A stretch of DNA of 64,000 nucleotides from Haliotis asinina (lineage: Eukaryota > Mollusca > Gastropoda > Lepetellida > Haliotidae), in NCBI RefSeq assembly GCF_037392515.1, contig NC_090282.1, positions 28,753,554 through 28,817,553 on the forward strand, written 5' to 3'. Within the stretch, counting starts at the first letter, position 1. Every line of letters starts with the position of its first letter. Shown here piece by piece: positions 1 to 64,000 of the stretch. The notes beneath the pieces are model-generated. The model made no database searches. It saw nothing but the letters and a program-made list of their open reading frames with translations, and had not been told where the DNA came from. Both the position numbers and the translations under genes were made by a program.

Positions 1-367
1 TAGTTGAAATTATAATTTCTGAAAAATAATAGCTTAGAGACTGGGGTTCTTAGACCTGGATCCTATACTGTCCACTCATCTACACTTCCTCCTTGGAAGG
101 ATAGAATTACTCTAATCAATGGGTTCAACATTCAGCCTTTGAGCAAGGTGAATAACAAGCAAATTACATCTTCTTCAAGAGAGTGAATGTTAGTGCCAAA
201 ACCTAATGCAGAAATACTTAAATACTGGTCTACAAGTTGTTCACTGGGGTGCAAAATGCAACAGAAGGGGTAATACATTGAATATAGTAACTAAGGAATT
301 ACGATGAAAACACAAATAAGAAAGCATGTTATGGCCTTGTGATCTTTCATGGTCTCTGTGTTTACAG

Positions 368-1379
368 TCTGGCAAACCTTATGGTGGGCGTTACATCGGG
401 TCTATGGTAGCTGATGTTCACAGAACCCTTGTATATGGAGGAATATTCATGTATCCATCTACCACAGAGGCACCGAAAGGAAAAGTGAGTTTTCTTCCCT
501 TGCAGATTCTTCAGAATCCAGATGCATTATAAATGTTTATAAATAGATGATGTATTGATATTAAGACATTGTTACACAAATGCCTGTTATATTTAATTTT
601 CAAGACAATTTTGACAAGATAAGAGTGCAATGGTAATGAAAAGTTTCTTTCTTAAAGGTGTACTTTTAAAAAGATCGTCCTCACATACAATCATCTCCGC
701 ATTATGACAGAGCGTCTGGACTCAGGAGTATAAATAATTGTTATATGTGTGCGATATTTTGATGTACGCGACCAAAATATAGATGAATCGAAATGAAACT
801 GATTCATTATGAGTCCTATGGCCCAAAGAACTAATACATGATGGCAGTAGAGTAGCATGTGGGTGATATAAGTGCTAATCACCATGCAGATGGCTGGGGT
901 ACAATCTGGATTCCTCATGTTGCCAAATACGAGGTAGAACCATGGTCACTCAATAAGATGCTTAATTCACTGTGTAGCGTTACCTCGCCAGACATTTATA
1001 CTCAGGGGACTAAAATAGAGATTTGTCATAATTATGGTAAGATCTTCCCTGGGTTTCACTTAGTGAGTTGCTCCTACATTAAAGGGACTCAGTGATATAC
1101 TGAACTGATACAGTTGTTAAGCCAGATTCACTATGCTTTGAAAATAATCACTTCTCAACCAATAGGTCACGATGTGATTGATTGTTTCAGTTACGTCTAC
1201 TGTATGAGTGTAACCCGATGGCATTCATCATGGAGCAAGCTGGTGGACTGGCCACAAACGGAAGACAAAGAATTCTTGAAATCCAACCCAAGGAAATCCA
1301 TGAGCGCAGTCCCATCTACCTAGGCTCTAAGGATGACGTGCAAGACGTCATCAAAATCTTTGAGAAGCATGCAAAATAA
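368..1379 (+). CDS. FBP1: Fructose-1,6-bisphosphatase, last two coding exons (partial gene)
   Basis: This gene encodes the gluconeogenic enzyme that hydrolyses fructose-1,6-bisphosphate to fructose-6-phosphate in the cytosol. Two exons are visible, 368-484 (39 codons, after tttacag and before gtgagt) and 1191-1379 (62 codons plus TAA, after tgtttcag), joined in phase 0. They give the C-terminal 101 residues of a family that is usually about 338 long. The first exon has [17 protein letters not shown] and the second [17 protein letters not shown]. By human numbering, the substrate and metal residues Tyr244, Met248, Tyr264, Lys274 and Glu280 are all present, so this end looks functional. Earlier exons lie before base 1. 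The identification rests on my recall of the vertebrate sequence and is strong. Metazoan FBP1 and FBP2 cannot be told apart from this piece. Confidence 0.95.
485..1190 (+). other. Last intron of FBP
   Basis: This 706-base GT-AG intron separates the two FBP exons. Short open frames occur in it on both strands, but none looks like a protein family and no repeat stands out. Confidence 0.85.
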
Positions 1380-2915
1380 TGAACTGAATGTTAATTGTTT
1401 TCGTCTGCATGTGGGACACGTACTGAGACATCGTATTGAATGTAAGGTTAAGGGTATTGAGAATCTGAGATGTGAAAAGTGCTTTACATAGTCTTCTTTA
1501 TCTGTCTCTGTTGTAACTGTCACTTATTATGTACATGCACATATGTTCCAGGAATTCCACAGGATCATTCACTTTGGTATTTGCCCTCACTATTCCCCAC
1601 ACTGCTAACAAAACATACCAGAATTAACATTTATCAGCTTCCCCTCATGTACTCAGGATTTTACCTTGATAGAAGGATGCTCCAAGGCACCTTAAGTGAA
1701 ACATTAAGGTAATGCAAAGAAATGAGATAGTTTAGTGAAAATTATTTTTATTATTCGCTAATTACAGGACCTTTCTATTTCATGTTCCTTGGAGACTAAG
1801 TTTTTTCTCTATGTCCACTTTATGTATTTGTGTCATCTGGCAAAGAATTTTGTGAGAAATTAACTAGTTGTATGATGATTGACTTGACTTAATGACACAG
1901 TCTTAGTCTGCAAAATTTGACCATTACTCTCAATCACCTGGCATTTAATCTTCTGTTAGTAAGAGTTGACAAGAGCTGTAATCATAATCCAGCATATTCA
2001 GAATGAGGTATGATGAGATAACCTTGAGACTGCATAATAAGTTGTTAATGAGTGATTACTGTGTTCATTGCCGGTGTGTAGAGATGATACCATATTTCAT
2101 TTACCATTCTGTGACCAGTCAGTCTTCCTCGTGTCCGACCTTGACACATATGCATACTGGAATGACTGGTCACAGTCTCAGTGTCTGCCCAGACTGATGG
2201 TGGTGTATATTGAGAAATCCATTGTCATGTAGTATTAACATCAACAGTCAGCTGCTTTGTGTTGATTTATCATGGAATAATTCATATATACTCAACAAAG
2301 AAGTTAGGAAATGTGAAACTGTTTGGCGCAATTTATGACAGTAGTCTATCTCAGTATGCAAAATCTATTTATGATCCTTAATTTTTTGTGTCAAGTATAT
2401 TGTTAATCATTGCTTATCACTAACAGTCTTTATGTGTTTAAAGTCACACAAGGTTCATTGTTTTTGTTGTTCAGACTTGCCTTTTACATAGTATGTTTTG
2501 ATACAGATATTAAATAATTGTAGCTTCGTATTTCCCAATGTGTGCTCATTACACTAAGTGTTCACTGTCGTGTTAAAGAGGTTAGGGAAACTATTTCATC
2601 AATCATATAGGTTCTCTGAAATATTAAATTTGGTATCAGTGTGCACCCCTCCTAGACCCTAACATAGCTGGTATTCACTTTTCCATTATCATCTGATCAT
2701 AAATAGACATCACTGATGCAAAGATCTGATCTGATGTACATACCTATAAAGGTGAAATTATGAACATCAAAATAAGATCAAGAAGGTAAAATGGCAGTTT
2801 GATGTTTCTTGTCCATTAAATTGTTCTAATAAATGCTAATATCACTGGGACATAACTTGTTGATTTTCTTACCATTTGAATGCATTGTTCAATAAACATT
2901 TCTATTGTTTGTGTG
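1380..2915 (+). other. FBP1: FBP 3' UTR with candidate poly(A) signals
   Basis: The stretch after the FBP stop is AT-rich and has no credible reading frame. AATAAA occurs at about 2829 and again at about 2892, and the second is followed by a GT-rich run (tttgtgtgttgtgttt), the usual downstream element. I therefore place the transcript end near 2915. A 13-bp perfect stem (2109-2121 with 2163-2175) lies inside. The exact cleavage point is inferred. Confidence 0.5.
2109..2175 (+). repeat. 13-bp perfect stem-loop in the FBP 3' UTR
   Basis: CTGTGACCAGTCA at 2109-2121 is exactly reverse-complemented at 2163-2175, leaving a 41-base loop. It could fold in the mRNA. No function is shown. Confidence 0.5.
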
Positions 2916-2954
2916 TTGTGTTTTCATCACTAAAGAAGATGTTTAACATAAACA

Positions 2955-3090
2955 ATATTCAGGCACATAGAAAGCTATTTTTTGTGCAAGACAGATAGAT
3001 TGCAAAGCTTTATATAAATAGTAGTGAGGGCTTGCCCATCCTTTTTAGCAACAATCTTGTGTACGGACGTGCTTCTTTTTTCATTATGGT
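2955..3090 (+). mobile_element. Fragment related to the TTAA-flanked element at 17.1 kb
   Basis: This stretch and 17450-17530 share a run built on GATTGCAAAGCTTTATAT, preceded in both by CAGGCAC-TAG-AAGC-AT. The match is interrupted and only about 70 bases are clear. No inverted end is visible at this copy. Confidence 0.45.
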
Positions 3091-3394
3091 AGCTATGATC
3101 CTGATATATAATTCGACCTGAGACTCATTTTGCAAAGTTGAAAAGAAAAGTGTGGGGGTTGATTTCCATTGATCAAAAAGGTGTGTGTGAGTTGGGGTGT
3201 GCAGACGGTGATGTCATCAGAGGTATCAAAATTTGTCAAGAGATGACATGTGATGACTGTGGTGTCAAATACAAAATTTGGATGGTTTTGGGACACACAT
3301 CATGCCATGATCTATTAGGACAACCATTAAACCTGCAGGCCCAGTCATTATCAGTTATACCACCCATCTGAATAACAGAGTGAAGCCTATATCG

Positions 3395-3450
3395 GTGTCC
3401 CCACTGTGATACTGCTGCAATATTGCTAAAAGCAGGGAGTAAAACCTTAC
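3395..3450 (+). mobile_element. 3' fragment of tRNA-type SINE
   Basis: The text tgtgatactgctgcaat followed by attgctaaaagcagg matches the 3' part of the tRNA-derived SINE at 28274. The body is missing. Confidence 0.6.
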
Positions 3451-3736
3451 TATGACCGTAAATGCAACTGTTTGGTTTTGGCTTGCTGGAGACCCATCTC
3501 AGTTGTTCAGTCCATTATAATAGTAAACACAACACTAACACCTGGAATGCTGAGGTGGAACTGAATTGTTAGCTCAACAGGTTCTTGTGAGCTTGTGACT
3601 AACTGTACCATTTCATAAAAGTGTCAGGAAACCACCTGGCCATTTTGGGGGCATTACGGTAGTCTGATGTTGAAAGTATTTGCTGTCATGCCAAAGGTCC
3701 GTGTTTGTCACATGACTAGGCTGTGTGAAGCCCTTT

Positions 3737-3795
3737 TTTTTCTGGTGTAACTCGACTGCTATATTGCTGGAATATTGCTAAAAGCAGCCCAAAAC
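3737..3795 (+). mobile_element. 3' fragment of tRNA-type SINE
   Basis: It carries ctggtgtaactcgactgc and ggaatattgctaaaagcag, which are the 3' domain of the same SINE family. It is truncated at the 5' side. Confidence 0.6.
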
Positions 3796-4980
3796 CATAC
3801 TCATGTTGCATCATATATTTGCTGATGGACCTAGTCAAATTGTTTATGAAATGAATGTCAGCAATACTGACATGTGTAACATCGGGACAGGTAAAGTACA
3901 GAACTCTCCATTCTTCTCTATTTAGGACCAACATTTTTACAGCATGTATGAAATGGGAGCATATTATCCTTATGGTACTTCTACTTGTGATTTATTGGTG
4001 CACCGCAATAACGTAATGGCTTGTCAGCAATGAAATGGTGCAGTGATAATTGAGTGGCTTTGATATGCTGTTAGCCTCACACAGATTTATTATCATCTTG
4101 GGCCTCCAAATCCAAAGGGAAGCAAAGAGAAGTCATTACTCTGGAAAACTTTGTTGCAGTTCTTTTTGCTCGTTTTCTAAAGAAAAGAAATCTCTCAGTA
4201 TCTGTGATGTCCATATGCTTTCAACAATAAAAACAAGGCACGTCTAGTTGTCTAGTCCAGACAAGCCAAGTTAATTTTGCTTGAACATTCCAAGTACAGT
4301 AGTACAGTATTATTCAACAAATAATTATTTAAACTTAACTCTGACATGAGCCACTATCCTGAATTAAGACTGATGAAATATGTATGTCCATCCTCACTTT
4401 TTCTTGAAGGCAGACGATGAATGCCATTGACAACAAATGCCAGGTTAGAATGTAAAAGAATTTAGTGCTTTCACCAATGTAAGATATCCAGCTTGCTTCT
4501 CCTGCAGCAAGACATCATAAAGACAAGGACCAGCCCTGTAGGCTAATGCAAAATCACAGAAAGCTTCATAAAAAATGTGACTTGTTTGATTTAATAGAAA
4601 AAAGAGGTTTCTATGGGCATGGTGTTATTGAAATTTTGTAAAAAAGAGAAGTTTAACAAAAAAAATACACATATGACTTCAACTGTTAGCAGATACACAA
4701 ATGCTTGATCATATAAACTTGTGAAATTTGTAACAAATATATAAACTCTAAAGACAAAAGGACGGAATTAATGTCAATCTCATACAAAATGCACATGAGT
4801 AATATAATGCTGATATATAAGAATAAAACATGGATTTGATACATAAGTGATCAGTTGTTACATTGCAGAGATACACCAGTCAACCATGCCTGTACATGTT
4901 GTACACATACTGACAGCTGCTACAGTACCATAGTCGTGTAATAATCAGGAAGTCCACCTGCACACTCATTTTATACAAAA

Positions 4981-6660
4981 TCTGTTTTTATTCCGTGTAT
5001 AGTCCCTTGTCCTAAAGTTTAATTTTCAAGGTACAAAAGTGGTAATTTGTGAGGACAACAAATACTGTTATTTGCCAAACTAACAAGGAATAATATTAAC
5101 ATAGTAGTTACATGGAATGGGAAGCAGTGATTTGTGGGAAGGATGATTATTACATGGAATACTGCACCATGTAACCTGTTTGCTGAGATAAAATCTTGCT
5201 ATACACAGTAAAATATACAACTCAACTTTTGGTAAGTGTGTTTATGTCACACTACCTAAATGCTTTATCGATTTTTCCTCCATCGTGAAAAAATAACATC
5301 CCCATCAAAAGGGGGATGATATATTATATACAAAACATTTTTTTATACTTGCGTTTCCTATTCTCATACTTACAGATATCAGCTGAAAAAATAATACAAA
5401 CAGTTCTTATTGTATATTATTTGTTGCTTTTAAATGAAGAGGCTCCCCCTCTAACATTTGCATCTGTCAGCTGCTTGATCCATCAGGTGCATTACCACTC
5501 TTGAGCTCGATAAAAAACAAGGTTGTCCGCCACTGACTTATCGAGGCGTCTCCCATTCTCGTGGCATAACGAGGAAGTAACATTATGAAGTGTGAGGTGG
5601 AGGAATCCTGTTGGAAAGGGGGGAAAAAGTTCTGATTTGTCGAAGTTGGTAACAACTCACCAGTATTCATTACATTGCAAAATTTTGATCATTCACAGAC
5701 TTGGGCCACTTCCTAGTTACCTTTCAGTGATGTAGACAACTGCTAAGTATCACACATCAGCGATCTTGGCAGAAAACATGTTTACCACGAGAATTGGAGA
5801 CAGCCCTATACTTTCCCAAATGTTCCTGTGTATTGTGATATGGTTTCTGTTGCACTTATAAGTATCCTTATAATACTGGTTGTATCTCTGAAGTCATGCA
5901 TAAAATTATTAAGATTTTATCCAAGAAAGCAAATTGCACATACTAAGATGAATATAGACTATTCCATAACCAACAAGACCCAGACAAACCCAGGTTACAA
6001 ATGTTGAAACATAAAACACATGTTATAAAGGGTGTAACATTGGTAAATATAAATATTTCATCCATGCAGGATTGTGCGAGCATTGTGTATATGATTGAAG
6101 GAAAAACTGATTTGAAAACCTTCAGTATGCATACATACTAATTTTCAAACACTGGTAAAAATTAACATAATCATGTCACTCTCTGAGCAAAATAATTCAG
6201 CTACATTATTTTAACGAAAATTCTTGTTCACAAGGTTCTGGTTATATTAGTTTTTTACCTTATTACAAAATAATCTAAACAGAGAAGAAACTCTTTCAAC
6301 ACTATTCAAACAATATGTGCCATACACAGTGTATCATAGTGGGGACATGTTGGGGGTTGAAGTGTTTGCCGGTCACCCGAAGGCCCACCTAGGTGTAATG
6401 TGAGAAGCCTTTGTCTGGTGTCCCCAAAGTGATGTTAACACTGGTAACACTATACTCACACTTCGCTCTATATCACAGTTTCAAAATAACTGGAATGCAT
6501 ATAGATCTGGATTTTGATTGTAAGCATTTAACCATGAGTTTAAAATTTTAATAATGCTGGACGGTTTGATATATTGATCTATGCCTATGGCCTTGTTCTC
6601 CATTTGAAAATATCACAGATTCTTGAAGTATTCAACTTGCTTCATGGAGTGGACACATAG
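4981..6660 (-). other. Kinesin gene 3' UTR and poly(A) signal
   Basis: Below the kinesin stop codon the minus strand has no coding exon that continues the family. The first AATAAA on the minus strand is at 4987-4992 (tttatt on the plus strand), which suggests a 3' UTR of about 1.7 kb. A short SINE fragment lies at about 6355-6435 (ggtgtaatgtgagaagcc). The poly(A) site is an inference. Confidence 0.4.
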
Positions 6661-9600
6661 CTACTGTTCTTCCTCATCCACTGACTCGCCTTTCTTCATC
6701 TTCTGGATGATCTGAAACATAAAACATCAGCTGTAAAACTCAAGAAGAAAACGGCAATATCAAATCACAGGGAAATGGTTGGGTTTTCTAGAAACATACT
6801 TTGTCTGAAAAATGGGTAAGGCACAAGTGGGCATCTTTCTTATACTTTCCATGCATGTTCATGTAAGTGTCCATTCTGTCTCTGGAGATTAGGGCAAAGT
6901 ACAAAACAATCCTTAGACCTTTCATGAATTAATTCCAAATTTAATGACATATTAACCAACTATGTTTCATAACTTGGCATCTCATGACATTGCCCTCAAA
7001 CAAAAATCATCAAAAGACATCATTCTAAGTTGTTTGGACTGGCAATATCATTTCTCCTTTGAGCCTTTAAACTTTACCGCATCAGAGTCTACTTCACTCT
7101 AGCACATTAAAACACTTACCCCCTTCAGTCTTAAAATCTCCTTATTGTCAGCATTTTTAGATGCGTCGTTGGTGATCAGTTTCACACGAGAAGCGTATCT
7201 ACAAACAAAAGATGTTTGTGTGAGAGTGGTCCAACACAACAGTCAGCAGTATTACAGACATATGTCTATAAGACAGGCCAGACAAATGAGTGGCTGATAG
7301 CAGGTTGAATGATCACTTTGATTACATGAAACGTCCTATAGCACGCACGCACAAGCTTTCATTAGAGAGATAACTGACATACATAAGAGAGATAATAGTC
7401 TTATAGCATTTTATTATGTAAGCATATTTTTCCAGTTACCTGATTGGTCAAGAGGCAGTCACGTGTCCGTCGGAAGAAAAGCATAGTGACATCATTCGTT
7501 TTTTCCATAAAAACATGTATTGACATCATCACCAGTCTAAAATTGCTTCATAGCACACTCAATGGCAGCTTATGTGAGAGACATCATACTGACTAACAGA
7601 ATGAGAGCTTACGTGAGGGAGATAACAGTCTCATCTGTGTTGTAGTCGGCAGGGGAGATGTTGACAAACATGAGCGTCTTCGCATTGCCTCCGAGGGAGT
7701 CTTGCATCAACATGGTCAGCTTGTTGTTCCTGTAGGGGATGAAGGACTGCTCACTGCTGAGTGCTGAGATGACGTCACCAAGGGCTGACAGCGACTTATT
7801 GATGGACATGGCTTCCTGTACACAGACAGTGAGTGCAAAACACAATTATATGTTATCAACCATTCTCCAGAAATAAATGGTTCAAACAAATAAACCAATG
7901 TTACCCAAGGGAATGATTGACAAAAACATTTTTCTCTCTATATATTTCATTATATTCTTGCAGGTACGTCTTATGCATGCATGCTTTGGTTAGCCATTTA
8001 TCCACTTTATTTCATTTTTCACACAGACAGATGACAGAAAACAAACTTTGAGTTCTTACATAAACTGTAATGGGACGCACTAAGGTTTAGATTAGACTGG
8101 TCACTGTTAAACTACCTTTCATGAACAGCACAGGATCTTTGAGCCAGTTCAAAGTGCCACTCACAATGAGATAACAGGTGTTTGAACTTGGGGATAAATA
8201 ACAGATTGGAAGTGTATATTACATTCACTATCATCGTCACAAGGATGTTTCACTTTTAAGGAAATATTGTTTTATTTATTAAACAGACATCCATACCTTC
8301 AGTTGCTCTGCCCCAGCTCCTGTTTTGCCCACTCTCTCACTGCCAGCCAAGTCAACCAGGCTAAGCTGCAACAAAGGTACAGGATGTGAATGAGGTGCAG
8401 ACGTGACAAAGTTTGATGTGACAAATGTATGCACTCTGTATACTTTCTTTGTTCATCATTTTCTGGCTATGTTGCACCTTGTACTTAAGCAGGTTCCTCT
8501 GATTTCTACACAAAAGTGTTTGTAGCCCATTTCATTTGACACACTATCCTCCTTGAGTCACATAAAGTAATGGATGCGGGGGATCATCACTGAGGAGTGA
8601 GTGAGTTTGGTTTTACATCGCACTCAGCAATATTCCAGCTATATAACAGCGGTTTGTAAACAATTAAGTCTGGACCAGACAATCCAGTGATCAACAGCAT
8701 GAGCATCTATCTGCACAATAGTCATCACTGAGGAATGTAGGAAAGATGAAATAAAAATATACCAGGGAACAGATTATATATTTGAAAGTATTGTTTCCAT
8801 GCAACAACAGGTTTCTGTGAATGTGAGTCTGTAAACTATCGGCTTCACCTTTCCCTTCAGCACCTGTCCAGTGACCTTGTTTGTACTTTCCATCACGATG
8901 CCAATAACAAGATGGGATCGGGAACTTTCAGCATTCATCTCTGAAACACAGTAAAGTAGTCATATACCCATTTTAAGGGATAACTATCAAGGTGCCAGCT
9001 GGCACACAAAACATTTATTCATGACGACTGGACAAGACAGAAGAAAAGACAAGACTGATGTACACAAGTAGCACTGATGACCCGCTTACAATATTCTCAA
9101 CTGATTGGCTCACTGTGTCACGTGTGATGCATGGGTATCACACTAATTAAAGGGACCATCTGTCTCACGTTTACATCTCACACCATACAACTCAGGAAAA
9201 TCTCAATGACACAGGAGTGAGATACACAGATTCTGTTGCCACCATATTGGAATAAACTATGTCATAAATGGATCAAGTCACTGATTAAGTGATAAACCTG
9301 CTCTATTCAAGTCCCGGAACTCAGAACTCACTTGTTGAAGCTACATGTCTGTTCTTTGAGCCCTCCTCGAACAAGGCGAACAGTTCCTTGGTGTTGGAGG
9401 CCTCCTTCACAACAGCCCCCTGGACAAACACCATGCCCTTCTTGTCCTTCTTGATGTCCAGTTTGTCCTGAATACAAATCAGATTTAGAGCTATTTCTGT
9501 TATCATTATATTAAAGTGTGTCAGCTTAATGAGAGAGTACACCACAAGGTGAAGCTGATCTTAGACATGTACCATTGTGGTGAAACCCACGAGGAGGAAT

Positions 9601-11301
9601 GTAGATGACAAATCTAGAATCATAATCAGTTGGAAACTGGGATTCACAAGGAACTGCACCATTTCTTTGCATATTAGGTGTATATATCCAAACATGCAAA
9701 CATAGTCATCTATATCACAAATCATAAGATGCTTGACACCAGTCATTCCCACTGTATAGTAGTATCACAACATCGACTAAATAAATAAATTTACAAAATA
9801 ACAGGGATATCGGGAAAATTTCTGGGGCAAATCTGTTGTTGTGCATAGAGTGTTTATTTTGTTTATCATTTTGAATATTGCAGGAGCAACAGGGAATCCT
9901 TCCCTGTTCATTATGAAAATATTGGCATATACATTTCTTAACTAGTTTCATATTCTCATAACTTTGGCATCATTGGCCTGTTTTCTTCTTTTTCTGTAAA
10001 CTTTTAGGCAAACAGCTCTTAAGAACACAAGCCTTAAAATATAGTTTCTATTACTGACTTACATCATCTAGCTGCCCTGGCTTTCCAAACAGATCGATGA
10101 GCTTGTCGTTGTACAGCTCCAACATATAGCAAGTCACTCTCACTGACATCTTAGACCTGTCACAAGCAGTGTTAACAGTTCATATAGTATATCAGTAACA
10201 ACAATGGCAAGACTGATATCAATGAAGACTTCTAGGGAAGGACACACAAAATGTATACAGTAACAGGGATTTGGGAAAGAAGAGAGAGAAGGCCTGTGAC
10301 CTCTAAGTACTTCTCCAATTGTATTTGAATCAAGAAACCAGTAAATGTTTAAGGATTATTTGCCTGTTTGATTTTGATCGCTGACAGCAGTAACCTAGTT
10401 TTGACCACTGTTATGTAAGTCCCTATAACCAACCTGTTTTCCTGTGCCAGTTCAAATATCCTGTTGAAAGCTCTAGGAGCAATGCCAGGGTGGTTTTGCT
10501 CCTTGTCTCCAATCATGGTGAATGTCTTACCAGAGCCGGTCTGACCGTAGGCAAAGATGCACACATTGTAGCCATCCACAGCCGACTGGATCAGGTTCTG
10601 TGATGACAAAACACATCCATTATTTTTTACAAATTTTAAGGTGTCTGTCATTTTCATCAAATTCAAACATTTTTTTTAGGATATTACAGACTGAGTGAAT
10701 ACAGAGATACTGTTTCATTTCATATAAAAAATTCAAACTATCCAAACTGACCCAGAGATGTGTTGGAGTTGTGCTGAGGATCTTGGTACTCACATTGGTG
10801 TCCTCAAAGATCTTTTCCTGTGTGCTGGATTCCATAAACACCTGGTCAAATTGGAACTCCTTGAGGCCACGCTGACTGGACACCTCGATAGAGTACTCAT
10901 CGCCTGACCTCAGCACAGAGTAGTTACCCTGGAGACATACACAGATATGAAACCTAGACTCTTTCAGTGCAGTGATGAGTCTTCTGCTTAGAGTTAAACA
11001 TAAAGAGAAGAATTCTTTAACTGTGAATGACTACATTATGCTCAGGGTGCGCTGCCCCCTCTCCCATGAAAATATTTTCCCTGTGGCATTTCCCCCTAAC
11101 TTTTGGACTTCATGACTTTGCACAACCCCCCCTTCTCTGAAATCCTGGATCCATCCCCGATGCTAAAGATCTTTGTATAAATTGTGACAGTGAAACAGGT
11201 ACCCTTTCTTTCTCCGAGGTACTAAGGGGTCGAGCACGGCAGTAGACACGGATCTTGCCCTTCATGTCCTCCACCATGTTGTAGTACTTCTTCCTCAGGA
11301 C
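6661..11301 (-). CDS. Kinesin module 4: neck and motor domain (10 exons)
   Basis: Exons in transcript order are 11203-11301, 10794-10928, 10434-10597, 10063-10156, 9332-9467, 8849-8940, 8297-8365, 7613-7815, 7120-7198 and 6661-6711. The neck is [20 protein letters not shown]. The P-loop GQTGSGKT (about residues 1442-1449) is in exon 10434-10597. Switch I, NAESSRSH, is in 8849-8940 and switch II, DLAGSE, is in 8297-8365. The microtubule-binding helix [11 protein letters not shown] and [19 protein letters not shown] are in 7613-7815. All ATPase motifs are intact. After [15 protein letters not shown] the chain runs only about 30 residues more, to GESVDEEEQ. Plant KCBP has a neck-mimic and then a calmodulin-binding helix there. 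The neck-mimic part ([16 protein letters not shown]) is recognisable, but I do not see a clear calmodulin-binding helix. Confidence 0.96.
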
Positions 11302-14300
11302 CTGCAGGTAACACAAACATTGGGGGGAAGTGAGTGAGGGAGCATGGTTCCTGGCAATATTCTAGCACCAGAAATGGGCATCACAAATGGTATACATGTG
11401 GGGAATCAAACCCAAGTCTTCAGAGTCATGAAAGGATGCTTTAATCACAAAGCTACCCCACTGCCCCCATTTGGGTAATATGAGTGAGTGATTGAGTAAA
11501 TGATGTGAACCTAGCACTGCTTTGAACAGTAGTACAATCTGAAGTTACGAAAGTCTTAGACATTTACCACTGTGGTTAAAGCCATGAGCAACTGGAAACA
11601 ATATAAAAAATACAATTTTGGTCATGATTATTCATTTATGGGCCACGCAACAACTTTGACATTACAAACAACTGACCCTTTCACTGTTGAAGTTCTCAGT
11701 AAGTGTTTTGTTTTCTTCTGTGAGTCTCTTGAAATCCTTCTCCATGTCCTTGACCTTAGTGGCAGCCTCAACACCTTCCTTAGCAGCAATTCCAAGAGCT
11801 GCCAGTTCATCCCGTAGTTTCTTCAACTCAGTTTCCTGCTTGTTGCATGTCTGACAGAATACAAAAAGATTTGGGAATGTATGTATTGGATTTATACCTT
11901 CAGCTGAACCATAACACATAAGAAATCTGACAGTGGTTTGTCACACCAACAAGAAGACAAAGTCTTCAGTAAACTCCACAATGGCAAAATACTCTTCATG
12001 GATATGTCTACTAGTTATGATTATGTCAAATGTTTTGGTGTGTATATAGCAAAGTGAAAGGAGAGCATTGAAAGGTTCTTAAGTTCTGCTTCAGAAAGGA
12101 GCACTACCACCAAATACAGTTGAAGCCAAACTTGGAACAAAAAATATTTTAATCAGAAATCCCAAACTACCCTAAGGCACCAGTACACCACCAGACTTAT
12201 CTATGTGCAAAGTTTGGTGAAGAAATAGTGAATGTTTTTCAAGTTCTGGTCCAGAAAAGAGCACAACTACCAAATTCAAAGTACTTGTTGCCATGGAAAC
12301 ACAGACAAAACATCACTGAGGATCATATTCCTTAACTCCATCTTCACACACGCGCGCACACACACACACACACATACAAATATTTCCATCACTGACTGGT
12401 TCAGTTAAGATGTTTAGAAATTTTGAAATTTGTAACTTATAATTTGAATTTGATAACATTGACAATGTTATATAGAATGTGAGCCTTTTGATATTTGGAT
12501 TTGTGTCCCTTCAACTTCGACATAACAAGTTATGATAGCTATAGTTAGTTAAAATCCTCATGGACGTATACATTACGACCAAAATTTTAACAGTGGTTTC
12601 TACACTTCTTCTATTATTAAAACATGTTATCATTAAAACAGTAACTAAACAGATAAGATAAACATGTATAGTCTTCCTGTGTCTTGCCCTGAAACCAAAT
12701 TTATCCTACTGACCTTGCCCAGTTCCTTGGTCTCTTCCTCTTTGTTTTTCAGACTTTCAGTCAACTTCTCAGTCCGACTCTTCTCCCATTCCAGCTTTTT
12801 CTCCAGTTCCTTGAGGATCTTCTCATGTCGCTTCATCAAGTTTTTCTGTTGGACAATGGAAATTGAAATTCCAAAAGATCAGTGAATAAAGACCAGATGT
12901 GTTTTGAAATGAAAACTATATAAGTAATACATTACAGTAAAGATGTATAGACACCTATACGCATCTTTATCTTTACGTAAAGAAAAAAATCTGGAAAGTG
13001 CAGAATGAGTGACATGAGTGCTAGTTACATAACATGATGCAGCACAGACAGTTCAGCAGTGACTTACATCAGCAGCAGAGTCTCCATCTGACTTGCCCTG
13101 CTTCTTGGCATCTACTTCCATCTGTTTGATGCGTGCATTGAGGGATGTGTTCTCTCGCTTCATCACAAGCAGCTGATCCTTCAGACCCTTGTCGGCTGGC
13201 GCTGCTCTACCCTGGTACACACACGACACATTAAAACAGGAGATCTCTGGTGGGTGGGGCCACCCTGGTATATACAGGGGATAGTCAAACAGGGTTCTCC
13301 CATGGGTGGGTCTACCCTGGTACACACAGGACACATTAAAACAAGAGATCTCTGGTGGGTTGGGCTACCCTGGTATATACAGGGGATGGTCAAACAGGGC
13401 ATGTCAGATGGACAGGGCTACCCGGATACATACAGGAGATAGTCAAACAGGGTTCTCCCATGGGTGTGTCTGCCCTGGTACATACAATAGACAGTCAAAC
13501 AAGGCATCTCTGCTGGGTGGGGCTACAGTGGTAAATATAGGGGATATTCAAGCAGGGGATCTCTGTTGGGTATGGCTACCCTGATACATACACAGGATAG
13601 TCAAGCAGGGGTTCTCTGTTGGGTGAGGCTACCCTAGTACATACATGGGATAGTCAAGCAGGGCATCTCTGTTGGTGAGGCTACCTTGGTACATACATGG
13701 GATAGTCAAATAGGGGATTTCTGGGGAGCGGGGTTACCCTGTTACATACAGTGGATAGTCAAACAGGGAATCTGTGGTAGGTGGCTACCCTGGTACATAC
13801 AGGAGATAGCCAAACAGGGGATCTCTGGGGAGTGGGTCTACCCTGGTACATACAGGGGATAGTCAAACAGGGGATCTGTGGGGAGTGGGGCTACCCTGGT
13901 ACATACAGGGGATAGTCATGAAGGGATCTCTGGGGAGTGGGGCTACCCTGGAATGTACAGGGGATTCTCAAACAAGGGATCTCTGGTGGGTGGGGCTATC
14001 TAGGTACACAATGGGGATAGTGAAACAAGGGATTTCTGGTGGGTGGGGCTACCCTGGAAAATACAGGTGATTGTGGGGATTTCTGGAGGATGGGATGACT
14101 CCGGTACTGATACAGACAGGGGATAGTTAAACATGGATCTCTGGTGGGTGGTGCTGCCTTGGTATGTATAGGGGATACTCAAACAGGGGACCTCTCCCCA
14201 ATCTGGTGGTTATAATAAATGAGACCTTGAAGCAGAGTGTTCAATATTAATTAGAATCTTGATATTTCTAATGAAAAATTAGATTTGCCAAATTGCAAAA

Positions 14301-17300
14301 CAAAAGTAGACTTATTTCAAAAGTAAATCTTCATATTGTACTGTTGATAATAATGTAGGTTTTTCAGACTGTATTGATATAGGAGAATGAGATATATCTG
14401 AGACGATCATTTGTGAAATTCCCCATACATGAGTTTGATCAAGACCTACCATGGATCATGATCAGGTTAATTATCATATGCAAACACATCGTGTGCTGAT
14501 CCTGTCAGAGTGTGTGATTGAGTTAGGTTTTACTCCAGTCCAATATTCCAGCAATACTACAGTCAGGGACAGCAGAAATGGGCTTCAAACATTGTACCCA
14601 TGTCAGGGATCAAATCCAGGTCTTTGATATAATGAGCTAAAATTTTAACCACAATGCTTATAACCCCCACTGCCCAACATTCTGGCACAACTAAGGTACA
14701 TAACTCAACATTACAAGTTACTGCACCTTTAACCTCTTTAGGACCTGAGATTGCATAACAGAGGTAGTAGTATTATGTTTATGACAGGAAAGGATTTTTT
14801 TCTTATTGAATAGCTGGTTTCACATTCACCTTTCAGAATGTGTTACAAAATACTACCATGCACCAAAAGTATATAATATAAAGAAACTGTAGGACAGGCA
14901 AAGAAAAAGACAGTGATGGTTAGGATATGTTGAATGTCTGTACTTACTCCTGCTGCCGGTGCGACTGCTCCCGCCTATAGTGAAACAGACCATTATGTGT
15001 GTTAGTGACCCATCCATTTACATATATATCACAATTACAGACACAAGTAAATTGACAATCACCAACTATAATCCCCTTGCAATACTTATAGTCCATTTCA
15101 GGTCAAATGAGGATGACAAATGATCACATAACTCAAAATTGGGGTAAGTGCACAAACATAGATAAGACTCATGGTCCTGAAACCTCTGTACCCAACAGGA
15201 TCTGAAATCTGACATTTTTTGATTGATGATGGAAAAAGGTGTTTAAGAAACCATCATGTACCATACCAGGGGATGACAAATAGCTGATAGAACAGTGCCT
15301 GAACAGCACTGATGTCGTCTCAGTGTTAAAATAGCACAATATTGCATGATTGTTCCCTAAACAAATTTTTCCATGATCAGTAGAAAAATAACAATTTCAA
15401 ATCCTGTCGGGTACAGAGGTTTCAGAACCATGGATTATATTTGTGTTTTATGCACTTATCCCTATTTCGAGATATTTAATCATTCATCATTCGTATTTGA
15501 ACCAAAACAGACTACATATTTCCTTAGTAGAGGGTGCAAACAATAAAGTCGTATATGATAGGATATCAATACTTATATGAGAAATATTACTCATGTCATG
15601 TATAATTTATATTGTCAACGTAAACATTGAGTTAAAGAACACATATTTCTGAAATGAATATTTACAAAATGCATCTGAGTAATCCTTCAGGCCGAACATT
15701 TAATAAACATAACTACATGTATCAAAACAAAAACTGGACAAATTTGTTTTCCACCGAACAAATCATCAACTAATTGTTTAATGTACGGTGCCTAGTTTTC
15801 CTATGTGCTTTGGCTGTGACATGCATACTTATCATCTTGATTTAAAGAATTATAATACTGGGTACACACAGTCTGTGATTCAGGTTTTGGGAACAACCAG
15901 TTCATTTGTGGGAAGGTGGGATTTTTCAGCACATAAATATTTTACATGTTACATTAGACAAAAAATAAATAAGTGCTCCTTTTTGTACAAAGTATAATAA
16001 CCTGTGTTCAAAGAACAGTTATTGTTATTTATCTATAAAATTCAATTGTGCAATTGTTTACACTGGAAAAATAACTGAGCTCCTAAGCAACTGGAAAAAG
16101 AAAAATGATAGAAAATGGTGATTTAAAACAAAATGTCCACCCCTCTGCACATAAATGAAATGGCTGCCTCGTTGAAATATGTGGCATGCAGATTCTGTGG
16201 TCATGGATATCAAATGCTTTATGAACATATTTCACAATGTGGACTGATTGCAAGGGGATATCATTAAACAACACCACCTCATGTAACAAGTACATAGACA
16301 TGAACGTAACTAACTACAGGATTGGCTAAATATGACGCATATGCAACAAGATTGTGTTATTGATCATTCATCAAAATCTATCAGCAAGAACAACAACACA
16401 GAAACCCCTATGTTACAAATATGTAGACTGTACTGCTAAGACATGAAACAAACTACCTGGATCCTCTCCAACAAAGCAATCCTAGAGCTAAGATGACATA
16501 ATGCCTATACTTAGGCTTACAACAGTCATAGCACTAATATTTTGTTCTCTACGAAGAAAATATATTCTAAAACATCTACAATGTTTACTGCACAAATGTT
16601 AAATGTTCATAAATCTACCTTGAGACACAACTAGGTACACATACAACTAAATACAAGCATGTCATTCTCCAGTGTCATGTGACATGCATTTTGCTGCATG
16701 ACCAGGCTAGGGTGACTGACATTCCAGTCTACTTGGTGTCAGCAAGCTAGAAAACAATGTACTAAACATCATGCTACTTTATGCTATTTGTGACTTGAGT
16801 AATTTTTCTACAAGAAAAACACTTACCAAGATTTTATCCAATTTTTTATAAATTTTTCTCTATAAAAACAAATTGGATATAGATCATATGTATTCACCAA
16901 TCAAGCATTATTTAAATTTCCAATGTGTTTTAAGCATCTGTGAACAATGTTCATATTTAAAAAAAACACATTGATTTTGAAACCTTTTTTTAGAAAATGG
17001 ATAAAGAGCATTTAAGCTCTAAGGTGCGATGATATTCCACTGGCAGTCTTTCATGGCTTCAGACAATGGATTTGTCCAAAGAATTAGGTGGAGCTAGTCT
17101 TAAAGGGGCACTGATGCGGAGCGAATAATGTTTCTCGCCAACGGTCGAATTACGAAACCAAACTGCAAATTGGTCAGCGCCCGCTCCTTCGACCGTGACG
17201 GACAAAGGAACTGGGCTCCTGTCCATATTAGCAGAATTTCTTCACCTAAACAGTCAGGAGGCCGGAAGCCATCATATGACATTTGTTTAAAAATATCCAT

Positions 17301-20300
17301 GGTATTCCTTGTCTGATCGTAACCAAATATCCCAGCAGTGTAGTTCTTATCGGATGCTTGGATGATATAGTTACTGATCCAATTTGATCCTATTTCTGTG
17401 TTTTTAACCTCGATATTTAATCATGTTACATGAAAATATGATGTCTACAGGCACGTAGCAAGCCATTTGTTTCAGTACGGAAGATTGCAAAGCTTTATAT
17501 ATATAGGTAGTTTTGAGTGTTGGTTCAGCTGTGATAGCAAATATCATACGTAAATTTTGGTAGCTACGGTAGCTACAATGGTTTATTATTTATGATAATA
17601 AAAACACACAGTTGATTTATTTGAATTCGTAAACAAAAAACGATGACTTTGCCTTTGGTAGAGAAATCTGAAAATTTTCGTATGTTAAAAAACCCTTATT
17701 TCACCTATTTACCCAAGTACACAGCAAATGCCTGTGTGTATTCCTTATGTAACGAAATTCCGTTGGTATCCTCAAAACAGTTTCGGCCCATAAGTGTTTT
17801 CAGGCTGCATGCGACACAGAGATTACATCTTCCTTGCTGTAACCCGCGTTTGATGGTGTAAACCTACACGTGTTATTTGTCATCATTCTCTGGATGGTCA
17901 ATTAATGAATTTATAACAGGTATAATTAGTAGTAACACCACTTCGGTTACACAACAAAGGTTCCCATTTGGCATTTCTCCTGTCTGGAGTGAATACTCAA
18001 CATTATAAATTAAGGTCTGTAATGGCAGATGTATTGTATGTTATGTAATATGTGCATGTAAGTGATGCAAGAGGGTTTATCAGCTGAGTTACAAAAAACA
18101 AACATCGATCAAAGGATTAACCGATAACACACTGATTGATTAATTACTTTTATCTTCTAGCGGATTTGTCAAAAGGCAGTGTGTGTAGATGACTACACCC
18201 TGTCGTAAAGGGTGAGTGCAAAAACAACATCGTCCCTTCAAAGAATTAACCACCCTTGCGTTGATTGATTGATTGCTCATTATTGGAAATTACTTAGAAT
18301 AGTGGACATCATACAGTTAGTTGCCAGGTGTGCTATCTTGGGAGACCAATGAGAGGTTTATCTGGTTTTCACCAACGAAACATGTGAAACGATGTGTTAC
18401 TTTTTCGCAAACTAGACAGTTGGAAGACACGCGACACAGAGCAGGATTATTTACCAGCTGCAGATGAATGGAATACGATTTCTTTTACGTGGATATTGAT
18501 GGATACATTCCTGAACAAGGTAGTAGCCTGACACTGTTGCTATACAATTAGTCTGTTTTACATTCATTATTTGCATTTTGTTTTAATTTATTTGTTGTAG
18601 CATTCAGCAGAATCTGTATGACAGAAAACACACACTAGATCGCGTATGTGTGTGAAATAGGATCCACATTGGCAATCTATGCAATGTATAAATGTTGCTG
18701 TTATGTTAGAAATTTACTATTAGTATAAGCAGATCGTGTGTTCTTTTATTAATTTTCAGAATCATACAAATATGACAATAAACTAATTAGGGTTATGAGA
18801 CAAAATATAGAGACGTACATTGGCTTCGTTATTTTTCCGTCCGAATAGTTTTTTACCATTTCTACCACTGGCAGATGATTAACCTTCAAAGTGTTTCATT
18901 TGTTTTCATAATACATTTGTTATGAAGTAAAAATGACTTCACCTAAGTTGATCTGTCTATAATTAAACTATCAATTGCGCTTACGGAATGCGCAGTAGAG
19001 GTCATGAACCAGTCATGAATTCTGGGATATCATCCGGGTACTCACGGGAGAAAAACAATAACAAAAGTTTACACCAGTCCACGGAAATTGCTCCGCATCA
19101 GTGCCCCTTTAATAAATGTATTCAGAGAGCGAAGAGCATGGCATGTCATGTGACTGCACGCCAAAATGCATGGGCTCAAGGGAAGGTACTCATGTGAGAG
19201 TAATGATTATACATCCGCTTAATGAAGGGAACTTCAAGGGATTTAAGTGTTCCACTACGTTCGGATAGAAGAAGGAGACAAGAATAATAAGTTAGGATAT
19301 GGAAAATCTTTTTGCTAGATTTGTAGTGCTGTATATGTGCGCTTCTTGTCTGCACTGCTATACATTGTCAATAGATTTGTAGTGCTGTATATGTGCGCTT
19401 CTTGTCTGCACTGCTATACATTGTCAATAGATTTGTAGTGCTGTATATGTGCGCTTCTTGTCTGCACTGCTATACATTGTCAATAGATTTGTAGTGCTGT
19501 ATATGTGCGCTTCTTGTCTGCACTGCTATACATTGTCAATAGATTTGTAGTGCTGTATATGTGCGCTTCTTGTCTGCACTGCTATACATTGTCAATAGAT
19601 TTGTAGTGCTGTATATGTGCGCTTCTTGTCTGCACTGCTATACATTGTCAATAGATTTGTAGTGCTGTATATGTGCGCTTCTTGTCTGCACTGCTATACA
19701 TTGTCAATAGATTTGTAGTGCTGTATATGTGCGCTTCTTGTCTGCACTGCTATACATTGTCAATAGATTTGTAGTGCTGTATATGTGCGCTTCTTGTCTG
19801 CACTGCTATACATTGTCAATAGATTTGCTTATGTTGTTTGATCAGCATTCCCCAGAAGTTTGGGGCTCAATTAGGAAGCATACAACCTTATGGATAACAG
19901 CTTGTCTTTTTAATAAAGTAACATTTTGGTATTAATTCTGTTACTATTAGCTTGATCACAGCGTAAGAATCTACACTGAAATGTCACACTCTGCAGACAA
20001 CAAGAAGTTGAAATCCATAAAATCACATCCTTCATTTTTGGCATCCATTATAAAAGATGATACATAATGCTTAAAATAAGTCATAGATGACCTAAGTCTG
20101 TATATTACTTGAGACAGTCTGTCATGCCATGACAAATTAACTATAACAACTTGAAAAAATAGCCCTTCTGAGTAGTATACAACAGCTGTAAACACAAGTC
20201 AACTGACATCAATCACTTGGAGCAGATTGCTTCTGGTATGTACTGAAGTGCCTGATAATTTCCCTTCATTCGTGGTATACCATTTTCTCCATCAAGTATA

Positions 20301-23300
20301 CTAGGATTCAGAATACACCTGTCAAAAAAGTTATGTCCAAGCATAAAGAAGGGAGTACTCACTGGTTTGGCTGGAACCTGGGCCTGCAGCTGTTTCACCT
20401 AAAACAAAAACATGTATAGTGCTTATATTCAATGGCAAAAAAAAGTTAATAATGAAGGTCTGCCCTTTGCTGAGTTGTGTAGTTTTAGTTTCTTGTCAAT
20501 GTTAATTTTTGTTATCTTGTCTTTTGGATGCCAAACACAAAAGCAGTTCTGTTTCTTGGCGATTGAAATATACTGAGCCTTGATGATTGATTAGTCTCCC
20601 TTACCTTGCTCTCCAGTGTTGATCTCTGCAGTTCCTTCTTTTCCAGCTGATTGGTCAGTTCCCGGACAGCTTGTTCCTTCTCTGTCCTTGCAGCCTTCAC
20701 CTTACTCTGTGATGCAATTATATACAACAGCATAGTATAAACAAAAATCTGGAACTGGTAACCAATCTCTGTACATGTGACTAAAGGTGGACTAGGCTGG
20801 TGCTACCTGAAGTCCTAGCCTTAATACGACCATTCAAAAAGTACTTGTCTGTAACTCCAGATTGAAGAGATAACTTAAGCTGACAATAAATGATTCTCCA
20901 AATGACATTAAGTATAATGTCTCAACTTCAAATGACAAAACTTACAGTATGGGGCTTTTCTATATTTACAATGAATCACTTCACTGAGGTGTTTTCTTCA
21001 GTATGTTGCCTCATCTGCACTAGTCTGCAAGTCCAGTCAAATCCTGTTCAATCTATTAAGCTTAGTTAGTAGTCGTCAGTACACAGGCAAACTGTAGCGC
21101 AAATGGGGTTGTGCAGCATAGAGAGTATGACAAGTCTCCTTATATGCGAGCGAAGCTAGCAAAGGTTGGCAATGTACTTCCATCACTTCGGATCAAAAAT
21201 AATTTTTCATATCAACATAAAATATCGCCACCATCAAAGGTACATTCCCACTTCCTCACTTGGTTGTGTTCTCATATTTCCTACCTCATGTTTAATAATT
21301 ACTGACATGAAATATGTTTTATTCAACATTTCAAACACCACTTGTGGTATTCAGATCGTTCTTTGCTTCCATTACCCCTGTCAGCTTCCGGTTGAACGGA
21401 GTGACCGAACAAGAATAAGCAAAAATTAAAAAGAAATACCATATTGCCTATTTTTATCATGAACCTGTTGGAGTTTATTTGACTTATATGTCGTTGCTAT
21501 TGTTAGAATTTTCATAACATTTATTCTACATAAAAACACTTCTGCTGTAGTGGGTGAATGAAGCAGGGGAGATAACGGTAAGTATTCCATATGGAATTTC
21601 TTCACTCCTTTGAACTAGAAGCTGGCAAGGGTAATGGAGGTGAAGAACGGTCCGATATACCACGAGTTGCGCTTAAAATGCTGAATAAAAAATATTTAAT
21701 GTCAGTAATTGTTCAACATGGGGTTGGAAATTTGAGAGAACAACCAAGTGTGAAGAAATGGGTGTATACCTTTGATGGTGGAAAATATTTTTTATTTGGG
21801 CATGAAAAAAATTCTTCAAACCTAAGCAAGGAATGTATGTTGCCAACCTTTGCTCGCCTCGCTCACATGTAAGAAGACTGGTCATTTTCTCCATGCTGCG
21901 CAACTCACTTGCACTACAGTTTGCCTGTATTCAGTATTACAACACTGAAATCTACCATTCTGAGTGAATGAGTAAATGACATGCAGCAAATACCCAGACA
22001 CAAAAGTTTCCCCTGGACCAACAAAACACAGCTGGAATACATCATCTAAATTGGAAGGATAGTTCGATGTCATAGAGTCATTCAAACTAAATCATGCAGA
22101 CAGGAAATGAACTGTTACAGGTGGAGTACCTCAAGGTCCCTGTTGGTAGCCCTCTGTGTCTCCAAGTTTTTATTGGAGAGTTTCAGTTTGTTCTGTGCCT
22201 CTGTCAGCTGTGCCTCGAGACCAGCCACCACCGCCCCTGAACCAGTTTTGTCCTTCTCCAGCAGAGACTGAAGACAAATAACAGTCCATTATAGTGAGTG
22301 TGACAGTGAGTGTGAATGTTAGAGTATGTGTGAGTGTCATGTGAGTCTGCAAGTGAGTGTGATTGTGTGAGTGAATGTGTGTGTTCCATGTGTGTCTGCA
22401 AGTGAGTGTGATTGTGTGAGTGAATTTTTGTGATGATGTACACCGACTGTGATGTTCCAGTTTTTTGGCAGCAGCCTGTAGAAGACCTGAATCTGGACAA
22501 GACAATCGAATGGTTGATATTGTGAACAGCAATCCATGGCTGAGGATGCTGACTTCGACTTTAACCATGGACAACTCATCAGTGACAGTGAAGATTTATT
22601 TAAAGGGAGTGTTATATCAGAAGTGGCAATCCCAGGCAAGTTGGATTCAGGCCATTCAAAACCATTTACACTCCTTATAGGTGTAGAATAAAGTGGAAGT
22701 CATCAGAGATTAACAAACACTGGTCTCTGATGTATACTAGTGAATACTTGACAAGAGAAAAAAATCACACTAAGCATTGAACCACTTCATCTAGTCATTC
22801 ATTCACACTATACTATGAAGAACCTGACTACACATATAGTTAATCTAGGGTCCTCACAATTTTATTCTGAAGATTTTTCATTTCCTTTGCAGTGTCCACT
22901 GGCACATTAGCCAATCTCTCAGCCTCCAGTTCCTCAGTTCTTTGTTTTGCATTGGCCAGTTCCTGAAACAAAACACATAATCAGGGTTTCTAGAGCCCTC
23001 ATACAAACTCTCCACAAGTTATGAGTTCTATTTCATATAGCTGTAGATTTCTACCCCTGCCTCTATGTAAACAGGGATATTTCATTACTTGCTATGACAT
23101 AACATTTATACATATAATGGTTGTAGTCATTAATGTAATTTTGTAGAATGAAATGTCATTGGCAGAATACTGTTATAGAGATCTACACAACGGAAAGAGA
23201 AAGAGCTGACCTTGCAATTGACTAGTATGAGAACTTAGTGTTAAAAACACTTATCTTACCTCACACATGAATGTCGCTCTCTGATTGGCTAAGCACTATT

Positions 23301-26300
23301 CTATTATTTTCAATGTACCCCGCTTACAGGCGATGTACTATTGTCTATGTAGACAACTGGGAATTCCGAAATCTTCTGATGCTTCATGGTAGTACTTCTT
23401 TACCTCAAATACCATTGAATCACGCATGAAGCACGAAAATTACCAATGTTTTCTGATTGAAAATCGATGGAAGGGAGATAACTCTAAATCTGTTTACCTT
23501 GTGTCGTCTGCAAAATGGCAATTCGCCTCGCATTCAACAGAAGTGCTTCAAAATTAAAATTCAAGTGTTCGGTAAGATAAATATGTTGTTCACGGGTCCC
23601 TCGGGGTCCCAAGGCGTGGGGAACATAAACAAACCTTGAGGGTACATGAGCCCATGGACCCTGAGGGACCAGTGAGCAACTTATAATGATGAATCTGGCC
23701 TGGGTGTACATCTTGAAGACTGCTCTCCAATGGTAGAGACATATTGCAAAGCCTAAAAGCTGTCTCATATTATGATATTATTAAGTAACTGAGGTCCCAT
23801 ATACGGAGTAACGGCTCTCACCTCCTCTTTTCCCTTCAGTTTGGCCTCCAGTATCTTCTTGTACTTGTCAATCTTGGCATCAAGGTCTGCCCTTTCCCCA
23901 GCCAACTCCTCGTTCATTCCTGTGACCTGTTTCTTGGCTTCCTCCAACTCCTCACGAGTCTTGTCATGTGCTGTCTTCTCTTCGAGGAGGGTTGCATTGA
24001 GGGCATCAATCTCCTTTTGCAGGCTTGTCATCTCATCAGACAGGTCCTAGCACACATGCAAATTTGCACATACAAGACTATGATATATTTAGTTATATTA
24101 TACATGTGTTTCTGTCATGGGCTCCAGGTCAAGTTATGTCTCAAATATACGAGTTATGAACCCCAAACCACAGCGATACTCACCTCTGTAGGCAGGCCAG
24201 CATCAGGCAGAGATCTTTGTAGTGCAACCTGTTCCTGGAGAAGTTTCACTTGACTCTCCAGTTCCTGGTGATTGAAATGTTTCATACTGTTCTAGTGTTT
24301 GACATTATATGCGAATTTATTTTAAGAAAAGTTGATACACAGAGTCTGCATATCAGTTTTATCTGCATAATATTGTTAAATATGTAGGTAAATTCTTTTG
24401 AGGAAATAAATGAACAATAAAAAGACTAAAACATTGTAGACAATACTTCAGCACAAGCCTTGCTCCTGTTATCAGCCACTCAGAAAACAGTTGTAATGCA
24501 GTAGTTTATGGTGAGATCGATTCATAAAAAAATTACTTGGCTAGTCAATGAAATGCTATGGATTTGCTCATATATTGGCTTTGACAATGAATGCTCGAAT
24601 TGTTTAACATACCGCATTTACTCTAAGTGACTGGGAAATAGTTTTTCAACAGACTTTCCAACCTGGCGCTTATTAGAGACCTGGTGCTTACTGCAGACTT
24701 GGTGCTTATTACACTTCATGAGTGTAATTAATTGTCCGTGATATTACATACTCTCCAAAAACCCATGCCATGTGGAGAACAGGACGTCATGACTACAGCA
24801 TCCATTCCTTTATAAATCTATTTTTGGATCAAGGGAGAATACATTAATAAAAAGACATACCCGGCACTTATTAGAGTCCCAGTCCTTATGTCTTAAATCG
24901 CTGTTTTACCCCTGGCCCTGTTTTATTAGAGGCCTGGTGGTTATTAGGAACCTGGCATTTTTTTTAAGACCTGATGCTTATTAGAGGAAATATGGTAGTT
25001 AAAGTTGTGGAGAAGGATTTACACATTGTGCCAGTGAGGGCACAAATCAGCCTGATGAAATTACCATTTGGTTTCCCTAATGCCAAAAGCTTTGCCTGTT
25101 TAATCAAAACAATTAACACAAAAACATAATTGCATAACTTTTGACAAAACATCAAACTTAGAGAGATGAAAAAGTTACATGGATTGACAACTTCTTTATT
25201 GAAATATGAATGTCATTTGGTGTAGATGGTAACACCATCATTGAGCAAGTGATCATCACTTGCAACCCTGCACTGCAATAAAGAAGTTATTCTAAATCCT
25301 TGTGACGTGTTCCTCTTCATCACACTAACTTCTAAATGACACAGGAAGAAGTAACATCAAGCTTATTCATCCATTATCCAAACATTTGGGAAGCTATTTT
25401 TCAGTTTTCTGACAGTAAGCAATCCCTAATCACTCTTATATGGTGCAGTTAGAGAGAAACAAGTACCTTTCTGATCTCCTCCACACGAGAGTTGTCCTCC
25501 TTCAGAGCCTCATTCTCAGATTCAAGGTCGATCACTTTTTCATCAAGAGCTGACATCTCTTGTTCTGCATCTTTAATGATCAAATTGTTGGCACAAATAC
25601 ATATACATGTACAACTCAAACATGCACACACACTTGTAAACAAACACACACACTCTATCTCTGAATGACATTTCCATAACTATTAGCTGACTGTTCATGA
25701 AAAGCAAATATCTGTATCTCCTGCCAAATGCCTACATCCTGGAATAATCTGACAGGCATTAGTTTCAGACAGTATTTAGCAATATTTCTGCTATGTCACT
25801 TCAGTGCCATCTAAAAAGTGTGTATGCTCAGTCTGAGTATTTGTAACCAAGGACTGCTGTATTTATAACACCATCCCAAAAGAGCCTAAGTGACTGACAT
25901 TTAAGGAAACTTGATAAATTTTTAGGTGTTTCGTTCTTTTTCCACCTTTGAAAAAACAGTTTTCCAAAAGAGGAACTGGGTCTAGATTTTCAAAGCTCTC
26001 TTAGCGCTAAGATAGTCAAAAGTTAATGTTAATGTATTGCACTTATGACTATCTTAGCACTAAGACAGCTTAGAATATCTAGGCCCTAGCCAGTTCATGT
26101 ATTTTGTGTAGCACAACTGAATGCTTGGTGAGACTCTTGGTATATGTATCATACTACTGTGTTATACTGATATTGGTCTGCATAACATTGGTAGGTAAAG
26201 ATGTCAAAGATGATGAACCTGGAGCTGGCCCAGATCCCCAGTGGTCCGCTATATCACAGCAGGGGACACCACAAATGGGCTTCACACATTGTACCCATGT

Positions 26301-29300
26301 GTAGAATCAAACCCAGGTCTTTGGCACAACAAACAAATTAACCGGCAATATATGATCCGCTGTAGTGCTCTGCAATAAACTGCCCCCACCTTTCTCCTTT
26401 GCAGCCCTGATGGCTGATGCTGGTCTCTGCTGCTGTAGTTCCTTAACCTTGACAATCCCAGTCTGCAGCATGGTGAGAGCCTGCTGTCTCCGCCCATTGT
26501 CGTCAACCTCCTTCACAGTGGCATCCACTGCCTCATGCAGCTTTACACACTCCTCATCCCTGAAACAAAGCAGCACTCGGATAATTATCTAATTACTTTT
26601 ATATCTTCATTTCTATTTTATTGATATCAGTTGCTTCATTTTATATTTTGTTTCTAACATATGTTTTAAGTTTTGTAAGGCTTTTTCATATTCACATATG
26701 TTTTGACACTGTAGGTTGTATATGTCATATCTAGCACCATGGAACCCAGGGTTTTACAACACATGCAAAATGTGCATCCAATAAATACAAATGTAGAGAT
26801 GGACACAGGGAATTATTTTACAGCATCCACAGGGATGCATAAAACATGTACTTATGACTTTGCTAAGTGTTTGGTTGTTTCCGAGCATAATTACACAATG
26901 CCATTTACAAAGTGGTCAAATGTAACGCATGTGATATTTGGGATTACACTCTGTGAGTAAAGTACAATCTGGGATGAGGGTGCGAGTTTGAATCCTTCAG
27001 CGTCCAGGTTAAAACTAGTATCGTGTCAAATTTCAATTACACTTTCTGAGTAAAGCACTAACTCTGGGATTCAAACTCGCACCCTCATCCCAGAGTTAGT
27101 GCTTTACTCAGAAAGTGTAATTGAAATTTGACACGATACTAGTTTTAACCTGGACGCTCATGGGTATTGTTGCTGAGTCCACAGTATCCATAGTTTCCAA
27201 CATGACACTCAGCAAGCACGGCTCCACATTATTCTAAACTGATCTGAGCATCCATCACAAACTATACACATGACGCAGAACATCAACCTTACCTTTCCTC
27301 AGGTGTAGGTTCCTTCTTATGTTTCTTCTTGTACTTCTGTGTCCAGCTGTCCAGAGCCTTCTGATTCTCATTCTGCGTCTCCTTCAGTTTCTTCATGTCT
27401 TCTTCTTCCGATTTGAGACGTGAGTCCACCACTTGGGCAGCAGTTGGAACCTGGCTATGCACCTCATGTGCCTACATGAAACATGGAACAAGTGAAAAAG
27501 AGATCATTTCATTTCATGGACTGTTTTGACCAATATGTAATGGCGGCTGCATTATCACTGTTCAGTTAATACTGACACTTGGATCTAGAAGACTTACCAT
27601 CGCTACAACCACCTGCAGGAGAGCACTGGCTCCCTCGTTCACCTCCATCTTCTTCAACTTGGCCTGGAGCTTCTCATATCGCTTAATCATCTTCTTCATG
27701 TCTTTTTGCATTTCACGGTTCTCACGGCGAAGGCGTTCCAACTCCTGCAATAATGAAACGTTTGAAATAAATCACCTACAGTAATTTCAGAACATATATA
27801 ATCTCCTTTTCTCATAACATGACTCATCATCAATCACATTTGGTTGATGAGATATCCACTCAATTCAAGTCACACCAAACGCTTGCTTTAAGTTTGGCTA
27901 TCAACATTTACACCATCAACAGATAAGTTCTAATAGTACGTAGCTACAAACAGACATAAGCCTCACATCATTTCTCTCTGCAAGCTGACTTGTAAGTTCA
28001 GATACCTTCTCTTCTGACTGAAACAAAATAATTTGTGCAAAAGAACGAATTGACAGAAAAGACATAAACATAATGCCAACTTAACAAAATGTAAGGTCCA
28101 AACAAAAATTCTGATAAATACACAATATGTTTGTAAAATAAAAATAAAAATAAAAAACAGAGTGTCCTACATTAATGAAACTATTGATACTGGGATAAAG
28201 AGAAAATCTAGTGAGTTCAGCACCACTTTGAACAGTGTTCCAGTTGTACTACAGCATGTCCAGTTAGAGTTCAGGGGGCGGTGGGGTAGAATAATGATTA
28301 AAGCATTCACTCTTTATGCTGAAAACCCAGTTTGATTTCCCTCATGGGTACAATGTGTGAGGCCCATTAAGGTGCCCCTCGATGTGATATTGCTCGAATA
28401 TTGCTAAAAGAGGTGTAAAACCCAACTCACTCACTAGTGTTCAGAGACAAAAGGCTAACACATTTCCCATTTTGGTGAACTTTCAAGCATCAGTACGATA
28501 CTGAAATATCTACTGACATAATCGGGGCAAACCAGGACCCCATTCCTCAAAGCAATTGTAGCGCAGTCATAAGTCTATGTTGAAATATGGGAACTGCAGA
28601 CAGTGAATTGTGGGGCATTATACAACAAGGCCTGCATGTTCCTGTAACTAAGAAGTTACAGTTCTTGTGGACATCGAATGTGTTTGTATTTACCTCAGCA
28701 CTTGCAGCCACGTTAGCAGCTGCAGCTACAGCAACTACATCGCCAGTATTACCCTCGGCCAGGAGACGCTCCAGCTCCACGATCTTGCCCTTGCTTTCAG
28801 ACAGGTCAGCATTCAAAGAACTGATCTGTGTGTGAAGTGATGTCTTCTCTTGATGTAGATCTGAGAGCTGGGTCTGGAGGGCAGACAACTCTTGTTGGGC
28901 CTTCTCCAGAGCAGCAACAATTGACGGGTCTGGTACCATCACCTGAACATTTTACAATAAAATATTGATGATGCATATTTTTGGGGTTATTTGTAAAAAA
29001 AATCCCAAAAACAGGTGTTAACATTCAAATGTTGTTCAACATGTGTGTGTTCCTAACATCTGAATGTTAACAGTACCCGTTAGGAATTATGTGCCTGGCA
29101 CATGAAGATCTGTGTTAAAACTGAACTGCAGCAATCCATGCTCATTTTAAGAGTACACTAACGGAATCAAATGACAAGATTTATTCACTCGGTTGACACA
29201 TGTCATCGCCTCTCAAAGGCATAGACCAATGCTCATGCTGTTAATCATCTGGTTCATCTGTCATACAGGTGAAATATCATCAAGTGTGATAAAAAACAAC

Positions 29301-32300
29301 ACTCTAAAACTCCTATATCCCCATGTCCCAAAGAGCAACAGGAAAACTATGAGCAGTTCCCCAATGTTGACACCTACCTCTACTGTCTTCACCTCCGGGT
29401 CTTTGATGACAACAGGTACTGGTGCTACTTCAGGCGGCGGAGGAATGTTTCCAGCCTTCACATGGTCCAGGGTCTCTATCTTCCTGTCAAGTGAGGTCAC
29501 CAATGTGTTGACCTCCTCCATCTGGGTGTATATCTCCTTGGCCGAGTCTGACCTGCAGAGAGTGAGTGAGTGAGTGTATCTGGTTAAACACTGCTTGAAA
29601 CAAACAAACAAACATAACATTCTATCTTAGTGAAGTCCTTACTTGTCTTTCTCTGTCGGTGGATGTCCATTTTTCTTTTTGAAGTCTGCCTCATACTTCT
29701 TAATCTCTGCCTCTAGCCGTGCCTGCTCTGTCGTCATCATGGCCTTCTCTTCAGCAGTCTTTTTTGAGCTTTCCTTTTAACACAGAATTGAGGGAGTGTT
29801 TGATTCCTTCTATTGCTGCTAGAGTCCAACAACAAATACTGGTGTGGACACTAAGAATGTACTTCATATAATGTACTGTTTTTTCACTCTGTTGAGCTAA
29901 CACCTTTATGACTACATCAGGTAACTCACTGTCTGATGCCCAATAGATACAGTGGGTTCTCATTTAATAACATATATTGATCATCCCCTGATTTTTCTTA
30001 AAATCATTAACAACTGAAGCTTCCATTGATGTGCTGATTTAACCTGTTAACATGGATACACAAAACTTTGCATAATGTAATTTCCTGAATAAAACTGATG
30101 TGTTATACTTATCCTGACTCATACTTACTATACTTATCTCTTCTCTCTCTGTGTGATGATAGTGGAACACTTGAAATCTCTTGAAGTTCCCTTCTACTAG
30201 AGGTGGACATACAATACACTCACCCACCAGAAGCCTCCCTTTCCCGCCAATACAGTCACATGACCTGCCATGTCTGTCACTCTCTCCGAAATCTCATAAG
30301 CCCACCACAAGAATTACTGGAATTACCGCATCTTCGGGATTCCAAGATCCACATTCACTTATACACTCGCTAGGAATTTTTCTTTGCGGCTACATACTGA
30401 ATCTTCATTTGATATCTGATGGGGAACCACCTTCTTACACTAAGTATGAGAAGTAATCTTTTCATCATCTAGATATCTGGTTATGTTAAGGTAAGAACTA
30501 TTACCAAAACTGGTGCAGCGACCCAAAACATGTGACCCATATGTTAAGGTAAGGACTTTACCAAAACTGAGTCATAGGTCACTCATGCACTGACTTATCT
30601 TGTATGACAGAGAAACATGGACTCTCAGCCGATGACAAAGGAACAGTTGCCTGGCATCAATGAGTCTGCATGACAGGGTGAGATTTTATTTCAAAGCCAA
30701 TTTGCCATTGTGAGTTGCTGTGCTTACCACTAGAGGCCCAAACTGATGTATGCCACAGACATCTTAAATGGCTACATCTTGTAGATAGCGGTTAGCAAAA
30801 ACTGTATCTGATCTCCAAAACCAGTCTTCCATAATTAATGAAATCAAGCAGTTCCCATGGAGAATGAGTGTTGGGGCTAATGCTCTTACTTCATGAGGGT
30901 TCAAAGCTCTTGGAGAGTCTAACTCGGCTGCTTTGTATAATCTTAGGATCACTGCTCTGATCTAGAAGGAGAGTGTTGTCCGTGAAACTGTTGATCTGGG
31001 AGACAATGGTATTAATAAACGCTTAAATTTCCTTCTTCTAGTACTGCTTTTTTGTAAGAATATCTTCAAGGCTCTTACTGGACACAAAGAAAAGTCTTGT
31101 CTGTCATTGGTATGTCTGGTGGATCACTAAAAACAGGAATGTCAGCAGCGATGAACACATGTTTACCAGACACAGAATCAACTGATTTATTAGACATAAC
31201 TTGAGAGAGCCTACGTTGTTTGTCCTTAGCACGCCTCTGAACAGTATATAAAACCAAATCTGTATCAGATAAATTCTTGCAAAGTTCACAGTGAACAGTG
31301 GGAGAACAAATAGATTTGCACGAAGGACATAATACATGCAGATCAACCACTGACAACAATAACTTACATTGGGAGCACAATTTCATCAACTAAAACCAAG
31401 TCTGAGAAAACATGCCCAAACCTTATGAAAAATATATATTTCAACAATAATTTCATATCTTGACAACGATAAATGCAATCCAAAAAATTAATACAACTCA
31501 ATTTAGTTTAAAGGAATGAAAAAAAAGGCAAATGCATCCACCATATCTAAGTGCCTCCAACCATCTTTGTCAGCAATGGAGAGAGTGACAGGCATGGCTA
31601 GTCATGTGACCGTATTGCCAGGAAAGGGAGGCTTCCAGTGGGCAAGTGTATTGCATGTCTGCTTCTAATAGAAGGGAACTTCAAGGGATTTCAAGTCTTC
31701 CACTATCTTCACATAGACGGAGGAGATAAACATAATAAGTATAAGTCAGGATAAGGAAACATATTCAATACACATCTGATGGCCCCAGGATGGTCCTCAA
31801 CAAGATTTCACTTCATATTTAATCCCTATGGACCTGTGAAGGTCCCTGGGTAGAATAGGCCTTCAGCAACACATGCTTGCCATAAAAGGTGACTATGCTT
31901 GTCGTAAGTGGCGACGAACGGGATTGGGTTGTGAGGGTCGTGACTTGGTTGACGTATGTCATCGGTTCCCAATTGCGCAGATCGATGCTCATGTTGTTGA
32001 TCACTGGATTTTCTGGTCCAGACTCGATTATTTACAGAACGCCGCCATATAGCTGGAATATTGCTGAGTGCGGCATAAAACTAAACTCATTCACTCATTA
32101 ATCACTATGAACAATGTGCTTATTCCTGACTCGGTTAACACTATGGATGTTGTGTGTGTAAGTCATACCTCTGCTGCAGTTTTAGATGTCTCTGAAGCAG
32201 CCACGACAGCAGAGAGGGCAGCATACTGGTCCTCTAGCATCATGTACTTCATATGCAGTGTTGCTGCATCCCCTGCCTGGTTCTTCAGCACATCATACTT

Positions 32301-35300
32301 TGCCTGCCACTCTGCTCCATCCTGCACAGTTGTTTTCCAAATGATACACATTTTTCAAGCTCTTCACAAGATAATGATGAATAAATGACTGTGGTTTTAC
32401 ACTTTTAGCAATAATCCTGCAATATCACAGCAGGGCCACCAGCAATGGGCTTCAAAGATTATAACCATGTGGAGAATTGAACCATGGCCTCTGGTGTTAT
32501 GATAGCACACTTTAATCACTAGACCACACAGACAATACTATTACATTTGGGAAAGGACAAGTATTTTCATGTTGCCTGAAAAATCATTTAGTTCACATGC
32601 AACTTACTTATTTCACACAAGTTTTTGAAATTAACCAACGGTATCCAAGTGTACTGGACAAAGGGAAGTAACTCAATTTATAACAACTCACCTTAGAGAC
32701 TAGAGCCAACTCGGCCTGCAGTTTGTTTATTTCAGCAACCCAGGCTACCCTCTCTTCCTCCATCCTCTCCCGTTCTTCCTCCATGGTTCGTCTTTCATCT
32801 ATCATCTCTCGTCTCTCGCCATCAATGTGCTCCTTTTCTCTTTCTTGCTGCTCTGGGTCTTTCACTACCGCTGTGCCCACAACAACTGCAGGCCCAGTGT
32901 CACCATCAGTCTGGGTTTGGGCCACCGACATCTGTGCACTTGATCGAGGGGCAGCTGCAACTACTGCAGCTCCTACAGGGACGATGGTAGACATCGTGGA
33001 GTCTTGTTCAGACAGACGCATTTTCAAACTTTCCACCTCTGTCACCAAAGCCTGAAATCCAGAAGAAAGTGGCAAAGTTTCCAAGACATCTAGAATGGTT
33101 TTGTTCCCTACGCTGTTCAGTTTGCCATATTTGTGAGTGAGTGAGGGAGGGAGGAAGCTTTTACATCACCACAAGTGGGCTTCACACATTGTACCCATAT
33201 GGGGAATCGACCCTGGTTAGCCATTAACTGATGACACAAAGCTGTTTAATCTCAAAGGCAAAGAGTCAACAAGCAAAAGAAATGCAGATGCATTTGCTTT
33301 GTGTGAATCCAATTGTAAACAATGTGGATATGCAATCTACATCCATTTCACCATTATTCATGCTGTTCAGCATCATATTCTTTACACAGAAAAAAAATAG
33401 AAAAAAAACCAAAATCACACATTGTTGTAAACATCCATACATATGTCCATTTCATCAATATTCATACTCAAACAGAATGAAGCAACATCACTTATTTCCA
33501 AGTATGAAGAATACAATATCGAAAATCATTCCAACAACCAATGAGCGAGACATCTGCACATAAATTATGCAAAAGACTGTTTGTCTGTCTACTTACAGCG
33601 TTTTCAGTTTTCATCTGAGCTAGTAGTTCGTCATGTTCTTTACCAACTGAAAAATCAACAGCAAGGGTGTTTAATAAGTCCCAGGGAATCATCTCTGGGA
33701 TAACAGCATAGTAAGGCCAGCCACGTGTATCACACCTGTGAATGTCATAATACGACGTGATAGGGCCTCAACCATATTCAAAATGAATGTTTACTAGATT
33801 GGAATGAGTGAGTGAGCTGAGTTTTATACCGCTTGTAGCAAAATTCCAGCAGTATCACAGATTCCATGTGGGGAATCGGGTCTTCAGGATGATGAGAGAA
33901 TGCTTTGACCACTAGACTACCCCACCAGCCCATATCGGAGAGAATGTATTATGGATTACCTAATGTGTGTCACCTACCCATGATTGCAGATGCATTGGCT
34001 TTGTCCACCAGCTGTGTGAAGTGAGCTGTCACCTCGGACTGCAATCAAACAAATGGGAATCATTCTTATTTGGTCACCAAGTTACAGGCAAAATCAATAT
34101 GAATTCATTTTATTAACTAACCTTACTTCTATTTATTTAGCATAATTCTCTAACCTTTCCTCTCAACAACAATTCAGGCTAACATATTGTATAAGTTCTA
34201 TAATACAGATGGTCTGATGAGAACCCACAGCATTCTCATTTGGCCATCACAGTTTCATATTTTGTATAACTGTCATCATCTAAAAATATCAGGAATGAAA
34301 AAATGTAATTTTCTGAATAAAATTTATATTTTATATTTCTCCTGACTAATGATTATTATGCTTATCTCCTCCCTCCATGCAAAGATAATGGAACACTGGA
34401 AATCTCTTGAAGTTCCCTTCTGTTTGAAGCAGACATCCAATATCACTCACCGGTGGCCTCCCTGTTTCCCTCATGGTCAATATGGTCACATGATCAGCCA
34501 TGCCTGTCACTCTCTCCACAATCTCATAAGCACGACACAAGAATTACTGCTAATACAGCGTGTCTGAGAGGGGCTTTTGGGAGGGCTTGACATCATGAGT
34601 CAGGATAAGGATAAAATATCAATTTTATTCAGAAAATTACATAATTTACCTTATCCTGACTCATGCTTATTATGCTTACAGAACGGTGTTGGGTCAGGCC
34701 ATGCTGGATTCTGTTACCTGCCCTATGAGTAAGTCCAGTACTTCCCTACCTTTTGGGAACTGTAACAGCAGTACTTCGGTCCTGTTCTTCCAATGTTCAT
34801 CCGAGAAACTGGGGTATCACATCCAGTCAAACTTGTCTTCTTAAGAAGCAATTGCTGACTGGAACGATACATACTGGATGATATACAGATCAGCTAGCAT
34901 CCTACTTATGTCTTCTGCATCTGTATGTCAGGATTTCTGTCAAGACCAGCAGTGATCCTTTCACATGTACAAGTATCTTTATTATGAGTACAGGGTCATA
35001 ATCACTCATACTAGTCTCTTCGAGACATGTGCATGGACCCTAAACCACTATACTCTGCAGTGCGTCTTTGTCTCAACAAGTCACATGATAAAAGGGTGAG
35101 TGAAACTCAGCACCTTTGTGGAACTGTTATTTGTTGTGTGACAACAAGTGGCCCAAAATGGTGAATGCCAGCGACATCCTCCATGGTGATGTCCCGCAGA
35201 TAGTATTTGGCAAACACCATGTTTTGTTTCCAAAAGCAGCCCTCTATTATCATTGAAAGTGAGCAGTTTCCATGTTGAGTGCGGGTCAACACCAAGGCTC

Positions 35301-38300
35301 TTACTTCATGTGGGTTGGAAGCGCATGGAGGTTCAAGTCCTGCTGCTTTGTAGGCCCTCAGTATGTATGTATCGGCTCTCATCCATATGGAGATAGCGTT
35401 GCGCGATACTTCTGTAAGTGTCTCAGTTGACAAGGGGATGAACAGGTGATTGAATCTTTGTCTCCTCATTTTAGGTGTTTGGAGATATGCTTTCAACAAT
35501 CTGACAGGGCATAATGATAAATCCTGTGTAACATTTGGCCTGAGGACTGTAGATAATACCAGGATATGGAACTGTGCATGTTTGAAGAGCAGAGCACGTA
35601 TTTCTGACATCTGTGCTGCTGTTGCTAGGGAAAGTAGAAACAGCATTATCTGTGTCAGCTGTTCAAATATGTCCGATCTAGCGGCTTGTAGATACCACTT
35701 GTGAAATGTTGGTGTACAACATTCAAGCCCCAAGCTGGCACCTTAAACCTGCACTGCTGGTCTTCCTGCTTGAACGGGCATAGTAGGGAGTGCAATTTTA
35801 GCTAAGTGCTGCCAGATATGTTGATAGTGTAGAACCTTCATGTCCTCTGGTATGTCGTGGATGACAAAGGTATTCCGCCATTTGAAGTTATGTGGCTTTC
35901 AATGCAGTGAAGCCTTTCAGCTTGGCATATATCTCAAATCGCATCCATATATCATCACATAAGTTTTGAGTAGATCTGCACAGAGCTGAGGTGACTGCCT
36001 TCACTGCTCTAGTGGAATATCCTCAATGCAGACTTTGATACAATCAATGCGTGAAGCCATGTGGAATTGGCGTGTGCTTGTTTAGTGTGCAGATAGAAAA
36101 GTAGGTTCCTCCACTCTGCGAGTTTGAGTGATGGTGGTCCTGGTTCTTTGATGAGTACTGGGAACCACTCTCTTGCTCTCCAGTTAGGAGAGATCAAAGA
36201 TGGTTGTAGCAGCGTCATCTGTTTTATCTTCCTGATAATTCTCAGAAGAAATACTGGAGGTGGGAATGCACAAGCGTTCAATCATTCCCACAAGATGCTG
36301 AGAGCATCTGCTGCTCATGCAAACAGATCCAGTACTGGAGACACAAATATTGGTATGTGACTGTGTAAATGTCTGACTGATGAGTAGAAACACCTCCCGA
36401 TATAACATCCATTCTGTTGATGATGGTTGTAGAGGACACGATAGGGCATCGGCCATGATGTTGTGTGCACCTGGGATGTGACAAGCCTTAATGTGGAGAT
36501 TCAAGTCGTCAACAATGTTGAAGAGTTGAAAGGTCGGCTGTAACAGTGTGTGAAATCACGTTGATCCTTGTTTTTTTGTCAGTAGAATGCTACTGTGGAG
36601 TTGTCATTGTGGACCATCAGTAGTTAGTTCCTCAATGCTGTTGACCAGTGTCTTACTGTGCTAATTACAGCTTTCATCTCTATGTGGTTGATATGCAACC
36701 TCGTCTAGGTTTGCTCCCTAACCTTGTAATGACTCATCTATGTAGAGATGACTGTGGCAGACTAGCTCTATCAAGTAAGTCCACACACAAATGTTGTAAT
36801 GGGCATAGTTGTAGTCTTCTCCTTCACCTCAAAGGCTGCGCTGAGGTGAGTAGACCTAGAAGACACTGCCACTGTCGAAGTGGTAATGGAGAGACAGTAG
36901 AAGTTGCGCTATGAAGGCTTGAATCTTGTCTCAACATTTCTGTTACGAAGATTCTTATTCCCCAGATTGTAGAACTTGCATCATATACATCTCTGAATAC
37001 ATAATAATCTTCTGGTACTATTCCGAGTTCACCATGTTCATTGATGCAGGAACATTTCAATCAGCTGAATATTCATGACAGTCAGTGAGGCAGTATGAGC
37101 CAGTGCACTCTACATCTGTAATAAAGATGTTGGCACAGGAATCTTAACAAGATGCCGTGAAGATGCGTCTGTCTTCATCTTTAGAATACCTGAAGCTCTG
37201 TATCTCAGGTAGTATATATATCTTGTTCATCGGGAGGGACGATATCCTCACTTTGCAGAGGAGCTGGTGTGTTGTTTCATCAAAGAGCTTGTAGTTGAAG
37301 AATTCATCTTTAGGAAGAGAAAGGCTTCAACTTCTTAGGCTGAGACAACAGCAGTTCTGATGACGACCTCCTCTGACACTTGGACATAGTTTCACTGGTC
37401 CCTAAACCATGTGCCCAGGGTATGTCAGACGATTCAAGATAAACATGAATATCAGCAACTAAGCACAAAGTCTCAGTTGATCAAAAGCCGAGTGCACATA
37501 CATAAAATTCACAAAATTCACATCTTAATGATAATACAAACCAAAAGCCGAATACAACATAATTGGGCTAAAAAGGTCTGAAATAGTCAAATAACTGCCC
37601 TATTGGTACTCCAAATGTTTCCAACTGTTATCGCTGGACGATGAAGGAGAGAGTGATAGGAGGCATAGCTGGTCACGTGACCATACTGGCAGGAAACAGG
37701 GAGGCTACTGATGACTGATATTGTATGTCTGTTTCAAACAGAAGTGAATTTCAAGGGATTTCAAAAGTTCCACTATCTTCGCATGGAGGCAGGAGACAAG
37801 CATAACAAGCGTGGGTCAGGATAAGGAAAAATAGACACATCTGAGGCAGAGGGAGTGATTGAGTTGTTACGCTGCATTCAGCAATATTCTAAAATCATCA
37901 TGGCAGGGGACACTAGAAATGGGCTTAACAGGATACACCCATGTGGGGGATGGAACCCAGGTCTTTGGCATGACGAGCTACTACTTAACCACTAGACTAC
38001 CCTACTCCAACAATGTGAGCAGAGACCAGATACCGCTTTGCTTGAGGATGAGAGGGAGACATAAGCAAACCTTTTCCTTTTCCAGTCTATCAATTTCCAC
38101 CTTGTTTTTGATCAGGAGAACCTTCTTGTCTTTAAGTAATCTGTTGTTCCTTTCAGTCAGACTCTGGAAAATATAAATGTGTGGTGCAATGCATTTAGGA
38201 AAACAAACTTCTATTACAAAGCACAATAAGTTACAAATTCAAATACCTTTGCAATAACAGACTGATGAATATCAATTACCTAAATTCATCTTTATTCCAT

Positions 38301-41300
38301 CTAACAGCTAATTTCTTCAACATTACAAGCAGCAATATTCCAGGTATATGACAGTGAACTGTAACTTGTGCAGAGAAGTGTGCCTGGACCAGATAATCAA
38401 GTCATTGATCCCACTAGATCAACCTAATCAAAAAGTCTGAACATGCCATTCATAACAAAACAAGAATAGACACTACAAAATTTTAACCCAAAACCTTGGG
38501 AATTCATGCATGTACACCATAGTACATCATACTAATGTGCAATCAGACTTTCAGACCAGAGACTGTATATTGGTATATGGTCTCTGTTCCGACTCATGCG
38601 AATACTGACGGACCAAGTAGCCCATGACCTGCATAAGCATAGAACCAGGAAACCCTTACAGAAAGTGGAAGGTCAATGGCCACTTCAAATCAAAGCTTTT
38701 TAGAACATAAACATATTCTTTATAATCGTTAAATTTGTACTTGTCATGATAAGGCTGAAATACTGCCAATATTAACTATTAAATCCCTCCCTCAATCCCT
38801 CAGATCAACAGCATTCTATTGTGACAGAACATGCTCTAACTGAGGAATGATCTCACCGCAAGGACTTCGTTCCAGTAGGCCTCCTTCTTGGAGAGTTCTG
38901 TCCTGTGGATGTCGATCACCTGTCGGAATGTTGTCACCTTGCCCGAGTACTGCTCCCTCAGACACAGGACAAATGCGTTGAACTGGGACTGGTCACACAG
39001 AAGAAAGGACAGTGTGAGAAATAAAGGGCGTTTCTAGAGTGCTTAAGAAATTCAGCTGGAGAATTTGGATAAAAGATGACCTAAAAATAATATCAAGATG
39101 TCAAGGCTTCACTGATTTTCATTATTCACATTGATATCCAACTCAATCCAATTACGGTGAAACCAATGAATCAATGAATCATGGATAATGTCCCTTTGGA
39201 TGTATAAACCTACTGTCAAACAAGGATAAGTTAGACTGTCGCAGAAAACTTCATGAGAAGTATACAGTGCAGGGCAATGAGCAAATCCATTTTGTTTGTG
39301 AAAGGGAGAGAAGATGTAGGCTAGTGCACATGCAGTGCATGATGATGAAACTGATTCAGCGTGTATTTGCACACACCTTGCTCATAAGACACTCAAGTGA
39401 TCAAACTTGATCATGGACAACCTGGGATCCCATCATTCACAATGGCAGACACAAGCAAGTAGCACAGATACATTCTAATATGGGTCAGTTGTCAGGCTGG
39501 TGCTCAACTCATTCCTCTTTGCCAGTAAAAGTTCTTTAGAAAGTCATTTGTGAGTGATTTACAGTTTCAAGCTGTAATGTTTATGTCAAGCATATCTGTC
39601 TACCTATCCTTCTATGACATTCATGTAAAACTGTCAATAGTACTCAATACTTCCACATGTTTTCACCTAATTGATACCTGTCATGTTGAAGCAATAGTTT
39701 TAAGTGGCATTCCAGAAGCTGTAGAGTATTGTTGGGTATTACAGAGCTGCTGTCACTGCATCATGACATGGAAATATAGGTATTGCATACAACAGAGCTT
39801 TTATTGTGTATTGCATTTACATGTCAGGTTTCTGTCATCCATCACACTAGTTACTTATTGCACCATCTTACAGCATCAACTTGCTTTACCTTTTGCCCAT
39901 GCTGGGATGAAATAAAGAAATTAACACATCACACACAAAATCTTTAAAGTTTCACCTGTGTCTCATCCTCAATAGCTCGGTAGTGTTTGTCAATGTCATG
40001 AACGATTCTGATGTGATTTGTCTTCATGTTCGCCATGTCGTCCATGATGCGTGATATGGTTTTCCGAGCATATAAGTAGGGAATGTAGGCATTCTGTTCT
40101 GGACCCTCGACCTCCAAACCAGGCTTTGATCTAAGGCTCACTGCATCTGGGGAGTCAAGACAAGGCATCACAATCACTGAGATAAGGGACAAGTTCTGCT
40201 GAACATCAGAAGCATAAAGAGTGGCAGATGAGTGGGCTATCAACATTAAATCACTGTAGAGGCAGGAACCTTTACACTTCATCTCCTCAGACAGACTTGA
40301 GGTTACTTGATTACCACAGAGTTTTGACACATGAAGATGTGGGTTACAACGGGTCTCCAACAAATCAGGCACATCATAAGAGGTGATAAACAGGATTGGA
40401 TGGTCAGACTTGATGTACATTGTAACCCTATTGTGGAGATTGATACATATGCTATTGAGCACTGGATTGTCAGGTCCAGTCATGATTATTTACAGACTGA
40501 CGCCATATAGCTGGAATATTGCTGAGTATGACATTAAACAACAACCGAACCAAACCAAACTATAGTGTTTTGAGTCATTTCAAAAGCTCCATTTCCCTGA
40601 GCAAGTTTGGAAAATAACTAAGGGCCAAAAGAACAAGATCATGGAAACTATACAGCATTCATAACATTTATTGGTTTTCTTTCAACATTTTTATCCATCC
40701 GTTTCCAGTAAAGTCCTACAACACACTCTGCAACAAGTCTAAGATAGATGACAAAAGAGTTAACAAACCACCTTCTCCCTTCTCCTTTCCATTCTTGTCA
40801 ATGCAACTGACAACTGTTGATGTTGACTTTGCACTGGAAGGCCCTATAAAGATATGCATTTAACAGATTTGAAAGTAAATCTCTGTCTCACTTAAAATAA
40901 CACAAGTATAACTTGAAAAATCATGTAGAGCATGAACAAGTTACAAGGCATCGATTCGATAACAACCTTTTCCTTGGCACAAAATGAGTGTAACTAGAGA
41001 AAACATGCGCAATTCACTCGTGAACATGATCGATTGACTCAATTTTATAGTTTCTGCAAGAATGCCACTGTTACAGTTGCTTTCACAATCAGAGGTCATT
41101 ACTATGATTTGATACCTTTGAGTGTCCAATTAGAATCAAGTAATATCCAAATAATGGTGGGATAACTAATCAACTCACGCTGTTTGGATCCTGTTGGAGT
41201 TTCACTTCTATCAGTCCAAGCCTCTATAAGATAACAAGGGAATGTTCAAAGGTAGGCAGTGAAATACATGCATTAAAATTCATTTTTTCTTAAATTATGT

Positions 41301-44300
41301 AAATGAATATTCTGATGAGAGGGAGAGAAAAAAGAGAGAAAAACATACAGTGCTCTGTTTCAAAAAAAAAGGTGCTTAAATGATTTTATATGGCTATATG
41401 TCATTATTCCCCTTATATATATAGCAGTATAATGCTTACCTCTGGCAGATGGTGTTGATCTGATGGACACTGCACTACCCATGTTGGAGGAGCTACCCTG
41501 GGGCAGAGGCTCAACAACATTCTTGTTGAAGGGGGATGGACTCCTGCGAACTCTGGGTGACGTGAGAGAGTTGGGAGTACCAGGTCGTGAGGATGGAGTA
41601 CCAGGTCGTGAGGATGGAGTACCTGGCCGTGATCGGTTCTTCTCAGTGACTGAATGATTATCTGCTTCCTAAATCAAAACAAGGATCCAAGAGTCTGGTA
41701 CAAATTGTTGCAAGTGGACATAACCTATGACATTTATCATTCTCTTTACATGATAAATTCCAGGAAGATAGACCTGTGGACATTCAGACTAGAATTGATC
41801 TTCAGTAATTAATGCTTGTCAGAAGAGGCTACCAACAGGATTGGGTGGTCAGACTTGTTGACACATGTAATTTTATCTTAGTTGTGTAGATTAATGCTCA
41901 TGTTGATCACTGGATTGTGTGACCGAGACTCAGTTACTTACACATTGGTGCCATATTGCTGAGCATGGCATGAAATGAAACTCAATCAGTTCAAGAGCAC
42001 ATTGAGTGAGTAGGGGTTTATTGCCACTTTGAACAGTTTTAACATTTAGGGAGATGTTTGTTTTTAACAGTATTTTATTTAAATTGTCAGCTGAAATCTA
42101 CAGTTATAGTGAATGCCATAAACATTGCTTTGGTCCCTACAACCTCAACAGATGATGTCACAAGGAAGATGTGAACCAACCATTACAGGATTCCGGCAGT
42201 ATTCTAAGGTATCCAAGCAAAGAATGAACTTAGTGTTTGAAAGTCATTGAGAAGCTGAACAAACATGAATGCATGACATGTTTTATGGATAACAATTTAT
42301 TTTTATTCTTTGAACATTTCAGAACAAAGAATAAAAGGATGTTGTTATCCATTAAATGTGTTTTGTAAAGAATGAATGGAGAGCCTGAAGAATAATTCTT
42401 TATGGGTCTTCAAGAGATGAAAATAGTAAAAAAGCTGTCTCCATCTTGCTTGCCATCAAAAAAGCACTTAGGAAGGTATAAATGTGAGAGTCTTGTCCTC
42501 TTCAAAGTCAAATGGACTGACAGAGGGACACAGACAAAATAGTGTTTTGGAGCAGACAGAATGCTGTTCACAGACAGAGGCCAGCATACTGATCTGATCA
42601 TATCATCTTAAAACAGAAATTCAAATATTCGGAACAAAGAATTCATTTCACCTGCGAACCCTTCTCTTTGGGAGGTTCTGTCTTAGCTTTATTGTCATTT
42701 TCTTCTTGCTTGGCTTCCAATTTGGTTTTCTTTTCTATGCTTGTATCCCTTTTCTTCTTCCTATATTTGACTGGACTTTCAGGTGCAGGCTTGCTGGGCT
42801 CATCCTGGGACTTAAAACAATATAAAAAGCAATTAACTCTTGCAATCATTTAAAAAATATTACCATTAGAACAGTTAATGATCATAAGATGAAATATATC
42901 TTAAAAAGGAAATACAAAAGCTTTATCCCAAATTTAATAAAGTTTAAACAAAGAAATATATGTGTAACTTGTTACTGTGGTCACAATATCTACAAAACAG
43001 TGGACATCATGCACTTGTTATTTGCATAATATCCACACAACATTAACACATCTTCCTAACTAGGATGTAACAGATATGACCATAAAAGTAGCTTGAAAAC
43101 ATGACGGCAAATTTTACAGGTTACTTCCTAGTTTTTGAAAGGACCTGTACCATTTGCATAGCACAAACCTGTAACGTTGTATCCAGAATGTTTTCATCCT
43201 CAGCACCAGACACAACCAAAGGTGGATTTTTGTCTGTGAAATGAACAAATTGTATCAAATGAATTTGTGTTAGAAACTATCAGTCACCCTTACTCACATT
43301 AAGGTTTATCCACCTTCCTCTGTGGGGTCCTCAGTACCCTTTTGTTTCTAGGATTATTTTTAGGTTACTTTATGAGTAATTACAGTTAGAGATAACACTC
43401 AGAAATGCTTTCCTGTTACATGCATTAGAAACCACATCATGAACCATATATGATACATAATGAGGTATGTTTTCATCAACATTTACAGTCCTCACATGAA
43501 GGGATTCAGCTGTCCGTTTGACTAACACAGTTGCAAATGAAAACAATGAGTGGCCAAAGGATTCTTGTTTGTAGGCTTCACTAAATCACAAAACACTACT
43601 AGACATTTAACAACCTACTCTAGAAATACACTTTTCTTGTCATTTAGAAATACACTCTTCTTGTCATTTAGAAATGCACTCTTCTTGTTATTTAGAAATG
43701 CACTCTTCTTGTCATTTAGAAGTACACTCTTCTTGTTATTTAGAAATGCACTCTTCTTGTCATTTAGAAATACACTCTTCTTGTCATGTGGTAGGCTTGA
43801 AATGTACTGAAAGAATGATTTGCTATTGTGCTTTTTCGAAATCTTACCTCAATGATAATATCATTGTTTACAGTTTAGCACATGACTTTGTAAACATATC
43901 TTACAAATGCATCATATGAAATACGATGGTGATCCATGAAGATCCAGGTTAGATTTGGTTTTCAGTAACCCATGCTTGTTGTAAAATACGATTACCAGAA
44001 TCAGGTGGTCAAACTCGCTGACATGGTTGACACATGTCATCATATCCTAACTGTGCATATTGATGCCTGTGCTGTTGATGAGTGGATTATCTGATCCAGA
44101 GTCAATATTTTTTACAGACCACTGGCAAAAAGCTGGAATATTGTGGAGTGCAGCATTACACAAAAACAAACCCCTCAAACACATGATAGCATACATAGAA
44201 GGATTTGAACAGATAATATTAAATAGTTTACCTTCCAGAGGAATAACTTGAGTTGCACTCTTGGATGACTTTTTCTTTTTGATCTTTAGCTTTGATGCCA

Positions 44301-44301
44301 T
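6661..44301 (-). CDS. KCBP/kinesin-C-type kinesin-14, C-terminal motor, 41 coding exons
   Basis: This is a minus-end-directed type of microtubule motor with the motor at the C-terminus. Forty-one exons can be placed with GT-AG borders, and every junction keeps frame. They sum to 5,160 nt, or 1,719 residues plus stop. The order is: Lys-rich and Ser/Pro-rich N-terminus (residues 1 to about 275), long coiled-coil rod (about 276-1346), then neck and motor (1347-1719). The ATG at 44301 has an in-frame TAG 12 bases upstream. The motor matches plant KCBP and, as far as I recall, sea urchin kinesin-[17 protein letters not shown] neck, GQTGSGKT P-loop, and a match after the motor to the KCBP neck-mimic. 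The MyTH4 and FERM domains of plant KCBP are absent. Exons are listed in the four module entries. A missed phase-neutral exon in a long intron cannot be excluded. Confidence 0.93.
7440..7520. other. Intronic stretch containing CACGTG and repeated-looking text
   Basis: The text cctgattggtcaagaggcag followed by tcacgtg recalls the gattggct segments at 23278 and 44563, but the match is too short to call the same repeat. Confidence 0.25.
8597..8721 (-). mobile_element. 5'-truncated SINE (family 1) with 13-bp target duplication
   Basis: The copy begins with the gtgagtgag tail and runs through cagcaatattccagctat to gagcatctatctgcac, antisense to the family at 31831. It is bounded by perfect direct repeats TCATCACTGAGGA at 8584-8596 and 8722-8734. 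The family's 5' half is missing, as expected for incomplete reverse transcription by a LINE. Confidence 0.85.
11323..11470 (-). mobile_element. tRNA-type SINE copy, degraded
   Basis: Antisense features of the family are all visible: gtgagtgag tail, gcaatattct, gaaatgggc, catgtggggaatcaaaccc (box B complement) and taccccactgccccc (5' end). Confidence 0.75.
11677..27744 (-). CDS. Kinesin module 3: distal coiled-coil rod (14 exons)
   Basis: Exons in transcript order are 27598-27744, 27293-27471, 26390-26559, 25467-25564, 24184-24264, 23822-24046, 22858-22962, 22130-22267, 20605-20706, 20363-20398, 14948-14974, 13068-13211, 12714-12845 and 11677-11850. They encode charged heptad-type sequence such as [20 protein letters not shown] and [18 protein letters not shown], which should dimerise and space the motor from cargo. 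Two tiny exons (20363-20398, 12 codons; 14948-14974, 9 codons, AGAVAPAAG) form a short Ala/Pro-rich hinge between coils. Most junctions are phase 0. Exon 25467 has two usable acceptors six bases apart (its end on the plus strand is 25564 or 25570), giving KEQEM or KDAEQEM. All borders were read by eye. Confidence 0.85.
12070..12305. repeat. Diverged internal duplication in an intron
   Basis: Two segments about 170 bases apart share aagttctg--ccagaaa-gagcac and actaccaaat. The second runs into gttgccatggaaac. This looks like an old repeat element, family unknown. Confidence 0.4.
12348..12375. repeat. CA/CG dinucleotide microsatellite
   Basis: A short run of alternating cacacgcgcg and cacacacaca in a kinesin intron. 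Confidence 0.8.
13212..14190. repeat. 53-bp minisatellite starting at a kinesin 3' splice site
   Basis: About 17-18 diverged units of roughly 53 bp are built on ctaccctggtacatacaggg and gatagtcaaacagggg plus atctctggtgggtgggg. The array abuts exon 13068-13211, whose own acceptor (minus strand GTGTGTACCAG|GGTAGAG) is the outermost unit. Nearly every unit therefore carries a copy of the acceptor and the first five exon bases. Units differ by substitutions and small indels, so the array is not very recent. Confidence 0.9.
14505..14690 (-). mobile_element. tRNA-type SINE copy
   Basis: Antisense copy: gtgtgtgattgagttaggtt tail, ccaatattccagcaat, gaaatgggcttcaaacattg, cagggatcaaatccagg (box B complement), and cccccactgcccaa at the 5' end. 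Confidence 0.75.
15101..15503. mobile_element. Foldback MITE with about 110-bp inverted arms
   Basis: Left arm 15101-15209 and right arm 15393-15503 are imperfect reverse complements. The best-kept block, CTGAAACCTCTGTACCC, occurs near 15179 and, inverted, near 15410. The 180-base centre has no coding potential. No clear target duplication was seen. Confidence 0.75.
17104..19108. mobile_element. TTAA-flanked DNA element with 19-bp perfect inverted ends, non-autonomous
   Basis: The left end AGGGGCACTGATGCGGAGC (17104-17122) is exactly inverted at 19090-19108. TTAA lies on both sides, at 17100-17103 and 19109-19112. A TTAA target is used by piggyBac and Kolobok transposases. The 2,005-base interior has only short frames (the longest is 72 codons) with no visible transposase, so this is a non-autonomous passenger. 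It sits in a kinesin intron. The superfamily is undecided. Confidence 0.8.
19222..19305 (-). mobile_element. Isolated DIRS-type terminal repeat fossil
   Basis: The text gaagggaacttcaaggg, atttaagtgttccactac and gttaggatatgg matches the right ends of the DIRS fossils at 31.7 and 37.8 kb. No internal part is attached, so only an end survives. It borders the 56-bp minisatellite. Confidence 0.7.
19317..19820. repeat. Nine identical 56-bp tandem repeats
   Basis: The unit starts agatttgtagtgctgtat and ends ctatacattgtcaat. It repeats nine times with no difference that I can see, then stops at agatttgctt. Because 56 is not a multiple of three, any frame through it shifts between units, so the open frames in it are not genes. 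Identity of all copies points to recent expansion or gene conversion. Confidence 0.95.
21083..21928. mobile_element. Large foldback element with about 345-bp inverted arms
   Basis: The left arm (21083-21425) starts ACAGGCAAACTGTAG and the right arm (about 21585-21928) ends with its complement, CTACAGTTTGCCTGT. The arms stay alignable throughout, sharing AGCAAAGGTTGGCAA, CACCATCAAAGGTA and AATTACTGACAT, with roughly one base in six or seven different. About 160 bases separate them. The short frames here, including 93 codons at 21591, are by-products. It lies in the kinesin intron 20707-22129. I found no clear target duplication. Confidence 0.85.
22290..22430. repeat. GTGAGTGT-rich simple repeat
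   Basis: Degenerate gtgagtgtga and gtgtgagtg runs lie next to exon 22130-22267. They create spurious frames rich in His and Thr on the minus strand. Confidence 0.8.
23254..23581 (+). repeat. Unclassified interspersed repeat, copy 1
   Basis: The segments cttacctcacacat, tctgattggct, ggaagggagataactct, tcgtctgcaaaat and gttcggtaagataaa occur in this order. The same order is seen at 44534-45052. No reading frame is conserved apart from a short YLTEHL-NFE run on the minus strand. Confidence 0.7.
23583..23684. repeat. Small foldback around GGTCCCTC
   Basis: Left arm ttcacgggtccctcggggtc and right arm tggaccctgagggaccagtg are imperfect inverted copies about 50 bases apart. It follows directly on the repeat copy at 23254. 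Confidence 0.65.
24610..24997. mobile_element. MITE with TACCGTATTT-type inverted ends
   Basis: The left end taccgcatttactctaag and right end attagaggaaatatggta are inverted copies, starting and ending in TA as for a TA target. The interior repeats the motif ctggtgcttatta several times. There is no coding capacity. Confidence 0.7.
25980..26085. mobile_element. Short hairpin MITE
   Basis: Left arm 25980-26023 (CTTAGCGCTAAGATAGTCA) and right arm 26041-26085 (TGACTATCTTAGCACTAAG) pair over about 44 bases with few mismatches. The loop is under 20 bases. Confidence 0.75.
26225..26350 (-). mobile_element. tRNA-type SINE copy
   Basis: Antisense copy: tatatcacagcaggggacac, caaatgggcttcacacattg, tgtagaatcaaacccagg (box B complement). 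The 5' end is blurred next to exon 26390. Confidence 0.75.
26999..27158. repeat. Perfect palindrome: 72-bp arms, 16-bp spacer
   Basis: Arm 26999-27070 (agcgtccaggttaaaactag ... ctctgggat) is exactly reverse-complemented at 27087-27158. The spacer tcaaactcgcaccctc is itself the complement of 26976-26991 just outside the left arm, and the text at 26943-26973 is a diverged copy of part of the arm. The locus therefore looks like two inverted copies of a unit plus an older third piece. Arm identity suggests youth or gene conversion. Confidence 0.92.
27967..38988 (-). CDS. Kinesin module 2: proximal coiled-coil rod (9 exons)
   Basis: Exons in transcript order are 38857-38988, 38071-38163, 33978-34038, 33597-33646, 32692-33051, 32169-32321, 29643-29773, 29378-29552, 28694-28942 and, closing the block, 27967-28017 (ten blocks if the last is counted here). 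The 360-base exon 32692-33051 has an Ala/Val/Thr-rich linker followed by a highly charged [18 protein letters not shown] helix. Exon 28694-28942 ends in an Ala-rich stretch ([15 protein letters not shown]). The sequence looks like a rod broken by flexible linkers. The introns at 29774-32168 and 34039-38070 hold DIRS fossils, yet the phase is kept across both. The start of exon 29643-29773 (TTAAAAG acceptor) is the least certain border. Confidence 0.82.
28274..28435 (+). mobile_element. tRNA-derived SINE (family 2), near full length
   Basis: It starts gggggcggtggggtagaata. A tRNA-like box A region (gtagaataatgattaaag) is followed by a degraded box B (cagtttgatttccc), then atgggtacaatgtgtgaggc, gatattgctcgaatattgct and the tail cccaactcactcac. 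This order is the sense-strand reference for the antisense copies in the window. Confidence 0.85.
29185..29275 (+). mobile_element. SINE family 1 fragment
   Basis: cggttgacacatgtcatcgc followed by aatgctcatgctgttaatca matches the middle of the copy at 63046. Both ends are missing. Confidence 0.7.
30075..31775 (-). mobile_element. DIRS1-type retrotransposon fossil, short
   Basis: Both ends carry the family's inverted terminal repeat: acttatcctgactcat, agtggaacacttgaaatc at the left and its complement ending gtcaggataaggaaac at the right. Inside, on the minus strand, are a tyrosine-recombinase piece ([15 protein letters not shown], 30764-30952) and a Cys-rich zinc-knuckle-like frame (31075-31389). 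It is broken and much shorter than a complete DIRS element. It lies in the kinesin intron 29774-32168. Confidence 0.8.
31831..32097 (+). mobile_element. SINE family 1, full length, with target duplication
   Basis: It reads gacctgtgaaggtccctggg, agaataggccttcagcaac, tgactatgcttgtcgtaag ... ttgatcactgga, catatagctggaatattgct and a tail of aaactcattcactca. TTAATCCCTATG at 31819-31830 is repeated at 32098-32109 with one mismatch. Confidence 0.88.
32385..32525 (-). mobile_element. tRNA-type SINE copy
   Basis: Antisense copy: ttttacacttttagcaataa, gcaatgggcttcaaag, catgtggagaattgaacc (box B complement), ttaatcactagaccacacag (box A complement). Confidence 0.78.
33130..33240 (-). mobile_element. tRNA-type SINE copy, partial
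   Basis: Antisense copy: gtgagtgagggagggaggaa tail, caagtgggcttcacacattg, catatggggaatcgaccc (box B complement). Confidence 0.72.
33805..33935 (-). mobile_element. tRNA-type SINE copy
   Basis: Antisense copy: gaatgagtgagtgagctgag tail, aaaattccagcagtatcac, catgtggggaatcgggtc, ttgaccactagactacccca (box A complement). Confidence 0.78.
34304..37836 (-). mobile_element. DIRS1-type retrotransposon fossil, 3.5 kb
   Basis: This is a tyrosine-recombinase retrotransposon relative. Inverted terminal repeats of about 200 bp lie at both ends (left tctcctgactaatg, right gggtcaggataagg). On the minus strand, an RNase H-like region with [14 protein letters not shown] (36009-36510) precedes a tyrosine-recombinase domain of about 200 residues (35107-35733, with [20 protein letters not shown]). 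It is shorter than complete members and clearly broken; the recombinase part is the best kept. It lies in the kinesin intron 34039-38070. Confidence 0.88.
37850..38008 (-). mobile_element. tRNA-type SINE copy
   Basis: Antisense copy beside the DIRS end: gagtgattgagttgttacg, cattcagcaatattct, gaaatgggcttaacagg, gggggatggaacccagg (box B complement), ttaaccactagactacccta (box A complement). Confidence 0.82.
38325..38425 (-). mobile_element. SINE family 1 fragment, old
   Basis: Antisense remnants gcagcaatattccaggtata and tgcctggaccagataatcaa match the 3' half of family 1. The copy is diverged. Confidence 0.6.
39956..44301 (-). CDS. Kinesin module 1: N-terminal Lys- and Ser/Pro-rich head (7 exons)
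   Basis: Exons in transcript order are 44232-44301 (coding part), 43169-43233, 42652-42804, 41440-41668, 41179-41223, 40772-40843 and 39956-40146. The protein starts [18 protein letters not shown]. The fourth exon has a repeated SRPGTPS motif (three copies, from 21-bp repeats) followed by [11 protein letters not shown]. Such basic Ser/Pro regions often bind microtubules and are phosphorylated, but that role is inferred here. Exon 39956-40146 ([17 protein letters not shown]) leads into the coiled coil. The part has low complexity and would diverge quickly between species. All phases fit, including the 1-nt carry-overs G|AC, G|AG, C|GG and G|AT. Exon 42652-42804 could also begin six bases earlier. 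Confidence 0.82.
40385..40555 (+). mobile_element. SINE family 1 copy, 5'-truncated
   Basis: cattggatggtcagact-type text, tgagcactggattgtcagg, gattatttacagactgacg and catatagctggaatattgct are in sense order. The 5' third is absent. Confidence 0.75.
41570..41625 (-). repeat. 21-bp coding repeat (SRPGTPS)
   Basis: The unit gtaccaggtcgtgaggatgga occurs twice in full with a diverged third copy. It keeps frame inside kinesin exon 41440-41668 and encodes three SRPGTP(S/N)S repeats. Confidence 0.85.
41775..42000 (+). mobile_element. SINE family 1 copy, old
   Basis: ttcagtaattaatgcttgtc, ggattgggtggtcagacttg, tcatgttgatcactggattg and catattgctgagcatgg are in sense order with many changes. Confidence 0.7.
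43621..43788. repeat. 24-bp minisatellite, seven units
   Basis: Seven units of tagaaatacactcttcttgt plus catt, with a/g and c/t differences, lie in a kinesin intron. Because 24 is eight codons, the plus strand shows a long repeating frame (RNALFLSF). I take that as an artefact of the period. Confidence 0.92.
43930..44170 (+). mobile_element. SINE family 1 copy
   Basis: catgaagatccaggttagat, cagtaacccatgcttgttg, ggtcaaactcgctgacatgg, tgttgatgagtggattatct and agctggaatattgtggag are in sense order, moderately diverged. It lies just downstream of the start-codon exon on the minus strand. Confidence 0.75.
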
Positions 44302-44335
44302 TCTGCTAAGCTACTGGGATGAACTGGGAATCCAA
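44302..44335 (-). other. Kinesin 5' UTR part of the start-codon exon
   Basis: On the minus strand a TTTTTCAG acceptor ends at 44336, so 44335-44302 is untranslated exon upstream of the ATG. An in-frame TAG (plus-strand cta at 44311-44313) sits 12 bases before the ATG, which fixes this as the first possible Met. At least one more non-coding exon must lie upstream. Confidence 0.75.
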
Positions 44336-44379
44336 CTGAAAAATTGTAAAATGGATATTCATGAATATTGTTAATTACT

Positions 44380-44383
<4 letters not shown>

Positions 44384-44410
<27 letters not shown>

Positions 44411-44456
44411 AGATGATGATGAAGAAGAGGATGAAGAGGAGGAGGAGGAGGAGGAT
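44384..44456. repeat. CTG and GAG trinucleotide runs
   Basis: An interrupted (ctg)n run of about ten units is followed by gatgatgat and (gag)n. It lies upstream of the start-codon exon and produces spurious poly-Gln and poly-Glu frames. Confidence 0.85.
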
Positions 44457-44533
44457 TGTCAGAAATGAAATCATAATGACAATAATCAACATTAAGAGTA
44501 ACCTGTTTTGTATGTATATATATATTTATTTGT

Positions 44534-45052
44534 CTTACCTCACACATAAATATCGTTTTCTGATTGGCTGAGTGCCCTTCTGTTATTTTCAGTGTACCCA
44601 GCTTACACACGTGGTACATTGCAATACACCCCGCTGCCACTAGCAACTCACTCTTTACTTTGTGGTAGTTAATTTTTTTCCATCTCAAATAACAGTAAAT
44701 GACATGTGATGAACGGAAATTACTGATGTTTTGCGAATGGAAATGGATGGAAGGGAGATAACTCTGTAAATCTGTTTTTCACGAGTCGTCTGCAAAATCT
44801 AACGATGGCCACAAAAACATTTGACTCTCTTTCCAACAAATAAATTTTGACAAAACCTTCAAAGGTAGTCCTTGTGAATATTAACAGGAGGAATTACATC
44901 GTAGTGGTTATACTTACACAATACCTACGGGAGAAAACAGCAAGATGCAAGATACGAATTGTTTGATTCATACAGGTTGGCTGAAGTGTACGCTCTGATA
45001 CCCATGCTTCACACAGTTCAAAATTAACACTGAGGTGTTCAGTAAGATAAAT
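44534..45052 (+). repeat. Unclassified interspersed repeat, copy 2
   Basis: This shares the ordered blocks of 23254-23581 (cttacctcacacat, tctgattggctgagtg, ggaagggagataactctg, agtaagataaat). It is longer because of extra sequence before the last block. Confidence 0.7.
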
Positions 45053-45114
45053 ACAAACAAACATTGATGATACCTCAACCCATCCCCTCCTTATAACCAG
45101 TGAAAACATACACG

Positions 45115-45197
<83 letters not shown>

Positions 45198-45199
45198 AT
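45115..45199. repeat. (AAAT)n microsatellite, about 21 units
   Basis: This is an uninterrupted aaat tetranucleotide run. On the minus strand it reads as repeated YLFI. Confidence 0.97.
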
Positions 45200-45917
45200 C
45201 CTCACATAATCAACATTATAACCTCACATAATCAATATTTACACACTAAGATGTTTCACAAGGCACATGAATGAATATCAACAATTATACACACCTTCAT
45301 CAATACGAAATGTTCATAAAAACATAAGTCAGAACCTTTGACAGTTCGCATTGTATCCACATGACAATATCAAGATCAGTTGTGAGTTACGACAACAATA
45401 TTGAGACCTTATGGTGAACAGTTATTGCCAACAGCTGACAACAACATAATATTGAAGTTCATGTCTAAGAATGCTGATACGAAAGTTTTTGTCAGGAAAT
45501 GTTCAGAATTTGTCTGCTTATGCCTATCTTAATAAAAGAAACCTCATTTAAACACGGACAAGTTCCAGTAATCGTGAATGAAAAGCTCACAAAATATTCT
45601 ATATCACTTTGGAGACTTTTACTGAAAAAAACCACATGCACAGTTGCAGATAATTTCATATAATTATAACTATTTGATTGATCTTTCAAAGACATCATAA
45701 TTGCTTTCACCAGGTAACTTTTCATATAGAATTGTAGTAAAATAAAAAAGATTGTGTCTGAAATAGGCTTCCATAGTTATTTTTCCTGAACAACACCACA
45801 CCTACTGGGATCATGACCTTTCAGCTTTACCAACTACCAATGCAGATGACTAACCAATCGATGTTGTCATGAATGAAAACTAGTTTTAGGGCTCATTTTT
45901 GTCTCAGTGTTTTTCAA

Positions 45918-46750
45918 TACTGTGTATACCCATGTATAATGCGACGCCCCCCCCCCCCCCCCTCTACACCCCTTCAAAATCGAGGATAAATCATATACCC
46001 TGTGTATAATGCGACCATGGATGAAGCACATCACCGGCGCCAATAAAAAAGTGTTCTGTCATGCTTTGTTGTTATTATACGAAACTTTATAGAGCATATT
46101 ACTCCAAAACAACCTAGAATGAAGCACACATCCAATAAATATGTGTTTGTCTTGTGTTGTTGTTTTTTCTACGAAAGCTTTGTCAAGTGGATAACTCCTA
46201 AACAAGTCGCTAGGTCACATGTGCTGTAGGGACCATCTTCAGCAAACAAAATGTATTTTCATTACAGGTTATATGTTTATTTTGCCGAGTATTTCAGAAT
46301 AGGCATGTAACCATATAGTTTTCTGAAGGAACAGCGTGATTGCAGTGATTATTTAAGTTAAATACATAAAAATATAGAAGTAATATACTAAATACATAAA
46401 AGAAATATGAGACGATCCTGCTCGTGAAACACAGGAAGTGTTTGCTAACTGAGTGTGGAGTTTATATTTCTAACTTGGAGAGTCAACCAGCGACAATTTG
46501 TCATTCTCATGTCTGTTTACCGTGTCAGCTGGCATGTAATTTGTATATCTGGATCGGTGGTCAGAGTATTGGTATTTGCAGAGAATATACGTAAAAAAAC
46601 AAGGCAACAAGATAAAAACGGTCTTTATTTCAGATATTAACAGTTACTTCGGACTAAATGCGAAGTTTTCTTGTGTGTAATGCGACCCCCCTTCCTGACC
46701 CCCTCATTCCAGGTACGAAAAACTCGCATTATACGTGGGTATATACGGTA
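45918..46750. mobile_element. 833-bp MITE-like element, TACYGTRTATACCC ends
   Basis: The left end tactgtgtatacccatgtat plus aatgcgac is inverted at the right end (gcattatacgtgggtatata plus cggta) with few mismatches over about 28 bases. TA at each tip fits a TA target. The motif taatgcgac recurs inside, next to a 16-base poly-C (45947-45962). A frame with a transposase is not visible. The family is not assigned. Confidence 0.75.
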
Positions 46751-47619
46751 TGTGCAGAAGCATAAAAATAATATCATGTTTCGGGTCCCTATGTTTGCTA
46801 GGAGACTTTGGATGAAATTTCTCATCTTCAAGCTTGTGATTTCCAAATCATGACAGGAGGAATACGAAGATGACTTCTTCGTAACAAACACAAAATCTGA
46901 CATCACGACTTAAAGTGTAGCTGGCATGTGGACCAAGAAATGGTAGGCATGATTAAATGCTGATGCCCATAAATTTACATCATGTCAAGATATACAAACA
47001 CACATACACTGAAACACTCAACTGTTATTAAGACATTATCATCCATACATTATCGATTATGATCGAGGTGTGACAAACAAAATCCCCACAAAATCGAATT
47101 TTAAGTTCTCTTCGAGTTCCCCATTGAGTATAAAAATCAGTCATGGATGAATGGACATGATATACTAAATGTTAGTCCAAACAAGATCTCTATTCAAACA
47201 AAATAACATAACTTATCTAAAGTTAGAGCTTGAGCAAATTTCATTTCCTTAAATAGCGTTTTAATTGTTATTGTCGTCTCAGAACAGATCTATAGATATG
47301 AAAAAAAAAAATGTCAAATATTGTGTTCTTAATTGTATTTTGTCATATTGTTGTCACAAACTGTTGAGCTCATGTACAGTAAAAACACTGTTCAAATATT
47401 TGGATGACACGCAATGTTAATGCACACATAAATAGTTTTGAGACGAAGATTGATCGCCAACCGTGGCAGGTGCGCGATGATCGTGATTCTGGATCACTCG
47501 ACAAATTTCCTTCATGGAGTACTAGGTACACGGAATACATGTTTCAACTTCATTCTAAATCTGCGAGAAAGATATTAATAAAGTTATTTGTTGATATGTG
47601 ACACCAAGAAATGACATAC

Positions 47620-47760
47620 CTACACTTTCTCCTTACGTCAACATGCGGCGGCCATTTTGAAGCTTCCTCGAAAACTATGGAGATGGTGACGTCACAACAG
47701 GAAACGTCATCAAAACATGTGCTCTTATTTCGCGAGCAGACGAATCTCATTAAAGCTGTG
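47620..47760. promoter_or_regulatory. CRE/YY1-type promoter and probable kinesin exon 1
   Basis: This is the one GC-richer stretch between the divergent genes. It has a full palindromic CRE, TGACGTCA, at 47687-47694, two CRE half sites (ACGTCA at about 47635 and 47704), an AAAATGGCCGCC YY1-type site on the minus strand at 47646-47658, and ETS-like ACAGGAAA at 47697. On the minus strand a donor, GTGTAG|GTATGT, sits at 47620, so 47620 to about 47665 fits a non-coding first exon of the kinesin. YY1 sites of this form typically lie just inside the start of transcription. Plus-strand use toward the gene at 49.7 kb is inferred from position only. Confidence 0.55.
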
Positions 47761-49720
47761 TGTTGAGATAATATCTTACATGTCTTAGGACAGTTATGTA
47801 ACCTGACCTGTCAGTTATGTTGTCCAAGTGTTTTAACTAATAGGTCAGGTAGGACATCAATCAGGACAATATTCTGAAAAGTGTTGTTGGCCTATTCATG
47901 AGTTTGTTACACGAGCCCACAGAAACATAGGTCTATGAGTATGATGAGCCCTATAAAAGTTTATCATTTGAAACGTCAAATTATAAATGAGAGAAGAGTA
48001 AAAAAACTAATATAAGGGTCATTAATTATGTTAGTTTTACTTTAGATGTTTATCTTCTATTTTTTTGTCTTAAGTGAACTCCAGAGAAGAAATTTGAACT
48101 GCAGGGTAAAATGCAAGATGGAATGAAATAAGGCTGAGGCATGGACCTGTCCTGTGGTATCCTTTTTGGAAAGTATGCATTCCAACGATCTAACTGAAAC
48201 TCATGATGTCAGCTCTGAAAACATCATTAATAAATATCCATATAAATTAATGGCAAATTACTGATTGATCATGTGTCTTGCATTTTGTAAGGCACTGCAT
48301 GACATCGTTTAGGCCTGCATAGCCATACTTCAAAATTCATTTTTTCTTGTTCCCAGCGCCTCATGACATTATAAAATATATGTGTATCCCTGGTTTTTTG
48401 TAGCAGTGTATGTTTAGTAATTTTACAGTTCATACAAACTGAATTACTCACAAAGAAATACTAAACGTTTAAGTAAAACAAAAAATAGACTTGGAAAACA
48501 CTCCAATGTATAGTTAAGTACAGCACTTGGCATTCTTTTGCTGTATCCTACTGCTCTGTTGTAAAGAGTGGTGGTGTGTGGTCCTGTGCATAGATCCAAT
48601 TTTTAAGGTCACAAATCAGTTACGGTTAAGCAGTGTTGGTCATAGAGAATAATTTTTGATGTGTGACAGTGTTTGGCAGCTTGACTCTAAGGCTTCTGTC
48701 CTGCCCCACAATGAAGCATGCATGACACATGTAGTCTCATCTTGGGCAAGTGAGTTTATTCAAGATTGCCTCTGTTAACCCAGAAGAAAATGGGTACTCA
48801 GTGGGAAAAGTCACATCACTATTACCATAAAACCTCTGAGGCAGCTTGGATTATTATTGGGTAATAATGTCCATTGTGTTGAATGTGCTAGAAGCATGCC
48901 CATATGGTGTTGAGTTCAAGTATATATAGATAAGTCTGCATTAGTATCAAGAAAAATAATAGCACTGGATCATACAGTGTGCTTTATAAATTTTCTGGGC
49001 CTGTGTCAGAATGGATGAACTATTCAATGCCAGGCAAAATTACCCCTGTTGTATTTCTGTTCTACAAATGAATAAACAAACAAACAAATAAATATTATTT
49101 TGACATGTGTGTCCAATAATGTAGGCCTATTTTAAGAAAGTGTATTTTAAGAGGCTTTTGTAATAGGAAGCGTAAAACAAGGACAAAAGCATATTTTATG
49201 TAAGACTGAATATAAGCCAGATAGTATTTCATTTGTTTTTTCAAAGCTTGGAAACTCTTCTGTATACCTTGAAAACAATTGTCCAGGTTTAATACATCTT
49301 GTATTGACTTATTAATTAAATACAATGGGTTATTCAAAAGGGTTTTTGTGATGACCAGTAGCCTAATTAAGAATGTATTACATGTGCATTATTTGATATA
49401 AACCAATATATATACAAATGTTACTATGAGTAGTTTTTACATAAAAGAGGTTCAGTGTCAATACTGACAATTTGAAATTATGTATGTTTTCTTTCAGAAA
49501 AGCTAGTCATCAGTGCATTTATGACTTTCATAGCAGATTAGTCTTGGAAATAGGTTGCCAGGGGTTAAGAGTGGTGGTGAATATTTCTTACCCTGAGAGC
49601 ATGCACATTATGAAAATGTGAAGTTCTCCTGTAGGCAAATGATCTAAGAGGACAGATCCAGTGTGCCAGTGAGACCCAGTAACCAGTAGCCTGAAGAGTC
49701 TCTATTTGTGTCTGTTCTAG
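47761..49720 (+). other. Putative first intron of the unknown plus-strand gene
   Basis: No coding exon is certain between the promoter and the exon at 49721. A short frame after the ATG at 47717 (MCSYFASRRISLK) is phase-compatible with that exon through a weak GTGTGT donor, which is only a suggestion. The remainder is AT-rich with nothing I recognise. Confidence 0.35.
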
Positions 49721-52700
49721 GAGGTCTGAGACAGTAAGAAGAGCTGGAGATACTCCAGAACTGAACAAGAACATCATGGGGGCACAGCCCGAAGCCACAC
49801 CAGTAGCCTCACAAGCACAGCAGAGGTAGGTGCCACCGTTAAGTTCATATATCAAGCCATCTATTTGGCATTCGGTCAGTGCTTTTAATGCTGGTCTGAG
49901 CAAATATATTTATGCTGAAACAGTACAAAAGTGTAATCCCAAATGAGTTCAAGGAAATAATTATACTGAGTCATCTATTTGGTAGACGATATGCAACTCT
50001 GTCCTGAACAAATGCATTTCACAGAAAATATCAAGTGCTATTCCCTTATTATTTTACAATTAATACTGGTGTGAATGTAACTAGGGAAAAGATGTCATGT
50101 TTAATGTAACTGATGTTTTTTGTGATGTGAAAGAATAATGAAAAAACATCAACTACATTAAACATGATATTTTTGCTCAGAATCAGTTATACCAGGATTA
50201 ATTGTGAAATAATAATGAGATTGCATTTGATATCAGCTTTACCGTAACAATTAAATGATATGTGATAAATTATTCAGTAAGTATATTTTTATTTTCTGTT
50301 TTTATGTAATAGCGTGCGTGCATGCGTGTTTTGAAATGATAATAAAATTAAATTTGAAATGCATATCATCTTGTTACTCTGTTAATAAACAGGAATTGTT
50401 ACTAAAAATCACATCCATATGAAACGTCTGTGAAGAGTAAAATATACGATGTACAGTCATGTTGATCTTTAACTACTGTGCAAAATAACAAACTAATGCT
50501 ATCAATATACATATAATTATTATTATTACACAATGATGGATTTATATTTGCTGTTTATGAAAACAAATTTCTGTATATATTTAGAATTAACAGTCACAAA
50601 TAATTCATCTGTTTCCTTGTGAAAAGAACATGTTTACTCAGGCTTTTCTGATGTATTTATTATGTTACCCTCTGCACATATATAGGCCAAATGTACTTGA
50701 TTTTTCTTCAGCTATTCTGCTGACATTGTTGGTTATGCAAAAAGACAAGGACTGAGTGTTGAAGAGGAACCTGTGGTGAGTTTAACAATGTTCTCAGTGT
50801 CAGATATACATGTATAATCACCTGCCGGCTGAGTCATATCTTTTTAAATACATTTTATGCCTGTTTAATACATCACAATGGACTTGTCATGCTTTGTGTG
50901 ACTGCACCCTGTGAAAAGGATTTATTATGTGTTAAATGAATTGGCAGGTCTTGGTGGAATTATAAACATGTCAAAGTGCAAGGAGTCCTAAGAAGTAGGC
51001 TGCATGAGATAGCTTATATAGGTATGTTATTGTGACATACATGATTGTCAACACAAGTGAATGGATTTTATTTAACATATATGGTTGTCACTGTTGAAAA
51101 GGGCAAGAATCAGATAATGCATTTAAATGAATTATTTCTTTATTCATAAAAGACTGTAGAAACTGTTTTCTGATCTTTGACAGAAATTTCTTAAATTTCT
51201 TGTATTCATATTAAGAACAAACATCTTAAGCCCTTCTAAAAATATTTGTTTTTATTAGCAATTTATTAAGTTTCTTACAGTGATCCTGAAAACATTTAAA
51301 TATTATATATTTTTGCTTTAGCATGACAATGTGTCTTTAGATAGCTTAAGCTATAAGTGCATTATGAAATCACTGCAGTTGTTCGGTGTGTGTACTGTAT
51401 ATTTCAGGTAAACATAATATTTTTTCAAACTGTTCCAATGTGTAACATGCATGCATCTTTTTTTGTACAGTAATGTATACAGAACATTTTTTTGTGTTAG
51501 ATTAAATTTGAAAACTCTTCAATTGTATGTTTGGACCATGTCAAAAGTTTGCATTTGAGTTCCCCATGTCCCTGTTCATTTGCCTTCATCACCAAATGTG
51601 TGATAGACCACTGAAGTGAACCAGTCATTAGCAGAATAGTAAACAGAAGAAATTAATATACAATAATGAGCACCTGTTCCCTTGGAATGAAGCATAGAAT
51701 AAAGCACCAGAATTAAAAGGCCCTTTATATTTGTGGATAATTTCTGATGTTTTGAAGCATATGCAGATACTCTATTTACACATTTCCTTTTGTAGTTCAG
51801 ACATCAAACGCCAGTGTTTATCATAACAAAATATGTATACAAAAAGTTAAGGTGCGAAAGAACCAAGAAATATATGGCAGGATATTCAGATAACATTTTG
51901 GAAGAATGACAAATATGTGAATAATATCAGACTTCTTTTCTTGAACTGATTGATATTTTTCACAAATCAACAAGTACACCAAAATACTTATGCACTATCA
52001 GATCCTGATTTGCAAATATTTAAAGTGAAACCTTATCAGCTACTGCAGAAAGTGAAAGAACGACCCTTGTCTTCAACAAACAAATGTTACAAAGGGCCAC
52101 CCACCATGTTAAGAAAATCTGTTTGAAGTGAAAGTTCGATAAAACCGCTAATGTGTGTGAATATTTGTTCACCATTAAGGAAGTGGTAAGTCAGTATTGA
52201 CAGAACTTTCATAAAACTTTACTTGTACCTTATTCATTTAGGTCAAGTTACAAGTTAAGGTTTGAAAGGTTTTCATAAATGATATGTTTTAGATGTCAAC
52301 TAATGTGGATTAAAAGAAGATAACAATATAGTAGTATTAGTTTATATACATTCAAAGAGAATATCAATGGACAGAGTTGTTGTGAAAATGTATAAGAACT
52401 ACAAAACCTAATTTATGCTTGTAGACCAATTGGCAACCTGCTGGGTTCGTGTTAACAAATAAAAAAATCTCTGAATACTGAATAGTTTTCTTTTCTCTTG
52501 AGACCTCTTACATTTTTTAGCAAGTTGGTGTTAATGCAAATGTATTTCAAAATATCTGAACTGAACTGGTAATAGGTGGCTAATTTTTTTCAGTGTGTTG
52601 ACTGATGTCACTCACTGATTCTGTACAGTTGACAATAAGGATCTTTTCAGCAGGATGTTTTCTATGGAATGAAAAGAAGACGAGAAGACAGTTTTGACTT

Positions 52701-55700
52701 TGAAAATATTTATTCTCCTCAGTCATGTGATCATCTGCCACATCCAAGTAAGCTGAGGTAAAATCAGCGGTATGCTTATGTTAAAATATGGGTTTTATGA
52801 TCATCATAGTGCTATGATCGCTTTGTGCATGTGGGTGCTGGGCACTTCTTGTAGGGGAGTCTGGGTTGATTGGGGTGATATAACATGTATTATTGGGAGG
52901 AGGGGTGTGAAGGAGAGAAATGCAACATAAAATATGTAATGTAGGAGTGGGTGACAGCAACTCCCATCCTACATTACATTGCCAATGCCAAAGTTCTTCC
53001 TTAAAATCAGTTTGTACCTAGTTAACCACCGTTTATTTGGTTGAATACTAGTATACTTAAACTTTCCTTTATGGTCCTATACATATGTTGATGATATAAA
53101 GTGTGATTTGACTCACTGTAAACCATTGCTACATCGTTATTGATCTTGCTGTGTTAACAGTGTAGATCCATCATCCATGGATTTTGTTTGTCAATGCCAA
53201 TGTGTAAAAAGGGAGCTTTTTCACATGTGTACTTTTTGGTGAATTGGACTATCAAGTGCATTTCCTGTTGCAAATGAACAATATTTAATTGGGCCAACTT
53301 GACAAATATATGTCAGTCACATAAAACACTATTTTAATGGTAAAGTGAAAAGTCCTTTTATCTGGGTCAAATTTCTCCTCGATATTGTGAAATGTATGTT
53401 AGATGTCTAGAGCATGTATGTTGGAGAGGAGAGTTGTCATGCCAGCTTGAGTCCTCAAGTAAGACATGTGTTCATTAAAACCAGCTTGTATGGTATACTT
53501 TTGTACATGTCAACTTTTGTTCCATTTACCGATGTATATAGTGCATATACCCAAGGTCCCTGGTTTCCTTTTCTCAGGGGCAACAAAGTATTATGTTCTA
53601 GTTCCTATGATTAAGAAAATTTCCAGAAAGAGTCAAGAAAGGAAAACTGTGAAGAACAGTCATGCTGAAAAACACATGTGCATTGACTATCATCTGAGCC
53701 AACTAAGACAAAGGAACCAGAAATACCAGCTTTGCAAGTATGACCTTCCCAAATATTCTTTTCATCAAGACATCATGATTAGTTTTATTGTAGTTGTTAT
53801 GCATCTTCAAACAGTATTTTTCACTCATTTAGTTACTGAATCCCATCCCATTCTTTTCAGTAATACATGTCCATAGTATTTGAAGTCTGTGTTCAAACAG
53901 TAACTAAAACATAGTTTATCATGATTGAAACAAACCCCAAACTGAAATTTGGTAACAGTTTACTTGCAATCCAAAAACAATACACATAAATATGAGTATG
54001 AATGATGTTGGAACGTGTGGTCACCAGAACTTGGGCATCAATCTGGTGCTCAATAAAGAATGTGATTGTATGAACCACCACATTCGACCTCATCAGTACT
54101 TCATAAGTTTTAGAATCTACATCTATTGCAATAAAGAAGTTGTCTATTTATAAAAAAAAGTTTCTCTTCATCATACCAGCTTCTAAATCCCTTTTAAAGA
54201 AAATCATCAGTGCTTGGAGGAGCCAGTGGATAATTGTCAGAAAGTCTACTTCATGCCATGTCAGAAGTCATTTTTGTAGTACTGTCATTATATAAATCAT
54301 TTCAGAATACTGTATTGCACTCACTGCTTGGTGTCTTCATAGCAAGTGAACTTGTGACCCTGTAGCTTATGAGATACTGATATTGTGTGAAACATGTTTT
54401 ACATGTGTATTCTAGTATGCTAGGGTATGATCAACTCTTTGAACCAAAATGTATACATCTACCCTCTAATTCAGGTGGTGCTTCATACAATGTAAATGTG
54501 ATGCTTAATATGTGTAATGACGACAGAAGTGAAGTAGAACTTCTACAAGGCATAAGTCCATTACTGTCCTGCTTTGTGGTTCCTGGATATCTTTATCAAA
54601 TATTGATAAATTCATACTGCATCTCGTTGATGGAGGTCAAGCTCATTAACTGAGGAAATATGCAAATATCTAGTTCAACGGACAAAACATGCCTTGTTTT
54701 TCAAATAATTATTTTTAAATCAAATTCAGTTTATAGGTAGGCAAGACATTACAATGTCAAAGGAAGATACTAACAGCAAGTCAAATCTATCAATGGAAAG
54801 GGAGTCAATGTCTCAAGATGATTGTAACAACAAGTATTATCCAGTATAGTACAAATCTGAAAGAATTTTTGGTTTGGCATAAATTTTTCTTATCATTTCA
54901 GAGAACAACAGGCATCTTTTCCCTTAGAAAACACAGAGGAAACTAAGTTCCAAGAGCCAGATGTGAGTTTGAATGTTGAGGTTAAAGTATTTACACACAA
55001 AGCTTTATGTTATGCCTGGCCGAGTGCTGCATTTCATGCAATGTGTTTTGTCTTTGAAATACATTGTACATCATATTCAGTCAAGTTTCTCACTGCATAC
55101 ACTCATTAAGGCATTTCAAACTACAGTGGGGGACAAACTCATTTAGAGACTGTTGAATACTCATCTAAGAGAATGTGGTCAAGATTGAATTGAAAAGTAG
55201 TGCCATAAATATTATCTTGTTTATTTTTTTTTTCAGAGTAGCTACCCTTTGTGACATGTTTAATTTCTTTATATTTATATATAAACTCAGCGAAAATAAA
55301 AACTTGACACATTATTTTTCAAATAGTGTTTTGAAACTTTTCTTGAAAGAGTTCTTGTTGTGATTATGGTTAAATCCATTGTCAAGGGAATTACGGCACA
55401 CATTCATTCTACTGGTTGGGTCTCCGTAGCATGTGCGAGAGCACTGCACGAGAGCACTGCACGCTAAAATCATGTTTCCACGTGCCACAAGTCACGTGAC
55501 CTATTGATACACATCTCACGGTAGCAGAGTAGAGCATCATCTCAGAAAAACATGGTTTTATGGTTAATTATTTGTTAATTTACAATGCCACGACTGTCAA
55601 ACATTCAGCGTGAATGTGCTATTGGCATGCTGAATATGGGAACGTCCGTCACTGCTGTTGCGAGGGTTATGGGATGCAGTCGGCAGACCATCCATAATCT

Positions 55701-58083
55701 CCAGACACATGTCCATCAAACTGGCACCACAGCTGACCGCCCCCGTCCTGGTTGACCACGTGTGATGTCACATGCACAAGGCCGACAGATTGTCTTATGT
55801 CATTTGCTTAATCGGTTTGTCACTGCCACATCCACTGGGAATGTATTGTTGGAGGTCGAGTGACTGCCCAAACCATGTGAAATTGCCTGCGCTCTGCTGG
55901 TCTTCATGCATGGCGACCATATCATGGACCAATTCTAACCTGTATCCATCGACGCCAACGTCTTCTCTGATGGAATTAGGGTTGTGTTTAGTGATGAATC
56001 CTGGTTCACATTAACCTTTGCTGATGGAAGGGTTAGAGTTTGGAGAAGATGAAGAGAATGCAATGCCCAGTGTTGCGTACAGGAAGTGGATCGATTTTGG
56101 GACGGTAGCATTATGGTTTGGAGTGCTATCAACGGTCATGCTCAATCCCGACTCATTGCCATCCAGGGAAACCTTAATGCGGCAGCACACTTGGATTAGG
56201 TGCTCGTTCCAGAGCTTTTGCCATCCATGGCAGCTCATGGCCCAGGTCTGACTTTCCAACAGGATAACGTCAGACCTCATACTGCCAATTTAACAGTGAA
56301 TTTCCTCAGAAATGCTGGCATCAATATCATGAAGTGGCCCTCAAGATCTCCTGACCTCAACCCCATAGAGCATGTGTAGGATGTGTAAGGCGGGTCGGTC
56401 AAGTAAGGAACCCTCCACAGAACTTGCAGGAGCATGGTGCCATGTTGGTACAAAACTGTGTTCAGATGCATCATCCAATCCATGAGGAGACGTTGTATCA
56501 CAGGACACACCCGACATTGACATAATTTCATTAAGCATTAAGTTATGACTCACAGTTTTTGATCATAATTGCATTTCCGGTGGAACCGATTCCATGACAA
56601 ACATGATCTGTATGCTATAGCATCTTTAATGACAAGAGAATAGAATACAATCGTTATTTCAAACCCATTTTCCAAAATGTTCAAATTATTGACTTGGAAA
56701 CGAGTGTAAAGTTTTTTATTTTTGTTGACTTTATATATATAGTTCTTAATTTGGAGCATACGCAGTCATGGGCCTTGATCAGTGTTATTTATATTTGTCC
56801 TGTGTGGGATAAGTATTCTAATTTGGGGTAGATGGTCATAGAAACTAGTGAAGTTACTCACTCCAGGAGACATAAATTGAAGTAGGCATCTTTTATGTGT
56901 ACTTATTTTATATTTATGATTTTTTTTTTCTGATGACATAGACCACATCTAGTAGCTTTGTCTTCTTTATATGACTTTTGGGGGGGGGGGGGGGGGGGAG
57001 TGTGTGTGTGTTAAAGTTATATTTACTATCATAATATTATTTACTGTTTCAATGGACATAATTTTGTGCCCTGAGGTGGAAGATAGTGATGACCCTGTTT
57101 TCTTGATTTCATTATGAAAAATGTCAAAATGAATAAATACTTTGAAGATGTGGAAAGGAAGCTGGTCATTGCTACATGCAGACACATGAAACTTTCTATT
57201 TCAGAAAGAGCTGACACCTGAAACACCCTGTTGGATGTCAGTGTCTGAACATCTTCCACAACTCACTCTACCAAGCTTCCACAAGAAACTTGTATCCTTT
57301 CTAGAACTTGTGTTTCGTATCCCTATTCCAAATTCCATCAGAAACTGAAATTTTTACATGTCTTCAGCAATAGGGGGACTTGTTAGAGTAAAGAGAATGC
57401 ATGCACATTGCTTCATTTCTCAACTGAGATTCACATTAGGAGATATTTATATGTTGTTCTTTGGAACCAAGTGATCTGTGAACTGTTGTCTTTGACATTC
57501 AAGTTTACAGTTTGAAATGTGATATCTCGGTAGGGTTGTGGCTGGTAGGAAACATTGCCATTTAGCGCTATCCTGTCTACAGCTTCGTGTATACCGTTTG
57601 CTTTTCTTGTTCTGCAGATAATTCTTACCAGTACTGATGAACAGTAATCTGTGGTTAAAATCTACCCAAAGGAACCAGTAATTCTAGTTTGTTATGCACA
57701 TTAATAAAATGAACTAAAATATACAGCAAGTAGTTTGGGCCTAAAAAAAAAGAAGAAAAAACAACCCAAAAAACAGACACAGTTCATCTGAGTCATTAGT
57801 TTGTGGTCAATGTGTATCTCTAATGTTGACTCCAGTGTGCTTGCTGGACAAAGTCCTTTATTTTATAATGTAATTGGTGTCTTATGTATTTCAGTCTGAA
57901 TACCTGTGTCACAGAAACCTGTGTTGAAAATGTTTGTCCTTGATATGGCCTCTTTTCCAGCCACTCTATACAACTGGCAAGGTCTTGCTGGGATCAGCAT
58001 CTGTGGAACAGTTGCAGGAAGAGGAAAGATGGTTTCGTAAGGTGTGGAAGACCAAAATCACATCAAAACCTTCTGAAGAATGA
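49721..58083 (+). CDS. Unrecognised protein gene, six phased exons
   Basis: I do not recognise this protein. Six exons fit GT-AG rules and phase: 49721-49825, 50712-50775, 52651-52757, 54902-54962, 57205-57291 and 57961-58083 (TGA at 58081). They encode 181 residues if read from the first acceptor, or 163 from the first ATG at 49776 (MGAQPEATPVASQAQQ). Visible traits are a basic patch, GMKRRRE, that could serve nuclear import, acidic stretches (VEEEPV, TEETKFQEPD), and a conserved-looking end, LPSFHKKLPLYTTGKVLLGS then QEEERWFRKVWKTKI. There is no signal peptide, membrane segment or known domain. The frame stays open upstream of the ATG, so an N-terminal exon may be missing. Phase agreement over five introns makes a real gene likely. 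Confidence 0.75.
50024..50242. mobile_element. Foldback MITE with about 100-bp arms
   Basis: ATATCAAGTG, ACAATTAATACTGGT and CATGTTTAATGTAACTGATG in the left arm are matched inverted in the right arm (acatcaactacattaaacat, accaggattaattgt, ttgatat). It lies in an intron of the unknown gene. The centre is under 20 bases. Confidence 0.75.
50776..52650 (+). other. Intron of the unknown gene
   Basis: AT-rich intron of 1.9 kb with no repeat or reading frame that I can support. Confidence 0.6.
52758..54901 (+). other. Intron of the unknown gene
   Basis: This 2.1-kb intron contains a 136-codon plus-strand frame at 53466-53876, whose composition looks random and which has no splice or family support. 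Nothing else stands out. Confidence 0.6.
55283..56736 (+). mobile_element. Tc1 (DD34E) transposon, degraded
   Basis: Inverted ends aaactcagcgaaaataaaaa (55281) and tttttatttttgttgacttt (about 56713) lie beside tatata, fitting a TA target. The transposase begins MPRLSNIQRECAIGMLNMGT at 55584, with a helix-turn-helix region (GCSRQTIHNL). The first Asp is in VFSDESWF, the second in QQDNVRPHTANL, and Glu in PDLNPIEH exactly 34 residues later. The PRPGRPR linker is cut by a stop (PG*PR), the frame shifts near 55850-55930, and further stops follow WRR and EH. It is a dead copy of roughly 1.45 kb in an intron of the unknown gene. Confidence 0.9.
56980..57010. repeat. Poly-G run followed by TG repeats
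   Basis: Nineteen G residues (56980-56998) are followed by ag and a short (tg)n. Runs of this kind are prone to sequencing error, so the length is uncertain. Confidence 0.85.
57292..57960 (+). other. Last intron of the unknown gene
   Basis: This 669-base intron runs from gtatcc to cttttccag. An A-rich patch lies at about 57744-57775. Nothing else was seen. Confidence 0.65.
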
Positions 58084-58425
58084 TTCCAAATACTACTTTA
58101 TTTTGAGTGTATGATTCCCAAATCCTCTATGTAAGTAAGACAATTGATGGAGTCAGAGGACTGAGAGGAAGCTATTACTAATCTGAGCACTATGAACTTG
58201 ATGCTTCACATGATTCCTGGTTGCAACTTAAAAGTGATCTAACGTCATCCTCAGCTTGAACTCAGATATAACTTAATATATTTGCAAAACTTGACAGCAA
58301 AGATTTTCTGCAATATCATTTGTATATTGTTGACCAATTGACATTATCAGCAGAAAAACAGAATCAGAGCATTACTTCCATGCTTTCTTAAGTGTAATGA
58401 TGAATAAAAACAAAAGGCTATATAA
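58084..58425 (+). other. 3' UTR of the unknown gene with poly(A) signal
   Basis: AATAAA at 58403-58408 lies 320 bases after the stop. A T-rich run (gttgttgtttttttatat) follows, as expected downstream of a cleavage site. Confidence 0.6.
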
Positions 58426-60412
58426 CTGTTGTTGTTTTTTTATATATGATTTCTTTATTTACAGGGAGGTTTATATTAGCACTATCACATGTGATACTAA
58501 ACGAATGATAATGAAACATCTTAACAAGTTGCCCAAAGGGAAGCAGATACTGATGTCAGTAGCATTTTATTCAGCCTCTAATCATGGATTGTTGCTCCAA
58601 GTTGATGGGATCTTCCTGTCTGGCAAACCCATGATAGTAATTGTCTTCTGGTAGAAACACAGTAACCTTAAACATAAATGCTCCTTGCCTCATCAAAATG
58701 AAAACACTCTGATTTGATGACACATTTCTTCAAGAATCATGTCACATGCACACCTCTGTTGTGGTAAATAATATTGAATATCTAATGCAAATCACCACTC
58801 AAGGAACATCGCACCGACAGTGACAGTGTGGGTCTTTATTCCTCCCAGTTATTTTCAGCATTCCATTTTCAGTGTGACAATGGAAATTCAGTAGTTTCAT
58901 TCCCATGCAATATTCCTCTGACGAGCTCATTATTGGGATTGACAGTTAGCTTGATCTAAGTCTTTGATAATGGCCTGCTCTGGAAAACTTATGATCTGAC
59001 AGTATGGGTTGTCCTCTGTCTACTCTACATTCAATGAACACTTCTTGAATGGCCATCTCTGATGTAGGTGATATTCTGGCACCTTCACTGACACCTTTTC
59101 AGACACTAGAGCAACTATACTACACACAGAAAGTTATCTACTTGCGCAAATTCTTGTTAATAAGTATGGGTTTAAACCACTCAGGAAAATTAATTCTTTT
59201 TTGCCTTCTTCTGTTTTGCCTGAAAAAGAATTTGGTTGGAGAATATTAGCTACAGCTTAAGTCATGTAAAGCAAGTTAAATAACACACGCTAGAGGACAA
59301 CATAGTGAAGAATAATATTTTTCACTCTTTTTTTCCAATCTATACATTATACAATGTGAATTTTTTAAGCCTGTTCTGTCTGTATTATTATTGTGGATAT
59401 CATATAGAGCTTGTCCAATATGAATAACAATTGCATTCACTCCCAATGCGCCCTTACCAGAGTAATTGACCACTTTTTTCAAGTAACTATAAAAGGTCCT
59501 CTCATGGTCACTAAACATGATACATAATATGTTACATGTACTTAGATATGAAAAGATGAGAAGAAGTTTGAAGATCTGACAACCTGAGCAAAGAGGTAAA
59601 CAACATCAGCAAGAATGTCATGACTATTGGGATTTAAAGCTACACTACCAAACGGATGACTTAATTGGAGCCATTTGAATAACTTTAAATGGTGGATAAC
59701 AAATCTGGACAGGAATAACATCACTTTTGTATGGTAATATAAGCTTCAAAGGTATTACTCATTTGAGTGTCAGCAAAATATTGTGTTTTCCACAATAAAC
59801 CAAGACAGTAATGAGTGAAAAAGAAGGCTGCCAATGTCATTAATGCATCGAAGAAGTCCTGGTTAATTAAGGATTCCTAATTTTGTATTCATGTGTGAGT
59901 TCAAATATTTGAAAAGGTATATCATTTCAATTGAGGTATGATGCACACTTGCCACTGCATTACAAAGTAATGAGTCTCTGTCGTCAATAAATATTTAATA
60001 TGGCTATTAATTGAGAGGCCAAAATGACAAGACGGGTTTATCAATAAAGCATGACAAGATATGATTTCAGTTATTAGTTCTATCAATTTAAGATTTCAGT
60101 TATTATTTCTATCAATCTGACATTTTAAGACCATTTCAGGATTCACAAAACAAAGCATTCATGAAGCTGTGAGTCAGACATGATTACAGCAAATATCTGC
60201 AACATTTTTTTCAAAATTATCTTTAAAATTATATAAAAATGTACTGTTAGTATCAAACAGGAAGTGTGCCACCAATAAAAGACTTCATCATTTAAAATTT
60301 ATATGAACTCAACTATAATATTTGACAAAACCATTAAGACAGTTATTTCATTCCTATCTTTAACTGTCCTTTGTTTAATCTTGAATGAAAAGTATTGATG
60401 TGAGAATCTCAC
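58426..60412 (-). other. Intergenic and DAP3 3' end, last exon not found
   Basis: The DAP3 chain ends in mid-codon at 60413 (PEG), so a last coding exon should lie here. A minus-strand AATAAA near 58837 could end the transcript. I could not identify the exon with confidence. A minus-strand frame at 59276-59573 stays open for about 100 codons but does not resemble DAP3. Confidence 0.4.
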
Positions 60413-61136
60413 CTTCAGGTGTTTGGATCCAGTTCATGTCAATGAAGTATTGAATACAGCTGTGAGCTTCCTTCTCAGTGTAATACGGCACTAGCACAGG
60501 GATAAATGGATCCATGCACTCAAAGCCCTACAATCACATGAAAAAGCATGCTTTAGAACTCCTACATATGCTTTGTTTCAATTGGGATGTGAGGAAGTAA
60601 ATGTTTCAATATTCCAACAGTAAGTATCAATTGTTTTAAAAAAAACCCAAAAAGATCCATATTATGATCTACAACCCATTCTTACGAGGGATTTATGGCA
60701 GTGGAACAGCACTCAAGGTAAGTCACTGTAAAGCCTGATCTTCACTTCAAAGCTACAACAGGCAGTGCTTCTTGGCAGGTCAAACAGACATTTTGGGCTT
60801 ACCTCCTTTCCCAGCAGGTACTTCGGGGTGTAGTGTTCTCTCTGATCATCATTAGCCATGGGATCTACTGTACATACTATCACTCCATTTGTCTACAACA
60901 AATTCAATATGTAAATAAGAGTGTTTGAGTGAATGAATAAATAGGGTTTCCTTATCCAATAGTGGTCTCAACAGACAGTTTTCTGCAATTTTGTTTTACT
61001 TTGGTTGAGATTCATTCAGATACTTTTCGACTGAAACCCTACAACATAGTCTTCAAATTTTGCCTTTGTTACTCACCCAATCACTTCTGAAAATCTTCTT
61101 GAAATTATGTACCAATGATATATTTGAAGTTGGAAC
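60413..61136 (-). CDS. DAP3: DAP3 / mitochondrial ribosomal protein S29, three exons (partial)
   Basis: DAP3 is the GTP-binding protein of the small mitochondrial ribosomal subunit. Exons in transcript order are 61077-61136 (20 codons, ending NFKKIFRSDW), 60803-60892 (30 codons, TNGVIVCTVDP then YTPKYLLGKE) and 60413-60527 (38 codons plus one base, GFECMDPFIPVLVPYYTEKE then HSCIQYFIDMNWIQ). Phase 0 joins the first two. The YTP-YLLGKEGFE block and the Y-(T/S)EKE--SC-(Q)Y---NW pattern near the C-terminus are what I recall from metazoan DAP3. The P-loop part would be upstream of 61136 and is not in view; the region beyond is DIRS fossil. The final exon was not found. The identification is by memory, without alignment. 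Confidence 0.85.
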
Positions 61137-63045
61137 CTGCAAAAAGAAAATCATATTACAACTAGACTGAAAAATCTCATGGCATTATCACTATAAACAT
61201 GAAAAAACATTCTTCATCTTCACCAGCTCTGTAACACGTATGGAAATGAACCAAGACACTGTGTCTCTAGCCTGCTGATGACAGACATGTCCAAAAGGCT
61301 TGTGTTATAGATAGCGAAATAAAACTCAAAATAACAATTTAACAGGTAGGATTTATGTTTCATTTGAATTATGAATGGCATGCTTGTGTAACTCAAAACA
61401 AAAAATCTAAGTTAAAAATGAATCTCAAATTTCTCAGCCCACAACTACACATGACTTTATAGAAATTTTTCCAGTGGTACGCATTACATGAACTCATGAT
61501 TATCCAATGTTTCCATGAGAAGGAAACATGAGTATTCTAAATACTATTTCTTAGTCTGCTGTGGACATCTGCAATATGTAATTTTCTGAATAAAACTGAT
61601 ATATTGTACTTATCCTGACACATGCGTATTTGCTTATCTCCTCCCTCTATGTGAAGATAGTGGAACACTTGAAATCCGGTGAAGTTCCCTTCTGCCCATT
61701 TCCCGCCACATTGGTCACATGACCAGTCCTGTCATACCATAATACCATAAGCCTGACATACTGGAGAGCCCAAAATTGTAGAGAATACAACATGTCTGAG
61801 TGGGGTGGTAGGAAGGGCTTGACATCATGAGTCTGGGTAAGTATAAAATATCAATTTTATTCAAAAATTACATATTTTTCTTTATCCTGACTCGTGCTTA
61901 TTTGCTTACAGAATTCGATGAAATCAGTGGTGGGTCAGACCACGACAGATTCTGTTGGATGCCCGATAAGTACGTACAGTACTTTCCCCACTTTGGGGAA
62001 CTGTAACGGCGGTAATTCGATCCTGTTCTTCCAAAGTTCATCCAAACGGGTGGGGATCACATGCAGTTGAACTTCTCTTCTTGTAAAGCAATTGCTGACT
62101 GGAACATGATGATATATGGATCAGCTATATGTCAAGATTCCTATCAAGACAAGTTTCAACCCTTCACATCTACAAGTATCTTTCATTACGAGTACCGGCT
62201 CATAGTCACTCATGCTAGTCTGTTTGAAATGTGCGCATGGACTCTCAACAAGTCACGTGATAAAGAGTGAGATTTGAGATATAGTAGTTTCTTCCTCCAG
62301 CTAGCAACCTTAGCAACTCTTTCTTTATGATGTTCTCATCATACAGTTGCAACCCTTCTTCATGTACAAGTAACTTCTTTGTAAGTACAGGGTCATCATC
62401 ACTCTTGATAAAAAGGGGTAAGTGAAACTTCATACCTTTGTAGAACCATTAGTTGTTGTGGTACTACAAGTAGCCTAAACTGGTGCATGCCAGCGACATC
62501 CTCCATGGTGATATTTCGTAGGTAGTCGTTGACAAACACCATGGATGATCTCAAAAAGCAGCCCTCCATTACCGTTGTCAGCGAGCTATTTCCACATAGA
62601 GCAGGTGTTGACCCCAAGGCTCTTACGTCATGTGGATTGGAGACTCTCAGAGGTTCAAGTCATGCTGCTTTGTAGACCCTGTGTATAATGGCTCTCATCC
62701 ATACTGAGATAGTGTTGCGGGATACATCCATAGGTGTATCAGTAGATAGTGGGATGAATAGGCACTTGGACTTTTGTCTCTTTCACTTAGTTCACTGAAC
62801 ATGTATTTTCAATATGCTCTGACTGGTCATATGATAAATCCTGTGTATCATGTAGACCAAGGACTGTCAATAATGCCGGGATGTGGAATTGTCATATTAC
62901 ATGTCCAGGCAGTTGATTTCGTGCAATAAAATCCCATCGCGGTTCTTGGTGCACAATCTCATGATGATCGTGTCGAATCATGTCCAACTGCAGCCCAGAG
63001 CATGTTTCTGACATCTCTTCTGCTGTAGCTATGTTAAGTAGAAAC

Positions 63046-63310
63046 TGGACCCGTGAAGGTCCCCGGGTAGAATAGGCCTTCAGCAACCCATGCTTGCCAT
63101 AAAAGGCGACTATGCTTGTCGTAAGAGGCGACTAACGGGATCGGGTGGTCAGACTCGCTGACTTGGTTGACACATGTCATCGGTTCCCAATTGCGCAGGT
63201 CGATGCTCATGTTGTTGATCACTGGATTGTCTGGTCCAGACTTGATTATTTACAGACCGCTGCCATATAGCTGGAATATTGCTGAGTGCAGCGTAAAACT
63301 AAACTCACTC
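63046..63310 (+). mobile_element. SINE family 1, full length, nested in DIRS fossil
   Basis: tggacccgtgaaggtccccg, tagaataggccttcagcaac, aaaggcgactatgcttgtcg ... cagaccgctgccatatagct, ggaatattgctgagtgcagc, tail aaactaaactcactc. Perfect 10-bp direct repeats AAGTAGAAAC flank it at 63036-63045 and 63311-63320. The DIRS fossil at 34.3 kb has the empty site (aaagtagaaacagc, about 35629). Confidence 0.93.
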
Positions 63311-63606
63311 AAGTAGAAACGGCGTTGCGTGTGTCAACAGTTTTTCTGATCTAGAAGCCCGTAAGCGTCGCTGGTTGTTTAAGTACAACAATCAAGTCCC
63401 AGGCTTGTGCCTTAAATCTGCATTGTTGGTTTTCCAGATTGAACAAGCGTAGTATGGTGAGTTTTGTCAGCTTGACCCCAGAACTGGTGATCCATTTATC
63501 GTTGTATAAGGATCAAGTAGATATACATAGAGCTAAGGTGACTGCCTTCAACGCTCTAGCGGCATATCCTCAATGTTTCAGGCAGGTTTTGATATGATCC
63601 ATGCAT

Positions 63607-64000
63607 GTATGGATGAGTAGGTTCTCCCATTCTGGGAGTCGCAGTGATGGTTGTCCCAGTCCTTCAATGAGAACTGGAAACCATTCTCTCCCTGGCCAGT
63701 AGGCGTGACGAAAGTCAGTTGCAGCATCATCATCATCAATTTATGTTACCGATGACCTTTGGTAGTACAAATGGTGTGCAGATGGACGAGTAGGTTCTTC
63801 CATTCTGGAAGTCTCAGTGATGGTTGTCCTTGTTCCTCGATGAGTACTGGAAAACATTCTCTCCCTGGCCAGTAGGCGTGACGAAAGTCAGTTGCAGCAT
63901 CATCATCATCAATTTATGTTACCGATGACCTTTGGTAGTACAAATGGTGTGCAGATGGACGAGAAGGTGCTCCCATTCTGGGAGTCGCAGTGATGGTTGT
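63607..64000. repeat. About 173-bp tandem duplication inside the DIRS fossil
   Basis: The block with ttccattctgg, gcagtgatggttgtcc, ccctggccagtaggcgtgac and gcatcatcatcatcaattta occurs twice in full and starts a third time at the window end. Confidence 0.88.

Follow-up and report, generated by a model that had tools for sequence, protein, structure and literature searches.

A kinesin exon in a mollusc genome is preceded, on the minus strand, by a tandem array whose units repeat the acceptor of that exon. The locus raises two questions: how did a 3′ splice site come to be copied along an intron, and which of the copies would the spliceosome use? The original prediction, that a minisatellite had multiplied the splice site, is supported by the sequence; the outermost unit of the array holds the modelled acceptor, AG 13213-13212. 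We favour, with a probability of about 0.62, the reading that this is a mirage-type array that arose by duplication over the intron/exon border, with the outermost acceptor mainly used and the decoys mostly silent. Coordinates are those of the window, the whole stretch of 64,000 nucleotides that was analysed.

The kinesin gene and the exon beside the array

Judged by sequence similarity, the gene is a KCBP-like kinesin-14. The best match of its motor exons was KCBP (PDB 3h4s, E=2e-38), the first of 154 matched sequences; the same exons contain the Pfam domains Kinesin and Microtub_bd, and the exons upstream of the motor, judged by eye on the model, are coiled-coil- or rod-like. We record as an observation in its own right that a KCBP-like kinesin-14 gene lies at 7120-33646, minus strand, in a mollusc genome. 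KCBP is best known from plants; a calmodulin-binding C-terminal helix is typical of it, and the plant members have MyTH4-FERM.

Dynamic programming on the minus strand gave a gene model of 62 exons, of which 30 were retained by hand as confident. The weak exons dropped by hand were 14744-14727, six between 20232 and 16457, 11591-11568 and 8498-8478, the last two being among the downstream exons joined in the decoy-frame test described below. Exon 14744-14727, which the model offered next to the array, is 18 nt long and in phase 0, with a coding score of -0.2. The exons around the array are as follows.

20363..20398, minus strand: preceding confident exon, phase 0 (gene model; six weak exons before 14974 dropped)
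14948..14974, minus strand: upstream exon AGAVAPAAG, 27 nt, phase 0 (gene model)
13068..13211, minus strand: kinesin exon of 48 codons, phase 0 at both ends, ending DSAAD (gene model)
7120..11301, minus strand: C-terminal kinesin-14 motor exons (KCBP-like), downstream of the array (PDB 3h4s, Pfam and gene model)

Exons 20398-20363, 14974-14948 and 13211-13068, all in phase 0, join the rod to the motor via an Ala/Pro linker. The exon border at 13211 is presumed, on the strength of the reading frame and of an acceptor matrix built from the small set of 29 other acceptors of the gene. Alternative starts within the exon were rejected, as the in-frame exonic AGs down to 13151 have lower matrix scores (-3.94 to 0.63, versus 2.49 for 13211). 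A search for a second gene copy or paralogue with which to compare exon borders found none: the five matches to a 222-residue query (E 0.01) were this gene's own exons.

A 53-bp array across a modelled exon border

TRF called a repeat at 13207-14195 with a unit of 53 bp, 18.8 copies, 73% matches and a score of 895, and register alignment laid out 19 registers of the unit along 14202-13203 of the minus strand, with a mean column identity of 76% across the array. In the motif list the registers are spaced 51-53 bp apart, apart from a single 105-bp step that hid the register with exon-start coordinate 14106; this register was recovered from the alignment and the matrix scan.

13203..14202, minus strand: candidate mirage-type minisatellite, 53-bp unit, 19 registers (TRF and register alignment)
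13203..13255, minus strand: outermost unit; its AG, 13213-13212, is presumed to be the true acceptor (registers, alignment and matrix)
13308..13360, minus strand: nearest sister unit, decoy acceptor 13316, 92% identical to the outermost unit
13256..14149, minus strand: stretch with the 13 AG-keeping registers of the 18 upstream (registers, alignment and matrix)
14106, 14053, 13947, 13895, 13842, 13789 and 13738, minus strand: decoy exon starts
13633, 13580, 13474, 13369, 13316 and 13264, minus strand: further decoy exon starts

About 17 further units, each carrying TACCAG/GGTAG, had been predicted. The number was close, with 18 further registers, 13 of which have the AG in place (12 by motif and the 13th, 14106, by alignment and matrix scan); the claim that each carries the motif did not hold, the exact sequence being present in five of the 18 in the motif list. 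The outermost unit contains the first 5-6 bases of the modelled exon 13211-13068. The GGTAG(A) next to the AG is common to the exon and to nine of the 13 AG-keeping decoys, and past it the exon diverges.

The array is more than chance. When ungapped copies (at least 72% identity, within 1.5 kb of the splice site) were sought for 30 acceptors and 30 donors belonging to the kinesin gene, acceptor 13211 alone had nearby copies (n=5), with none of the other 29 acceptors and none of the 30 donors flanked by such an array. A 30-mer from the unit, allowing up to three mismatches, matched nine times in the 1.14-Gb genome, all nine inside this array, and control matches for the 30-mer numbered zero; as the pattern recovers nine of the 19 registers within the array itself, it could overlook degenerate copies in other places. 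The whole 989-base array matched a single place in the one assembly. A dispersed element was accordingly set aside, as array and 30-mer match here only, in searches that can both miss degenerate copies.

How the array came to lie at the exon edge can be read in more than one way. We consider it possible, though doubtful, that the array came first, as an unrelated intronic minisatellite that reached the exon edge and had its last AG adopted as the border. The unit shares only those 5-6 bases with the exon, the score of the modelled acceptor is middling to weak (2.49, ranking 21st among 30) and units 13211 and 13316 stand apart as a subtype (92% identity in the pairwise unit comparison), all of which would suit such an origin; the unit identities, however, show no clear age order along the array. 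Units 13895, 13842 and 13789 are mutually 0.89-0.91 alike, and the best matches of the five distal units are 0.75-0.81. In mirages, concerted evolution acts inside the cluster and excludes the boundary units; the proximal boundary unit here is 0.92 identical to 13316. Purging of decoy AGs is not seen (17 and 15 of 19 in the AG columns, against a column mean of 15.9). We prefer a tandem duplication of a 53-bp stretch across the intron/exon border, which would have spread the 3′ splice site over the 18 further registers. Growth of the array was most likely by ordinary unequal exchange or slippage, without dedicated function.

Present-day length polymorphism is less likely in a degenerate array than in a pure one, and since the column identity of the 53-bp array is 76%, it is less likely here than in a pure array. 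A better candidate for such polymorphism is a perfect array one intron upstream in this gene (19316-19827, 56 bp x 9.1, 100% matches), which has nine full identical copies and whose unit, with up to three mismatches allowed, matches nowhere else in the genome. Further repeats were recorded in the window. A CA/TC-rich 49-bp x 2.9 array at 22294-22432 lies upstream of kinesin acceptor 22267 and stops 27 bp short of it; the array contains two acceptor-like cacttgcag/AC copies and does not include the real border at 22267. The intron of the 53-bp array also contains a dispersed repeat.

14515..14680 (limits approximate), minus strand: SINE-like dispersed repeat, upstream of the array (27-mer core)

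The 27-mer core of this repeat (14601-14575, one base free) has 948 + 976 = 1924 copies in the genome. At the window edge, a 173-bp satellite-like repeat (63609-64000, 2.3 copies, 92% matches) runs off the sequence.

Elsewhere in the genome there are 16 matches to the haemocyanin beta-sandwich family (PF14830) at G000:C2 96255865-96318095, in two neighbouring groups of eight, and six egg-lysin (PF01303) matches in one region, G000:C14 26671878-26918244, two of them with internal stops. Neither family had a match in 14 control genomes. The haemocyanin beta-sandwich family marks molluscs, whose haemocyanin genes follow an eight-unit rule, with two groups of eight expected of a gene pair; egg-lysin marks abalone and their relatives. 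The egg-lysin matches may represent a small cluster in which some copies are broken, or may run into introns. Taken together, the two families point to a vetigastropod host, probably an abalone.

Known relatives of the array

Arrays that repeat splice sites have precedents. The original paper on the lancelet Adh3 mirage is reportedly that of Canestro et al. from 2002, and Turri et al. are said to have described, in 1995, a human interferon-induced transcript in which a minisatellite gives multiple splice donor sites. The gene of that transcript is IFI6, or 6-16; its minisatellite, like the array here, supplies repeated splice sites and, unlike it, does so on the donor side.

The closest likeness is to the lancelet ‘mirages’. 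In the passages on them, these are tandem repeats spanning exon borders in globin (BflGb6/BflGb9), Adh3, troponin C and PGBD5 genes; they lie at both exon borders, keep the AG or GT in many, but not all, repeats, and are described as regularly spliced without apparent interference (PMC3087553, PMC3902484). As in those passages, the duplication at the kinesin locus is minisatellite-like and runs over an intron/exon border so as to take in the intron's 3′ end (as in BflGb6), and its copies are imperfect (as in PGBD5). Its repeats span the modelled border and 13 of the 18 upstream registers keep the AG, and by these two structural features the array fits the mirage type, as far as sequence can tell. 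The kinesin array differs in its mollusc host, 53-bp unit, 19 registers, 5-6 exonic bases and possible hairpin masking. In the same passages the lancelet globin and Adh3 arrays come with transcript data and known length instability, whereas the kinesin array is known from the sequence of one assembly.

In the human ABCA7 gene, according to the passages on its intron-18 VNTR, the 25-bp units begin with the exon's own splice site, and about 2% of transcripts keep one unit in the tissues that were compared, a share that is unchanged with array length (PMC5954066). The likeness lies in tandem units that carry an exon's splice site, with a site one unit away used at about 2% in ABCA7. Unlike the kinesin array, the VNTR is on the donor (5′) side, is highly length-variable in people and has a length that tracks exon 19 skipping; here it is the acceptor that is repeated, and none of the 30 donors searched has nearby copies. 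In human segmental duplications, internal tandem repeats at exon-intron boundaries can, according to passages of PMC2812944, alter splicing or form novel introns. Those repeats are likewise minisatellite units at exon borders, but half lie within coding exons, and they were shown via comparison of paralogues and transcripts. The passages on prawn lectins, dog MCHR2, chicken MUC2 and human VNTR surveys offered no acceptor-side precedent, and among the literature matches listed there was no mollusc case of a splice-site-copying array.

Decoy acceptors, their predicted masking and the proposed explanation

By matrix score, 11 of the 13 decoys lie above the modelled acceptor, the exceptions being 13316 (1.92) and 14106 (2.29). 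The modelled acceptor ranks 19th of the 116 AGs between 14900 and 13069, and the 18 above it comprise the 11 decoys, one other AG in the array and six outside it; among intronic AGs outside the array, 181 of 1215 reach its score. Under the scanning model of AG selection (Smith et al. 1993, cited from passages of PMC10655562), decoys behind a branch point should compete; ten of the 13 decoys have a YTNAY branch-point-like motif 12-45 nt upstream. The consequence of such use can be read from the frame. Spliced from exon 14974-14948, 12 of the decoys reach a stop 19-71 codons past that exon's start. Three are in frame (13316, 13895 and 13580), with stops within 13895 and 13580, which leaves 13316 as the only stop-free decoy, and the prediction that it would add exactly 35 codons in frame was correct.

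13212..13316, minus strand: 35-codon open extension (105 nt) if 13316 were used (registers and frame translation)

Structure offers a way in which these sites might be kept from use. In the unit consensus the predicted hairpin joins CTATCCCCTG to CAGGGTAG, with arms lying at about -20 to -11 and -3 to +5 around the AG. Folding of 31-nt windows gave energies from -10.7 to -3.9 kcal/mol for the 13 decoys, -0.7 for the real site and -6.2 to 0.0 kcal/mol for the set of 30 modelled acceptors; since 11 of these 30 match or exceed the weakest decoy in hairpin strength (-3.9 or lower), local hairpins do not exclude use. In a 120-nt fold, the predicted open probability is at most 0.0023 in 12 of the 13 decoys and 0.49 in 14106; acceptor 10156 of the same gene has 0.0002. 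Mann-Whitney values for these comparisons are inflated, as the decoys share one descent. Across seven settings the median open probability of the decoy AG/G was 0.00003-0.00012 in all seven, versus 0.025-0.096 for the 29 other acceptors; the decoy maximum was 0.15-0.92. With short-range settings (n=4) the real site is predicted to be open at 0.37, 0.19, 0.05 and 0.43, and 0, 1, 1 and 1 decoys reach it. In the three long folds it is predicted to be paired (0.0001, <0.0001 and 0.0041), ranking 30, 29 and 27 of 30 acceptors, with 3, 5 and 1 decoys reaching or exceeding it; we infer that a partner 60-100 nt upstream pairs with it there.

Such folds suggest self-masking, in which the hairpin of each unit (CTATCCCCTG...CAGGGTAG) would bury its own copied acceptor and the true acceptor would be the AG-bearing copy with the weakest local hairpin. 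This is the one new idea to come from the analysis, a hypothesis with modest support from the predicted folds; in its full form we think it improbable. The sister unit 13316, with a single base of the upstream arm different from the true-acceptor unit, is predicted to be masked. Pair counts for the unit hairpin gave no sign of covariation in excess of shuffles (80.9% versus 80.5% paired), RNAalifold predicted no pair on the unit alignment, and fold z-scores were mostly unremarkable (two of 19 windows below -1.8). Hairpins of -6.8 or stronger occur in 7% of 200 random intronic AGs, so a single ancestral hairpin is not improbable. The masking idea is weakened by a preprint, PMC11870503, the passages of which report a trend, with no clear difference, towards canonical 3′ sites being more accessible than cryptic ones, and no difference at the guanine.

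The scores and the folds bear in opposite directions on the proposal that splicing leaks, the weakened splicing of the original prediction. Several decoys would then be used, giving a ladder of mostly stop-containing mRNAs that would be decayed, and the array would tune kinesin dosage down. The high decoy scores and the branch-point-like motifs favour this account, as does ABCA7, both in its low-level unit retention and in the exon 19 skipping that follows VNTR length. We nevertheless regard a leak as unlikely: 12 of the 13 decoys are predicted to be masked in the 120-nt fold, the lancelet mirages are reported as splicing-neutral in the passages cited above, and ABCA7 unit retention does not change with VNTR length. 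A regulated or frequent isoform from 13316, with the rod-motor linker lengthened by 35 residues, is very improbable, for although the extension is open throughout and would, from frame translation of the joined exons, fall in the Ala/Pro linker, one stop-free decoy among three in frame out of 13 is allowed by chance, 13316 scores below the real site (1.92 versus 2.49) and has a predicted open probability of 0.0000 in the 120-nt fold, and the added peptide is aromatic- and Pro-rich, unlike the rod.

We return to the preferred reading, a mirage-type array with a mainly used outermost acceptor. After duplication across the border, the spliceosome would mainly use the outermost copy, 13211, since splicing there leaves the coiled-coil-to-motor frame intact and inserts nothing extra, and since most decoys would be sequestered in the predicted within-unit hairpin. 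Occasional use of a decoy would give mostly stop-containing mRNA, and rare use of 13316 a protein with 35 extra residues in the Ala/Pro-rich linker. At the RNA level the array is probably silent for the most part; to judge from the lancelet precedent, its consequences for splicing would be small.

The finding places a splice-site-copying minisatellite in a mollusc gene, beyond the lancelets in which the ‘mirages’ of the cited papers were named. Self-masking, if true, would account for the ability of mirage arrays to multiply splice sites while splicing stays undisturbed. The locus also presents 13 similar acceptors within one intron, a natural series to be told apart from the true one. If only 13211 is used, the series would test which features other than the AG and its context (structure, branch point or exon definition) determine the choice of a 3′ splice site; should decoys be used, the length of the array could tune kinesin dosage.
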